From NCBI GenBank assembly GCA_016124975.1, contig WGMP01000055.1, positions 1-51,867 of the forward strand: a stretch of 51,867 bases of DNA, read 5' to 3'. Shown here piece by piece: positions 1 through 51,867 of this stretch. The notes beneath the pieces were generated by a model that saw only the letters and a program-made list of their open reading frames with translations, was not told the origin of the DNA and searched no databases. This stretch comes from Phycisphaera sp. Its GTDB lineage: Bacteria > Planctomycetota > Phycisphaerae > Phycisphaerales > SM1A02. How positions within the stretch are numbered: the first letter of the stretch is position 1; each line of letters begins with the position of its first letter. The translations under genes and the position numbers were made by a program.

Positions 1-1
1 C

Positions 2-1039
2 TTCAACTCGGGCATCTCCGACATCACGGTGAACTCGATCAAGCTCTCCGACTCGGGCGCGGCCCGCTCGGTGACCGTGACCGTGACCCAGTCGGCGCAG
101 CGCGCGGCCGTCGCCCTCTCGACGGGCGCGACCTTCCTGAACGGCGGCTCGGGCGCGGTGACCTTCGAGATCGCGGGCGAGCGCGGCTCGCAGCTCTTCA
201 CCTTCGCGTCAGGCACCACGATCGCGAATGTCGCCGCTGCCATCAACGACTTCTCCGAGGCGCTCGGCGCCACGGCGAGCGTCTCGGGCAGCGTGGTCGC
301 GATCCGCTCGACCAACTTCGGATCCGACCAGTTCCTCCGCGTCCGCGAGGTCGCGAACGCAAACGCGAGCCGCAGCTACATCCGCCAGGTCAACGACGCG
401 GGAGCGCTGACGGGCACTGCGTCCGACGACATCAAGGACTTCGGCCGCGACGCCCGCGTGAACATCAACGGCGTCGTCGCCACGGCGCGCGGCCTCAACG
501 CCCGCGTCGCGCTCGACGGCTTCGATGTCTCCGTGTCGCTGCGCGGCACTGGCTCGGGCACCATCAACACGGTCGGCGGTAGCCGCACCTTCCAGATCAC
601 GGGCGGCGGCGCCGACTTCAACCTCTCGCCCGATGTGAACCTCGCGGGCAAGGTGTCGCTCGGCATCGAGACTGTGAGCTCGAGCAACCTCGGGAACGCC
701 GCCCTCGGCTACCTGTCGGAGCTCAAGTCGGGCGGTACCGCGAATGTCGAGAACGGCAACCTCACGAAGGCGCAGGAGATCCTCGACGCGGCGACCAAGC
801 AGGTCTCCTCGATCCGCGGCCGCCTCGGCGCCTTCACGAAGAACGTGGTCGGCTCGACGGTGAACAGCCTCAGCGTCGCGCTTGAGAACACGATGGCCGC
901 CGAAAGCGCGATCCGCGACACGGACTTCGCGGCAGAGACCGCGGCCATGACCCGCAACCAGATCCTGGTGCAGGCCTCGACGCAGGCGCTCGCGCTGTCG
1001 AACTCGGCACCGCAGTCGGTCCTGTCACTGATGCGATGA
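2..1039 (+). CDS. Flagellin, C-terminal part (5' end outside window)
   Basis: This is the distal part of a flagellin, the secreted subunit of the flagellar filament. The frame is open from base 2, so the start lies upstream; the GTG at 29 is internal. Residues GGSGAVTFEIAGERGS and the following stretch match the flagellin IN motif pattern. The C-terminus (AAESAIRDTDFAAE, then NQILVQASTQALA) is the conserved bacterial flagellin C-terminal helix that forms the D0/D1 core. It aligns along its whole length with the complete flagellin at 1490-2965, so the two are tandem paralogues. A strong terminator follows at 1105, so the two are probably transcribed separately. Family assignment is secure; which flagellin paralogue it is cannot be told. 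Confidence 0.95.
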   Translation, partial: FNSGISDITVNSIKLSDSGAARSVTVTVTQSAQRAAVALSTGATFLNGGSGAVTFEIAGERGSQLFTFASGTTIANVAAAINDFSEALGATASVSGSVVAIRSTNFGSDQFLRVREVANANASRSYIRQVNDAGALTGTASDDIKDFGRDARVNINGVVATARGLNARVALDGFDVSVSLRGTGSGTINTVGGSRTFQITGGGADFNLSPDVNLAGKVSLGIETVSSSNLGNAALGYLSELKSGGTANVENGNLTKAQEILDAATKQVSSIRGRLGAFTKNVVGSTVNSLSVALENTMAAESAIRDTDFAAETAAMTRNQILVQASTQALALSNSAPQSVLSLMR

Positions 1040-1104
1040 AATGACGGCGGAGGGGGTGGGTCCTGAACGGAAGGAATCCGAGACGGACCCGGAGAATGAC
1101 GCAC

Positions 1105-1139
1105 GAAGCGGCCCGAAAGGGCCGCTTCGCTGCGTTTTG
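1105..1139 (+). terminator. Rho-independent terminator of first flagellin
   Basis: A perfect 10-bp stem (GAAGCGGCCC / GGGCCGCTTC, 1105-1114 with 1119-1128) closed by a GAAA tetraloop is followed by GCTGCGTTTT. It lies 65 bp after the flagellin stop. The core CGGCCCGAAAGGGCCG recurs in the terminator of the second flagellin. Confidence 0.85.
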
Positions 1140-1303
1140 CGCATGCGCGCTCTGCTCGATGGGCGCCGGTCACACGGATCATGCGGGCCATGCCGACCAT
1201 CCGAGCCGCGCAGTTTCTGCCGATCGACGCGATTGTGACGGCTTTGCGGCCTGAATCGCCTGAAGCGATGAAGTCACCTTTGTGGGTCACCGATCTGAGG
1301 CGC

Positions 1304-1489
1304 GTCGGGAACTGACTCCCGACACGCTTTGGGCGCAGGATGCGCCCTCAACAACTTTCGGCCCCCTCCTCGAGGAAGTGGAGGGGCCGACAAGCTTCCC
1401 GAACGCGGGCTCAACGGCCAAAGGCCACCCCCAACCGCGCTCGGGACCGCCGGCAACCCCCCGCCGGCAGCTCACGGAGGACAGCAGCA
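1304..1489 (+). promoter_or_regulatory. Structured leader upstream of second flagellin
   Basis: The 450-bp gap between the flagellin genes (1040-1489) has no gene. After the terminator it carries three consecutive hairpins: 1304-1310/1317-1323 (7 bp), 1331-1337/1341-1347 (7 bp, 3-nt loop) and 1359-1369/1380-1389 (10 bp with one bulged C). A short direct repeat (CCGCCGGCA at 1447 and 1461) follows, and then a clear Shine-Dalgarno GGAGG at 1476-1480, nine bases before the ATG. The hairpins suggest a structured 5' untranslated region, but no promoter could be fixed. Confidence 0.45.
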
Positions 1490-2965
1490 ATGAGTCGTAT
1501 CAATTCGAACGTTCCCTCGATGATCGCCCAGCGCGTGAACTCGATGAACAACCGCGCGCTCTCGGGCACGCTCGAGCGCCTGTCGACGGGCTTCCGCATC
1601 AACCGCGGCGCCGACGACCCCGCAGGCCTGATCATCAGCGAGAACCTTCGCGGCGAGATCAAGGGCATCAACGCCGCCATCGGCAACGCCCAGCGCGCCG
1701 AGCAGGTCATGAACATCGCGGAAGGCGGTCTCCAGGAGATCTCCAACATGCTCATCGAGGTGCAGTCGCTCGTCGGCCAGACGGCCAACGAGGCGGGCAT
1801 CTCGGCCGAGGAGCGCGACGCGAACCAGCTCCAGGTCGACGCGATCCTCTCGACCATCGACCGCATCGCGAACTCGGTCTCGTTCCAGGGCACCAAGCTC
1901 CTGAACGGCAACTATGACTACACCCTGAGCGGCGGCTACACCGCTGCGAGCGGCTTCGGCGATGTCTCGATCAACTCGGTCAAGCTCTCCGACAACCCCG
2001 GCTCGTTCCGCGAGGTCACCGTCACGGTGAACGAGTCGGCGCAGACGGCGCGCGTCGGCCTCCTGCTCAGCGCGGGCGTCCTCGAGAACGGCGGCTCCGG
2101 CTCCGTGACCTTCGAAGTCGCTGGCGCCCGCGGCTCGCAGCAGTTCAGCTTCGCGTCGGGCACCACGGCCGCGACGATGCGTGACGCGATCAACGCCTTC
2201 ACCGAGGCGCTCGGCGTGTCTGCTTCGCTCTCGGGCACCAATGTCCGCATCGATTCGACGGGCTTCGGCTCGGACGCCTTCGTCCGTACCCGTGAGATCG
2301 CGAACGCGAACGCCGGCACCAACTTCGTCACCAACACCGTCGGCGGCGCTGTCGAGGACGTCAAGACCAACGGCCGCAACGCGACCGTGAACATCAACGG
2401 CGTCGTCGCGGTCGCCCGCGGCCTGACGGCCCGCGTCGCCCTTGACGGCTTCGATGTCCAGGTGTCGCTCATCGGCAACAACGCCATCAACAGCGCCGGC
2501 CAGAGCCGCACCTTCAATGTGACGGGCGGCGGCGCCGACTTCAACCTCGCACCCGACGTGAACCTCGCGGGCAAGGTGTCGCTGGGCGTCGAGACGGTGA
2601 CGAGCGCCAACCTCGGCAACTCGATCACGGGCTACCTGTCCGAGCTCAAGTCGGGCGGCTCTGCGAACGTGCAGAACGGCAACCTGACGAAGGCGCAGGA
2701 GATCCTCGACGCTGCGACGAAGCAGCTCTCGAGCCTGCGCGGCCGCATCGGCTCGTTCACGAAGAACGTGGTCGGCTCGACCATCAACAGCCTCGGCGTT
2801 GCGCTCGAGAACACGGTCGCCGCAGAGAGCGCGATCCGCGACACGGACTTCGCGGCGGAGACCGCGTCGATGACCCGCAATCAGATCCTCGTCCAGGCCT
2901 CGACCCAGGCCCTCGCGCTGTCGAACTCGGCACCGCAGGCGGTCCTCTCGCTCATGCGAGGCTAA
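1490..2965 (+). CDS. Flagellin
   Basis: Complete flagellin of 491 residues, the structural subunit exported through the flagellar type III apparatus to build the filament. The start is ATG 1490, where the conserved flagellin N-terminus MSRINSNVPSMIAQ begins and GGAGG sits at ideal spacing; the open frame upstream to 1340 is not part of it. The N-terminal D0/D1 helices contain RLSTGFRINRGADDPAGL. The middle has a flagellin IN-type motif (around GGSGSVTFEVAGARGS), and the end has AAESAIRDTDFAAE and NQILVQASTQALALS. It follows a tandem paralogue with very similar sequence in the shared part. A glycosyltransferase lies 1.3 kb downstream and could act on flagellin, but that is only inference from position. 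Confidence 0.97.
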   Translation: MSRINSNVPSMIAQRVNSMNNRALSGTLERLSTGFRINRGADDPAGLIISENLRGEIKGINAAIGNAQRAEQVMNIAEGGLQEISNMLIEVQSLVGQTANEAGISAEERDANQLQVDAILSTIDRIANSVSFQGTKLLNGNYDYTLSGGYTAASGFGDVSINSVKLSDNPGSFREVTVTVNESAQTARVGLLLSAGVLENGGSGSVTFEVAGARGSQQFSFASGTTAATMRDAINAFTEALGVSASLSGTNVRIDSTGFGSDAFVRTREIANANAGTNFVTNTVGGAVEDVKTNGRNATVNINGVVAVARGLTARVALDGFDVQVSLIGNNAINSAGQSRTFNVTGGGADFNLAPDVNLAGKVSLGVETVTSANLGNSITGYLSELKSGGSANVQNGNLTKAQEILDAATKQLSSLRGRIGSFTKNVVGSTINSLGVALENTVAAESAIRDTDFAAETASMTRNQILVQASTQALALSNSAPQAVLSLMRG

Positions 2966-3042
2966 TACGGAGTGGGCGGAGGACGCGCTTCCGACGCCGC
3001 CATCCGGTGACGCCGCGAAGTGGAATTCCGAGAAAGTAGCGG

Positions 3043-3075
3043 GGGCGGCCCGAAAGGGCCGCCCTCTCTTTCGTT
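3043..3075 (+). terminator. Terminator between convergent flagellin and Cache genes
   Basis: A 9-bp perfect stem GGGCGGCCC / GGGCCGCCC (3043-3051 with 3056-3064) with a GAAA loop is followed by TCTCTTTCGTTTT. It lies 77 bp after the flagellin stop and directly before the stop of the opposing Cache gene. The minus strand also has a pyrimidine-rich tract after the stem, so it may serve both genes. Confidence 0.8.
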
Positions 3076-3076
3076 T

Positions 3077-4114
3077 TCAGGAGCGGGATGCGGGCCCCTT
3101 GGCGGCGCGCGCGCCGCCGCGGGAGAGAAGCCACGCCGCGATCGCTGCGACGACGAGCGCGGCCGCGCCCGCGACGGCTGCGACCAGCATCGTCCGCTGG
3201 CGCACGGGCTCAAGCGGCGCCGAGATCTCGTGGCGCCGCTGGGTCACCGCGATCGACCAGCCAAGGCTCTCGATGCGGGTCCATGCGCCAAGCACGGCCT
3301 CGCCGTCGAGATCCTTGTCCTCGCCGCGGCCCGAGTTCCCGAAGAGGACTTCCTCGAGCCGCACAAGCTTGCGTTCGCCGAGGTTCCAGCGCAGCGCATA
3401 GGCGGCGTCTGGGTCGGCGCGGGTCGGCGTGGTCACGACGGCTTCGTTGCCGAGCACCACCGCGCAGATCGACTCGCCCGTCTTGCCGAGCCCCGTCGTC
3501 TCGCCCACGATCGCGTCGATCCGGGCGAGGTCGATGCCGACGACGGCGTGGCCGGCGATGGCGCCGTTCGCGTCACGCACGGGTGCGATCGCCTCGAGAG
3601 CGGGGCGGGTGCCGTTCGGCGCCTTGTCTGGCCTGGTGATCGCCGCGGCGTCGCCGCGCCGGATCCTGCGAACGGCCTCCGCGCGCGCGGCCGCGCGAGA
3701 CTGTGCGTCCTCTACGCTCTCGAGCGCGGGGCCGTCTTCCTCGCGCGAAGCGGTTCGCTCGAAAGCGGTTCCTCCATCCACCCCGAGAAGCGCGACCCGC
3801 GGCAGTTCGAACGCTCCCAGGAGCGCATCGATGCGAGCGGCAGCGTCGCTTGCGGGCTCGGCAGACCGCGCGAGCAGCACCAGCGCCGACGGATCCGAAG
3901 CGATCGCCAGCGCCGCGCGCACATGCTCGCGCCCGAGGGCGTCGAGACGCTTCGCCTTCTCCTCCGAGGTCGCGCTGATCATGCTCTGCGCTGAGCGGTC
4001 GAGCGCGGTTGCCAGCGTCTTCTCCTGCTCGAAGCCAAGGAGGAAGACGGGCACGGTCGCGGTCGCCACGAAGGGCACGGCGAGAAGGAGGAACAGCGTC
4101 GGAAATCGCGGCAT
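3077..4114 (-). CDS. Cache-domain membrane protein, no output domain
   Basis: 345-residue protein. The start is the ATG at 4114 (MPRFPTLFLLLAVPF), where a clean N-terminal membrane segment begins; a longer frame reaches 4222 but has no signal character. The layout is a membrane helix (about 4-25), an extracytoplasmic region (about 26-300) and a second membrane helix near the C-terminus (MLVAAVAGAAALVVAAIAAWLL) with a short cytoplasmic tail. The extracytoplasmic region resembles the double Cache sensor fold of chemoreceptors and kinases: it has a long first helix rich in Ala/Arg, GHAVVGIDLARIDAI, TGLGKTGES and LGWSIAVTQ. No HAMP, methyl-accepting, kinase or GGDEF domain follows, so it is a sensor without its own output. 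A role in motility sensing is suggested only by the neighbouring flagellins. Confidence 0.75.
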   Translation of the reverse strand: MPRFPTLFLLLAVPFVATATVPVFLLGFEQEKTLATALDRSAQSMISATSEEKAKRLDALGREHVRAALAIASDPSALVLLARSAEPASDAAARIDALLGAFELPRVALLGVDGGTAFERTASREEDGPALESVEDAQSRAAARAEAVRRIRRGDAAAITRPDKAPNGTRPALEAIAPVRDANGAIAGHAVVGIDLARIDAIVGETTGLGKTGESICAVVLGNEAVVTTPTRADPDAAYALRWNLGERKLVRLEEVLFGNSGRGEDKDLDGEAVLGAWTRIESLGWSIAVTQRRHEISAPLEPVRQRTMLVAAVAGAAALVVAAIAAWLLSRGGARAAKGPASRS

Positions 4115-4162
4115 CGCGGCTCTGTACCACGATGCCTGCGCCGCGTCGAGCCGTCCGATAGC

Positions 4163-4195
4163 GCTGCAGACGGAAACTTGCGTCGCAAGTGCAGC
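4163..4195. promoter_or_regulatory. Operator-like inverted repeat between divergent genes
   Basis: In the 113-bp gap between the divergent Cache and glycosyltransferase genes, ACTTGCG-T-CGCAAGT (4176-4190) is a perfect 7-bp inverted repeat. GCTGCA / TGCAGC (4163-4168, 4190-4195) flanks it. The position and symmetry fit a repressor site or a hairpin. Nothing identifies the factor. Confidence 0.4.
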
Positions 4196-4227
4196 GGTCT
4201 CCCGCCCGCACGGCCGATACAACCCTC

Positions 4228-5727
4228 ATGAACCAACCCTCCGCGCCACTCGCGATTCCCCAGCATGTCGGCTCCGTGCTCAAGAGGGGCTTCCGCTGCG
4301 CGGCGGAAGGCGATGCCGCAGGGGCGCTCGAAGCGCTTGCGGCGGCGGCCATCTGCGACATCCAGCAGCACCAGCAGCAGTTCCTCGGAGATGTCCGCGC
4401 GTGCGCCGCGCTCGCGCAGTGCGCGGACTCCTGGCTCGCGCCGTGGCGTGCGTCTCTCGCTGCGGGCGGCGCGGCGAGTCCGCGCGCGCACGCGAACGGC
4501 GCCGAGGAGAGCGGCGGGCGACCGCTGCGTGTCCTCTATGTCGTTCCGAGCATCGCGCAGGGTCATGCGGGAAGCTCGAACATCGTGCGCCTCATCAAGC
4601 ACCACCTCGACCCTGCCAGAGGGTCGAAGGGGATGCGGGTCGCGATCGAGCCCGCGCTCCTCGTCTGCGACGAGATGACGGCGCGATCGCCCGAGCTTCC
4701 GTTCCTCAAGCTGCAGCCGACGCCCTCCGAAGCCGCGGGCGCCGAGCATCTCGCCGCGCTGCGCAGCCTCTGCCCCGTGACCGTGCTGGCGGCGACGGGA
4801 TCGTTCCTCGACGCAGCCAAGCGAGGCGTCGAGGCCGCCCGCGCCTTCGACGCCGATGTCGCGCTCTTCATGGCGAGCCCTGCGTGCGCCGTGCAGACCG
4901 CGATCGCGGCCGCGCGCGTGGCGCCCATCCAGGCGTGCCTCAACATCGGCGTGCCGCTCCTCTCGCACGGGATCGACGCCGTCATCTACAACAATCCGCT
5001 CAAGGAGGCGCGCGACGCGGAGTTCGTGCGCGCGCTCGGGATCGAGGTCACGGGCGTGCTCACCTCGGGCGGCGACGCGCAGGTCGGGGCGCGCACGCCG
5101 CCGTTCCCGCGGAAGGAGATGGGGTTGCCCGACGGCGTTCCCGTCGTCGCATGCATGTCGAATGTGCTCGGGCGCCGCATGCTCGCTGGAACCTTCGCGG
5201 CCGACCTCGCCGCGTTTCTGCGCAGGAACCCCGACGCGTGGTGGCTCGGCATCGGCTACTGCGACCCCGCGCCCGTCCGCGCCCGTCTGCGTGGGCTCGA
5301 GGGCGGCGCCGACATCGAGCGTCGCTGCGTCTTCGCGGGCGGATGGAGCAAGCCCTGGGGCATGATCAAGTCGTGCGATGTGGTGCTGAACGAGTATCCC
5401 GAGGGCGGCGGAAACGCAGTCATCGAGGCGATGGGCTGCGGCGTGCCCGTGGTCGCCATGCGCGCGGGCGAGCGCCACGCGGAGAACATCGGCGCGGTGC
5501 TCGTCGGCCCCGACGCAGTTCCCACCGCGGACACGGCCGCCTACTGGGCGCTCGCCGAGCGCTGGATCAGGAACCCCGCCGAGGCGCGCGCCGCAGGCGA
5601 ACGGCAGCGCGCGCGCGCCGAATCGCAGCTTGACTACACGGCGATCTGCCCGCGCTACGAGCAGATCGTGGTCGCCCTCGCGCATCGCGCGGCACGGGCG
5701 ACGAACGCCGCGGTCGCGACCGCGTGA
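4228..5727 (+). CDS. GT-B type glycosyltransferase
   Basis: 499 residues from ATG 4228 (MNQPSAPLAIPQHVG); the frame is open to 4189 but upstream codons show no conserved character. The C-terminal half has the GT-B donor-site pattern EYPEGGGNAVIEAMGCGVPV, with the Gly-rich loop and the E-x7-E-like segment used to bind nucleotide sugars. The middle (RVLYVVPSIAQGHAGSSNI, LFMASPACAVQTA, INIGVPLLSHGIDAVIYNN) fits the acceptor domain of O-GlcNAc-transferase-like or family 4-like enzymes. There is no signal peptide, so it should be cytoplasmic. Sugar and acceptor are unknown. Its nearness to two flagellins suggests flagellin glycosylation, which is inference only. Confidence 0.8.
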   Translation: MNQPSAPLAIPQHVGSVLKRGFRCAAEGDAAGALEALAAAAICDIQQHQQQFLGDVRACAALAQCADSWLAPWRASLAAGGAASPRAHANGAEESGGRPLRVLYVVPSIAQGHAGSSNIVRLIKHHLDPARGSKGMRVAIEPALLVCDEMTARSPELPFLKLQPTPSEAAGAEHLAALRSLCPVTVLAATGSFLDAAKRGVEAARAFDADVALFMASPACAVQTAIAAARVAPIQACLNIGVPLLSHGIDAVIYNNPLKEARDAEFVRALGIEVTGVLTSGGDAQVGARTPPFPRKEMGLPDGVPVVACMSNVLGRRMLAGTFAADLAAFLRRNPDAWWLGIGYCDPAPVRARLRGLEGGADIERRCVFAGGWSKPWGMIKSCDVVLNEYPEGGGNAVIEAMGCGVPVVAMRAGERHAENIGAVLVGPDAVPTADTAAYWALAERWIRNPAEARAAGERQRARAESQLDYTAICPRYEQIVVALAHRAARATNAAVATA

Positions 5728-5751
5728 GATCCGCGTCGCATCGACCGCGCA

Positions 5752-5791
5752 CAAACAAAGCGGGGCGCATGGCCGTCGCCATGCGCCCCGC
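5752..5791 (-). terminator. Terminator for the 5'-nucleotidase-like gene
   Basis: A 14-bp perfect stem at 5760-5773 with 5778-5791 (GCGGGGCGCATGGC and its complement) has a CGTC loop. On the minus strand it is followed by CTTTGTTTGT, a U-rich tract, so it best ends the minus-strand gene at 5815. It could also stop the convergent glycosyltransferase transcript. Confidence 0.85.
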
Positions 5792-5814
5792 GCGTTGCCG
5801 CGATTCAGGCGTGC

Positions 5815-7791
5815 TCAGAAGGTCCAGTTCGTGAGCACGATCGAGAGATCGCCGGCGTCCACGACCTGGTTGCCGTCCGCGTCGCCCGCGCGGTTCGAGC
5901 CCGTGAGCCCCCAGTTGCCGAAGAGGATCGCGAGGTCGAGCGCGTTCACCGCGCTGTCACCGTTGATGTCTGCCGGGAACGACGCGCTCGGCGTGTAGCG
6001 CACGATGCGCCCCTCGCCGCCCGCGGGGTAGTCGACGGCGCTGATCACGCCGTTGAGCCCGTCCTTCGCGGTGACGAAGTTGAAGAGGGCCTGCTGGTAG
6101 CTCACGCCGACGGTCTCGAACGGAAGTCCGTTCAGCGGATACTCGTCGCCACCTCGGCAGAGGAAGTCGATCGTGGCCGCGGGAATCGTGAGCTTCGGGT
6201 TGAGCACGACGCCGTCGTCGACGAGCACCGTGCCGTCGTCGAGGACGACATCGATGACGCGACCGCCCGGGTTCGCCGCGACCGAATAGGTGAAGCGGAA
6301 GCCCGCGATCTGCGCGAAGCGCCCGTTTCCGCTCGAGGGGAAGCCCTGCGGAAGCGGCGTGACGCGGCTCACCGCGTTCTCGAGCAGCGACTTGAGCGTC
6401 GTGACGGGAAGCTCGGGAATGATGGAGACGAAGTTCGAGAACGGGAGGAACTGGAAGGTGTTCAGTTCCGTGAAGTTGCCCGCGGGGAGGATCGAGTTGT
6501 TGCGGATGCCGCCGCCGTTCTGGAACGCGATCACGGGAAGCGGCAGGCCCTCCTCGGGCGCGCGCTCGCGGGCGTTCCAGAGCAGGCTGTCGGCGCAGAG
6601 GTTGCCCTCGTTCGTCTCGACCGAGCGGATCGCGGAGGTGCGGCCGTCGAGCGCGACCTCGCTCGTCGCGATCACGTTCGCGGCGAGCGAGGCGACAGAA
6701 GCGGCGACGGGCGCGATGACCTCGGACTCCACCGTCGCGTCCGCGACGACGCCGCCGGGCAAGCTCGCGTCGGCGACGCGCACGGGGCCGCTCGTCGCGT
6801 CGACGCCGACGACGACGCCGTTCGCGTCGAAGTCGACGACGCAGCGGCCGACATAGCGGTAGTCGCCGCGCGTGGTGATGATCGGAAGCTGCCGGCCGTT
6901 GCCGTCCGTCTCGTAGAGCGGGTAGGGGCCATAGCGCGCATCGGGGACTCCGTCGCCGTTCGCATCGATCGCGTCGTCGGGAACGAGCAGCTGGCCCGCG
7001 TTCCACAGGAGCTCGTCGCCGCCGCCCGCGACGAGGACATCGACGTCGCGCAGCGACTGCGCGAGCGTCCGCTCCGAGCCGATGCCCTGGAGGTGCGTCA
7101 TGACCACGATGTGCTTCACGCCCGAGGCGGTCAGCGCGTCGACCTCGGTCTGGATCGCGCCGAGCACGTTCGAGTCGATGATCACGTCGCCGGGCGACGA
7201 AATGAAGGGAAGATCGGTCGTGGTGGCGCCCACGAAGCCGACGGTGACGCCGTTCGTGACCGAGGTGGTGCGCTTTGCGATGCGGCCCGACGACACGAGT
7301 GCCGCGAGCGATGGCTCGGGCGTCATGTCAAGGTTCGCAGAAAGGAACTTCGTGCCGTCGGTGAAGCCGTTGATGAAGTCCGCGAGGACCTCGGGGCCGA
7401 AGTCGAAGTCGTGGTTGCCGATGCAGATCGCGTCGTACTGGATCGCCTGCAGCGCGATCGAGTCGTAGAAGCGGCTCCCGATCGGAAGTGACAGGCTCGC
7501 ATTGAATTCGGGGCCCGCGAGGAAGTTGTCGCCGCTCGAGACCATCACACAGCCACCTTCGGCAAGCGCGGCCGCGCGGAGTTCGTCGACCTTGGCCTTG
7601 AAGCGCGCGGCGTTTCCGTAGAGTTGCTGGCTGCTCGAGGGGTAGAGAAGCTTGCTCTCCGTGTCGTTCGTGTGGAGGACGGTGAGTCGGAAGTTGTCGG
7701 CTGCGGCCGAGGACGCTACGACGGCGGCGAGGGATGCGCCGAGCGCGACGCTCTTGAGGAGGCGCGCGCGGGACTGCGGGTGGGACTGCAT
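5815..7791 (-). CDS. Secreted 5'-nucleotidase/metallophosphatase with dockerin-like tail
   Basis: 658 residues from the ATG at 7791, which has GGAGA upstream and begins a signal peptide ending near VVASSAAADN. Residues about 33-330 form a calcineurin-like phosphatase domain with HTNDTES, SSGDNF, GNHDFDFG and MTHLQGIGSE. About 350-580 form the 5'-nucleotidase C-terminal domain (FQNGGGIRN, FLPFSNFVSI). The last 55 residues carry two EF-hand-like repeats (DINGDSAVNALDLAILFGNWG, then DADGNQVVDAGDLSIVL) of the dockerin I type. It is expected to hydrolyse nucleotides or sugar nucleotides outside the cytoplasm. Where UshA has the metal-binding GGHSQ, this protein has AGGGDE, so two usual ligands are replaced; several bacterial relatives share this change as far as I recall. 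Confidence 0.88.
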   Translation of the reverse strand: MQSHPQSRARLLKSVALGASLAAVVASSAAADNFRLTVLHTNDTESKLLYPSSSQQLYGNAARFKAKVDELRAAALAEGGCVMVSSGDNFLAGPEFNASLSLPIGSRFYDSIALQAIQYDAICIGNHDFDFGPEVLADFINGFTDGTKFLSANLDMTPEPSLAALVSSGRIAKRTTSVTNGVTVGFVGATTTDLPFISSPGDVIIDSNVLGAIQTEVDALTASGVKHIVVMTHLQGIGSERTLAQSLRDVDVLVAGGGDELLWNAGQLLVPDDAIDANGDGVPDARYGPYPLYETDGNGRQLPIITTRGDYRYVGRCVVDFDANGVVVGVDATSGPVRVADASLPGGVVADATVESEVIAPVAASVASLAANVIATSEVALDGRTSAIRSVETNEGNLCADSLLWNARERAPEEGLPLPVIAFQNGGGIRNNSILPAGNFTELNTFQFLPFSNFVSIIPELPVTTLKSLLENAVSRVTPLPQGFPSSGNGRFAQIAGFRFTYSVAANPGGRVIDVVLDDGTVLVDDGVVLNPKLTIPAATIDFLCRGGDEYPLNGLPFETVGVSYQQALFNFVTAKDGLNGVISAVDYPAGGEGRIVRYTPSASFPADINGDSAVNALDLAILFGNWGLTGSNRAGDADGNQVVDAGDLSIVLTNWTF

Positions 7792-8008
7792 GGTTGCTTC
7801 TCCGCGGATGAGGGAAACGGTGGCACGGGCGGCGGAACGGAGGTTCCCGCGCCGCACGCGCGGCGCTGCCCGCGTAAGACGATCTGCGGGGCCCGTTCAG
7901 GCGATGCGAGGCGCGGTTGTCCGCGATGCAAGGGTTTGGCGAGGCTTCGACAAGCCGTCTGTGCGGGCCGCGTGAAGAGACGCATGCCGCGCGCGGTACA
8001 CTCGGCCC

Positions 8009-9835
8009 ATGCCGCGCGGGCGTGTCAAGACCGAGGCTGTGGACGGCGGGCTCTTCGTCAGGTTGCCCGCGAGTCTTCCTGCGGCTGCGGCTGAACTCGA
8101 CTTGGCGACCGAGCCGGGCCCTGCATCCCTTGTGTCAGGCGACGCGCTCGTGGCCGCGCATCTCGCGTCGCTCGATGCGGCGGTCGAGGACGGCGTGTCG
8201 CTGCGAGCGCGGCAAGGCAGCCACTACACGCCTCCTGCGCTCGTCGCGTGGGTGCTCGAGGAAGCGATGCGTGCGTGCGGCGCACACGACGAATCCGCGC
8301 CGACCACGGTGCTCGATCCCGCGTGCGGCGCGGGCAACTTCCTCGTGGCGGCGGCCGTGCGGTTGGCGCAGTCCGGTCGCCTGCGCATGGTCGATGTGCT
8401 CGCGACCTCGCTCTTCGGCGTCGATGTCGATGCGGGCGCGGTCGAACTCTGCCGCGCGCGCCTGCGAGCGCTCGTCCCGGGCGACGCGACCGAGGCGGAG
8501 CGCGCCGCCGTCGACGACGCCCTCGCGCGACACATCGTGGTCGGCGACGCGCTCGACGTCGCTGCGATCGCGTCGCTTGTCGCGGGCGCGGCGGCGCCCT
8601 TGCGAGGTGGCGCGTTCGACCTCGTCATCGGAAACCCTCCGTTCCTGAACCAGCTCGAGCGCGCGACCGCAGCGTCGCGCGCTCGCGCGGAGGAACTGCG
8701 CACGAGGACGAAGGGCGCGTTCGGCGGCTACGCCGATCTCGCGGGCGCGTTCCTTCTCGAGGCTCTTCGGGTGGTGCGTGCGGGCGGGGCGGTCGGGTTC
8801 GTCATGCCGCAGTCGTTCCTTGCCGCGGCGGATACGGGGCCCGTGCGCGCGCGTGCGCTCGAGTGCGCCCAGTTGCGCGCGCTGTGGGCGGCCAACGAGC
8901 GGCTCTTTGACGACGCGTCCGTGCGCGTCACGGCCGTCGTGCTTGTGGGCGGCCATGACGCGCGTCCGAGCCCGATGCGCCGCGCCTTCGGCGCCGACTT
9001 CAAGGCGCTGCCTGCCCGCGCCGTCGCGCAGCCCGCGGTCGATGAGCCGTGGTCGCCGCTTCTCTCGGATGCGCTCGGCGTCCCGACGCTTTCCACCGCG
9101 CAAGGGCAGGGCGATGGCGATGCCACCATCGGCGGCATCGCGCGCGCGACGGCCGACTTCCGAGACCAGTTCTACGGGCTCCGCGGTGTGATCCGCGACC
9201 TCGCGGAGCCGCCCGAGGGCGCGCACTCCCTGTTCCCGAGGCTCGTCTCCACGCGGCATGTCGACCTCGCGCGCGAGGCATGGGGCGCGGTCGATGCGCG
9301 CATCCTCGGCGCGCGCCATCGCCATCCGCGCGTGGATCTCGTGGCGCTCGCGGAGGTCCGCGGCATGGCGGCCTGGGCGGAGGCGCGGCTCGTTCCGAAG
9401 GTGATCGTCGCCACGCAGACGAAGGTGATCGAGGCGGTCGTCGACGAGCGGGGGGAGCTGCTTCCGCTGGTGCCGCTGATCACGGTGACGCTGCGCGCGG
9501 AAGCGGCCGAGCGGGGGATCGATCTCTGGATGCTCGCCGCCGCGATCGCGTCGCCCGTCGTCGTCGCGCGCGCCGCGGCGCGCTACTACGGCACGGCCCT
9601 CAGCGGCGCGGCCATCAAACTGAGCGCGCGGCAACTCCTCGAGATGCCGCTGCCCTCGCTCGACGCGCCGTGGCGCGCAAGCGCCGTGGCGCTTCGCGAC
9701 GCGTCTCGGGCCGACACCGCCGAAGCCCGTCGCGCGGCGCTCGGGCGTTTCGCGCGCGCATCGTGCGAGGCACACGCGCTTGCGGCGTCCGACGCCGAGG
9801 CGGCGTGCGCGTTCTGGCTGGCGCGCTGCGGCTAG
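8009..9835 (+). CDS. N6-adenine DNA methyltransferase, orphan
   Basis: 608 residues. It has the S-adenosylmethionine-binding motif I DPACGAGNF (about 103-111), an acidic motif II (FGVDVDAGAVELC), and the catalytic motif IV NPPF (about 209-212), in the order of gamma-type N6-adenine methylases such as Eco57I and TaqI. The upstream RARQGSHYTPPALVAWVL is typical of this group. The C-terminal region (YYGTALSGAAIKLSARQLLEMPLPS) resembles the TaqI-like target-recognition domain. There is no N-terminal nuclease domain and no restriction gene beside it, so it is probably a solitary methylase or the remnant of a restriction-modification or phage-defence locus. Its TAG stop lies inside the left arm of the inverted-repeat element that begins at 9832. 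Confidence 0.88.
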   Translation: MPRGRVKTEAVDGGLFVRLPASLPAAAAELDLATEPGPASLVSGDALVAAHLASLDAAVEDGVSLRARQGSHYTPPALVAWVLEEAMRACGAHDESAPTTVLDPACGAGNFLVAAAVRLAQSGRLRMVDVLATSLFGVDVDAGAVELCRARLRALVPGDATEAERAAVDDALARHIVVGDALDVAAIASLVAGAAAPLRGGAFDLVIGNPPFLNQLERATAASRARAEELRTRTKGAFGGYADLAGAFLLEALRVVRAGGAVGFVMPQSFLAAADTGPVRARALECAQLRALWAANERLFDDASVRVTAVVLVGGHDARPSPMRRAFGADFKALPARAVAQPAVDEPWSPLLSDALGVPTLSTAQGQGDGDATIGGIARATADFRDQFYGLRGVIRDLAEPPEGAHSLFPRLVSTRHVDLAREAWGAVDARILGARHRHPRVDLVALAEVRGMAAWAEARLVPKVIVATQTKVIEAVVDERGELLPLVPLITVTLRAEAAERGIDLWMLAAAIASPVVVARAAARYYGTALSGAAIKLSARQLLEMPLPSLDAPWRASAVALRDASRADTAEARRAALGRFARASCEAHALAASDAEAACAFWLARCG

Positions 9836-9998
9836 GTTCTGTCTGACGGATCCCCGAAGACCAAAGAAGCGCGCGGCGCCCGGACGGCAAGGAGGCGAAA
9901 CGAAGCTGTATCCGCAGCGATACAGCGAGTTGAAGCCTACGCCGCCAGCCGGGATGCCGCGCGATTCGACCCCCGGGGATCCGTCAGACAGAACCTAG
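9832..9998. mobile_element. MITE-like element with 25-bp perfect terminal inverted repeats
   Basis: A 25-bp perfect inverted repeat occupies 9832-9856 and 9974-9998, separated by 117 bp with no gene. The outermost four bases of each arm are CTAG, so CTAG (or TA) could be a target duplication around 21-bp repeats beginning GTTCTGTCTGACGG. The interior holds a 7-bp hairpin (CTGTATC / GATACAG, 9906-9912 with 9919-9925). Size, symmetry and lack of a transposase fit a non-autonomous miniature element. It sits between convergent genes, and its left arm supplies the stop codon of the methylase. Folded as RNA it would also make a very strong hairpin. Confidence 0.7.
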
Positions 9999-10006
9999 GC
10001 ATGCGG

Positions 10007-10042
10007 AAAACGCAACAGGCGCCCGCATGCGGGCGCCTGTTG
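10007..10042 (-). terminator. Terminator of rpmI-rplT
   Basis: A 13-bp perfect stem (10013-10025 with 10030-10042) with a CATG loop is followed on the minus strand by CGTTTT. It lies 24 bp past the stop of rplT. Confidence 0.85.
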
Positions 10043-10066
10043 GAATGATTCTCTGTCTCGTCTCGC

Positions 10067-10441
10067 TCACGCCGCCGCAGGAACGGCCGTCGTGTTCTTG
10101 CAGGCGATCTCGACGAGCGCGTCGAAGGTCTTGGGATCCTCGATCGCGATCTGCGAGAGCATCTTCCTGTTCAGGAGGACGCCCGCGCGCTGCAGGCCGT
10201 TGATGAAGAGCGAGTAGCGCGTGCCGCGCATGCGGCAGGCCGCGGTGATGCGGGTGATCCACAGCGCGCGGAAGTCGCGCTTGCGGGCGCGGCGGTCGCG
10301 CCATGCGTAGCGCTTCGCGCGCATGATGGCGACCTTCGCCTGCTGCTTGTGACGGGACTTCGTGCCGAAGTAGCCGCGGGCCTCACGGAGAAGCTTGCGG
10401 CGGGCCTGCGTGCGTGCTGCACCCTTGCGTGCGCGTGGCAT
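10067..10441 (-). CDS. rplT: 50S ribosomal protein L20
   Basis: 124 residues. The basic N-terminal extension MPRARKGAARTQARRKLLR, the YFGTKSRHKQQAK segment and the globular part (RDFRALWITRITAACRMRG, INGLQRAGVLLNRKMLSQIA) are those of L20, an early assembly protein that binds 23S rRNA. In several bacteria L20 also represses its own operon by binding mRNA. It follows rpmI at an unusually long distance of 157 bp that can fold into a branched structure (10482-10536). infC, the usual first gene of this operon, is not in the window. The length is slightly above the usual 118 residues because of an Ala-rich tail. Confidence 0.97.
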   Translation of the reverse strand: MPRARKGAARTQARRKLLREARGYFGTKSRHKQQAKVAIMRAKRYAWRDRRARKRDFRALWITRITAACRMRGTRYSLFINGLQRAGVLLNRKMLSQIAIEDPKTFDALVEIACKNTTAVPAAA

Positions 10442-10481
10442 GGTTCGACCTCTCGATGGAGCCCTGTGGCTCCTGAACTGA

Positions 10482-10536
10482 AGCGAGACCGGCGGAGGAC
10501 GGGACTTCCCGACGCTTCGGACCCGAAGGTCTCGCT
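10482..10536 (-). promoter_or_regulatory. Branched RNA structure between rpmI and rplT
   Basis: A 9-bp outer stem (AGCGAGACC at 10482-10490 with GGTCTCGCT at 10528-10536) encloses two smaller hairpins, GGG-ACTT-CCC within 10500-10511 and CTTCG-GACC-CGAAG within 10515-10528. The result resembles a three-way junction. It lies 41 bp upstream of the rplT start on the minus strand, where an L20-binding control element or a processing site would be plausible. The assignment is inferred from sequence symmetry alone. Confidence 0.45.
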
Positions 10537-10598
10537 GCTGACTTCATTCATGCGAACGGAACCGACCGCGCGCACCGTGCGCGCGCGGGGCTCTGGGC

Positions 10599-10856
10599 TC
10601 AGACGGCGACCGCGACCTCGCGGGCCGCTTCGCGCAGCTCGTGCTGCTCCTGCGAGAGGAGCGGGCGGAAGAGCAGCTTGCTCAGGGCGCGGATGTCGCC
10701 CGAGCGAGCGTAGCGCTTCTTGCGGTAGCTCTGGATCTGCGTGCCCGTCTTGTTCGACTTGAGGTGACGCGAGTGCGGGCGCCCGAAACGGATCTTGCCC
10801 GTCTTCGAGATCTTGATGCGCTTCGCGAGACCCTTGTGGCTCTTGTTCTTCGGCAT
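10599..10856 (-). CDS. rpmI: 50S ribosomal protein L35
   Basis: 85 residues beginning MPKNKSHKGLAKRIKISKTG, the characteristic L35 start, followed by the KIRFGRPHSRHLKSNKTG basic region. The usual L35 is about 65 residues; this one has an extra C-terminal stretch (LLSQEQHELREAAREVAVAV) that looks helical. GGGAG lies ten bases before the ATG. It is the first gene of the rpmI-rplT pair, since the gene upstream (ending at 11021) is unrelated and separated by 164 bp. Confidence 0.93.
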   Translation of the reverse strand: MPKNKSHKGLAKRIKISKTGKIRFGRPHSRHLKSNKTGTQIQSYRKKRYARSGDIRALSKLLFRPLLSQEQHELREAAREVAVAV

Positions 10857-10982
10857 GGGTGGCTCCCAGTGGGGGATCGAAGAGCGTAACAGAAGCCGCG
10901 CGTGGCGCGCAAGCGGTCAGGCGCTCGGAATCATGGTTCTCGGACAGATTTCCGAAGGGAAGCCTGTCGCCCGGGCCCTCGC

Positions 10983-11024
10983 TGGAGGAGGCAGTCCCCT
11001 CAGTGGAGGAGGCAGTCCCCTCAG
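10983..11024. repeat. 21-bp tandem duplication spanning a stop codon
   Basis: TGGAGGAGGCAGTCCCCTCAG occurs twice in direct tandem (10983-11003, 11004-11024), and a partial diverged third copy begins at 11025. The last copy contains the final codons and TGA of the minus-strand gene at 11021-12064, so the array copies a gene's 3' end. A similar case is at 24704. Confidence 0.8.
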
Positions 11025-12064
11025 TGGAGCAGGAAGACATCGAACTGCAGCCAGTCCGACGGTGCGTCGCCCAACGCGCGCTCCGCGGGGCCGCGCGGCG
11101 AGTCGATCATGGGCAGCCAGATGTTCTCCACATGCGACGGCTGGTCCGCGATCGCGGGTACGGACACGGCGGGGCTCGCCATGAACTCGACCGACACATC
11201 GGTGAAGAGCGCGTTCTGCCCGCGCCCGCCGTGCTCGGGGCTGTTGATGATGCACATCCCGACGGGCTCTCCAGCGCGGAGGAGGTCGATCACGGGGTTG
11301 CGGTCGGCGACGAACGGAATGCGCGCGCCAAGCTGCCACGCGGGCAGGAGCGAGCGGTTGGGGACCTGATAGGCGTAGCCCTCGCCCGATGCGTCGTTCG
11401 GGCAGCAGCGGCAGCGCGCGTCGCAGTAGTTCTTCTCTGCGAGCGGCTCGAGGTGGCGGTTGTTGCCAAGGCCGACCCACGAACCGAGCTTGCCGAGGTC
11501 GGGCATCACGCTCGCCTGGAACGGCATCGCGTCGTGGTCGCGCACATAGCGCGCGACGCCCGTGCCGAGACCGCGGAGGTTGTCGGCGCACGCAGCGTCG
11601 CCCGCGCGCGCCTGCATCCAGCGCGCGATCGGGAGCCCGACCGCCACCGCGATGAGCGCGACGGAGGCGAGCGCCCAAAGGTCAGGCCACCGGCCGCCTC
11701 CGCCGCCCGCGCCGCGCGCAGCGGCAGGAGGAATCCTCATGCGCTCGCCGCGTGCCTCGTACGCGCGGGCGATCCGCGCGAGGGTCGCGTCGGTCAGCGA
11801 CGCATCGGGTGGCTCGACCTCGTGCCGATCGAGCAGCGCGAGTTCTCTCATCACCGCCTCGAGGCGCGTGCGCTGTTCGGGCGCCGCAGCGACGGCGCGC
11901 GAAAGGTCGAATCCGTGCTCCGCCAGGATGTCGAGGGCGTCGGCGTCCGCCCGTGACAACTGCGCGTTCTCCGTCGAGGACGCTGCATCGAGCGCGTCGT
12001 GCGTCTCGGGCTTCTCGCTTCCGCGTTCACCGCGGGTGTCGTTCTCGTGCTCGTGTCGGCTCAT
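11021..12064 (-). CDS. Anti-sigma-like membrane protein with DUF1559-type ectodomain
   Basis: 347 residues from ATG 12064, chosen because GAGGAG precedes it; an ATG at 12094 in frame has no ribosome site. It follows the ECF sigma gene by 41 bp on the same strand. The N-terminal 110 residues are a soluble, helical, acidic region (RADADALDILAEHGFDL, RTRLEAVMRELALLD), the size expected for a sigma-binding domain, without an HxxxCxxC zinc motif. One membrane helix follows (LWALASVALIAVAVGLPIARW). The extracytoplasmic part begins CADNLRGLGTGVARYVRDH and ends EHGGRGQNALFTDVSVEF, which resembles the start and the H-x9-DG end of DUF1559 pseudopilin-like proteins. It also has a cysteine cluster (CDARCRCC). 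Function as an anti-sigma factor is inferred from order and topology. Confidence 0.65.
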   Translation of the reverse strand: MSRHEHENDTRGERGSEKPETHDALDAASSTENAQLSRADADALDILAEHGFDLSRAVAAAPEQRTRLEAVMRELALLDRHEVEPPDASLTDATLARIARAYEARGERMRIPPAAARGAGGGGGRWPDLWALASVALIAVAVGLPIARWMQARAGDAACADNLRGLGTGVARYVRDHDAMPFQASVMPDLGKLGSWVGLGNNRHLEPLAEKNYCDARCRCCPNDASGEGYAYQVPNRSLLPAWQLGARIPFVADRNPVIDLLRAGEPVGMCIINSPEHGGRGQNALFTDVSVEFMASPAVSVPAIADQPSHVENIWLPMIDSPRGPAERALGDAPSDWLQFDVFLLH

Positions 12065-12105
12065 GGTGGTTCGTTGCTCCTCGCCTGACGCCATGCTTCG
12101 CAGCG

Positions 12106-13026
12106 TCAGCGTTGTCCTCGACGACGCGCGTCGTCGCGCTTCTGGTCGACTTCGCCGTCGATCCCGCGCTCATCCCCGCGCTGCTCGGGCAGTGGAAGCC
12201 CGCGGCGTTCGCACGCAAGCCTGAAGCTCGACGCGAAGCACGCCACCGCCGCGTGGAGGCGGCTCTTCACCGTGCCGAGCGGAATCGCCAGAGACTCCGC
12301 GATCTGCGCGTAGCTCAGGCGCTGGAAGTAGGACAGAAGCAGGATCTCGCGGAAGTGGTGCGGCATCTCCTCGACGACCTGCTTCACGATGTTGCGTTCG
12401 TCCGCCGCCTCGAGCGGAAGTGCGGGAAGGCTCTCCGTACCCGCGAGGAGATCGACCATCGTGCCGTCTCCGTCGCGCGAGAGCGGGGCGTCGAGGCTTG
12501 CCGCCGCGCGGCGCTTCTGGCGCCTGAGATAGTCGCGTCCCTTGTTCGCGGCGATCGTGTAGAGCCACGGACGGAAGCGGCGCGTGCGGTCGAAGCTCTC
12601 CGACGAGAGGTGGACCTGCAGGAACGCCTCCTGGAAGACATCGTCCGCGCCCGTCCGCGAGCCGACGAGACGCGTCAGGAAGCCGTGGAGGTCGTTCCGA
12701 TAGCGCTCGATCAGCCTCCGCAGCGCATCAGGGTCGCCCTCGCGGTGAGCCACGAGAAGCGCCTCGTCGGAGCCTGGTTCGAGCGCCGCGGCGCTCGGTT
12801 GGGGTGTGGATTCGGGCGGTGTAGTCAAGTCGCGCGTCCGAGAGGGTCGAGCGGGGCGCTCGCGGCGCGCGAGGATATCCGACCACGGCCTGCCACCGTG
12901 CCGCGCGAGTTCCCGCGTGAGTCCGTTCGCCAGTTCATGCGCGAGCTCGCGTGCCGCTCCCGTCATGTCACCGCCCCCGACGAGCGTCGGAAGATCGGAG
13001 AGGGTCACGGCGGCCTGGCGCGGCAT
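12106..13026 (-). CDS. ECF-type RNA polymerase sigma factor
   Basis: 306 residues. Region sigma-2 is about 85-160 (ALLVAHREGDPDALRRLIERY, ADDVFQEAFLQVH, FRPWLYTIAANKGRDYLRR). Region sigma-4 is about 215-275 (VEEMPHHFREILLLSY, LSYAQIAESLAIPLGTVKSRL), with the helix-turn-helix at its end. An unusual extension of about 80 residues precedes sigma-2, and a charged tail follows sigma-4. The first 100 bases could start later, for example at Met21 (TGAARELAHEL). The next gene encodes a membrane anti-sigma-like protein, so the pair is likely a signal-responsive module directing core polymerase. The regulon is unknown. Confidence 0.92.
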   Translation of the reverse strand: MPRQAAVTLSDLPTLVGGGDMTGAARELAHELANGLTRELARHGGRPWSDILARRERPARPSRTRDLTTPPESTPQPSAAALEPGSDEALLVAHREGDPDALRRLIERYRNDLHGFLTRLVGSRTGADDVFQEAFLQVHLSSESFDRTRRFRPWLYTIAANKGRDYLRRQKRRAAASLDAPLSRDGDGTMVDLLAGTESLPALPLEAADERNIVKQVVEEMPHHFREILLLSYFQRLSYAQIAESLAIPLGTVKSRLHAAVACFASSFRLACERRGLPLPEQRGDERGIDGEVDQKRDDARRRGQR

Positions 13027-13208
13027 GGGCGGGTGCTACGACCGCGTGCGCGGCCGAGGTTCGGCGCGGGCGTGGATTTTCCGAGGTTCTTTCGGGCAGA
13101 CTTCCAAGGGGCGGTGGCGCAGAACCTCGCGTCGAGATCTCTCTAGAATCCCGATCCGCGCCGTCAGGTCGGGGATTCCCCCCGGCCGCGTCGCCCCGAG
13201 GTCTCTCG

Positions 13209-14396
13209 ATGGGTGTGCCCCTCAGCCAGATGTGGACGGTCGCGACCTATGTGCTTCGGCAGAAGCTCGCGGGGCGGAAGCGCTATCCGCTCGTCCTGAT
13301 GCTCGAGCCGCTGTTCCGCTGCAACCTCGCCTGCGCGGGCTGCGGCAAGATCCAGTACCCCGCGCACATCCTCAGGCGCCAGCTCACCCCGCAGCAGTGC
13401 TTCGACGCGGTCGAAGAGTGCGGCGCGCCGATGGTGTCGATCCCGGGCGGCGAGCCGCTGCTCCACCCCGAGATCAAGGAGATCGTCGAGGGGCTCGTCG
13501 CGCGGCGGAAGTACATCTACCTCTGCACGAACGCGCTGCTCCTCAAGGAGAAGCTCGAGGCGGGCCTCTTCAAGCCGTCGAAGTACCTCACCTTCAGCGT
13601 CCACATGGACGGCCAAGAGGAGAACCACGACTTCGCCGTGTGCCGCGAGGGGACCTATGCGAAGGCGGTCGAAGGAATCCGTCTCGCGGTCGAGATGGGG
13701 TTCCGCGTCACCACGAACACGACCCTCTTCGAGGGCGCCGACCCGAACTCGGTGCGCGCGTTCTTCGACGAGATGATGGCGCTCGGCGTCGAGGGCATGA
13801 TGCTCTCGCCCGGCTACGCATACGACAAGGCGCCCGACCAGTCCGGCTTCCTCAAGCGGCGCGAGACGAACCAGCTCTTCGAGATGATCCTCTCGAACCG
13901 CCGCCCGTCGCGCGAGGGCGGAAGGCGCCGGTGGATCTTCAACCAGTCGCCGCTCTTCCTCGAGTTCCTCATGGGGAAGCGCGACTACGAGTGCACTCCT
14001 TGGGGCATGCCGTGCTTCAACATCTTCGGCTGGCAGAAGCCCTGCTATCTGCTCCAGGAGGGCTACGCCGACAGCTTCCGCGAGCTGATGGACGACACCG
14101 CGTGGGAGAACTACGGCCACGCGAGCGGCAACCCGAAGTGCGCCAACTGCATGGTGCACTCGGGCTACGAGGCGAGCGCGGTCAACCACACCTTCTCGAG
14201 CTTCGGGGGCCTGTTTGCGACGGTGAAGGCGATGGTCTTCAACGCCTACGCGAACCCCTCCGCCGAGGCGCGGCTGGCCGAGGAGGCGCGGAAGCCGCAC
14301 GGCCCTGCACGGCACCTCGTGCAACTCGGGCTGGCAGAGGATGTTGAGACCACCGACGGGAAGCGGTCGTTCCGCCTGATCCAGAAGAGCGCCTGA
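13209..14396 (+). CDS. hpnH: Radical SAM hopanoid synthase HpnH (adenosylhopene formation)
   Basis: 395 residues from ATG 13209 (MGVPLSQMWTVATYVLRQKL), preceded by CGAGG; the upstream open frame is not conserved. C38-x3-C42-x2-C45 (CNLACAGC) is the radical SAM 4Fe-4S site, and SIPGGEPLLHPEI is the SAM-binding GGE motif. The C-terminal part keeps cysteines (CTPWGMPC, CANCMVHSGYEA) and the strand order of HpnH, which adds adenosine to diploptene in the first step to C35 hopanoids. None of the other hopanoid genes is nearby, which is common outside the Proteobacteria. A different SPASM-type radical SAM role is less likely given the match across the whole length. Confidence 0.93.
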   Translation: MGVPLSQMWTVATYVLRQKLAGRKRYPLVLMLEPLFRCNLACAGCGKIQYPAHILRRQLTPQQCFDAVEECGAPMVSIPGGEPLLHPEIKEIVEGLVARRKYIYLCTNALLLKEKLEAGLFKPSKYLTFSVHMDGQEENHDFAVCREGTYAKAVEGIRLAVEMGFRVTTNTTLFEGADPNSVRAFFDEMMALGVEGMMLSPGYAYDKAPDQSGFLKRRETNQLFEMILSNRRPSREGGRRRWIFNQSPLFLEFLMGKRDYECTPWGMPCFNIFGWQKPCYLLQEGYADSFRELMDDTAWENYGHASGNPKCANCMVHSGYEASAVNHTFSSFGGLFATVKAMVFNAYANPSAEARLAEEARKPHGPARHLVQLGLAEDVETTDGKRSFRLIQKSA

Positions 14397-14399
14397 CCG

Positions 14400-14581
14400 G
14401 AAACGGTGCCAAGCACGTGCCAACGGGTGCCATGCACCCCCTGGCACGTGCTTGGCACGTGCCAGGCACCACCGGAGCCGGGGAGGGCGGCCCGTGCCGC
14501 TCACTGATGGGCAGGGGCGTCCGTGCCTGGCACGTGCCGTCTGGTGCCTGGCACCTCCTGGCACGTGCTTGGCACCGTTTC
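14400..14581. repeat. Array of CACGTG palindromes flanked by a 23-bp inverted repeat
   Basis: A 23-bp perfect inverted repeat (14400-14422 with 14559-14581) bounds 182 bp between hpnH and the RdgC-like gene. Within it are five copies of CACGTG, most as TGGCACGTGC, plus repeated GGTGCC and GTGCCTGGCAC units. One inner perfect hairpin pairs CTGGCACGTG with CACGTGCCAG (14441-14450, 14456-14465). The array could form a large cruciform or a terminator for hpnH. It does not have the regular spacer pattern of CRISPR. Confidence 0.8.
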
Positions 14582-14635
14582 TGAACAAGTTGTCGGTCGG
14601 GGGCGCGGGCACCGCGAATCCCGCACAATCGCCAC

Positions 14636-15874
14636 ATGCCTTTCCGCTCCGGCGCCATCAGCTACCGCCGCTTCGCCGTCACGGGCGAAGCCCCCAACAT
14701 GCTCGAGTCGAAGGTCTACGGCCTTCTCCGGGAGCACGCGCTCGGCGAACTCGAGCCGATCAAGCCGGGCGAGATCCATGTCGGCTGGACGGCGGGCCGC
14801 CATCTCTTCGACACGCTCTTCGACTTCGAGCGGATCGGGTTCGGCGGCGGCCTCCTCCTCGGGCTCCGATCCGACACCGTGCGCGTGCCGCCCGAGATCA
14901 AGAAGGCCTACATCGCCATGGCGGAGGACGCGCGGCTCGTTCCATCGAAGGACGGCGGCGGCGCGTTCCTCCCGCGCAGCGCGAAGAAGGAGGCGCGCGA
15001 GGAGGCGCTGCGCCGCATCGAGGAGGAGATCGGCGAGGGCCGCTATCGCCGCCCCAAGCACGCGCCGATCTGGTGGGACTTCGCGAAGTCGACGATGTTC
15101 GCGGCGATCTCGGCCGACCCCGAGGTGCAGGCGCTGCGCAGGCTCTCGATCGACTCGCTCGGCATCACGATCGCGCCGCGCTCAAGCGGCACCGTCGCGC
15201 TCGACATCCTCGCCGCGAAGGGGAGAACCGCCGACTACGACGACCTGCGCCCCGACGCGCTCTCGAGCGCGCCGCCCGAGATCGAGCTTGCGCGCGAGGA
15301 CGGCCGCCGCTCGTCGGCCGACCGTCCCGAACTGCCGTGGAACGCGAACGAGCCGCAGGACTTCCTGGGAAATCTCTTCCTGCTCTGGCTCTGGTGGCAC
15401 TGCGACACCCGCGAAGGCCTCGTCGAGACGCCCGAGGGCGAGGTCTCGATCCTGATCGACAAGGTGCTCGACCTCGAGTGCGCGTGGGGGCTTTCGGGCC
15501 GCACGAGCCTGCGCGGCGACGCGCCGACCCGCAAGGCCGAGACCGCCCGCGCGGTGCAGCTCGGCAAGTGGCCGCGCAAGATCGGCCTCACGGTCTCGCA
15601 GTTCGGCCGCGTGTGGGAATGCACGCTCCAGGGCGATCGCTTCGAGGTGTCGGGGCTCAAGCTCCCGAAGCCCGAGGACAAGCCGCAGTCGTTCCGCGCG
15701 CTTCTCGAAGAGCGCCTCGACAGCTTCGCGACCTTCGACACGGCGCTCATGGCGATGTACCGCGCGTTCATCGAGGTGCGCACCTCGCGCGCGTGGGACT
15801 CCTGCCGCTCCGACATGCGCAACTGGATCAGCGAACTCGGAGCCACGCGCAAGATGGTGTCGGTCGGCGTGTGA
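14636..15874 (+). CDS. rdgC: RdgC-like recombination-associated protein
   Basis: 412 residues. The start MPFRSGAISYRRFAV, the early GWTAGRHLFDTLFDF, the segment AFLPRSAKKEAREEALRRI and the later IWWDFAKSTMFAAI follow the pattern of RdgC: a 'GW...' element, then a basic 'LPR..KKE..E' helix, then a region with a small-residue beta-strand. RdgC forms a ring dimer around double-stranded DNA and limits RecA. The sequence is longer than proteobacterial RdgC (about 300 residues) by an acidic, variable C-terminal part. The assignment comes from recalled family features, so the family is likely and the function is inferred. It lies tail to tail with trpF, 18 bp apart. Confidence 0.55.
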   Translation: MPFRSGAISYRRFAVTGEAPNMLESKVYGLLREHALGELEPIKPGEIHVGWTAGRHLFDTLFDFERIGFGGGLLLGLRSDTVRVPPEIKKAYIAMAEDARLVPSKDGGGAFLPRSAKKEAREEALRRIEEEIGEGRYRRPKHAPIWWDFAKSTMFAAISADPEVQALRRLSIDSLGITIAPRSSGTVALDILAAKGRTADYDDLRPDALSSAPPEIELAREDGRRSSADRPELPWNANEPQDFLGNLFLLWLWWHCDTREGLVETPEGEVSILIDKVLDLECAWGLSGRTSLRGDAPTRKAETARAVQLGKWPRKIGLTVSQFGRVWECTLQGDRFEVSGLKLPKPEDKPQSFRALLEERLDSFATFDTALMAMYRAFIEVRTSRAWDSCRSDMRNWISELGATRKMVSVGV

Positions 15875-15892
15875 GGCACGCGCGCAGCGACA

Positions 15893-16516
15893 TCACGCCC
15901 CGCGCACCGCGTCGATGAACGCTCGGATCCTGCCGTGGTCCTTCACGCCTCGCGCGCGCTCGACGCCGCTTGAGACATCGACCCCACGCGGGCGCGCGGC
16001 ACGGACCGCGTCCGCCACCGTCTCGGGCGTCAGTCCGCCCGCGAGGAAGCAGCGCGCGCGGGCGCTCTCGGCGAGTTCCGCGAACGCGCTGTGATCGAAC
16101 GGCTCTCCGCTTCCCGCATCTGGCCCGTCGACGACGAGCCGTGCGACGCAGCCGCTCGCGAGCCATGATCCGACCGACGGCGCCGAGAACGACAAGCCCT
16201 TCCAGCACTCCCACGCGGCGGGGCCCGCCGCGAAGGGTGCAAGGTCGTCAGGCTCCTCGACGCCGTGGAACTGGATCACGGGAAAGCGGTCGAGCGCCGT
16301 GCGCGTCTCTGGATCGACGGGAAGCCGCACCACCGCGACGGGCATCGCGCCCGCGTCGATGATCGCGTCGACAAGCGCGGGCACGGCCTCCGGCGGAACG
16401 AAGCGGGGGCTCGACGGGACGAGCACGACGCCGATGAAGTCCGCGCCCGCGGCGGCAGCGAACTCCGCCGTCGCGCGGTCGCTCACGCCGCAGATCTTGA
16501 CAAGCGTGCGCGTCAC
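15893..16516 (-). CDS. trpF: Phosphoribosylanthranilate isomerase
   Basis: 207 residues from GTG 16516, which overlaps the TGA of the rhomboid gene as GTGA, so translation is probably coupled. It has the beta/alpha-barrel elements of TrpF: KICGVSDRATAEFAAAAGADF with the catalytic Cys, IQFHGVEEPDD, CFLAGGLTPETVADAV, and a final GVDVSSGVERARGVKDHGRIRAF. It isomerises N-(5'-phosphoribosyl)-anthranilate in tryptophan synthesis. No other trp gene is in the window, so the gene is separate from a trp operon. The length matches the family. Confidence 0.95.
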   Translation of the reverse strand: MTRTLVKICGVSDRATAEFAAAAGADFIGVVLVPSSPRFVPPEAVPALVDAIIDAGAMPVAVVRLPVDPETRTALDRFPVIQFHGVEEPDDLAPFAAGPAAWECWKGLSFSAPSVGSWLASGCVARLVVDGPDAGSGEPFDHSAFAELAESARARCFLAGGLTPETVADAVRAARPRGVDVSSGVERARGVKDHGRIRAFIDAVRGA

Positions 16517-17703
16517 GACGCCGCCCCCGCGCGCGCCTGCGCCTGCGCCTCGCGCTCGAGCTCCGCGGCGAGCGCGGCCTTGTCGCCGTCGAGACGGTTC
16601 CGGTCGAGTTCGCCGAGCACCGCGAGCGCGCCGCGCGCATCGCCGAGCCTGCGCAGCGAAAGGACCGCGAGCATGAGCCGCGCGTCGTGCACGGCGGGGT
16701 CGGTGCGGAAGCGCGCCACGAAGTTCGCGTACGCGGCGCGCGCCTCCGCGGCGCGGCCCTCGGACGCCAGCTGGTTCGCCACATCGAGCTGGATCTGCGC
16801 GGGAAGCGTCGCGGATGGATTCAGCGCAAGAAGCTCGCGATAGAGCGACGCGCACAGAATCCCGTCGCGCTCACGGTGCGCCGCGGCGATCGTGTTGCGC
16901 AGCGTTCGCTCCTTCGGCGACATCGTGTCGGCACCGTCCGCGCGCACCCGCGCCGCAACGGGCCCATCGGCCACGCCGACGCCCGCCACGGCCGTGGCCG
17001 CGCGAAGGTCGCGGCGGCGCTTCCACTGCTTCATCATGAAGAAGAGGTCGAAGTCGGTGCGCGCGAGAAGGCCGAACCCAAGCAGCGCCACGCAGGTCGC
17101 GAGCCCGAAGGCGAGTCCACCGAGGTGGGCGATCGTGCCCACGCCCGTCCGCGTCGCTCCGAGGAGGTCCGTGAAGGTGTTCACGAGGTCGATGGCCGCG
17201 TAGAGGCCGAGAAGCCACACGGCGGGCATGGCCACGCGCATCGGAGGCAGCAGCCAGAAACCGTGCACGATGCCCCGCGGGTAGAGCGCGAGGAAGGCGC
17301 CTGCGACCACCGAGACGGAGCCGCTGGCGCCGACCGCCGACCCGCCCGTGATGCCGACCTGCAGGAGCCCGGCGAGGGCGCCGCCCACGAGGTAGAGCGC
17401 GAGGAAGCCCAGGTGCCCTAGGCGCGACTCCACGACTCCGCCGAAAGCCCAAAGAAACACCATGTTGCTGAGAACATGCAGGATCGAGAAGGGATCGTGC
17501 AGGAACTGGTAGGTGACGGGCTGCCACCACTCGAAGCCCCGCAGCGAGATCGCGCCGTTCTCATAGAGCGCCACGAGGGCGTCGTTCCCACCTCGGAATC
17601 CAGCAATGGTGAGCGCGTAGATGGCACTGTTCAGGGCCAGCATCGCATAGACCACGGTGGGCCGTCGCTTCGAGCCGAGGTTTGTCCCAAGCGGGATGAA
17701 CAT
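16513..17703 (-). CDS. Rhomboid-family intramembrane serine protease with C-terminal helical repeats
   Basis: 396 residues from ATG 17703 (MFIPLGTNLGSKRRPTV). Six or more membrane helices fill the first 230 residues. The catalytic GASG holds Ser127 and the partner His193 lies in IAHLGGLAFG; the supporting HVLSN motif (about 76-80) precedes them. The last 120 residues are soluble and resemble tetratricopeptide repeats (YRELLALNPSATLPAQIQLDVANQL, EARAAYANFVARF), possibly a substrate or partner platform. The gene overlaps trpF downstream, a pairing that looks like chance rather than a pathway. Substrates are unknown. Confidence 0.9.
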   Translation of the reverse strand: MFIPLGTNLGSKRRPTVVYAMLALNSAIYALTIAGFRGGNDALVALYENGAISLRGFEWWQPVTYQFLHDPFSILHVLSNMVFLWAFGGVVESRLGHLGFLALYLVGGALAGLLQVGITGGSAVGASGSVSVVAGAFLALYPRGIVHGFWLLPPMRVAMPAVWLLGLYAAIDLVNTFTDLLGATRTGVGTIAHLGGLAFGLATCVALLGFGLLARTDFDLFFMMKQWKRRRDLRAATAVAGVGVADGPVAARVRADGADTMSPKERTLRNTIAAAHRERDGILCASLYRELLALNPSATLPAQIQLDVANQLASEGRAAEARAAYANFVARFRTDPAVHDARLMLAVLSLRRLGDARGALAVLGELDRNRLDGDKAALAAELEREAQAQARAGAAS

Positions 17704-17763
17704 GGGCGAAGCGTATCGGAACCCCCGCCTCGAGGCGCGCCGCAAGCGCATGAAGACTTCCGC

Positions 17764-17789
17764 TCCGATGGGCCGCGCGCCCCATCGGA
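17764..17789 (-). promoter_or_regulatory. Hairpin upstream of the rhomboid gene
   Basis: TCCGATGGG / CCCATCGGA (17764-17772, 17781-17789) makes a perfect 9-bp stem with an 8-nt loop, 61 bp upstream of the rhomboid start in the 323-bp divergent gap shared with citrate synthase. It could be a leader hairpin or operator. No promoter elements were recognised. Confidence 0.35.
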
Positions 17790-17854
17790 CTCGCCTCTTG
17801 CGCTAGCATCGCCGTTCCCGCATCGGGCGTCGCGTTCCGCGCGTCGTTCGGCGG

Positions 17855-17927
17855 GAATCTCCCGACTTCCCCAATCTGCCGACTTCTCAAGAGGAAGACT
17901 CGTCCTGAAGGGGTCGGGAGACGATTC
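17855..17927 (+). promoter_or_regulatory. Long hairpin in citrate synthase leader
   Basis: GAATCTCCCGAC-TT-CCCC (17855-17872) pairs with GGGGTCGGGAGACGATTC (17910-17927), interrupted by small bulges. The loop can form its own CTTCTC-AA-GAGGAAG hairpin near 17883. It lies 100 bp upstream of the gltA start, so it is likely transcribed as a structured 5' untranslated region or lies over the promoter. Confidence 0.4.
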
Positions 17928-18026
17928 TCACTGTCGGACACGCGGCATCCGCCGCGGTTCGGCGTGCGGCTGGGCGACGGCTCCGCACGCCTCCGAGCGG
18001 ACCGCCGCACACGCAACCAACGAGCC

Positions 18027-19199
18027 ATGACCACGATGACCGCACCGCAGACTCCGCTCTTCGACAAGGGACTTGCCAACACCATCGCAGCCGAGACGCA
18101 GATGTCGTTCATCGACGGCGCGAAGGGCGTGCTCGAGTATGTCGGCATCGACATTGACACTCTTGCGCGCAACTCGAACTTCGAGGAGACCGTGTTCCTC
18201 CTCTGGAACACGCGCCTTCCCTCGAAGGCCGAGCTCGACGGGCTCCGCCGCGCGCTGCAGGCCGAGTACGAGATCCCCGACGCGGTCTACGACATGATCC
18301 GCCAGATCCCGAAGGACGCCGTGCCGATGCACGCCCTTCGGACGCTCGTCTCGGCGCTCGCGCTCCACGACGCGGACGCGACCTCGAGCGACACCAGTCC
18401 CGCGGGCATCGAGAAGGCCAAGCGCCAGGCGCTTCGCCTCGTCGCCAAGACCCCGACCCTCATCGCGAACTTCGACCGTCACCGCTCGGGCAAGCCGTTC
18501 GTGCGCCCGAACAAGGACTTCGACATCGCGACGAACTTCCTCTGGATGCTGAACGGCGAGAAGCCCACCGACGCGATGACGAAGGGCCTTGATGTGTGCC
18601 TCATCCTGCACGCCGACCACGGCCTCAACGCATCGACCTTCGCCGCGCGCGTCACCATCGCGACGCTCAGCGACATGTACAGCGCCATGACGACCGCCGT
18701 CGGCACCCTCAAGGGGCCGCTTCACGGCGGCGCCAACGAGGAAGTGATGTACATGCTCGACGAGATCGGCTCGATCGACAATGTCGAGCCGTTCATCAAG
18801 GGCAAGCTCGAGCGCAAGGAGCTCATCATGGGCTTCGGTCACCGCGTCTACAAGGCGTACGACCCGCGCGCGACCTACCTCAAGACCTTCGCGAAGCAGA
18901 TCGCGACCGACACGGGCAACCTCAAGCTCTTCGACATGAGCCAGAAGATCGAGGGCATCGTGCTCGCGGCCAAGGCCGACAAGGGCATCTTCCCGAATGT
19001 CGACTTCTACTCGGCGACGACCTACCACTGCCTCGGCATCAAGACCGACCTCTTCACCTGCATGTTCGCGATGAGCCGCATGTCGGGCTGGGCGGGCCAC
19101 TGCATCGAGCAGCTCGAGGACAACCGCCTCATCCGGCCGCAGGCGCTCTACACGGGCCCCCACGCGGCGGCGTACACGCCGATCACGCAGCGCGGTTGA
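18027..19199 (+). CDS. gltA: Citrate synthase
   Basis: 390 residues from ATG 18027 (MTTMTAPQTPLFDKGL). Catalytic residues of citrate synthase are visible: His233 in GPLHGGANEE, His272 in GFGHRVYK, and Asp326 in VDFYSATTYH, with the CoA/oxaloacetate-binding HADHGLNAST at 195-204. It condenses acetyl-CoA and oxaloacetate at entry to the TCA cycle in the cytoplasm. The length and sequence fit the dimeric, short type common in Gram-positives and planctomycetes rather than the NADH-regulated hexameric type, as there is no N-terminal regulatory domain. It is alone, with a structured leader upstream and a convergent gene downstream. Confidence 0.97.
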   Translation: MTTMTAPQTPLFDKGLANTIAAETQMSFIDGAKGVLEYVGIDIDTLARNSNFEETVFLLWNTRLPSKAELDGLRRALQAEYEIPDAVYDMIRQIPKDAVPMHALRTLVSALALHDADATSSDTSPAGIEKAKRQALRLVAKTPTLIANFDRHRSGKPFVRPNKDFDIATNFLWMLNGEKPTDAMTKGLDVCLILHADHGLNASTFAARVTIATLSDMYSAMTTAVGTLKGPLHGGANEEVMYMLDEIGSIDNVEPFIKGKLERKELIMGFGHRVYKAYDPRATYLKTFAKQIATDTGNLKLFDMSQKIEGIVLAAKADKGIFPNVDFYSATTYHCLGIKTDLFTCMFAMSRMSGWAGHCIEQLEDNRLIRPQALYTGPHAAAYTPITQRG

Positions 19200-19249
19200 G
19201 CCGCGACGCCGCGGGAGGCCGCGGCGCACGGACTGTTCCGAACCATCTT

Positions 19250-19279
19250 CCGCCGCCGCGCGTCAACGCGCGGCGGCGG
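19250..19279. terminator. Hairpin between convergent gltA and FG-GAP gene
   Basis: CCGCCGCCGCGCG (19250-19262) pairs perfectly with 19267-19279 around a TCAA loop, and the loop holds the stop codon of the minus-strand gene. There is no clear T-tract on the plus side. It may end either transcript or just protect the 3' end. Confidence 0.5.
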
Positions 19280-21638
19280 TGTTCTTCACGGTCTGCGGGT
19301 AGACCAGCACGCGGTCGTGGCAGAGGAGGAGCACATCCTCCTTGCCGTCGCCCGTGACATCGGCCACGATCGCCATGCTCGGCTCGAACTCGCGCGGCTC
19401 TCCACCCTGGAAGAGGCGCGACTCGAAGACCTTGAAGCGCAGCGCGGGCACGAGGCGGCCCGAGGCGCTGAAGCTCAGGATGCCCAGCGACTGCTCGCCC
19501 GCGTCGAGCGCGAGGAGATCGAGGAAGCCGTCGCCGTTCACATCGCCCGACGCGATCTCGTGGTCGACCTGCTGGATGCGGTCGCCGCGGTAGGTCGCGA
19601 ATTCCTCGAGCGCGAGGCGCGCGCCCTCGAGGCCCGCGATCGCGAAGCCGTCGTCGCCGACGAGCATGATGTCGGCGGACTCCGCGCCCGTGAAGGCTCC
19701 CGCGTAGACGGGCCCGAACTTGAAGCCCGTCACCGAGCGCTCGTCGGACTGAGACCAGACGCCCTCGGCGCTGCGGGCGAAGATCGCGAGCTCGTTGTTC
19801 TCGCGGTCGCTCGCCACAAGCCCGTTTCCGCGCACGGCCAGCGCCACCAGCTTCGCGTCGGGGCGCTGCGCGTTCATCTGCGCCACGACCTGCCACCCCG
19901 GCGGCGTCGCCTCGGGCGCATAGCGCAGCGCGCGGATGAAGTTGCGGTCGGCGACCACCAGTTCCTTCTTGCCGTCGCCGTCGACATCGAACGCGACGGA
20001 GTTCGCGGCGTTCGCGGCCTGGGCGAGGCCGAACTGCGCCATGTCCTTCGACTCGCGCAGCTCGAACGAGGTCTTGCCGTCCTTCTCGACGGACTGCAGC
20101 ATCGACATCGGCCGGTCGGCGGTGAAGAGGAGGAGGTCGACGCGTCCGTCCTGGTCTGCGTCGAGGTCGAGGATCGCGTCGGGGCCCTTCACGAGCGAGC
20201 CGAGCTTGACGATCTCGCTCTCGCCGCCCGAGAGCGACAGGAGCTCGATCTGGTGGTTGCGGCCGTCCTTCGTCACCACGGCGACGCGCGGGCCGCTCTC
20301 AAGCTGGACGAGCGACAGCACGGTCGGCACGGCGCCCGCGGAAAGCGGCATCGCCGTCGGGAAGGCGAGCGCGCCGTTCTCCCAGCGCGAGCGTCCGACC
20401 ACGCCTTCCTTCTCGCTGAGGACGAAGACCTCGGCGCGCGGGTCGTCGGAGATCTTGCCCGCTGCGATCGAGTCGATCTCCGCGAAGCTCGGCTGCTGCG
20501 CGCCCGGCTGGAGCCCGCGGCCCGCGAGCTGGCGGAAGGTGGTGAGCGCGCTCGCGGCGGGGTCGCTTGCGATCACATCGAGAAGCCCGTCGCCGTCGAC
20601 ATCCGCCGTCGCGAACGCGCGCTTCTTGCCCGTCTTCAGCGAGAAGACCTCGAGCGACGCCTCGTTCGAGCCGCTTGTGTCGCGCACGACCTCCTCGACC
20701 ACGAGCCTGCGGCTCTGCCGCTCGATGCGCGCGAGGAGGTCCTTGCTGGCACCTGGAAGCCTGATCGCGGTGAGCTCGCGCAGCGGCGGCATCTCGAACC
20801 TGCGCTGCGCGCCGAGGCGCGCGCGGGGGCCCGCAGGAGTCTCCTCGACGCTCGCGAGCCAGAGCCGCACGGGGGCGGCGTTGTCGGGCGCAACGCCGAT
20901 GAGGTCGGGGTGCGCATCGCCGTCGAAGTCGCCGACCACGAGCGCAACGATCGCGTCGCCCGAACCGAGTTCAACGGGGTCGCCAAGCTTCGCGCCGTCG
21001 ATCGGCCACACCATGACCTGTCCGCCCACGATCGCAGCGAGGTCGGGCTTCGGATCGCCGATCAGGTCGGCCACGACGAACCCGTCGCGCGAGGCGCTGA
21101 GTCCGCGCTGCGGGATGCGGCGCGCCACCTCGAACACCCCGGGCTTCGTCTGCTTCAGGAAGACGATCGTGCCGGGCTGGCCCGCATACATGATGTCAAG
21201 AAGTCCGTCGCTGTCGAAGTCGATCGGGACAAGCGCCGTCACCTGGTGCGAGACGGGCACCTCGATGCGGCGGAAGCGCCAGTGGGGGGGCACCTCGTTG
21301 ATCGATCCCGTGGCCTCGATGGGGTCGTCGGGCGAGGCGCCCGGCTTGAGGACATGCAGCTCGATGCGACTCTTGAAGTTGTTGGCGACCACGAAGTCGC
21401 CGTTCCCGTCGCCGTCGAAGTCGCCCACGGCGAGCGGGCCCGCCTTCGGGTCGATCTTCACGACCTCGAGCCCGTCGAAGCCGTAGTGTGCGGAGATTCC
21501 GTCCGTGCCCTGAGCCGTCGCGACGCCTGCGAGTGCGCCTGCGGCGAGGATTCCTGCGAGGGCGGCCGGTGCGATCGGCTTCGTGGCGATCCGAGGGAGG
21601 TTCGGAGCGAGGTTCGGAGGGAGATTCGGGAAGTGCAT
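19263..21638 (-). CDS. Secreted FG-GAP/VCBS-repeat beta-propeller protein
   Basis: 791 residues from ATG 21638. The N-terminus repeats PNLPPNLAPNLP and is followed by the hydrophobic part of a signal peptide (AALAGILAAGALAGVATAQG). The mature part is built from repeats with a DxDxDGxxD calcium-binding loop, such as VGDFDGDGNGDFVVANN, PIDFDSDGLLDIMYAG, VGDFDGDAHPDLIGV and SGDVNGDGFLDLLALD. At least ten such loops can be counted, the number expected for one or more seven-bladed propellers of the FG-GAP type. No enzymatic motif, dockerin tail or membrane anchor is seen at the C-terminus. It is probably extracellular; ligand or partner is unknown. It is divergent from the HtrA-like gene with a 98-bp gap. 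Confidence 0.85.
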   Translation of the reverse strand: MHFPNLPPNLAPNLPRIATKPIAPAALAGILAAGALAGVATAQGTDGISAHYGFDGLEVVKIDPKAGPLAVGDFDGDGNGDFVVANNFKSRIELHVLKPGASPDDPIEATGSINEVPPHWRFRRIEVPVSHQVTALVPIDFDSDGLLDIMYAGQPGTIVFLKQTKPGVFEVARRIPQRGLSASRDGFVVADLIGDPKPDLAAIVGGQVMVWPIDGAKLGDPVELGSGDAIVALVVGDFDGDAHPDLIGVAPDNAAPVRLWLASVEETPAGPRARLGAQRRFEMPPLRELTAIRLPGASKDLLARIERQSRRLVVEEVVRDTSGSNEASLEVFSLKTGKKRAFATADVDGDGLLDVIASDPAASALTTFRQLAGRGLQPGAQQPSFAEIDSIAAGKISDDPRAEVFVLSEKEGVVGRSRWENGALAFPTAMPLSAGAVPTVLSLVQLESGPRVAVVTKDGRNHQIELLSLSGGESEIVKLGSLVKGPDAILDLDADQDGRVDLLLFTADRPMSMLQSVEKDGKTSFELRESKDMAQFGLAQAANAANSVAFDVDGDGKKELVVADRNFIRALRYAPEATPPGWQVVAQMNAQRPDAKLVALAVRGNGLVASDRENNELAIFARSAEGVWSQSDERSVTGFKFGPVYAGAFTGAESADIMLVGDDGFAIAGLEGARLALEEFATYRGDRIQQVDHEIASGDVNGDGFLDLLALDAGEQSLGILSFSASGRLVPALRFKVFESRLFQGGEPREFEPSMAIVADVTGDGKEDVLLLCHDRVLVYPQTVKNTAAAR

Positions 21639-21736
21639 GTGCGTCCTGAGTGGTCGGCTGAAGTGGTCGGAGCGTCGGGAGAAGCGCGCGACGCGGCGCG
21701 CAGGGCACGATAGCGCGTGGCTATAGTACGCACCCG

Positions 21737-22762
21737 ATGCAACGATTGAACCGAACGAGATTCTTCGCGCTCGCCCCTCTCGCCCTCCGGCTTCCCGCCA
21801 TGGCGCTCGTCGTCTCTGCGGCATCCCTCGTGGCCGCCCCGTCGGTCGCGGAGGCTGCCGACAAGGTGATCCTCAAGAGCGGTGCAAGCGTCGAGGGCGA
21901 TGTCCTCAAGCGCACCGACCGCCGCATCTGGATCGATGTCGGCCCCGATGTCCTCAGCTTCGACATGAACGATGTGGCGAGCGTCGAGAGCGACAAGGCG
22001 TCGGCCAATGTGGAGCTCCGCACCGACTCGCTCTTCTCGACCGCTGAGGGGCTCTCCGAGCTTCCGCCGCGCGAGCAGGCGAAGACGATCGGGCCGGCCG
22101 TCATCAAGGTCTCGACTCCGGGCGGTCTCGGCTCGGGCGTGATCCTCTCGCGCCAGGGACACGCGATCACCAACGCGCATGTCATCCAGGGCGAGACGAA
22201 CATCCGCGCCACGGTGTGGTTCGCGGAGCCCGATGGAACGCTCAAGCGCACGGAGATCGACGATGTCGAGATCCTCGCGGTGAACAACCACATCGATCTC
22301 GCGCTCATCAAGGTGAAGCACCCCGAGGGCAAGGACTTCGTGTTCGCCCCCGTGCAGGACGCCGAGAAGCTCGAGAACGGCCAGAATGTCTTCGCGATCG
22401 GCAACCCGCTCGGGCTCGAGCGCACGCTCACGCAGGGCGTGATCTCGACCACGCAGCGCAACTTCGACGGGCTGACCTACATCCAGACCGACACCCCGAT
22501 CAACCCGGGCAACTCGGGCGGGCCGCTCTTCAACACGAAGGGCGAGGTCATCGGCATCACCAACATGGGCATCCTCGGCGGCGAGGCGCTCGGCTTTGCG
22601 ATTCCCGCGCGGTATGTGAAGGACTTCATCCGAAACCGCGAGGCGTTCGCCTACGACCGCAACAACCCGAACTCGGGCCACAACTACCAGAAGCCGCCCG
22701 CGCGGCTCCGCGACGGGGCACCAGGCGGGCTCGAGGACGGCTCCGCGGAGCCCGCCCGCTGA
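21737..22762 (+). CDS. HtrA/DegP-like serine protease without PDZ domain
   Basis: 341 residues with a signal peptide (about 1-41, AAPSVAEAAD). Residues 43-90 are a small beta domain (KVILKSGASVEGDVLKRTDRR) of the kind seen before other planctomycete secreted enzymes. The trypsin-like domain has His148 in TNAHVI, Asp187 in NNHIDLAL and Ser260 in NPGNSGGPLF, a complete triad, and the IGNPLGLERTLTQGVIS strand. HtrA proteins normally end with one or two PDZ domains; here the protein stops about 30 residues after the protease with a hydrophilic tail, so substrate choice must be made some other way. It probably degrades or refolds exported proteins. Confidence 0.92.
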   Translation: MQRLNRTRFFALAPLALRLPAMALVVSAASLVAAPSVAEAADKVILKSGASVEGDVLKRTDRRIWIDVGPDVLSFDMNDVASVESDKASANVELRTDSLFSTAEGLSELPPREQAKTIGPAVIKVSTPGGLGSGVILSRQGHAITNAHVIQGETNIRATVWFAEPDGTLKRTEIDDVEILAVNNHIDLALIKVKHPEGKDFVFAPVQDAEKLENGQNVFAIGNPLGLERTLTQGVISTTQRNFDGLTYIQTDTPINPGNSGGPLFNTKGEVIGITNMGILGGEALGFAIPARYVKDFIRNREAFAYDRNNPNSGHNYQKPPARLRDGAPGGLEDGSAEPAR

Positions 22763-22899
22763 CGGCACGCCCTGAAATCGCCCGCGCGCTTGGCCAAAGG
22801 GGCTCAACCGCGGCGCCGAAGCGCCCGATCTCTCCCATTCGAGCCCGCGGGCTCGGCACGAAGGCCCGAGCCATCTTCCGCATCTCCTGAGGAAACCAC

Positions 22900-24693
22900 G
22901 TGAAGCACACCGCAGCAGCAGTCCTCTTCGCCTCGACCACCATCTTCAGCGCGCCCCTGTTCGCAGGCGACGCGCTCTCGATCCGCGACATCGCCCGCGA
23001 GGGCGCCGTCTTCGTCTTGGGCGCGGACGACTTCCGCGGCACGCTCGACCGCCTCGGACCGACCGCCTACGGCAAGCTCTGGAACGACCCAGAGGCGGCC
23101 GAGATGGTCCGCACGCTCAAGGAGAACTTCGAGAAGACGATCGCCGATGCCGCGGCCCAGTCGGGCATCGAGCGCGAGAAGATCACCTGGCCCTCGAGCC
23201 TCGGCTTGGCGCTGATGGTCGAGATGGACGAGGAGATGGGCATTCCCGCCCCGCAGTTCGTCTTCTTCTGTGACTGGTCGGCGGAGGCCGACAAGGCGGG
23301 AGCCTTCGTCGACGCTCTTGTCGCGGACATCGAGAAGAAGGCCAAGGACGGCGGCGCGACCGTGAAGGTCGAGGAGATCCGCGGTCGCCGCGCGATCGGC
23401 CTTCCCACAGACGGTGCGGCCGATGCGGCCGAGGGCGCCGCTGACAACGAGTTCGAGGACGAGTTCGCCGCCGAGTTCGGTGGCGGCCTCGGCGACATCG
23501 GGCCGACCGAGATCTTCCTCGTCTCCGACAAGGGACGCCTCCTCGCCGCGAGCAGCGTCGAGGCGATGGATGGTCTCCTCGTGCGCGTCGACGGCGACCG
23601 CGCAAAGCCGATCGGCGACTCGGAGAACTTCCGCCGCGCGACCGACCTCGCGGGCGGCACGCAGGACATCTACGCCGTGCTCTCGACGGAGGCCGCGGGT
23701 CCGCTGCTCGGCGCCTTCCCCGAGCTCATGCTCGTGCAGCCGCTCGTGGCGCGGCTCTTCGGCGACATCAAGGCCTGGAGCTTCGGCGTCCACGCGAAGG
23801 ACGGCGTCCTCGAGGCCGCGCAGGGCATCTATGTGCCGGGCGGCAAGGCGGGCATCTTCTCGCTCGTCGATCTCGCGACGGAGCCGAAGGCGCCGCCCGC
23901 GATCGTGCCGTCGGACGCGCTCAGCTACGGCCGGCTCAATGTGCGCTTCGACCGCATCCTTCCGATGCTCGACGAGGTGCTTGGCGGTCTCCCCGCGGAG
24001 CAGGCCGACATGGTTCGTCCGCAGCTTGACCTGTATCGCCCCGCGATGCAGGCCGCGTTTGGCGCGATGGGCCCCGAGGTCCACCTCTGGTCGGTGGAGA
24101 CCGACCCCGCCGACATCGCGGCGAGCGGCACGGTCACCGCGATCAGCATGAAGAACGACAAGGACTCTGCGCGCGCGGTCGTCGACTTCATCAACCTGCT
24201 TCCGCTCGGCCTCCAGTCGCGCGACTTCAACGGCATGACGATCCTCTCCGACGAGTTCGCGCCGTTCGCGGTCGGGATCGGCGGAGGGGCGCTCGTCCTC
24301 GGATCGGTCGAGCATGTCGAGCAGGCGCTGCGCGCCGTCGACGCGAAGGCGGGCGAGGGCCTCGCGGGCGAAGCGGGCTTCCAGAAGGCGCTCTCCGACA
24401 TGTCGAAGACGCCCGTGGTCGCGATGGCGTGGTGGGACACCGCGCGCCAGCTCGAGTCGACCGCGCGCACCATGCAGACCATGATGGACGGCCTCGGCGG
24501 CATGGTCGAATTCGATCAGGAGGGCGCGATCCCGGGCGTCGAGGTCGGCCTCGACGATGTGATGGGTTTCTGGAAGCTCATGTCGAACAAGGAGCTCGTG
24601 AAGCGCTGCTTCGGCGACTCGGTGCTCGACCTCAAGGCGAGCGACTCGGGCTTCACCACCTCGTACCGCATGCTGCCCGGCGCGGCCGAGTGA
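22900..24693 (+). CDS. Secreted protein of DUF3352-like type, function unknown
   Basis: 597 residues from GTG 22900, with TGAGGA six bases upstream and a signal peptide (AAAVLFASTTIFSAPLFAGD). The body resembles the DUF3352 proteins of planctomycetes and cyanobacteria, which score short conserved phrases such as PSSLGLALMVEMDEE, IFLVSDKGRLLAASS, SYGRLNVRFDRILPMLDEV and VHLWSVETDPADI and have no known reaction. An acidic run (ADNEFEDEFAAEFGGG) breaks the middle. No catalytic motif or membrane anchor was seen. It lies 137 bp after the HtrA-like protease on the same strand, so both could be part of one envelope-maintenance transcript; a palindrome (CGAGCCCGCGGGCTCG at 22840) sits between them. 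Confidence 0.55.
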   Translation: MKHTAAAVLFASTTIFSAPLFAGDALSIRDIAREGAVFVLGADDFRGTLDRLGPTAYGKLWNDPEAAEMVRTLKENFEKTIADAAAQSGIEREKITWPSSLGLALMVEMDEEMGIPAPQFVFFCDWSAEADKAGAFVDALVADIEKKAKDGGATVKVEEIRGRRAIGLPTDGAADAAEGAADNEFEDEFAAEFGGGLGDIGPTEIFLVSDKGRLLAASSVEAMDGLLVRVDGDRAKPIGDSENFRRATDLAGGTQDIYAVLSTEAAGPLLGAFPELMLVQPLVARLFGDIKAWSFGVHAKDGVLEAAQGIYVPGGKAGIFSLVDLATEPKAPPAIVPSDALSYGRLNVRFDRILPMLDEVLGGLPAEQADMVRPQLDLYRPAMQAAFGAMGPEVHLWSVETDPADIAASGTVTAISMKNDKDSARAVVDFINLLPLGLQSRDFNGMTILSDEFAPFAVGIGGGALVLGSVEHVEQALRAVDAKAGEGLAGEAGFQKALSDMSKTPVVAMAWWDTARQLESTARTMQTMMDGLGGMVEFDQEGAIPGVEVGLDDVMGFWKLMSNKELVKRCFGDSVLDLKASDSGFTTSYRMLPGAAE

Positions 24694-24703
24694 CCGCCCG
24701 GCT

Positions 24704-24791
24704 CAGCCGCGGGCGGCGTGGAGTTCAGCCGCGGGCGGCGTGGAGCTCAGCCGCGGGCGGCGTGGAGTTCAGCCGCGGGCGGCGTGGAGCC
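24704..24791. repeat. 22-bp tandem repeat, four copies, built from a gene's 3' end
   Basis: CAGCCGCGGGCGGCGTGGAGYT starts at 24704, 24726, 24748 and 24770, four copies of 22 bp. On the minus strand each copy reads as the last codons and TGA of the alpha/beta hydrolase (Leu-His-Ala-Ala-Arg-Gly-stop); only the last copy is in the gene. The period is not a multiple of three, so the copies do not extend the protein. Confidence 0.9.
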
Positions 24792-25653
24792 ACGCGATGG
24801 CTTCCGCGACCTGCGTGCGGCCGACCGTGCTGAAATCGTCATGACGCGCGAGCGGGACGCTGAACAGGCGTCCCGTTCGCGCTTTTTCCGCGATGCCGCG
24901 CGCCTCGGCGAGCGGCGTCACGGGGTCCGCCTCGCCCGCGACCACCGCGAGCGGGCAGTCGAGCAGCGCGGCCGCCTCGCGCGAGGATCGCTCGGCGATG
25001 CCGAGTGCGCCCAGCACCGAGATCGCCGGCCCGAGGAGCGGACGCCGTGGCATCGACCGAAGCTCGAGCCGTGCGCCAAGCGGGGTGCGCAGCCGCTCGT
25101 AGGGTGCGAGCGCGACGACGCCTACGGTGCGCGGGGCCAGCGCCTCGCGTGAGGCCGCCGCGATCGCGATGGTCGCGCCGAGCGAGTGGCCGACGAGCAG
25201 AAGCGGTCCCTTCGTGGCGCTCGTGGCGAGGCTCTCGAGAAAGAGGTCCTCGTCCGCACCGAGGCGGGTGCCGCGGCCGATGGCGTCGCCGTGGCCAGGC
25301 AGATCGGGCAGCAGCACGCGACGCACATGCGGGAGGATCGGGCCGAGCCTCGCGAGCGCGTCGTAGCGCGATCGCGCGAAGCCGTGCAGGACGATCGCGG
25401 TCGGCGACGCGGGATCGTCGTCGCCGAGGTCGAAGACCGGGCACGAGGCGCCGCGGAACGCGTGGCTCCACTCGCGCACGGGAAGCCCCCACGCGGACGG
25501 GTCGGATGGCGACCCGCGCGAGAGCGCCCACGCCACCGTGCGTCGCTCGGGGCGAAGCGCCTCGCGGACGACGCCCGCGAGCGTTCCCGCGTAGACGAGC
25601 GCCGCCGAGGAGCCGAGGAAGAGCGAGGCGCCTGCGATCGCAGAGGGGTCCAT
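24769..25653 (-). CDS. Alpha/beta hydrolase with N-terminal membrane anchor
   Basis: 294 residues from ATG 25653 (MDPSAIAGASLFLGSSAALVY); the frame upstream lacks conservation. A hydrophobic N-terminus (about 5-28) probably anchors it. The alpha/beta hydrolase fold shows HGFARSRYDA (oxyanion loop, about 90), nucleophile Ser157 in GHSLG, Asp243 in GEADPVTPL and His271 in RHDDF, a complete triad. The substrate cannot be told; relatives are esterases, lipases or thioesterases. Its 3' end has been duplicated three more times beyond the stop. It points towards the DUF3352-like gene, with only the repeat array between them. Confidence 0.85.
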   Translation of the reverse strand: MDPSAIAGASLFLGSSAALVYAGTLAGVVREALRPERRTVAWALSRGSPSDPSAWGLPVREWSHAFRGASCPVFDLGDDDPASPTAIVLHGFARSRYDALARLGPILPHVRRVLLPDLPGHGDAIGRGTRLGADEDLFLESLATSATKGPLLLVGHSLGATIAIAAASREALAPRTVGVVALAPYERLRTPLGARLELRSMPRRPLLGPAISVLGALGIAERSSREAAALLDCPLAVVAGEADPVTPLAEARGIAEKARTGRLFSVPLARHDDFSTVGRTQVAEAIAWLHAARG

Positions 25654-25760
25654 GGGGCGGGAGAATACGCGTGACCCGCGCGGGGCGTGGTGCCGCTCGG
25701 GCCATCGCGTGGGGCGCCATGTGTTCGGCATGCGTCGTGGCAGGACCTGCGACTGCGCCG

Positions 25761-26039
25761 CTACTCCGCTTCAAACATGCGGCGGTTTGTGCCGCCGTCG
25801 CCGACGGGGACCTCGAGGTGCGCGAGGCACTTCGGGCAGCGGCCTTCGTAAAACAGGCCGTCCGCAGTCTTGTTGAGCCTGCCGTAGGTCAGGCAGCAGC
25901 GGAACCAGATCATCAGGAAGGGCTTGCGCGGGCCTTTCGCGGGCGCATCGCCGCGGTCCGTCTCCGCGTGGTTGGCAGACTCCGCGGCCGCAGGTACGCG
26001 GATTCCCGGGATATCGACGATGTCGCGAGGCTCACGCAC
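25761..26039 (-). CDS. Small zinc-ribbon-like protein
   Basis: 92 residues from a GTG at 26039. The N-terminal 40 residues are low complexity and may not be translated; a later start is possible. The last 50 residues are compact, with RCCLTYGRLNKTADGLFYEGRCPKCLAHLEVPVG, which has CC and CPKC pairs typical of a small zinc ribbon. Short proteins of this build occur in many planctomycetes next to unrelated genes. No function is known to me. It lies between the alpha/beta hydrolase and the cyclophilin, all on the minus strand, and could share their transcript. Moderate confidence that it is real, low confidence in the start. Confidence 0.6.
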   Translation of the reverse strand: MREPRDIVDIPGIRVPAAAESANHAETDRGDAPAKGPRKPFLMIWFRCCLTYGRLNKTADGLFYEGRCPKCLAHLEVPVGDGGTNRRMFEAE

Positions 26040-26127
26040 GGAGAAATCGTCGGCACGGTTCGCCGAGCGACTTGAGCGGAACTGCGAGGACCAGGCGGCG
26101 TCGCGGGCGACAACGCCTGCCGCGCGC

Positions 26128-26871
26128 TCAGCCTTCCTTCTTCGGGGCCGCGGGGGCTGCGGGAGCCGTGGGAGAAGCAGGAGCCGTGGGCGCCTCGGAC
26201 GCCTTCGGGGCGGCGGGGGCGAGAGACTTCACCATGGCATCGGCCTCGTCCTTGGTGAGGACCTCGACCTTCTCCATCACGATGTCCTGCGTGGGCCAGT
26301 CGCGCATGCCGTTGCGCGCGCCGCGGGGCACGAGCGCGATCGCGTCGACGACCTCCATGCCCGCCAGCACGCGTCCGAAGACCGCGTAGCCCGCGCCATC
26401 GCGGGGCTGGTCGAGGAAGGCGTTGTCCTTCAGGTTGATGAAGAACTGCGCGGTGGCGCTGTCGGGCTGGTTGCCGAGGCGCGCCATGGCAAGCGTGCCG
26501 CGCGCGTTTGAGAGGCCGTTCTTCCACTCGTTGCGGATGCCCGCGCGGGTCGCCTTCTGCTTCGAGTCGGTGCCGAAGCCGCCGCCTTGGATCATGAATC
26601 CCGGGATCACGCGGTGAAACACGGTGCCGTCGTAGAAGCCGTCCTTCGCGTAGGCAAGGAAGTTCTCGACGGAAAGCGGAGCCTTCGCGCGGTCGAGCTC
26701 GACCACGATCGGGCCCTTGTTCGTGCGGATGACGGCGTAGTCCCACGCGGCCGCCGCGGGCGCGGTCGAAGGCGCGGGAGTCGCGGGCGCGGTGGGAGCG
26801 GGGGGCTCTTGCGCGACTGCGAGAGAGGCGATCGAGAGGGTGGCGGCGGCGACGCTGGCGATGAGGCGCAT
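26128..26871 (-). CDS. Secreted cyclophilin-type peptidyl-prolyl isomerase
   Basis: 247 residues from ATG 26871, with GGAGC upstream and a signal peptide ([21 protein letters not shown]). A proline/alanine-rich linker (about 22-40) leads to the cyclophilin domain (about 42-205) with [36 protein letters not shown] and [16 protein letters not shown], so the catalytic Arg/Phe pair and the peptide-binding segments are present. It speeds prolyl isomerisation of exported proteins in the periplasm. A second Ala/Pro-rich tail ends the protein. It is divergent from the ResB/CcsA operon with a 175-bp gap; a link to folding of secreted cytochromes is possible but not shown. Confidence 0.95.
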
Positions 26872-27046
26872 GGGGGCTCCGTGGAAGTCGTGGCGAGCGC
26901 GGTGCAGGACGCAAGCCTGCTGCAGCCGCGGCGCGCGATGATAGCGGAACCCTCGACTCTGCAACCACCGAAGCGGCTGCGCGTACGGGTCGGCTCGCAT
27001 AGGATCGCGGCTCTCGACCGACGCGGTCATGGAAGGCCTCCGCATC

Positions 27047-29611
27047 ATGGCGCACACAGCATCAGCCCCCGATTCCACGCCCGCGCAGGGCACGACCCCA
27101 GCCGACGCGGACGCCACGGTCCGTCGTTCCGACGACCTCGCGCCGTGGTGGCGTCGTGGCGTCGCGGGCGCGCTCCTCGACCTCTTCTCGAGCGTGAAGC
27201 TTGGCATCTGGCTGATGGCGCTCCTCTTCATCTACTCGTCGATCGGCTCGGCGGGCATCATCTACCCCGAGACTTGGAACATCTTCAGGGCGGAGAACTG
27301 GGCGCACGACCAGATCCGTCAGTGGCGCGGCCTCGAGATGACCGAGTTCGAGTGGTTCCACTGGTGGCCGTTCGACCTGATGCTGATCCTGCTCTCGATC
27401 AACCTGATCGTGACCACGCTGCGCCGCATCCCGTTCAAGCCGATCAACTACGGCGTGTGGATGATCCACTCGGGGATCATCGTCCTCATCGTCGGCTCGT
27501 TCATCTACTTCGGCACCAAGCTCGAGGGCGACGCGCCGATCGCGCGGCGCAAGGTCGTCGCGCAGTACGAGACGGTGGGCGCCGACGGCACGAAGCGCAC
27601 GGAGACGGTCAGGTTCCTCGCGACCCCTGGCGTGCGCGTCGAGCGCGGCAGCGGGGCCGAGCGGGTCCTCTTCGAGGTCACCTCGATCGACCCCGAGTGG
27701 GAGCTCCTCACGGGCGATGCCAAGGGCGAACGCGCCTACAGCGTGAATGTCGCGGTCGAGAAGGATGGGAAGCGCTTCGTGCGCCAGCTCCTCGCGGGCT
27801 ACCCCGAGCTCACCGAGGACCTCATCTTCACCGCCGATCCGCAGCAGCCGCTCAAGCGCGCCGTGCGCGAGACGGGCAACGCGATCTACGACGACTCGCT
27901 CACGCTCGAGCTCGACTACGAGCCGCAGCAGTGGTTCTACCTGCGCAACGAGCTGGTGAAGTCGTGGGCGCTCTATGTGCGCAAGCCAGGCGACACGCAG
28001 TGGGTCGAGCGGCCGATTCGCGGCATGCCCATGTACAACGACTATGTCGCCGAACCGTCGATGGTCTTCCAGTCGGCGGGCGACACGGTGCTGCCGCGTT
28101 CGGGCCTCGACATCGCAGTTCCCGCGACGAGCCCGGACGATCCTTTCGCAGATGTCGTCTTCGAGGTGAGCGGCTATCTCCGCTATGCGCTGCCGCGCAG
28201 CCGTTTCGTCGAGGGCGACGCCTCCGCGCCGCCGAACGCGGTGGCCTTCGTCACGGTCGCGAGCGAAGGCGGCCAGCGCGCCGACTATCGCCTCGTCGCG
28301 GCCGACCCCGAGCGCGCGAGCGCGGACGGTGGGCTGCTGAGGTTCGCGTCGATCACGGATGAATCGCAGTTCGCGCAGTTCGCGTCGCAGCCGACGATCG
28401 AGCTGCGCATCCCTTCGCAGGGCGTGGTCGTGCGCGAGGAGATCCGCGAGGTGGCGTCGGCGAATCCCGATGCGCCGTTCGTCGAGATCAAGGGCACCGA
28501 GCGCGACGGCGCCGCCGCCTATGCCTATCGCGTGATCACGGTGCGCGACCGCCTGCCTGTCGCAGGGCGCGAGGTTTCGCTGGCGATCCTCGAGCTGCGC
28601 ACGCCGAAGGGGCTCTTCAGGCGCTGGGTGTTTGACGACCCGTCGCTCACGCGCGATGTGGTCGAGCCCGACGGCTCCGACGCGCATGGACCGCCAGTCT
28701 TCGTCGACGACTCGATCGAGGCGACCTACTCGGCGGGGAACGGACTCTCGCTCGTCGCGATCGTGCACGGCCCCGAGGCGGGCCGCATGCGCCTCGTCTC
28801 CTCGATCGCCCGCGAGACGCGCATCACCGAGATCCGCGAGCGCGAGACGACGCCGCTTGCAGGCGGCATCACGGTGCGCGTCGAGGACCTGATGGAGCGC
28901 GCCGTCCTCGAGGAGAAGCCGCTTGTCGTCCCGAAGGAGCAGCGCGAGCGTGACGCGATGGAGATCTTCTCGATGATCCGCCTCGCGGCCCCTGGCCGCG
29001 AGCCGTCCTGGATTCCCTTCACGCGCTGGGCCTTCGAGAGCCGCGAGCGCGCCATCCGCCGCGCGCCCTACGAGCCGCGCCTCGTGCGCCTCGCCGACGG
29101 CCGCGAGGTCGAGGTCCTCTTCTCGCGCCAGCGCATCCCGCTCGGCACCGAGATCGGGCTCGAGGAGTTCAGGCTCACCTCGCATGTCGGCGGCTTCACG
29201 GGTGCGCAGGGCTCGATCAGGGACTACATGAGCCGCGTGCGCTTCCGCGACGACGCGTCCGAGGGCGGGATCCAGGAAGGCTGGAGCGAGGCGCAGAGCG
29301 TGAGCATGAACGCGCCGATCCTCCACAACGGACTGTGGTTCTTCCAGGCGCAGTGGGATCCGCCCGACACCAACGTGCCCGAGGGGCAGCGTCCGAGCGC
29401 CGGGCTGAACTACACCGTCCTCGGCGTCGGCAACCGCAACGGCGTCTACACCCAGCTCCTCGGCTGCGTCATCTCCGTCATGGGCCTGATCTACGCGTTC
29501 TACGTGAAGCCCGTCCTGAAGCGGCGCAAGCAGGAGGAAGTGCTCGCCGCGCTTGCTCGCTCGAAGTCAGGCGCCGCAAGGGGCGCCTCCAAGGAAGGAG
29601 AGGCATCTTGA
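27047..29611 (+). CDS. resB: ResB-like cytochrome c biogenesis protein with very large ectodomain
   Basis: 854 residues from ATG 27047, preceded by GGAAGG at 27031; an ATG at 27029 is also in frame but has no ribosome site. ResB-type features: helix [21 protein letters not shown], a second after [14 protein letters not shown], a third with a conserved His ([19 protein letters not shown]), a long extracytoplasmic part of about 650 residues, and a final helix ending near [13 protein letters not shown] after [12 protein letters not shown]. With CcsA it forms system II, which moves haem out and links it to apocytochrome c. Normal ResB ectodomains are far smaller; this size suits the large, multihaem cytochromes of planctomycetes. 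ccsA overlaps it by four bases. Confidence 0.85.
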
Positions 29612-31398
29612 ACAGGATTACCCTTCGATCGATGCGCAGCGCGTGGCTTGCGGCGCTCGTCGTCGTCTCGGCCGCGCTGATCGCCCTCATGTCCGCGCAG
29701 CGTGCCGCGCATGCCGACACCACTCCCGCCGCTGCGAAGAGCTTCGCCGAGGCGGTCGATCTCCGCCCGCTCGGCACGATCGCCGTCCAGACCGACGGAC
29801 GCATCAAGAGCATGTCGAGCTTCGCGAACGAGATGATGGGCTATGTCTCCGGGCCGCGGCAGATCGCGGGGCAGACTCGGCTCTTCACCTACTTCGACAT
29901 GCTGTTCCGCCCTGACGCGTACCGCGACGCGGATGTGATCTTCGTGAAGGGCTCGGGGCCGCGCAAGCGGATCGTCGATCGCGCGATCTCCATCGAGGAC
30001 ACGCCCGAGATGCGCGAGCGCATGCGCGCCTTCGAGGAGAGCGGCCTCATCAGCGAGTCGCTGCTCCTGAAGCCCGAGATGGTGGCGCTCCTGCGCGAGA
30101 TGCGGCAGGACCTCATCCGCACCGCGAAGGTGGTCGATGCGGTCGACTCCGCGATCACGGTGAAGAGCCCGCGCTTCCTGCTCTCGAAGCTGCGCATCGT
30201 GCCGCGCGGCGACGGCGATCTCGAGCAGCAGTGGCACGGGATCGACTCCGTGATGTTCGCCGACGGCGAGGTGCCGCTTCCCGGCTCGATGCTGCTGCAG
30301 GCCGAGAAGGGACCCGCGCCCGCCGACCTCACGCCCGAGCAGCTCGCGGCGGTCGCCGATCCGTGGCGTGCGTTCGTCGGTGCGTGGCTGCGCGTCGATG
30401 CGGAGGGGGTGAACAAGGCGGTCGCCGACCTCGCGGCCGCGCTTCCGAAGATCGATCCCGCGAACTACCCAGACCAGAACCGACTGTCGTGGGAGTACTG
30501 GTACTTCGCGAACGGGCACATGACGAAGGTGTGGCTCGTCTACCTCGCCGCGTCGGTGCTCCTCCTCATGGCGTTCGTGTGGAAGTGGCCGATGGCGAAA
30601 GTCCTCGGCTTCGGCGTCTTCGGGATCGCGGTGCTGCTGCACACGGCCGCCGTGATGCTGCGCTGGTACATCGCCGACCGCTGGCCGAACTCGAACATGT
30701 TCGAGGCGGTGACGACCGCGGCGTGGATGGGCGCGCTCAGCGCGGTGTTCATCGAGTGGTTCACGCGCCGCACCGCGATGTCGGGCCTCTTCGCGCTCGG
30801 CGGCGCGATCTCGGGCATGGTCGCGCTCATGGCGGCGTACTTCCTGCCCGTCCAGCTCAACCCGAACATCACGAACATGATGCCCGTCCTTCACGACATG
30901 TGGCTCTACATCCACACGAACGTGATCATCTTCGCGTACGTGCTCATCTTCATGGCGGCGGTGTCCGCGGCGCTCTACATCGCCTACCGCTTCTTCGGCG
31001 GCGCGCCGACCTACGCGAAGGTGGGCGGCGCCGCGAGCCTCATCGTCGCAGGCCCGAACGGCGAGCAGCGCATGGTCGACGGTCGCGCGGGGATCGGCGA
31101 GATCCTCGACGGCGTGACGATGGTGCTGATGGAGGTCTCGTTCGTCCTCCTCTGGGCGGGCATCGTGATGGGCGCGATCTGGGCCGACCACTCGTGGGGC
31201 CGCCCGTGGGGCTGGGACCCGAAGGAGGTCTTCTCGCTGAACACCTTCCTGGTGTTCGCAGTGCTCATCCATGTGCGCCTCAAGGCCAAGGACAAGGGCA
31301 TGTGGACCGCGTGGCTCGCCGTGATCGGCGCCGCGGTGATGCTCTTCAACTGGATCGTGATCAATTTCGTGATCACGGGGTTGCACTCGTACGCGTGA
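29608..31398 (+). CDS. ccsA: CcsA-like haem-export and cytochrome c synthase subunit with soluble N-domain
   Basis: 596 residues. Start: TTG 29608 is favoured because AAGGAAGGAG lies 7 bases ahead and it overlaps the resB stop as TTGA, which suggests coupling; ATG 29632 is the alternative. After a signal or anchor helix a soluble region of about 300 residues precedes the membrane part. The CcsA portion has eight or so helices, an outward His in VLLHTAAVMLRW, a second in VLHDMWLYIHTN and the haem-handling WWD-type motif HSWGRPWGWDPKEVF (about 525). The C-terminus ends GLHSYA. With ResB it forms the system II synthase that attaches haem to CXXCH sites. Confidence 0.9.
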   Translation: MNRITLRSMRSAWLAALVVVSAALIALMSAQRAAHADTTPAAAKSFAEAVDLRPLGTIAVQTDGRIKSMSSFANEMMGYVSGPRQIAGQTRLFTYFDMLFRPDAYRDADVIFVKGSGPRKRIVDRAISIEDTPEMRERMRAFEESGLISESLLLKPEMVALLREMRQDLIRTAKVVDAVDSAITVKSPRFLLSKLRIVPRGDGDLEQQWHGIDSVMFADGEVPLPGSMLLQAEKGPAPADLTPEQLAAVADPWRAFVGAWLRVDAEGVNKAVADLAAALPKIDPANYPDQNRLSWEYWYFANGHMTKVWLVYLAASVLLLMAFVWKWPMAKVLGFGVFGIAVLLHTAAVMLRWYIADRWPNSNMFEAVTTAAWMGALSAVFIEWFTRRTAMSGLFALGGAISGMVALMAAYFLPVQLNPNITNMMPVLHDMWLYIHTNVIIFAYVLIFMAAVSAALYIAYRFFGGAPTYAKVGGAASLIVAGPNGEQRMVDGRAGIGEILDGVTMVLMEVSFVLLWAGIVMGAIWADHSWGRPWGWDPKEVFSLNTFLVFAVLIHVRLKAKDKGMWTAWLAVIGAAVMLFNWIVINFVITGLHSYA

Positions 31399-31423
31399 AC
31401 CAGCCGCGCACTCCCCGCTCGGG

Positions 31424-31540
31424 GGGCGCGACCTCTCCGCGCTGCTGTCGGCGTGGGGCGGCTGCCCGTAGACGCCCCGAGGGGTCACTCGCAACGCAGC
31501 AGGCGGGGCGCTCCGGACATGCCGGGGCTCCCCGCCTGGG
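31424..31540 (+). pseudogene. Orphan dockerin tail with hairpin (gene remnant)
   Basis: In frame with the TAG at 31469 the DNA reads GRDLSALLSAWGGCP-stop, the same end as the dockerin gene stopping at 34501 (DLAALLSAWGGCP). The similarity runs on for 70 bp past the stop, including the GCAGCAGGCGGGGCGCTCCGGAC hairpin arm, here imperfect (31503-31516 with 31522-31535). There is no start or body upstream, since ccsA ends at 31398. It is best seen as the surviving 3' end of a lost or moved dockerin gene. The remaining part of this 532-bp gap is leader A. Confidence 0.75.
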
Positions 31541-31690
31541 TTGGCCTTCGACGCGGCGGCTTCGATGACGCCGTGTAAGACGACGACCTCGGGACCGCTC
31601 GACCTCGCAGAGGCGGACACGACCCTCCGATCGGCGCTCGAACCGACGGATAGGGGGAATCTGTGATTTTGCCAGGTTTCCGATCTGATC

Positions 31691-31930
31691 CGTCTCGTCT
31701 TGCGCGTACAACACCGTTGACGGCTCCGCTGGCCTCCTCTCCCGCCAGCCCTCAACCACGACTCCCCGCCGTTGCATGTCTTCGGGAGTCGACATCTGAT
31801 CGCGCGGACCTGCCTGTTCCGTAATGCCCATGCCGTGATGCCCATGCCGTAGTGCATTTGGCCGGCGCACAGGCTTGTCCGCTGAGAGGCGATCCATGCG
31901 GGTGTATCCCGCAGAAAGGCTGAGTCCACC
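31691..31930 (+). promoter_or_regulatory. Structured leader A, homologous to leader B at 35402
   Basis: Three hairpins are shared with leader B: CTGGC/GCCAG (31729-31733, 31744-31748), CGACTCCC/GGGAGTCG with CCGTTGCA in the loop (31759-31766, 31784-31791), and GCGGG-N5-CCCGC (31898-31902, 31908-31912). The last hairpin ends 18 bases before the ATG in both leaders although the loops differ. Shared single-stranded text includes CTCGTCTTGCGCG, ATCGCGCGGA and CTTGTCCG-N2-GAGAGGCGAT. Conservation of stems with variable loops points to RNA structure. It matches no riboswitch class I can name. Confidence 0.6.
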
Positions 31931-34501
31931 ATGGCTCATCCACTCCGCAAGGGCGGCTCCACGATTCTGGAGCACGCCAGTCTTGGCCTGTCGGCGATCG
32001 CGTTGATCGCCGCTCCACTCCATGCCGATTGCACGGAACTGAAATGGCGCGACGGGCTTCAGATCGCCCTCGGCTTCGACGCGGTGCCGCCCGCAGCAGC
32101 GTCGATCGACCACGACGGCGACGGCGTGCCCACGCTGTTCGCCGCGGGCGAGGGCGCCGCGTCCGGCATCAGCTACGCGGGCCTCGTCCGCCTCGTCGAC
32201 GGCCGTTGGCAGCCGTTCGGACCGTCGTTCACGGGAAGCGTCGCGAAGTTCGAGCGCTTCGATCTCGATGGCGACGGAGTGCCTTCGTTCATTCTGCTCG
32301 GCTCGATGCAGCTCGAGGAAGGCGGCCCGCGCTACAGCATCCTCGAATGGACTGGCTCCCTATGGGTCGGCCACTCGAACGGGGTCAGAATCACGAGCGC
32401 AGTGCTCATCGATGAGATCGGCGCCAAGGGGCCGAGCCTCATCGGAACCGTGTGGTTGGGCTCCCCGCCGTCGTCGCCGTCTGGGCCGCTCGTTCGCTGG
32501 ACCGCGGGCGGCTGGGCGAACCTGACTCCCGAGTACACGATCACCAACGGGAACGCGAACGGGTCCACCATGATCGTCGCCGCGCACGACTCCGACGGCG
32601 ACGGGCGGAGGGAACTCTTCGCCCGCGCAAGCGTGAGCCAGTCGGGTGCGTCCATCTCCACGGGCATGGCGCGCTGGGATGGCGCGGCGTGGTCGTCGGC
32701 GATGGGTTCGGCAACGCCGCTCGTCGCCGACTCGATCCAGTCGATGTGCTCCGCCGACACGGATGGCGATGGCGTGCCTGAGCTCGTGGCCTCGCGTTTC
32801 ATCGCGTCGCCGGAGGAGACCGCGCCGCAGGTCGTCGCCTACGACGGCGACGCTTGGCGGCCGCTCGGCGAACGGTTCCTGCGCGTCTTCTCGACGGGGA
32901 CCTCCGGTGGCGCCGTGACCCTTGTTTCTGCGATCGACTTCGGTGATGGCGGCGGGTCGTCGTTGGTCGCCGCAGGAGTCTTCGACCGCGTGGGCACCTC
33001 GTCTCTCGCGAACCTCGCGCGGTGGGACGGCAAGGTCTGGACCGATGTCGGCGGGGGCCTGGCGAGTGCCGCCTTCGCCCCGCTCGTCGGTCACGACATC
33101 GATGGTGACGGCGCCAACGAACTTGTCGCGTTCGGAAACTTCGTCGAGACGGGAACCGAGGTCGTGAACCGCGCGGCTGCGTTCGACGGCGCTTCATGGA
33201 ACGCTATCGGCACATCCGCAGCGACCCTCGGCCTAAACGACGCGGCATCCGCGTCCGTTCTATTCGACCACGATGGCGACGGCATTCCGTCGTTGATCGT
33301 GGGTGGCGTGTTCAGCCAGGCCGGGACTGTGACTGCCCCGGCGCTTGCCGCCTTTGACGGCGCATCGTGGCAGCCCATCGCGAATCCGTGGACGGGCGGC
33401 GTCGATGCGCTGCTCGTCGCCGATCTCGATGGCGACGGAATCCCGTCGCTCTACGGCGCGGGCGCCATCGGCGCATCGGATGGCTCGCAGAGCGCCATCC
33501 GCACCATCGCGGTGTACATGCCGTCGAAGTCGGGCGGCAGCTGGACACAGCTCGGCGCGTCGTTCAACGCGCAGGTCGACTCGCTGTCGGCGCTCGACCA
33601 CGACCTCGACGGGCAGAAGAGCCTCTTCGCCGGCGGGTACTTCACGCAGTCCGGCGGCGCCGCGATCGGCAGGCTCGCTCGCTGGACAGGTTCGACATGG
33701 GCGGGCTTCACCCCCGGGTCTGGCGGGTGGGTCGGCTCATCGCTGATGTTCGACGACGATGGCGACGGGGCTCCGAGCCTGATCGTCGGGCTTGGAAACA
33801 ACGATCCAACCGTCTCGTTCCAGCGCGTGCGCAAGTGGAACGGCGCGTCGTGGGTGAACCTCGGCAGCATCCTCCAGGGCCATGTGTTCAGGCTGCAGGT
33901 GTTCGACCATGACGGGGACGGAGTAGCGTCGCTGTTCGCGTTCGGACAGTTCTATGTGCCCGGTGGCATCGGGCTCGCGCTGCGCTACGAGTCGGGGGCG
34001 TGGGTTCCGTTCGGGCCATCGGAGGTCTCATGGGCCGCCGACGCAGGCGTCGGTCTGTTGCGGTTCGATGACGACGGCGACGGCGTCGAGTCGGTCTTCC
34101 TGCAGAGCTTCGATCCGTTCTCGTACTTCCATGCATCGCTCTATCGGTACGACAACGCGGCGTGGACCGTGGCTGCCGCCTCTCTCGGCGGAGGCGCTGC
34201 GACGCTCGGCGTCGTGGCGGACATCGAGGGCGACGGGGCGCAGTCGCTGCACCTCGTCGGATACCTCGCCGCGCGGACCGGCGGCCCGGGCTCGGGTATC
34301 GGCATCATCGATCCCTGCGTCGACGCGTGTCCTGCGGACCTCGACGGCAACGGCGCGGTCGGCGCAACCGACCTCGCCCAACTGCTGAGCGAGTGGGGTG
34401 CCTGCGGCTCGGGCGCCTGTGCGGCCGACCTCGACGGCGACGGCGCGGTCGGAGCGACCGACCTCGCGGCGCTGCTGTCGGCGTGGGGCGGCTGCCCGTA
34501 A
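31931..34501 (+). CDS. Secreted repeat protein with C-terminal dockerin-like pair
   Basis: 856 residues from ATG 31931, the position that aligns with the start of the gene after leader B. A signal peptide ends near AAPLHADC. The body repeats a unit of about 50-60 residues of the form FDHDGDGVPSLFAAGxF...W.G..W..., for example IDHDGDGVPTLFAAGEG, DLDGDGIPSLYGAGAIG and FDDDGDGAPSLIVG, so it is a calcium-loop propeller or FG-GAP-like solenoid. The final 60 residues hold two EF-hand-type dockerin repeats (DLDGNGAVGATDLAQLLSEWG and DLDGDGAVGATDLAALLSAWGG) set between cysteines. Cohesin partners in planctomycetes are not established, so the tail's role is open. The gene is followed by a strong hairpin. 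Confidence 0.85.
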   Translation: MAHPLRKGGSTILEHASLGLSAIALIAAPLHADCTELKWRDGLQIALGFDAVPPAAASIDHDGDGVPTLFAAGEGAASGISYAGLVRLVDGRWQPFGPSFTGSVAKFERFDLDGDGVPSFILLGSMQLEEGGPRYSILEWTGSLWVGHSNGVRITSAVLIDEIGAKGPSLIGTVWLGSPPSSPSGPLVRWTAGGWANLTPEYTITNGNANGSTMIVAAHDSDGDGRRELFARASVSQSGASISTGMARWDGAAWSSAMGSATPLVADSIQSMCSADTDGDGVPELVASRFIASPEETAPQVVAYDGDAWRPLGERFLRVFSTGTSGGAVTLVSAIDFGDGGGSSLVAAGVFDRVGTSSLANLARWDGKVWTDVGGGLASAAFAPLVGHDIDGDGANELVAFGNFVETGTEVVNRAAAFDGASWNAIGTSAATLGLNDAASASVLFDHDGDGIPSLIVGGVFSQAGTVTAPALAAFDGASWQPIANPWTGGVDALLVADLDGDGIPSLYGAGAIGASDGSQSAIRTIAVYMPSKSGGSWTQLGASFNAQVDSLSALDHDLDGQKSLFAGGYFTQSGGAAIGRLARWTGSTWAGFTPGSGGWVGSSLMFDDDGDGAPSLIVGLGNNDPTVSFQRVRKWNGASWVNLGSILQGHVFRLQVFDHDGDGVASLFAFGQFYVPGGIGLALRYESGAWVPFGPSEVSWAADAGVGLLRFDDDGDGVESVFLQSFDPFSYFHASLYRYDNAAWTVAAASLGGGAATLGVVADIEGDGAQSLHLVGYLAARTGGPGSGIGIIDPCVDACPADLDGNGAVGATDLAQLLSEWGACGSGACAADLDGDGAVGATDLAALLSAWGGCP

Positions 34502-34532
34502 CCGCCGCGAAGGGTCTCCATCAATGCAGCAG

Positions 34533-34565
34533 GCGGGGCGCTCCGGACCTGTCGGAGCGCCCCGC
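34533..34565 (+). terminator. Hairpin terminator after dockerin gene
   Basis: GCGGGGCGCTCCG (34533-34545) pairs perfectly with 34553-34565 over 13 bp with a 7-nt loop, 32 bp past the stop. The T-tract is poor (TTGCGTCTGC). A diverged copy accompanies the orphan dockerin tail at 31503. Confidence 0.7.
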
Positions 34566-34955
34566 TTGCGTCTGCATGTGGGTGCATCGTCTGTCGTCGG
34601 CGCTGCAGAACTCAACTTCCGGAGCATGGCTCGGGTTGGCGAGCTCCCCGCATAGCGCCGTCGCCCGTGATGAATCCGCGCGCATTGGGAGTGCATCCTG
34701 ATCGTCTCAGAGCATCGGTGACGTGGCTCGATCTCCCAGCACGGTCGTGCGGGGCACCCACGGTTCCGTGTCAACCAGCTGTCGCATGCTGGGGATCGTG
34801 CTGACCTTGGCTTGACTGGGTTGCGGCGTAGCCCTCGAGCGCCACTCAGTGCCTGCAGGAATCGCTCTGAAGCGGTCGGTGACGCACGCAGTCCACGCCG
34901 GTCACGAGATCTTCAGAGTTCCATCAATCTGGAGCAACCGCCGGGGCAGTCCTTG

Positions 34956-34979
34956 TGTACTACTGTACTACTGTACTAG
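34956..34979. repeat. 8-bp tandem repeat in 1.1-kb gene-free spacer
   Basis: TGTACTAC, TGTACTAC, TGTACTAG follow one another directly. The spacer 34502-35601 has no credible gene apart from leader B; base composition is less GC-rich around this repeat than in the flanking genes. An out-of-place open stretch just after it (from ATG 34985) reads like a helix-turn-helix start but stops after 29 codons. I see nothing else in 34566-35401. Confidence 0.6.
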
Positions 34980-35401
34980 AACACTATGGAGTCTCGATGC
35001 GTCGTCAACCGTGGCTTGTCCGCTCCCGAAATCCGCCAGGCTGCGGACGGGCTGGACACTTCGATCGCGCAGTGATTTGGCGTGATTGCGGCGATCGCGC
35101 CGTGTGTTTCGCCGCGCGACTTCGGCGAAGACGCGCGCTGCTTGCGAGCTTGGGAGACGGCGTCGCGCCCAGCGGCTGCCCGCGGGGCCCAAGAGCGCGT
35201 CGAGCGCCGCAGCTCAAGATTCCAAATCGAGAGAGTGTGCATGCGTATACCTGGGGGAGGACCGACATTGCAGCATGGAACGATGGTCAACGGGCCTTGG
35301 GCCCTTCGTGGGATACGCCTCGAAGGAACCGTCGACAGACCCTCTCACGCGGTGACCGCGTGATGGCGCGCTGATTCGACAGCAGACCCGTGTTCTTGCC
35401 G

Positions 35402-35601
35402 CCTCGTCTTGCGCGGCGTCTCCGCTGGCCCTCTCTCAAGCCAGACCTCAATCACGACTCCCTCCCGTTGCACTTCTGAGGGAGTCGAGCACATCAATCG
35501 CGCGGAGCTTCACCGGCCACGCCGCACGTGGCTTGCGCTGTGAACTTGTCCGTGGAGAGGCGATTCACGCGGGCGAGTCCCGCAGAAGGAGCGAGCCAGT
35601 C
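35402..35601 (+). promoter_or_regulatory. Structured leader B, homologous to leader A at 31691
   Basis: Hairpins CTGGC/GCCAG (35425-35429, 35440-35444), CGACTCCC/GGGAGTCG (35455-35462, 35480-35487) and GCGGG-N5-CCCGC (35569-35573, 35579-35583) match leader A. The last is followed by AGAAGGAG, the ribosome site, and the start codon lies at the same 18-base distance. Between hairpins 2 and 3 the spacing is 82 bp here and 107 bp in A, so insertions are tolerated there. Confidence 0.6.
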
Positions 35602-36888
35602 ATGGATCATCGAGATGGTACGAACCGCGTCGCCGGCGCCACGCCCTGCATCCTGAGCCAGTCGTCGACGGAGCTGGCTGCCGCGCCGCGGCATGGAGAC
35701 CTGGCGCGGGACGCTTCGCGGCCCACTTCGCAGCCCACGCGCCTCCCGTCTTCAGGCGCATCGCGTGCGCGCATCGGCGGATCGTTCCGCGGCCTCTGCT
35801 GTATCCTCGGCATGTCGATCGCCGCAGCCCCGATCGCGCTCGCGGCTCCAACCGCACGCGAGCACACAGCGTGCAGCGCGGACATCGATCGCAACGGCAT
35901 GGTCGGCGCTCCCGATCTCCTGGTGCTTCTCGGCGCGTGGGGTCCGAGCGCGGACGGCATCGCGGACCTCGATCGGAGCGGCGTCGTCGACGCAGAAGAT
36001 CTCTCGATCCTGCTGGCATTCTGGGGATCGACCTGCGATGCACTTTCATGGGCCACCGTGCTCGAAGAGGCGCCTGATCCTGCGATCGTCACGAGCGCGT
36101 CGCTGCGAAAGGCGATCATCGCAACGGGCTACCCATGGCGCGTCCGCGACAACCTCACGGACATCGAGATGGTGCTTGTTCCGCCCGGAGAGTTCGAGAT
36201 GGGATGCTCGCCGTCGATGGACTTCGCATGCGGCCCCGACGAATCGCCTGTCCACGCGGTCACGCTGACGACGGCCTTCTACATGGGCCGCTACGAGGTC
36301 ACGCAAGCCCAGTGGACGGCACGGATGGGCTCGAATCCGTCTGCCTTCCAGGCCGCGAGCACGGAGGTGCCCGCCAAGCGGGTCCCGAACCGTCCCGTCG
36401 ACCAAGTGTCGTGGGACATGATCCAAGGCTTCCTGTCAAAGACAGGGCTGCGCCTTCCGACGGAGGCCGAGTGGGAGTACGCATGCCGGGCGGGCACGAC
36501 GACGGCGTTCCACGGGCGGCCCGACGAGGCCGATGGCACGGACGACGATGCGCAGTTGGAGAACATCGCGTGGTTCGGCGCCAACTCGAACGGCCAGACC
36601 CATCCCGTGGGTGGAAAGGCGCCGAACGGATTCGGACTGCACGACATGGCTGGCAACGTGTGGGAGTGGGTGAACGACTGGTACTCGGGCAGCTACTACG
36701 CGTCGAGCCCCGCGGCGGACCCGCTCGGACCTGCGACAGGATCTGGTCGCGTGCTGCGCGGCGGCGGCTGGGTCAACCACACGAACAACCTGCGCTCCTC
36801 CTACCGCAACAGCCTGTCGCCCGACTTTGCGGTCATCAACTTCGGATTCCGCGTCGTGAGGTCGGTTGATCTGCCGCCCGAGAGCTGA
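35602..36888 (+). CDS. Dockerin-like plus FGE/SUMF1-fold secreted protein
   Basis: 428 residues from ATG 35602, set by leader homology and the AAGGAG ribosome site; an ATG at 35812 (MSIAAAPIALAAP) would give a normal signal peptide and is the main alternative. A pair of dockerin-type repeats is at about 91-145 (DIDRNGMVGAPDLLVLLGAWG, DLDRSGVVDAEDLSILLAFWG), at the N-terminus instead of the usual C-terminus. Residues about 180-425 are a formylglycine-generating-enzyme fold (MVLVPPGEFEMG, YEVTQAQW, LRLPTEAEWEYACRAG, GNVWEWVNDWY, RVLRGGGW, FGFRVVRS). The catalytic cysteine pair of true FGE, expected after GGGW, is absent, so oxidase activity is unlikely and a binding role is more probable. Confidence 0.85.
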   Translation: MDHRDGTNRVAGATPCILSQSSTELAAAPRHGDLARDASRPTSQPTRLPSSGASRARIGGSFRGLCCILGMSIAAAPIALAAPTAREHTACSADIDRNGMVGAPDLLVLLGAWGPSADGIADLDRSGVVDAEDLSILLAFWGSTCDALSWATVLEEAPDPAIVTSASLRKAIIATGYPWRVRDNLTDIEMVLVPPGEFEMGCSPSMDFACGPDESPVHAVTLTTAFYMGRYEVTQAQWTARMGSNPSAFQAASTEVPAKRVPNRPVDQVSWDMIQGFLSKTGLRLPTEAEWEYACRAGTTTAFHGRPDEADGTDDDAQLENIAWFGANSNGQTHPVGGKAPNGFGLHDMAGNVWEWVNDWYSGSYYASSPAADPLGPATGSGRVLRGGGWVNHTNNLRSSYRNSLSPDFAVINFGFRVVRSVDLPPES

Positions 36889-37021
36889 CTCATCCGCGAG
36901 CGGATTCGCGCCGGCCCGCGCATCTCGCACGGGTTCGAACGGTCGCCGACCGCCGTGATCGGCAGGCTCCCGCGCAGGACGGGCTCGGCGTGCACGGGGC
37001 TCGGCTCCAGTCGATCGAAAG

Positions 37022-37117
37022 GGTCGAATCGACGGTGATGTCGATGACGACGACAACGGCACGGTCGGGGCGACCGACCTCACCGCGCTGCTGTCGGCGT
37101 GGGGCGGCTGCCCGTAG
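37022..37117 (+). pseudogene. Second orphan dockerin tail
   Basis: Read in frame with the TAG at 37115 this gives RIDGDVDDDDNGTVGATDLTALLS-AWGGCP-stop, again matching the end of the gene at 34501. It has no start codon and no body, and its frame differs from that of the FGE-like gene ending at 36888. It sits 68 bp before the enolase start. With the copy at 31424 it shows that this 3' module has been duplicated or left behind by deletions. Nothing else was seen in 36889-37021. Confidence 0.75.
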
Positions 37118-37158
37118 GCAGTGCTTGACCGCTGCCCGCACGACAAGTGGGCGGGTAG

Positions 37159-38481
<1,323 letters not shown>

Positions 38482-38627
38482 GGGTCTCTGGCGCGGGTTG
38501 CGACATGCGCGGCGTCGGATCTTCGACCGAGTCTCTGGCGAGTCCGAGAAGTAGAGCCGTGATCGCGGCGCGAGTTGCGCCAAACGGTTCTTGAAAAGCC
38601 TTATGGCGCAGAGTACCCTATCCCCAT

Positions 38628-39857
38628 ATGGGAAATGACTTTGCGCCTCCTACTTTCCCTCGGTTGCCCCGTGCGATGCGGGAGAGGCTCATCCAACTCG
38701 CGAAGGGCTTCCCCGTTCTCACGATCACAGGACCACGGCAGAGCGGCAAGAGCACCCTCTGCCGAATGGCCTTTCCGACCAAGCCCTACGCCAACCTCGA
38801 ATCGCCCGACATCCGTCGCGAGGCGACCGAGGACCCGCGCGGCTTTCTCGCCCGTTACCCCGAGGGAGCAGTGCTCGACGAGATTCAGCGCGTCCCCGAG
38901 CTGACCTCGTATCTCCAGCCGCTGGTCGACGCCGACCCGACGCCAGGCCGCTGGGTCCTGACGGGGTCTCAGCACGGGCTGCTGCGCGACACGGTCTCGC
39001 AGTCGCTTGCGGGTCGCAACGTGCCCATCGAACTGCTCCCACTCTCGTTCGACGAAGCGCGGGCGTTTCCGCGGGGCGACGATTGGATGCTCGATGTCTG
39101 GGAGGTGGTGCGTCGTGGCGGATTCCCGCCCGTCTGGGTGCGCGATGTGTCGAGCTTCGACTGGGCGAACGCGTATGTCGCCACCTACCTCGAGCGCGAT
39201 GTGCGCGAGATCCGCGCGATCGGCGACCTCCATGCGTTTCACACCTTCCTCCGCCTCGTCGCGGGGCGAACGGCGCAACTGACGGAGTTCTCGACGCTCG
39301 CAGCCGATGCAGGCGTGTCGACCTCGACCGCTCGGTCATGGCTCTCGGTGCTCGAGGCAACCTATGCGGTGCGCCTTCTGCTGCCCGCGCTCAGCAACAT
39401 CCGCAAGCGACAGGTTCGCGCGCGGCGCCTGCACATGCTCGACTCCGGGCTTGCGTGCGCGCTCATCGGCATCCGCAGCGCGGCGGAGTTGTCGCTGCAC
39501 CCAAGCCGAGGGGCGATCTTCGAGTCGTGGGTGCACTCGGAACTCGCGAAGTGGCGCGATGCCTTCCGGCCGGATGTACGGATCGGATCCTTCCGCGACG
39601 ACCACCGCAACGAGATCGACCTCGTGCTCGAGACTGCGAGCGAAGTCGTGCTGGTCGAGGTGAAGTCGGGCCAGACGATCCAGCCCGAGTGGGCGCGTGC
39701 GCTGCAGCGCGCGGCGCGCTACTTCTCAGGCGGCGATGGAAGGACCGTGCACTTCGTCGTCGTACATGCCGGTGACCGGCAGGCCATGCTCGACGGCGTC
39801 TCGTTCGTGCCGTGGAATGGGATCGCGGCCGCGATGAGCGGATTAGTCCACGCGTGA
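38628..39857 (+). CDS. AAA ATPase with DUF4143 (PD-(D/E)xK-like) C-terminal domain
   Basis: 409 residues. Walker A GPRQSGKST (about 35-43), Walker B AVLDEIQRVPEL (about 81-92), sensor-like WVLTGSQHGLL and a conserved ELLPLSFDEA define the AAA_14 ATPase that precedes DUF4143. The C-terminal part has a winged-helix-like stretch (YAVRLLLPA, LHMLDSGLACAL) and then NEIDLVLETASEVVLVEVKSG, the D-x(n)-E-x-K arrangement of restriction-endonuclease-like folds. Members of this very widespread family often move horizontally and their role is not settled. It lies tail to tail with the VirD4-like gene, 54 bp apart. A CATATG lies at the start codon itself. Confidence 0.9.
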   Translation: MGNDFAPPTFPRLPRAMRERLIQLAKGFPVLTITGPRQSGKSTLCRMAFPTKPYANLESPDIRREATEDPRGFLARYPEGAVLDEIQRVPELTSYLQPLVDADPTPGRWVLTGSQHGLLRDTVSQSLAGRNVPIELLPLSFDEARAFPRGDDWMLDVWEVVRRGGFPPVWVRDVSSFDWANAYVATYLERDVREIRAIGDLHAFHTFLRLVAGRTAQLTEFSTLAADAGVSTSTARSWLSVLEATYAVRLLLPALSNIRKRQVRARRLHMLDSGLACALIGIRSAAELSLHPSRGAIFESWVHSELAKWRDAFRPDVRIGSFRDDHRNEIDLVLETASEVVLVEVKSGQTIQPEWARALQRAARYFSGGDGRTVHFVVVHAGDRQAMLDGVSFVPWNGIAAAMSGLVHA

Positions 39858-39911
39858 GTGACGAAGGGAACCCCGCGATGGCGCGCCGCGCAGAGGCGAT
39901 GCGCGGCGGGC

Positions 39912-42449
39912 TCACGCGCCCGTCCCGTCCGACCGTCGCCCCATCTGCTTCAGCACCTCCCAAGGATCCGATGACTCCCCGTAGTGCATCGTCGCGGCGA
40001 GGTCGCGAGCCTTCCAGCCGAGGTTGAAGATCTCCCGCATGAGCCGCAGCACCTCGTCGCGGCTTCGTCCCGGGCCCGATGCCCATGCGTCGAGGAGCCG
40101 CAGCTTGTCGCCCGATCTCGCGCGGGGCTTCGCGGGCTTCGGCCACTCCACCAGCCTGCGAAGTGCGTCGATCTCCGACTCGAGGCCCACGTCGACATCC
40201 GCGTTGACACCAGCGTCGACCGCAGCATCGAACGCTTCGCTCGGCTGCTTCCGCGCCTCTTCGGTCGCGCGCGCCGCATCGGCGCGCCGCCGCTCCTCTG
40301 CCGCCTCGCGCTTCTTGCGCTCCTCCTCCTTCTTCAGGCGCGTGTAGTCGAGGTAGTGGAGGTTCGCCTGGATGTTGTCGGTGTTCGAGTAGATATAGGC
40401 GAGGAAGAACTCGGTGATGGTGGCACGGCGCACCTCAAGCTCCTCGGCGAGGCGAAGGACGATGCGGGGGCGCTCCTTGTTCTCCGAGAGGAAGGAGAGC
40501 CACCAGTTGCGTGCGCTGCCCGTCGTGTTGCTCCAGTCGAGCCTGTCCATGACCGCGGCAAGATGTTCCCGCACGCGCTCATCGGGCCAGGCGCTCGTGT
40601 CCGAGACCTGCGGATGCCCGGGTCGAACGGGTGTCGTGCGGTGACCGCTCTCGATGAGTCCTCGCCGCGGCACCGCGGGAAGCGGGATCGCGCGATCGGC
40701 CGCGGGTCGGGCCGCTGCTGCGTCGAGCGCGGCCTTGATCTCGTCCGACTCCCATGCGCCCGCGAAGTGGATGTAGGCGGGCTTCGAGTCGACTGGGAAG
40801 GCGACCGCGTAGCCGCCGAAGTTCGGGTGATCCGAGATCATGAAGTCCTCGGGCAGGAGAAGCGGCCGTATCGCCGAGCGGCTCGTGCGGCTGTCGGCCT
40901 CCCACGCGCCGTCGATCGAGTTCTCGCGCATGGTGGTCGACCAGTCCTTGACGACGATGTTGCCCGCGATGCGCGACGCGCACTCGCGGTCGACGACCGC
41001 GAGCCCCGAGCAGAACCAGACCGTGCTGCAGAAGCCCGCGAAGAGCGATTCGGCGTCGCTGTCGTAGATGGATCGAAGCTGTCCGACGCTCTGGACGAGC
41101 CCGACGAAGGCATAGCCGCGGCTGCGGCCGAGGTTGAGTGTGTCCGCGAGATCGGGAATGCGCGGGGTCACGCCGAACTCGTCGATGATCATGTTGACGC
41201 CGCGCGGGAGGGTGCCGCCGTGGTCCTCGGAGACCTTGAGGAGCGATTGGAACCAGAGCGTAAGGAAGAGGCTGACGAGGTGCTTCTCGGTGCGGTAGGT
41301 GCTCTCGGAGCACTCGATCACGAGCACGAAGCGCTTCGATGAACGGATGCAGTCGACCGGGTCGAACTCGTCGGCGCCGCTTGCGACCGCGCGCGCCGAG
41401 TCGGTCGCGCACAGCGGCGCCACGCGGCCCGCGAGGTCGACGCCGCTCGTCGCGCCGTTCGATCCGCTCGAGCGATAGGCCGTGAACTCGAGGAGGTCGT
41501 GGTCGCCCGTGCGTCGCGCGAAGCCATCGAAGAGGGAAGTGTTCGAGAAGAGCTCGTACATCGCGGCAAGCGAATCGATCTCGGGGTAGCGCATCACGGC
41601 CTCGAACACGGGCTTCGCGGTGAGCTCCCAGTAGTTCGTGCCCTCGCGGCCCGACTGGATCGCCGCGAGGAGATGCGCCACCACCGTCGCCTCGAATCCA
41701 TGGCGGCGCGCGAACCTCAGCATGTTGATGCCGACGCTTCGCCCGCCGTTCCCCGGCGCGAACACGATGACCTCGGTGCCGGGCGCTGTCCGCTCGACGA
41801 GATGTCGAATCTCGTCCGTCCCGCGCCGCCCCTTGAGGTTGTTGTACAAAATCGACTCATCGGTGTCGCGCAGCAGCGCGTGGATCATGTTGAGCGCGTA
41901 GCGGTAGGTCTTGCCGCTTCCCGTCGCTCCGACGACGAGCGTTCCGCGGCGCCTTCGCTCGGCCGACAGCGCGAGCCCATGGAACGGACGGGACTCGAGC
42001 CGAGACCCGTCGGGAGTCACTTCTACAAGCGGCGTCGCCGCGAGGACCGCGGTGCCCGCCACCGCACGGGTCGTGTCGAGCTTCGCGAGGTCCGACTCGT
42101 TCATCAGCCGGATCTCGGGGTTCGCGAGCGGCGACGCCAGGTCGCGCGCGGGGCGCTTCGGCACGCCAGCGCCGTAGTAGAGGAGGTGGTCCTCGGCTGG
42201 AGTGCCTCGCTTCGCGTCAGGTCGGCGCGCCCGGCACGCATCGCACTGCGACGGAGAGGCCGGTGACGAGGGTGGGCCGCTGTCCGATGCACTCTCAGGC
42301 GAGGGATCACGCTGAGGACTCTGCGTGCCATCGCCGCACGCTGCGTCGTGTGCGCGATGGTCGGCGTGCTCGTGTCCGTTCGCATTGCCATTCGCGCTGT
42401 CGTTTGCGTTGATGTTCCCGTCCCAACCGCCATCTCGATCTGCAGACAT
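39912..42449 (-). CDS. Soluble VirD4/TraG-like coupling ATPase, orphan
   Basis: 845 residues from ATG 42449 (MSADRDGG), with GAAGG upstream; the longer frame to 42662 is not conserved-looking. The N-terminal 110 residues are low complexity (Asn/Gly/Ser/Pro) with no membrane helix, unlike normal type IV coupling proteins. Walker A GATGSGKT is at about 174-181. The segment MIIDEFGVTPRIPDLADTLN (about 420-439), with the following GRSRGYAFVGLVQSVGQL, is the Walker B and TraM-recognition part of the TraG/VirD4 family. A charged coiled coil (KKEEERKKREAAEERRRADA, about 705-725) precedes a C-terminal domain. No relaxase or type IV secretion gene is nearby. It may have moved in from a mobile element or be a separate DNA-pumping or defence ATPase. 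Confidence 0.8.
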   Translation of the reverse strand: MSADRDGGWDGNINANDSANGNANGHEHADHRAHDAACGDGTQSPQRDPSPESASDSGPPSSPASPSQCDACRARRPDAKRGTPAEDHLLYYGAGVPKRPARDLASPLANPEIRLMNESDLAKLDTTRAVAGTAVLAATPLVEVTPDGSRLESRPFHGLALSAERRRRGTLVVGATGSGKTYRYALNMIHALLRDTDESILYNNLKGRRGTDEIRHLVERTAPGTEVIVFAPGNGGRSVGINMLRFARRHGFEATVVAHLLAAIQSGREGTNYWELTAKPVFEAVMRYPEIDSLAAMYELFSNTSLFDGFARRTGDHDLLEFTAYRSSGSNGATSGVDLAGRVAPLCATDSARAVASGADEFDPVDCIRSSKRFVLVIECSESTYRTEKHLVSLFLTLWFQSLLKVSEDHGGTLPRGVNMIIDEFGVTPRIPDLADTLNLGRSRGYAFVGLVQSVGQLRSIYDSDAESLFAGFCSTVWFCSGLAVVDRECASRIAGNIVVKDWSTTMRENSIDGAWEADSRTSRSAIRPLLLPEDFMISDHPNFGGYAVAFPVDSKPAYIHFAGAWESDEIKAALDAAAARPAADRAIPLPAVPRRGLIESGHRTTPVRPGHPQVSDTSAWPDERVREHLAAVMDRLDWSNTTGSARNWWLSFLSENKERPRIVLRLAEELEVRRATITEFFLAYIYSNTDNIQANLHYLDYTRLKKEEERKKREAAEERRRADAARATEEARKQPSEAFDAAVDAGVNADVDVGLESEIDALRRLVEWPKPAKPRARSGDKLRLLDAWASGPGRSRDEVLRLMREIFNLGWKARDLAATMHYGESSDPWEVLKQMGRRSDGTGA

Positions 42450-42512
42450 GAGACAACCTTCATCGCGGCGATGCACCGCCGCGCTGTGGCGGGCGTGAGA
42501 CGGCCTGCGCGC

Positions 42513-42851
42513 GCGCAACCGCGTTGCGCAACTCGCGCAGCGACTCTGGCGAGAGGATCCGATGGGATCGCTCTGCGCCGTTCGCCCGAGTTCAGTGATG
42601 TGAAGCGGCTCGTACCGACGCCGGGCCTGGCGAGCGCGCGCGGTCGCGTGTGCGACTTGCATGGGAGTGCGCGCTCCCCTGCGGCCTCACACTATGCCGT
42701 GGAGTCAAGGCTGTGCAAACGAATCTCGAGAAAATGTTGGCGACGCACTTCCCACCTGCGGCGGGCTCTTCAGAGATCGATTCTCGGGAATTCCGTCACA
42801 GCGATCGAGGGTCGTGCGGTTCCCCGTCAGCGGCATCGACCGCTGAAGGAG
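42513..42851. promoter_or_regulatory. Divergent regulatory region (T4CP-like / C39 gene)
   Basis: The 410-bp gap 42450-42859 has no gene. It holds GCGCAAC-CGC-GTTGCGC (42513-42519, 42523-42529), a perfect 7-bp inverted repeat 64 bp ahead of the VirD4-like start, and GGGAG-N6-CTCCC at about 42663-42678. It also holds CAGCGG-CATCGA-CCGCTG (42828-42833, 42840-42845), directly before the ribosome site AAGGAG of the C39 gene. That last layout, a hairpin touching the ribosome site, recalls hairpin 3 of leaders A and B. No -10/-35 pair was convincing. Confidence 0.4.
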
Positions 42852-42859
42852 CGCCCACA

Positions 42860-43798
42860 ATGAGACCCGCCACGAAGCCAGAGACGAACCCGTCACCGAT
42901 CGACCGAATCACGATCCGTGCCACCACCCGCATTGCCTTCGCCGCAGCCCTGTGCATCGCGCCGCTCATCGGCCTTGCGGGCTGCGGGACGGCGCAGCCT
43001 CGCGTCATCCGCAGCGCAGCTTCCGACGACGCGCTGGTCCAGCAGCGTCGATTTGACTGGTGCTGGGCCGCGTGCTGTGAGATGGCGTACCGCGCTCAAG
43101 GACGCCACGACATCACGCAGGAGAAGCTCGTGGCGGCGATGAAGGGAGGTGGCACGGTCGGCGGGGCCCATGACGAGCGGCTTGCGGCGAGCGAGGACGA
43201 CCACCGAGCCCACGACTTCGAGCTCGTCCGCGCCCTGGCGGTGGGGACCGACTTCTATCTCCCGATCGGCGTCTATCCGAACGGCGGAGTCCGCTTCAGC
43301 CGCGAGGGTCTCGCCGACTACATCGAGGCGTGGGCGGGGCTCTATCTCGCGTCGAGCGTTGCCGTCGAGGATCTCGACCGCGGCGAGCCCGTGCTCGCGG
43401 TCCTGCGGGACTGGGAGGGGGCGCCCGGGCATGTCGGGTTCGTCCTCGAGGTCGAGGCGACTCCACACTCCGCCGCGCACGCCGCGGGCGAGCTCTACAA
43501 GATCGGATGCGAAGTCGGCGAGATGCTCGGTCTTGGGCAGGACGACGGTGACGGCGACTCGCTCGCCGACTACCTGCCCGATCGGCTGCCCCGGCCGTAC
43601 GAACTCCATCGGATCACCTTCTACGACCCGTCCTTTGAGGCCCCGGGCGTCCGAACGATCGAGGGCGACGCCATCGAGCGGCATCTGGCGTACCTGCTCT
43701 CCCCGTCGATGGCGCAGGCGATCCTCGCCCGCGAGCGCGAGATCGTGACGATCGGAGCCGTGCCGAGCGCGCGGACCGATCCGAGGTTTCGCCGCTGA
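42860..43798 (+). CDS. Lipoprotein with papain-like C39-type cysteine peptidase fold
   Basis: 312 residues from ATG 42860, where AAGGAG precedes. The N-terminus has a signal peptide with lipobox LAGC (Cys42), so it should be lipid-anchored outside the inner membrane. RRFDWCWAACCEMAYRAQG carries the catalytic-type WCWAA (Cys68) followed by the helix typical of papain-like C39/C70 (AvrRpt2-like) peptidases, and GAPGHVGFVLEVE supplies His191. Between them is a region with an ITQEKLVAAM helix and an unusual DLDRGEPVLAVLRDW strand. A later aspartate or asparagine for the triad cannot be pointed to with confidence. Substrate unknown. It opens a plus-strand cluster with the two envelope genes that follow. 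Confidence 0.8.
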   Translation: MRPATKPETNPSPIDRITIRATTRIAFAAALCIAPLIGLAGCGTAQPRVIRSAASDDALVQQRRFDWCWAACCEMAYRAQGRHDITQEKLVAAMKGGGTVGGAHDERLAASEDDHRAHDFELVRALAVGTDFYLPIGVYPNGGVRFSREGLADYIEAWAGLYLASSVAVEDLDRGEPVLAVLRDWEGAPGHVGFVLEVEATPHSAAHAAGELYKIGCEVGEMLGLGQDDGDGDSLADYLPDRLPRPYELHRITFYDPSFEAPGVRTIEGDAIERHLAYLLSPSMAQAILAREREIVTIGAVPSARTDPRFRR

Positions 43799-43838
43799 GC
43801 CGCTGCCTCCAGCGCCACCATTGAAAGGAGATGCACCC

Positions 43839-44792
43839 ATGCCACGCAAGAAGAAGGGCACCGACAAGAAGATGCAGCGGCGGATTCTCCGCACCTTGCG
43901 GCGCGCACTCGACGCGAGGGCCCTGGAGAGCCATCGCGTCGGCGAAGTCGGCAAGTTCTGGGGTTCGGTGGTCATCACGCTCGTCGTCGGCGGTTTCGCG
44001 GCGCTCGGGCTCGGAATGTTCGAGAACCATCAGGCGCGCGAGGGCGAGCGGCTGCGACTTCGCAGCGAGGCTGAGGACGCGCGGCGCCACGCGCTCGGCG
44101 AGTTCGGCGCCAGGATCCACACGATCGTCGAGGCGCTGTACGCCGCGCATCGCGCCGAGGAGCTGTGGCGCGACGAGTCGCAGCATCTCGAGGCCGACGA
44201 CGCAGATCGGATCGTGAAGGAGACGACGCTGCCGTTCGCGATGAAGCTCGTCGATTCGGCACCCGCGGCCCAGCTGGCCGAGCGGCTCTACGCCGACTTC
44301 CTCGTCAAGCGCGACGCCGCCATGCGCGCGGGCTCGGGGCAGGCGGTCTGCGTCGCGCTGATGTCCCGCCTCCGCACCCGCGAGGCGCGCGAGGCGGTCT
44401 CCGATCTCTCCGAAGCGGTCCTCGAGCTTGAGAACGGGATCGAGCCCGCGGCCGTCGATCCCGCTCCGCCCGAGCCTCCGCGCGCACGCCTGGCATCGAC
44501 TCGGCGTGACGCAACGGCCCAGGCCGTGTCACGCATGGAAAGACCCCTGACGCGCGATCGCCTGGACGCGATCGACGCACTCGTCCAACGCGTGTCGGAC
44601 GAACTCGACAATGCCTACAAGGAGATTCGCCATGAACTCACCGATGACTCGCGCTCGCTTTGGTCGGATGCTGCTGATGATGGGTCTGATCGCGGTTTCG
44701 ACCGCGATCCTGATGATGGCCGGATGCACGAGGAGCGGCGGACACCGCACGCTGCCGCCGCACCAGAAGCGATCGACGGCGCAGACGCTTGA
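43839..44792 (+). CDS. Single-span membrane protein with long helical domain
   Basis: 317 residues from ATG 43839; AAAGGAG lies eight bases before it, which decides against the TTG at 43821. A basic start (MPRKKKGTDKKMQRRILRTLRR) leads to one membrane helix at about 43-62 (FWGSVVITLVVGGFAALGLGMF). Most of the remaining sequence is charged and strongly helical (EGERLRLRSEAEDARRHALGE, LTRDRLDAIDALVQRVSDEL), so an extracytoplasmic coiled-coil or helical bundle is expected. I do not recognise the family. The last 161 bases overlap the lipoprotein gene that starts at 44632 in another frame. The C-terminal part in that overlap (SDAADDGSDRGFDRDPDDG) is low complexity and may be an accident of the overlap. 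Confidence 0.65.
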   Translation: MPRKKKGTDKKMQRRILRTLRRALDARALESHRVGEVGKFWGSVVITLVVGGFAALGLGMFENHQAREGERLRLRSEAEDARRHALGEFGARIHTIVEALYAAHRAEELWRDESQHLEADDADRIVKETTLPFAMKLVDSAPAAQLAERLYADFLVKRDAAMRAGSGQAVCVALMSRLRTREAREAVSDLSEAVLELENGIEPAAVDPAPPEPPRARLASTRRDATAQAVSRMERPLTRDRLDAIDALVQRVSDELDNAYKEIRHELTDDSRSLWSDAADDGSDRGFDRDPDDGRMHEERRTPHAAAAPEAIDGADA

Positions 44793-44955
44793 ACTGCGGC
44801 CAACGGGGTCGGACTCGGAGCTTGTCCGCATCGAGCCGATCCAAGGCGACGCCGGCAAGGGCGGAAAGGGCGCTGGTGCCAGGCCGACGCGCCCAAACGG
44901 GTCTGCCACAAGCGGCAAGCGTTCGAGTGGCGCTGCTTCCGACCGCGGCCGATGA
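44632..44955 (+). CDS. Small lipoprotein starting inside the previous gene
   Basis: 107 residues from ATG 44632. AAGGAG at 44619 is well placed, and the first 32 residues form a good lipoprotein signal (MLLMMGLIAVSTAILMMAGC, Cys32). The mature part is short, basic and rich in Gly, Ser and Pro, with no known domain. It overlaps the 3' end of the membrane-protein gene by 161 bp in a different frame, so it is translated from the same message. A pair of a helical one-span protein with an embedded lipoprotein resembles phage Rz/Rz1 spanins in layout only. The signal and ribosome site make it likely to be real. Confidence 0.7.
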   Translation: MNSPMTRARFGRMLLMMGLIAVSTAILMMAGCTRSGGHRTLPPHQKRSTAQTLELRPTGSDSELVRIEPIQGDAGKGGKGAGARPTRPNGSATSGKRSSGAASDRGR

Positions 44956-45062
44956 GCGAGGGGCGCCGAACGACAGGCGACCGAACGCTTGCAATGCCCG
45001 TGTGACTCGGCTCTACTTGCGAGGGTGTGCGCGACGGAGTCGCGCGAAACGGGTGGTGCACG

Positions 45063-45677
45063 ATGGATCACGGAGAAGCAGCATCGGCTCTCACTTCGGA
45101 AGGCCGCGCCGTGCAGGACGACGCCGCCGCACCTGTCGGCTTCGAGACGCTTTACCGTCGTCTGCGCGCGATCTGCCGGCACCGCATGGAAGGCGAGCGC
45201 GTCGACCACACGCTGCAGGCGACGGCCCTGGCGAACGAGGTCTTCCTGCGGCTCTTCTCGCTCGACGCTGAGAAGGCCCGCAACCCTGAGGGTGCCACGC
45301 GCTGGTTCGTGGCGAACGCGGTCATCGCGGTCCGTCAGGTGCTCGTCGACCATGCGCGCGGGGTCGGGCGCAAGAAGCGGGGTGGGGGGCGCAGGCCTGT
45401 CTTGCTCGGCGACGGCGACGCGCCCGCGACAGGGTCGTTGATCGACTCCGAGGTCGCCGAGCGGATCCGCACGGTCGACACGCTCCTCGCCGAGCTCGCC
45501 ACGGTTTCGACGCTCCAGTCCGAGATCGTCGCACTCCGGTTCTTCGGCGGGCTGACCTTCGCCCAGATTTCGGCGCAAGTCGGCATTCCCGAGACCACGG
45601 TTCGCCGCGAGTGGGCGCTCGCACGGATCTGGATGGGTGAGTCGCGCGCGGCAGCCGGCTGGGGGGGAGACGGGTGA
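45063..45677 (+). CDS. ECF sigma factor of the planctomycete kinase-linked type
   Basis: 204 residues from ATG 45063. It has sigma-2 (ETLYRRLRAICRHRMEGERVDHTLQATALANEVFLRL, residues about 27-65) and sigma-4 (LQSEIVALRFFGGLTFAQISAQVGIPETTVRREW, about 150-185) with the helix-turn-helix. The DHTLQATALANEVFLRL phrase, between the first two sigma-2 helices, is the hallmark of the TIGR02999-like group that often sits beside Ser/Thr kinases in planctomycetes. The stop overlaps the start of the kinase gene (GTGA), so they are co-translated. The kinase may phosphorylate the sigma factor or its partner; that is inference from the pairing. No anti-sigma gene is present. Confidence 0.93.
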   Translation: MDHGEAASALTSEGRAVQDDAAAPVGFETLYRRLRAICRHRMEGERVDHTLQATALANEVFLRLFSLDAEKARNPEGATRWFVANAVIAVRQVLVDHARGVGRKKRGGGRRPVLLGDGDAPATGSLIDSEVAERIRTVDTLLAELATVSTLQSEIVALRFFGGLTFAQISAQVGIPETTVRREWALARIWMGESRAAAGWGGDG

Positions 45678-48514
45678 ACTCTCGAGCGGCGAGTGGGGGG
45701 ATTCTGGCGAAGCGCGCCGCATCCGTCGCTTCTCGGGGCGTGACGGAACGCTCCGCCCCACACCAGACCACAGAGGCGCAGGCGCTCTTCCTCGCAGCGC
45801 TCGAGCGCGACCCCGCGGCGCCCGCGCGGGCGATCGCGGCGCTCGAGGTCGGTGCCGAGCTGGCGGCCGAGCTCAGGCGACTGCTCGAGGACTACGAGCG
45901 CGGCGGCATCGCAGACCCGGACGAGGGCGGCGTGGGGGCCGCGGTCGAGTGCGCCCTTGCAGAGATCGCGGCGGCGGCGCCCGACCCCGTTTCGCGCGAG
46001 ATTCCTGCGCGCATCGGCCACTACCGCATCGAGCAGACGCTGAGCGTCGGGCCCTACTCGGCCGTGCTCGTTGCCGAACAGGAGTCGCCGATCGTGCGCC
46101 GTGTGGCGGTCAAGCTTCTCTTTGAAGACGCGTCTGACCCGCGCCTTGCCGCACGCGTCGAAGCCGAGCGGCAGACGCTTGCGCGGCTCGAGCACCCGAA
46201 CATCGCGCGGATCTACGACTACGGGATCGACGCACACGACCGCCCCTACATGGTGATGGAGCATGTGCGCGGCGGCGGGATCATCGAGTATTGCCGCGCG
46301 AACGCGCTTCCGCTGCGGGCGCGCGTCGACCTCTTCCGCGAGGCCTGCGCCGCAATCCGCGCCGCGCATCGGCTCGGCGTCCTTCACTGCGACCTGAAGC
46401 CCGCGAACATTCTTGTCCAGATCGTGGGCGACGAGCCGCACGCGAAGGTGATCGACTTCGGCATCGCCCGCGCCGTGCGCACCGCAAGCGCCGAGCGTGC
46501 GAACCTCACGGAACTACCGCTCGCGCTCGGCACGCTCGCGGCGATGAGCCCCGAGGCGCTCACGCCTGGCGGCGCGAAGCTCGACACGCGCAGCGATGTC
46601 TTCGGCCTCGGGCTCGTCCTCTTCGAACTCGCCACGCAGCGCGCGCCCCGCGAAGTCCCCTCCGACGACTTCGCGGAGGCGCTGCGCGTGGTGCTCGAGG
46701 AGCCGATTCCGAGCGCGGCGCGCACGGTGGCGCGCGCGGGCGCGGGTGCGGGCGAGGCGATCGACCCAGACCTCGACGCGATCATCGCGAAGGCGACCGA
46801 GCGCGATGCCGCAGACCGCTACGACTCGGTCGACGCGCTGATCGCCGACCTCGAGCGCTGGCAGCGCGGCGAGGCGGTGTCGGCGCGGGAGCAGCCGCTC
46901 ATCGAGCGGGCCTGGAAGGCGCTCGTGCGCCGACGGGGGACGATGCTCCTCGCACTTGCCGCGGTGGTCGCAGTTTCCCTTGTGGCGGTTTCGCTCGTCG
47001 GTGGCGCGATCCGCGCCGACGCGGCCCGCGATCGCGCCCTTGAAGCCGCGACCACGGCCCTTGCCGCGGCGCGCGAGATCCGCGATCTCCCGCGCACCGA
47101 TGACCGACGCGCGATCCTGCTTGCGACGGTGGCCGAGGAGACGCGCGCGGGCCTCCTGGCCCGCCCTGGCGACATCGAGCTCCTCAAGGCGCGCGCGGCA
47201 GGGGTCGAGGAAGAGCTGCTCGCGCGCCTGATGAGGGGCGACAGCAAGTCGCAGCGGTCGCGGGAACTCGCGCTCGAGGCCGAACGCATGCGTCGCGTGA
47301 TCGTGGGACTCCGCCCCGAGGACCTGCTTGCCCTTGCGGATCTTTCGGTCGCGCTTGCCTACAAGCTCGACACCATCCGCGGCACGCCCGAGTTCGCCGA
47401 GGCGGAGAAGGAGCAGCTTTCGATCGACCTCGAGCTGCACGAGCGCGACCCGACCAGCAGGCTCTTCGCCGACAACCTCTCGTGGACCTATCAGCGCGTC
47501 GCAGACCGCGCCTGGGAGCGCGGTGAGCGCGAGCTCGCGCTGACCTATCTCGACCGCACGGCGGAACTGGGCGACCGCGCGCTGGCGCTCGATCCCACGA
47601 GCTCCGTGTCGCTGTTCACCGCGGCCGCAGGGCATCTTTATGCAATGCACGCCGACATGGTGCGCGGCGACAAGGATGCCTATCTCCAGCATGTTCGACG
47701 GTCGTTCGAACTCTCTGGCGAGTTGCTTGCCCGAGAGCCCCAGCACCCGCGTGCGGGGGCCTTTCATCTCCGCGCGGCCAACTTCCTGGCGATGATGCTT
47801 TACGAGTTCGACGCCCCTGAGCCCTCCGAGGCGATTCTCGATCAGGCGATCGCCGCAGTCGCTCGAAACGACGCCGTGCGCGAGAACCCCGTTTTCATGG
47901 GGTTTCCTTTCTTCGACACCCAGTTCACTCGGATCTCCTACAGTCTGTTTCGCGGCGACGGCGAGAGTCGCCTCCAGGTCGCCGCAGAACTGCGCGCGAT
48001 CATCGAGCGCATCCGCTACACCCCCTCGCCGCCCCCTGAGTTCAGCGCGTGGGATTCGCTTCTCGCCGCCACCGAGGGCTGGATGGCGCTTCGGCGCGGC
48101 GATGAGCCCGGGTTCACCCGCAGCATCGAGCGCGCCTTGCATGCGGCGCGGACCCAGTCGACCACGCGCGAGTTTCGGCTCTATGCAATGGTGGGCGTCG
48201 TTGAGCGCGTGGCGCTTGCGATCCGCTTCGAGGAGGCGCACGGCGCCGTGCCCGCCATGCAGGCTCGTTTCGGCGAGATACTGGCGTGGATGCTGCGGGA
48301 GATCGACACTGAAATCGTCGAAGCTGAGGCAGAGGCTCCTGGCACGGTCAGCCTGCTGACAGCACGGAAAGCCCGCGCCACGCTCGTCGGTGACTTCGCG
48401 CTGGCCGACGAACTCACCGAACGGATCCATGGCGCCCCTGATGCCAGCTTCCAGCGCGCAGCCAAGGAACTGCCGAAGTTCGTTCCTTGGCGGGCGGGGC
48501 GTGCCGACCGATAG
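45674..48514 (+). CDS. Membrane Ser/Thr protein kinase with TPR-like sensor part
   Basis: 946 residues from GTG 45674, coupled by GTGA overlap to the ECF sigma gene, with GGGGGAGA upstream. An N-terminal soluble helical part (1-112) precedes the kinase domain (about 115-400): a degenerate glycine loop (SVGPYSAV), Lys147 in VAVKLL, HCDLKPAN (catalytic Asp240), DFGIA (261-265) and the SPEAL substrate element. HCD in place of HRD marks a non-RD kinase, which need not be switched on by activation-loop phosphorylation. One membrane helix (about 415-440) is followed by about 500 extracytoplasmic residues with tetratricopeptide-like helix pairs. It likely senses an envelope signal and controls the paired sigma factor. 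Confidence 0.92.
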   Translation: MNSRAASGGILAKRAASVASRGVTERSAPHQTTEAQALFLAALERDPAAPARAIAALEVGAELAAELRRLLEDYERGGIADPDEGGVGAAVECALAEIAAAAPDPVSREIPARIGHYRIEQTLSVGPYSAVLVAEQESPIVRRVAVKLLFEDASDPRLAARVEAERQTLARLEHPNIARIYDYGIDAHDRPYMVMEHVRGGGIIEYCRANALPLRARVDLFREACAAIRAAHRLGVLHCDLKPANILVQIVGDEPHAKVIDFGIARAVRTASAERANLTELPLALGTLAAMSPEALTPGGAKLDTRSDVFGLGLVLFELATQRAPREVPSDDFAEALRVVLEEPIPSAARTVARAGAGAGEAIDPDLDAIIAKATERDAADRYDSVDALIADLERWQRGEAVSAREQPLIERAWKALVRRRGTMLLALAAVVAVSLVAVSLVGGAIRADAARDRALEAATTALAAAREIRDLPRTDDRRAILLATVAEETRAGLLARPGDIELLKARAAGVEEELLARLMRGDSKSQRSRELALEAERMRRVIVGLRPEDLLALADLSVALAYKLDTIRGTPEFAEAEKEQLSIDLELHERDPTSRLFADNLSWTYQRVADRAWERGERELALTYLDRTAELGDRALALDPTSSVSLFTAAAGHLYAMHADMVRGDKDAYLQHVRRSFELSGELLAREPQHPRAGAFHLRAANFLAMMLYEFDAPEPSEAILDQAIAAVARNDAVRENPVFMGFPFFDTQFTRISYSLFRGDGESRLQVAAELRAIIERIRYTPSPPPEFSAWDSLLAATEGWMALRRGDEPGFTRSIERALHAARTQSTTREFRLYAMVGVVERVALAIRFEEAHGAVPAMQARFGEILAWMLREIDTEIVEAEAEAPGTVSLLTARKARATLVGDFALADELTERIHGAPDASFQRAAKELPKFVPWRAGRADR

Positions 48515-48661
48515 CCCGTGCGCAGGGTGATCGGCGGCCCGGTGTTCGACGGTCTTTCCCGTTTCGTGGCGGATCGCACGGGCGCTGTCGCCTTTGCCAA
48601 CCGCGGGCGCTGCGCGGCGGCTGTGCCGCGTCCCGCGCCCGTGTCACTTCGGAGATCGACC

Positions 48662-51600
48662 ATGCAAGTCATTCAATCCGCCTGCGCGCTGATCCTCGCG
48701 ACCGTGGTCTCGCTCGGGCTCGCCCGCCCCGCCTGCGCGCGGCAAGAGGGCATGCCCGTCCTGAAGCAGATCATTCCGCAAGGAACCTGGCCGGGCGTCA
48801 ACAAGGCGATCGCGATCCGCGGCGACTGGATGGCGATGTCATGCTCGGGGGCGTTTGAGGGGAACGGAAACCGCATCGAGATCTGGAAGAAGACCAACGG
48901 CGTGTGGGCGCTGCACACGACCTTCGCGCAGGGGTTCTCGCAGTATCGGCCCAATCAGGGGCTCTGCGCGTCGTCGCTCGACTTCGACTCGACGGCAACG
49001 CAGTTGATCGCGGGAGATCCGAGGTTTGCGGCGTATGGGCCCGCGGACGAGTGCGGATATCCAGACACTCGAAAGATCGGGCAGTGTGAGTCGAGCTTTC
49101 GTGTCTTCAGACGGACCGGCGACGTGTGGACGCTCGACCCGATGACTCCTGTCTTACATCCGGGTGTCACGAACGGGAACCTCGGAAACTACTGCGGTTT
49201 ACGGTTCGGCCAGAGCGTGCAGATTGAGGGCGACATCGCCATCGTTGGCATTCCAGCGTACGGATGGGCACCGTGGGGATGCAGTCCGACGATCGGCGGG
49301 GCAGTGATCTACCAGCGCCGGATTACAGGATGGGAGTTCATCGATGGAATCGAGGGCATTGACGCGAACTCGGTATTGGGCCCAGTCGGCGTGGTCATCG
49401 ATCAGAGCCGAGACGTGGGCGCAACCGTTCTTCTCTCTCGTCCGCCTCTCACAGCGAATCGTTGGGTGGTGACTGGATTGCAGAACAACACCAGCGCTCG
49501 ACGCTGGTACGTCGGTCGGTTGGACACTCTGGGAAACCCTCAGATGTCTTACTACGATGTTGTCGGCGGCGGGCTTTTCCCGATGCCGCTTGCGCAGGAC
49601 GAAACTCGCGTCCTTGTCGGACAGCACTACGGAAGTTCGATTCGCTGGGCGGATTTCGCAGAAGTCATGGCGCCTGGGTATCAGAGTGATTGTTGGTGGT
49701 GTGGCGCGGAATTGGGGCAAGTGACCGCTCCGACCGATGTTCCCGCAGACAAGAAGTGGGGCTATCACTTCGCAGCGGACAGAAGCAGGCTCGTAACTCT
49801 CACGAACGATAGCCGTCTTTTCGTTTATGACTGGGAGGTTGCCGCCAACAACTACATCCTGCGGGGCTCGCGGGTGTTCTCGTCTGACGCGCCGGGGTAC
49901 GTGGTGTCGCCGCCGAACATCGGTACGAGCACTGATTACGCGAATCAAACCGCCGGCACGTTCATCGCGATGTCCGGCCCCAACCTCGCGGTCCAGACCA
50001 CGACCGGCGACATCCTGATGTACGAGTTCTACCCCGACTGCAACGGCAACAACCAGTCGGACCTCGCCGAGATCGCCGCGAATCCTCTGCTCGACTGCGA
50101 CAACACGGGCTCGCTCGACGAATGCGAGCCGCTGTCGAGTCCGCCGCCCGTTCCCGTGCGCTCGACCTGGAAGGCACCGCTCGGAGGGCTCTTCCAGGAC
50201 GCCGCAAACTGGTGCAGGCAGTCGCCCGTGAACACGACGGCCATCGAGTTCGGGATTCCCTTCACCTACAACGCGAACCTCACGCAGACGCGCGAGGTGC
50301 GGAACATCACCGTCTCGAACGGCTTTCCGACCCTCAACTTTTCGAGCCCGACGCTGACGCTGCGAAGTTCGACTTCCACATCGTTGCCCTCAGCGGAGAA
50401 GTTCCTTCGCGTTGGCACCATCGTCGACACGCCAGCGTCGCTCGGCGTACTGAATGGCACTGTCAACACCGCGTACTGCGAGATCGGCGTCGGTGCGGGT
50501 ACAGAAGGCGCGCTCCTGATCGGGCCGGGCGGCAAGGTGACCTCGGGCACGGAGATCTGCGTCGGATGCGAAGGTGACGGAACGCTCCTTCTCCAGAGCG
50601 GCGGGCAGGCCTTCTCGCAGAAGGCGATCATCGGCAAGGCGGCGGGGAGCCAGGGATACGCCACCATCGAGTCGGAGTTCCCCACCCTCACCTCGCGATG
50701 GGAAGTCACGCTCGGCGTCGATGTCAAGAACGGCACGCTGCGGGTCAACGAGGGCGGCACGGTCGTGGCCGCGCCCGTTGGAGTCATCCTCTACGCGGGC
50801 GGAACGCTCACGGGCACGGGTGTCGTCGTCGGCCCAGTCACGAACTTTGGCTCGGCCGCGGGCAACTGCGGAATCGAGGGACTGACCTTCGGGGCGCCGG
50901 TCGTGCACCAGACGGGCGGCCTCGCCCCGGGCGGCGCGCTTCCGATCGGCGGCCAGAACTTCGGCGACTATTCGAGCATCGGCACGCTCACGATCAACGG
51001 TGCCTACCAGCAGATCGCGGCCAATCCCGAACTCGGCACGAACAGCGGCTCGCTCCTCGTCGAGATCGCGAAGGAGGGCGGCGAGATCAAGCACGACAAG
51101 ATCGTCGTGAACGGCCCCGCGACCCTCGGCGGCGGGCTCTTCGTCACGCTCGCGACCGACCCTTCGAAGGAGGAGATCGACTTCGCGGGCCTCCCCGTCT
51201 TCACGGCGAGCGCGATCGACCCCGAGCGCCCGAACTTCGACATCGCCTTCATGCCCGCGCTCCCGAACGGGCGCTTCGTGAAGCTCGACGCGACGGCGAA
51301 CCTCCAGGGCGGCGGCGGCGCGATCACGATCTCGACCTCGGACCTCGCGTCCTTGCTCGGCTTCGGCGACTCGGCGAACGCGACCTTCGACCTCGAGCCT
51401 TTGGCGGCCGCGGTGGGCGACTTCGACGGCGCGAACGGAAACGACGTGGCGGTGACGCTGAAGGGCGCGGGCACATCGGGCCCGAGCGCGAACGGGTCGC
51501 TGCTTCTTCTCTTCAACGACGGCGAGGGCGGGCTCGACAAGGTGGTGCAGATGCCGAACCAGCTCGGCGTCGACCCCGTGGGGATCGTGGCGGCGCCGCT

Positions 51601-51867
51601 GAGGGCGGGGAGGAAGGTGCCCGACCTCGCTCTCGTGAACCGCGGCAGCGACACGCTGCAGGTGCTCGCGAACGACGGCGTGGGGAACTTCACGACGGCG
51701 CATGTGGTGTCGACGGGCGCGGGCAGCGCGCCGAGCTCGATCGACGCGGTGCCGATCTTCGCGGAGGAGCCCGCGCTTGCGGGGATCTTCGACCTCGTGA
51801 TCACGAACTCCGCGCAGGCGTCGCTGACGGTCTTCTTCAACCCCGGCGACGGCGAGCCCGTGCCGAC
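48662..51867 (+). CDS. Very large secreted protein, 3' end outside window
   Basis: At least 1068 residues from ATG 48662; no stop occurs before the window ends. A signal peptide (ILATVVSLGLARPACARQEG) is followed by about 440 residues that look like a single-chain propeller with FG-GAP-like character (AIRGDWMAMSC, DFDSTATQLIAGDP, VQIEGDIAIVGIP). Then come an EF-hand-like linker (DCNGNNQSDLAEIAANPLLDC then DNTGSLDECE) and a Gly/Ser/Thr-rich beta-helix-like stretch (GTLLLQSGGQAFSQ, GGTVVAAPVG). A final FG-GAP region begins near AAAVGDFDGANGNDVAV. Bases 49000-49850 are less GC-rich than the later part, hinting at a composite origin. Function unknown. Confidence 0.85.
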   Translation, partial: MQVIQSACALILATVVSLGLARPACARQEGMPVLKQIIPQGTWPGVNKAIAIRGDWMAMSCSGAFEGNGNRIEIWKKTNGVWALHTTFAQGFSQYRPNQGLCASSLDFDSTATQLIAGDPRFAAYGPADECGYPDTRKIGQCESSFRVFRRTGDVWTLDPMTPVLHPGVTNGNLGNYCGLRFGQSVQIEGDIAIVGIPAYGWAPWGCSPTIGGAVIYQRRITGWEFIDGIEGIDANSVLGPVGVVIDQSRDVGATVLLSRPPLTANRWVVTGLQNNTSARRWYVGRLDTLGNPQMSYYDVVGGGLFPMPLAQDETRVLVGQHYGSSIRWADFAEVMAPGYQSDCWWCGAELGQVTAPTDVPADKKWGYHFAADRSRLVTLTNDSRLFVYDWEVAANNYILRGSRVFSSDAPGYVVSPPNIGTSTDYANQTAGTFIAMSGPNLAVQTTTGDILMYEFYPDCNGNNQSDLAEIAANPLLDCDNTGSLDECEPLSSPPPVPVRSTWKAPLGGLFQDAANWCRQSPVNTTAIEFGIPFTYNANLTQTREVRNITVSNGFPTLNFSSPTLTLRSSTSTSLPSAEKFLRVGTIVDTPASLGVLNGTVNTAYCEIGVGAGTEGALLIGPGGKVTSGTEICVGCEGDGTLLLQSGGQAFSQKAIIGKAAGSQGYATIESEFPTLTSRWEVTLGVDVKNGTLRVNEGGTVVAAPVGVILYAGGTLTGTGVVVGPVTNFGSAAGNCGIEGLTFGAPVVHQTGGLAPGGALPIGGQNFGDYSSIGTLTINGAYQQIAANPELGTNSGSLLVEIAKEGGEIKHDKIVVNGPATLGGGLFVTLATDPSKEEIDFAGLPVFTASAIDPERPNFDIAFMPALPNGRFVKLDATANLQGGGGAITISTSDLASLLGFGDSANATFDLEPLAAAVGDFDGANGNDVAVTLKGAGTSGPSANGSLLLLFNDGEGGLDKVVQMPNQLGVDPVGIVAAPLRAGRKVPDLALVNRGSDTLQVLANDGVGNFTTAHVVSTGAGSAPSSIDAVPIFAEEPALAGIFDLVITNSAQASLTVFFNPGDGEPVP

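Follow-up and report, generated by a model that had tools for sequence, protein, structure and literature searches.

Messenger RNA leaders that are bound by proteins or targeted by small RNAs exist, the leaders of ribosomal-protein genes being one example, and in RNA thermosensors like ROSE and fourU the Shine-Dalgarno sequence is held in a weak helix. Candidate structured RNAs were reportedly the subject of a large survey by Weinberg et al. in 2017. For pilus genes, an excerpt of one paper describes a c-di-GMP-II riboswitch preceding the type IV pilus operon of C. difficile (PMC11477304), and an excerpt of another lists the Rhodopirellula-1 motif as a candidate structured RNA of Planctomycetes and Proteobacteria (PMC2864571). 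In the literature searched, which did not extend to the 2017 survey, no publication on a leader of the kind described below was identified by title or abstract. Prepilin-like genes are numerous in the planctomycete lineage concerned (5 to 77 matches per genome in 61 genomes), and no RNA control of them was named in the titles and abstracts searched. We provisionally call the element a new family of structured mRNA leader.

The window, which is the whole stretch of DNA analysed here, comprises 51,867 nucleotides of a Phycisphaera sp. contig and contains two copies of the element, leader A and leader B. Homologues were sought with three covariance models: R1, based on the four leaders A, L037, L041 and L044, R2, restricted to the hairpin P2, and R3, trained on leaders of the genus together with A and B only. 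The features of the two leaders and their genes are as follows.

31707 to 31712, + strand: promoter-like -10 element TACAAC, 6 nt upstream of the presumed RNA start at 31719
31719 to 31919, + strand: leader RNA A, whole element, from the presumed start to the end of the Shine-Dalgarno sequence
31728 to 31749, + strand: P1 hairpin GCTGGC/GCCAGC with UCUC within the loop (covariation)
31759 to 31791, + strand: P2 hairpin CGACTCCC/GGGAGTCG with the loop CGCCGUUGCAUGUCUUC, in RNA GCCGUUGCAUGUCUUC (covariation)
31798 to 31803, + strand: 5' arm of P4a, GATCGC (covariation in the 16-row alignment A6)
31804 to 31809, + strand: first part of the 5' arm of P4b, GCGGAC (covariation in A6)
31846 to 31862, + strand: candidate hairpin P5, GCCG/TGGC with AGUGCA in the loop, a weak stem placed by eye
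31877 to 31882, + strand: 3' arm of P4b, GTCCGC (A6)
31884 to 31888, + strand: GAGAG bulge separating the 3' arms of P4b and P4a, which could pair with UCUC in the P1 loop
31889 to 31894, + strand: 3' arm of P4a, GCGATC (A6)
31898 to 31912, + strand: P3 hairpin GCGGG/CCCGC, letters constant in 16 of 16 genus rows of A6
31913 to 31919, + strand: Shine-Dalgarno sequence AGAAAGG, immediately 3' of P3 (sequence)
31931 to 34501, + strand: gene A, with FG-GAP repeats, a C-terminal dockerin-like domain and prepilin-like first 16 codons
35413 to 35590, + strand: leader RNA B, the second copy, with no recognisable -10 element (R1)
35424 to 35444, + strand: P1 of leader B (sequence)
35455 to 35487, + strand: P2 of leader B with CACUUCU in the loop (R2, 34.9 bits, E 0.003, B being in the R2 seed)
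35496 to 35501, + strand: 5' arm of P4a of leader B, AATCGC, compensated relative to A
35560 to 35565, + strand: 3' arm of P4a of leader B, GCGATT
35569 to 35583, + strand: P3 of leader B, GCGGG/CCCGC, absent from the MFE fold of B
35602 to 36888, + strand: gene B, with an FGE-sulfatase domain and a weak dockerin-like stretch

Leader A scored 188.3 bits with R1 and 140.5 bits with R3, being part of both models, and leader B, which is outside the R1 seed, was found by R1 at 35416-35590 with 75.8 bits (E 9.4e-17). We regard it as rather probable that A and B represent a new family of structured 5' leader RNAs that act in cis, in which the P2 loop would dock a trans-acting factor and the leader would tune the expression of surface proteins. 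Leader A additionally contains near-repeats of GTAATGCCCATGCC at 31820-31855, which are absent from B.

Taken by themselves, A and B prove little about a structured RNA, because the stem letters of P1, P2 and P3 are identical in the two copies, which lie 3.7 kb apart, and because the single sequences fold only weakly better than shuffles (z -1.80 for A, with 7 of 200 shuffles folding as well; z -0.90 for B, with 38 of 200). The three stems reported for both leaders in the preliminary description, GCTGGC/GCCAG, CGACTCCC/GGGAGTCG and GCGGG/CCCGC, are all present in A and B, but the long-range helices P4a and P4b, of which P4a closes the 3' half of the leader, had been overlooked. At P4a, the copies differ by a compensated change, from GATCGC/GCGATC in A to AATCGC/GCGATT in B. 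These three stems lie where they had been placed, the element probably starts near 31719 rather than at 31691, and the spacing of 18 bases between CCCGC and the ATG is exact in A and B but not universal, since it ranges from 15 to 18 in 14 congener leaders.

Pairing was analysed in alignment A6, which consists of 16 rows fitted to the model and replaced a 24-row alignment that included low-scoring rows; L040, whose match is split by a long insert, and L049, which contains P2 only, were excluded. In A6, 92.7% of the cells were paired, compared to 74.4% in shuffles and 28-46% in slid controls. Changes on both sides were identified at 26 of the 38 pairs, and none of 500 shuffles reached any of the five measures. 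Such changes occurred at all eight pairs of P1 (90.4% of cells paired), at five of eight in P2 (100%), at four of six in P4a (92.7%) and at all nine of P4b (83.7%), and at neither of the two pairs modelled for P5. Since A6 was fitted to the model, its counts lean toward the model, and checks on unfitted alignments therefore matter. From 11 leaders aligned with plain MAFFT, RNAalifold recovered P1, P2, P4 and P3 unaided, and 15 of the 31 pairs were double-changed. When P2 of eight chosen rows was aligned without gaps (A9), 100% of the cells were paired and six of seven pairs were double-changed; the double-change count was reached by one of 500 shuffles and the other four measures by none. The letters of P3 are invariant, so that this stem yields no covariation evidence inside the genus. 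Missing homologues, or stems disrupted without compensation, had been considered at the outset, and neither was found: homologues exist, and P1, P2, P4a and P4b covary. A conserved structured RNA, larger and older than first seen, is thus strongly supported by the comparison of sequences. In the P5 loop region, AGTGCAC is present in 11 of 14 congener leaders. A kissing interaction between the P2 and P5 loops was considered and found to be unsupported, its pairing being broken without compensation in L044, L045 and L046.

Within the contigs of the own genome, the third-stem pattern gave three matches, namely A, B and one on contig C28, and the reversed pattern, used as control, gave none. Among 181 genomes of the family, the pattern was identified in 11, every one from a single genus, and the loop pattern of P2, for which at most two mismatches were allowed, matched in 15 of 16 genomes of this genus, some extra matches being due to chance. 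R1 identified 11 further congener leaders (E 1.7e-33 to 1.8e-16) and the C28 leader (E 3.3e-9), whose 46.7 bits are the lowest score of any row in A6; the sole exception among the 15 congeners was G086, with no strong R1 match (best E 0.021). In 14 of 15 congeneric genomes the leader is located upstream of a prepilin-type gene, and the N-terminal methylation motif scored above the cut-off in all congener proteins scanned (TIGR02532, PF07963; three proteins against NCBIfam and two against Pfam). The usual host is a prepilin-type gene, and not a dockerin gene. The prepilin genes are often organized in tandem arrays, and in the arrays whose coordinates were compared the leader precedes the first member; in G077, a second member also carries P2 (L049). 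The C28 match precedes an open reading frame with GFTIVELLVVVSIIALLIALLLPAV, a prepilin N-terminus. This leader (G000:C28:40202-40363; L003, L199) has no conserved P2 loop but retains P3, GAGAG and AGAAAGG, and its gene is truncated by the contig end. A short pattern used to scan a named sequence collection gave four genuine leaders (L057, L113, L128, L137) among the 116 matches listed.

Outside the genus, R1 matched G048, which belongs to another genus, upstream of a prepilin gene, and G003 with 29.7 bits when the filters were off. In 400 genomes of the order, five outside-genus genomes were matched by R1 at E<=0.01, none of them directly upstream of a prepilin gene; at one outside-genus locus (L207) a prepilin motif follows about 700 nt further on. 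Apart from G048, the outside-genus R1 matches at E 0.0005-0.01 look like chance. With R2, 18 outside-genus genomes among the 181 of the family gave weak matches only (E 0.02 to 0.5), and of 15 weak loci inspected, 14 outside the genus and one in G086, a single one (G147) was followed by a prepilin gene. The pattern CCGTN{0,4}CATGTCTTCGG matched seven outside-genus genomes of the same 181, only in G048 upstream of a prepilin gene, and its reversed control gave one match.

The stretches upstream of 100 prepilin-like genes were also examined, of which 86 were kept after dropping 14 in which a prepilin motif could not be recognised close to the expected end. For CAYNUCU, a motif picked after part of the tested genes had been seen, a stem of 6 bp or more closing a loop of 8-20 nt that contains the motif was found in 21 of the 86 on the sense strand and in 2 on the antisense strand (0 to 6 in 20 shuffles), which leaves 65 of the 86 stretches lacking it. 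For stems of at least 7 bp, the counts were 16 and 1, with 0 to 2 in shuffles. Nine upstream stretches came from other families within the order, and none of them contained a P2-type hairpin. Applied to the 86 stretches, R3, which is independent of the CAYNUCU motif, gave eight matches at E<=0.1, every one on the gene strand; at E<=2, 20 of its 22 matches were on that strand. Among 20 hand-chosen genomes, several of them selected for a known P2-like hairpin (G003, G043, G048, G147 and G176 among them), R3 identified six elements outside the own genome, spread over five genomes from four further genera (G004, G005, G048, G176 and two in G147); all six precede prepilin genes, and 14 of the 20 genomes gave no match. 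P3-like hairpins of other letters adjoin GAAAGG in 11 of the 32 stretches containing this sequence (mean 3.5, maximum 10 in 200 shuffles), with the variants GCGGC/GCCGC, GCGGTC/GACCGC, TGCGGA/TCCGCA and GCAACTC/GAGTTGC. In L377, from a sister genus (G005), a hairpin upstream of P2 likewise presents CATGTCT in the loop, giving the impression that P1 and P2 are related.

These data bear on whether the element acts as DNA. A promoter-like -10 just upstream would suit a dyad-symmetric operator or promoter element. However, the arms vary freely while pairing is kept and an asymmetric loop is retained, the element lies downstream of the -10, and ahead of prepilin genes the loop motif favours the sense strand (55 sense, 8 antisense), so that we consider such a DNA element very improbable. 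The initial view that the leader is a structured RNA rather than promoter DNA is supported by the covariation, by the strand bias and by the occurrence of homologues in several genera.

At a fixed distance upstream of a conserved RCGGC, a -10-like TAnnnT/C is present in 13 of 14 congener leaders and is one base off in the fourteenth; it is present in A and absent from B. Since a scan with the sigma-70 consensus found no promoter upstream of A or B, we only infer the start of transcription, which is probably at about 31719, and B may lack a promoter of its own.

The Shine-Dalgarno sequence AGAAAGG is identical in 14 of 14 congener leaders. The energies for opening it lay on both sides of those of shuffled leaders, with native ranks from 4 to 39 of 40 in 15 leaders; as they did not differ consistently from the shuffles, they give no positive sign of translational control. 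The proposal that GCGGG/CCCGC could control translation gained no support, for the stem is invariant and ends before the Shine-Dalgarno sequence, and the effect of the rest of the leader on the predicted opening cost is inconsistent. A hairpin adjoining the Shine-Dalgarno sequence might suggest an RNA thermosensor that melts near the ribosome site, but P3 ends before AGAAAGG and excludes it, the stem has 5 bp in the genus, all of them G-C, and the opening energy is not consistently raised in the 15 leaders. Since no occlusion of the Shine-Dalgarno sequence was found, a thermosensor appears extremely improbable. A riboswitch and a protein- or sRNA-bound leader remain candidates. An upstream open reading frame from the AUG in the P2 loop was rejected, because in A the frame ends after seven codons and the AUG is missing from homologues whose loop has CAC.

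P3 is part of the MFE fold in 14 of 15 leaders, B being the exception, and adjoins AGAAAGG, as would be expected of a rigid leader that passively stabilises the transcript or enhances translation, shielding the mRNA and keeping the ribosome site clear with no regulation involved. Such a role would not, however, need a near-invariant loop of 16-17 nt whose CAYNUCU core recurs in other genera, and we consider it possible, though on the unlikely side.

For a riboswitch, the bulge GAGAG in P4 would receive the P1 loop, and a small-molecule pocket would be built by the conserved loops; for pili, a second messenger such as c-di-GMP is the obvious guess. A precedent is the c-di-GMP-II riboswitch of the C. 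difficile pilus operon described in the excerpted source (PMC11477304). The several helices, the near-invariant loops and a possible pseudoknot fit this idea. GAGA is present in 16 of 16 rows and UCUC of the P1 loop in 15 of 16, and 12 of 15 leaders retain the fifth pair between the P1 loop and GAGAG, L033 by a double change and L045 as a wobble. This pair fails, however, in three leaders (L036, L039, L043), and G003 has no visible GAGAG. In addition, Rfam release 15, c-di-GMP riboswitches included, gave no match at the gathering threshold in the whole window, and in seven homologue loci all eight matches at E<=5 were under threshold. At E<=10, leader A gave only the M23 RNA (RF03006; 20.8 bits, E 0.19, 31863-31919), at half the gathering score of 41.2. 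No terminator-like site was identified around A or B, and no masking of the Shine-Dalgarno sequence was found. A riboswitch is regarded as unlikely.

According to the reading preferred here, that of a leader with a docking loop, transcription would begin at about 31719 and the RNA would fold into P1, P2, the long-range helix P4a/P4b enclosing P5, and then P3, which ends exactly where the Shine-Dalgarno sequence starts and would keep the ribosome site clear. In this planctomycete lineage the element is usually found ahead of a prepilin-type gene, in many cases the one that opens a tandem array; in the own genome, two copies precede genes of dockerin-type surface proteins, A together with the first codons of a prepilin-type gene. 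The near-invariant P2 loop may be the docking site of a trans-acting factor, either an RNA-binding protein or a small RNA. With a factor docked at this loop and the ribosome site kept clear by P3, the leader could set the translation or the mRNA lifetime of secreted surface proteins. More tentatively, and with a rather low probability, the CAYNUCU loops in the leaders of numerous prepilin genes of a planctomycete family may all be read by one RNA-binding protein, small RNA or new riboswitch ligand, forming a lineage-wide RNA regulon to which new surface-protein genes are added by capturing the leader along with the first prepilin codons, as gene A would have done.

For gene A, the start MAHPLRKGGSTILEH resembles the prepilin starts of the congeners, which are MAHPNRKSGFTIVEL or similar, and its codons 1-16 share 36 of 48 nucleotides with the prepilin starts at L041 and L042 in an ungapped comparison. 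The remainder of the protein contains FG-GAP repeats (FG-GAP_3, 1.7e-11) and a dockerin-like domain just under the cut-offs (Dockerin_1, 22.1 bits with a cut-off of 22.9; NF041540, 23.8 bits with a cut-off of 29). On these grounds, a dockerin-like gene with FG-GAP repeats seems to have acquired its front part from a leader and the start of a prepilin gene. Gene B has the FGE-sulfatase domain (2.3e-52) and matched NF041540 with 21.1 bits, under the cut-off of 29; a prepilin-like start is not evident. Both A and B look like leader copies captured by dockerin-type genes. In the other genomes of the genus, R1 at E<0.01 found no second leader except the prepilin paralogue of G077 and the second half of a split leader in G081, so that this capture seems particular to the present genome. 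A dockerin C-terminus is present in three copies, at 31384-31541, 34414-34571 and 37030-37116; behind each of the first two lies a terminator-like inverted repeat, similar in both. Copies one and three are remnants that fall outside the reading frames of genes A and B, which gives the locus the appearance of a tandem dockerin array in decay.

Elsewhere in the window, adjacent flagellin genes (29-1039 and 1340-2965) share repeated stretches that are 79-86% alike. A perfect inverted repeat of 25 nt, CTAGGTTCTGTCTGACGGATCCCCG, with 117 nt between its arms (9832-9998), resembles the termini of a small mobile element, and an inverted repeat at 14400-14581, with 60-nt arms of GTGCCAAGCACGTGCC-like units, is possibly REP-like or a mobile element. 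At 24701-24788, the 22-bp unit GCTCAGCCGCGGGCGGCGTGGA is tandemly repeated four times.

The leader provides a defined, testable RNA with natural variants and a clear loop to mutate, and an apparent example of an RNA leader that moved to a new gene class along with coding sequence. In comparison to described systems, the M23 RNA shares with leader A a G+C hairpin followed by GAAAGG; however, the match covers neither P1 nor P2, and M23 is absent from the matches at E<=5 in the seven homologue loci. The c-di-GMP-II riboswitch of C. difficile, as far as it is described in the excerpt (PMC11477304), is likewise a structured leader upstream of pilus-type genes, whereas for the leaders described here no Rfam match and no expression platform were found. 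Leaders bound by proteins or small RNAs resemble A and B in that covarying stems present a fixed loop upstream of the start codon; in contrast to the leaders of the ribosomal-protein type, the genes served here are those of prepilin or dockerin-type surface proteins.
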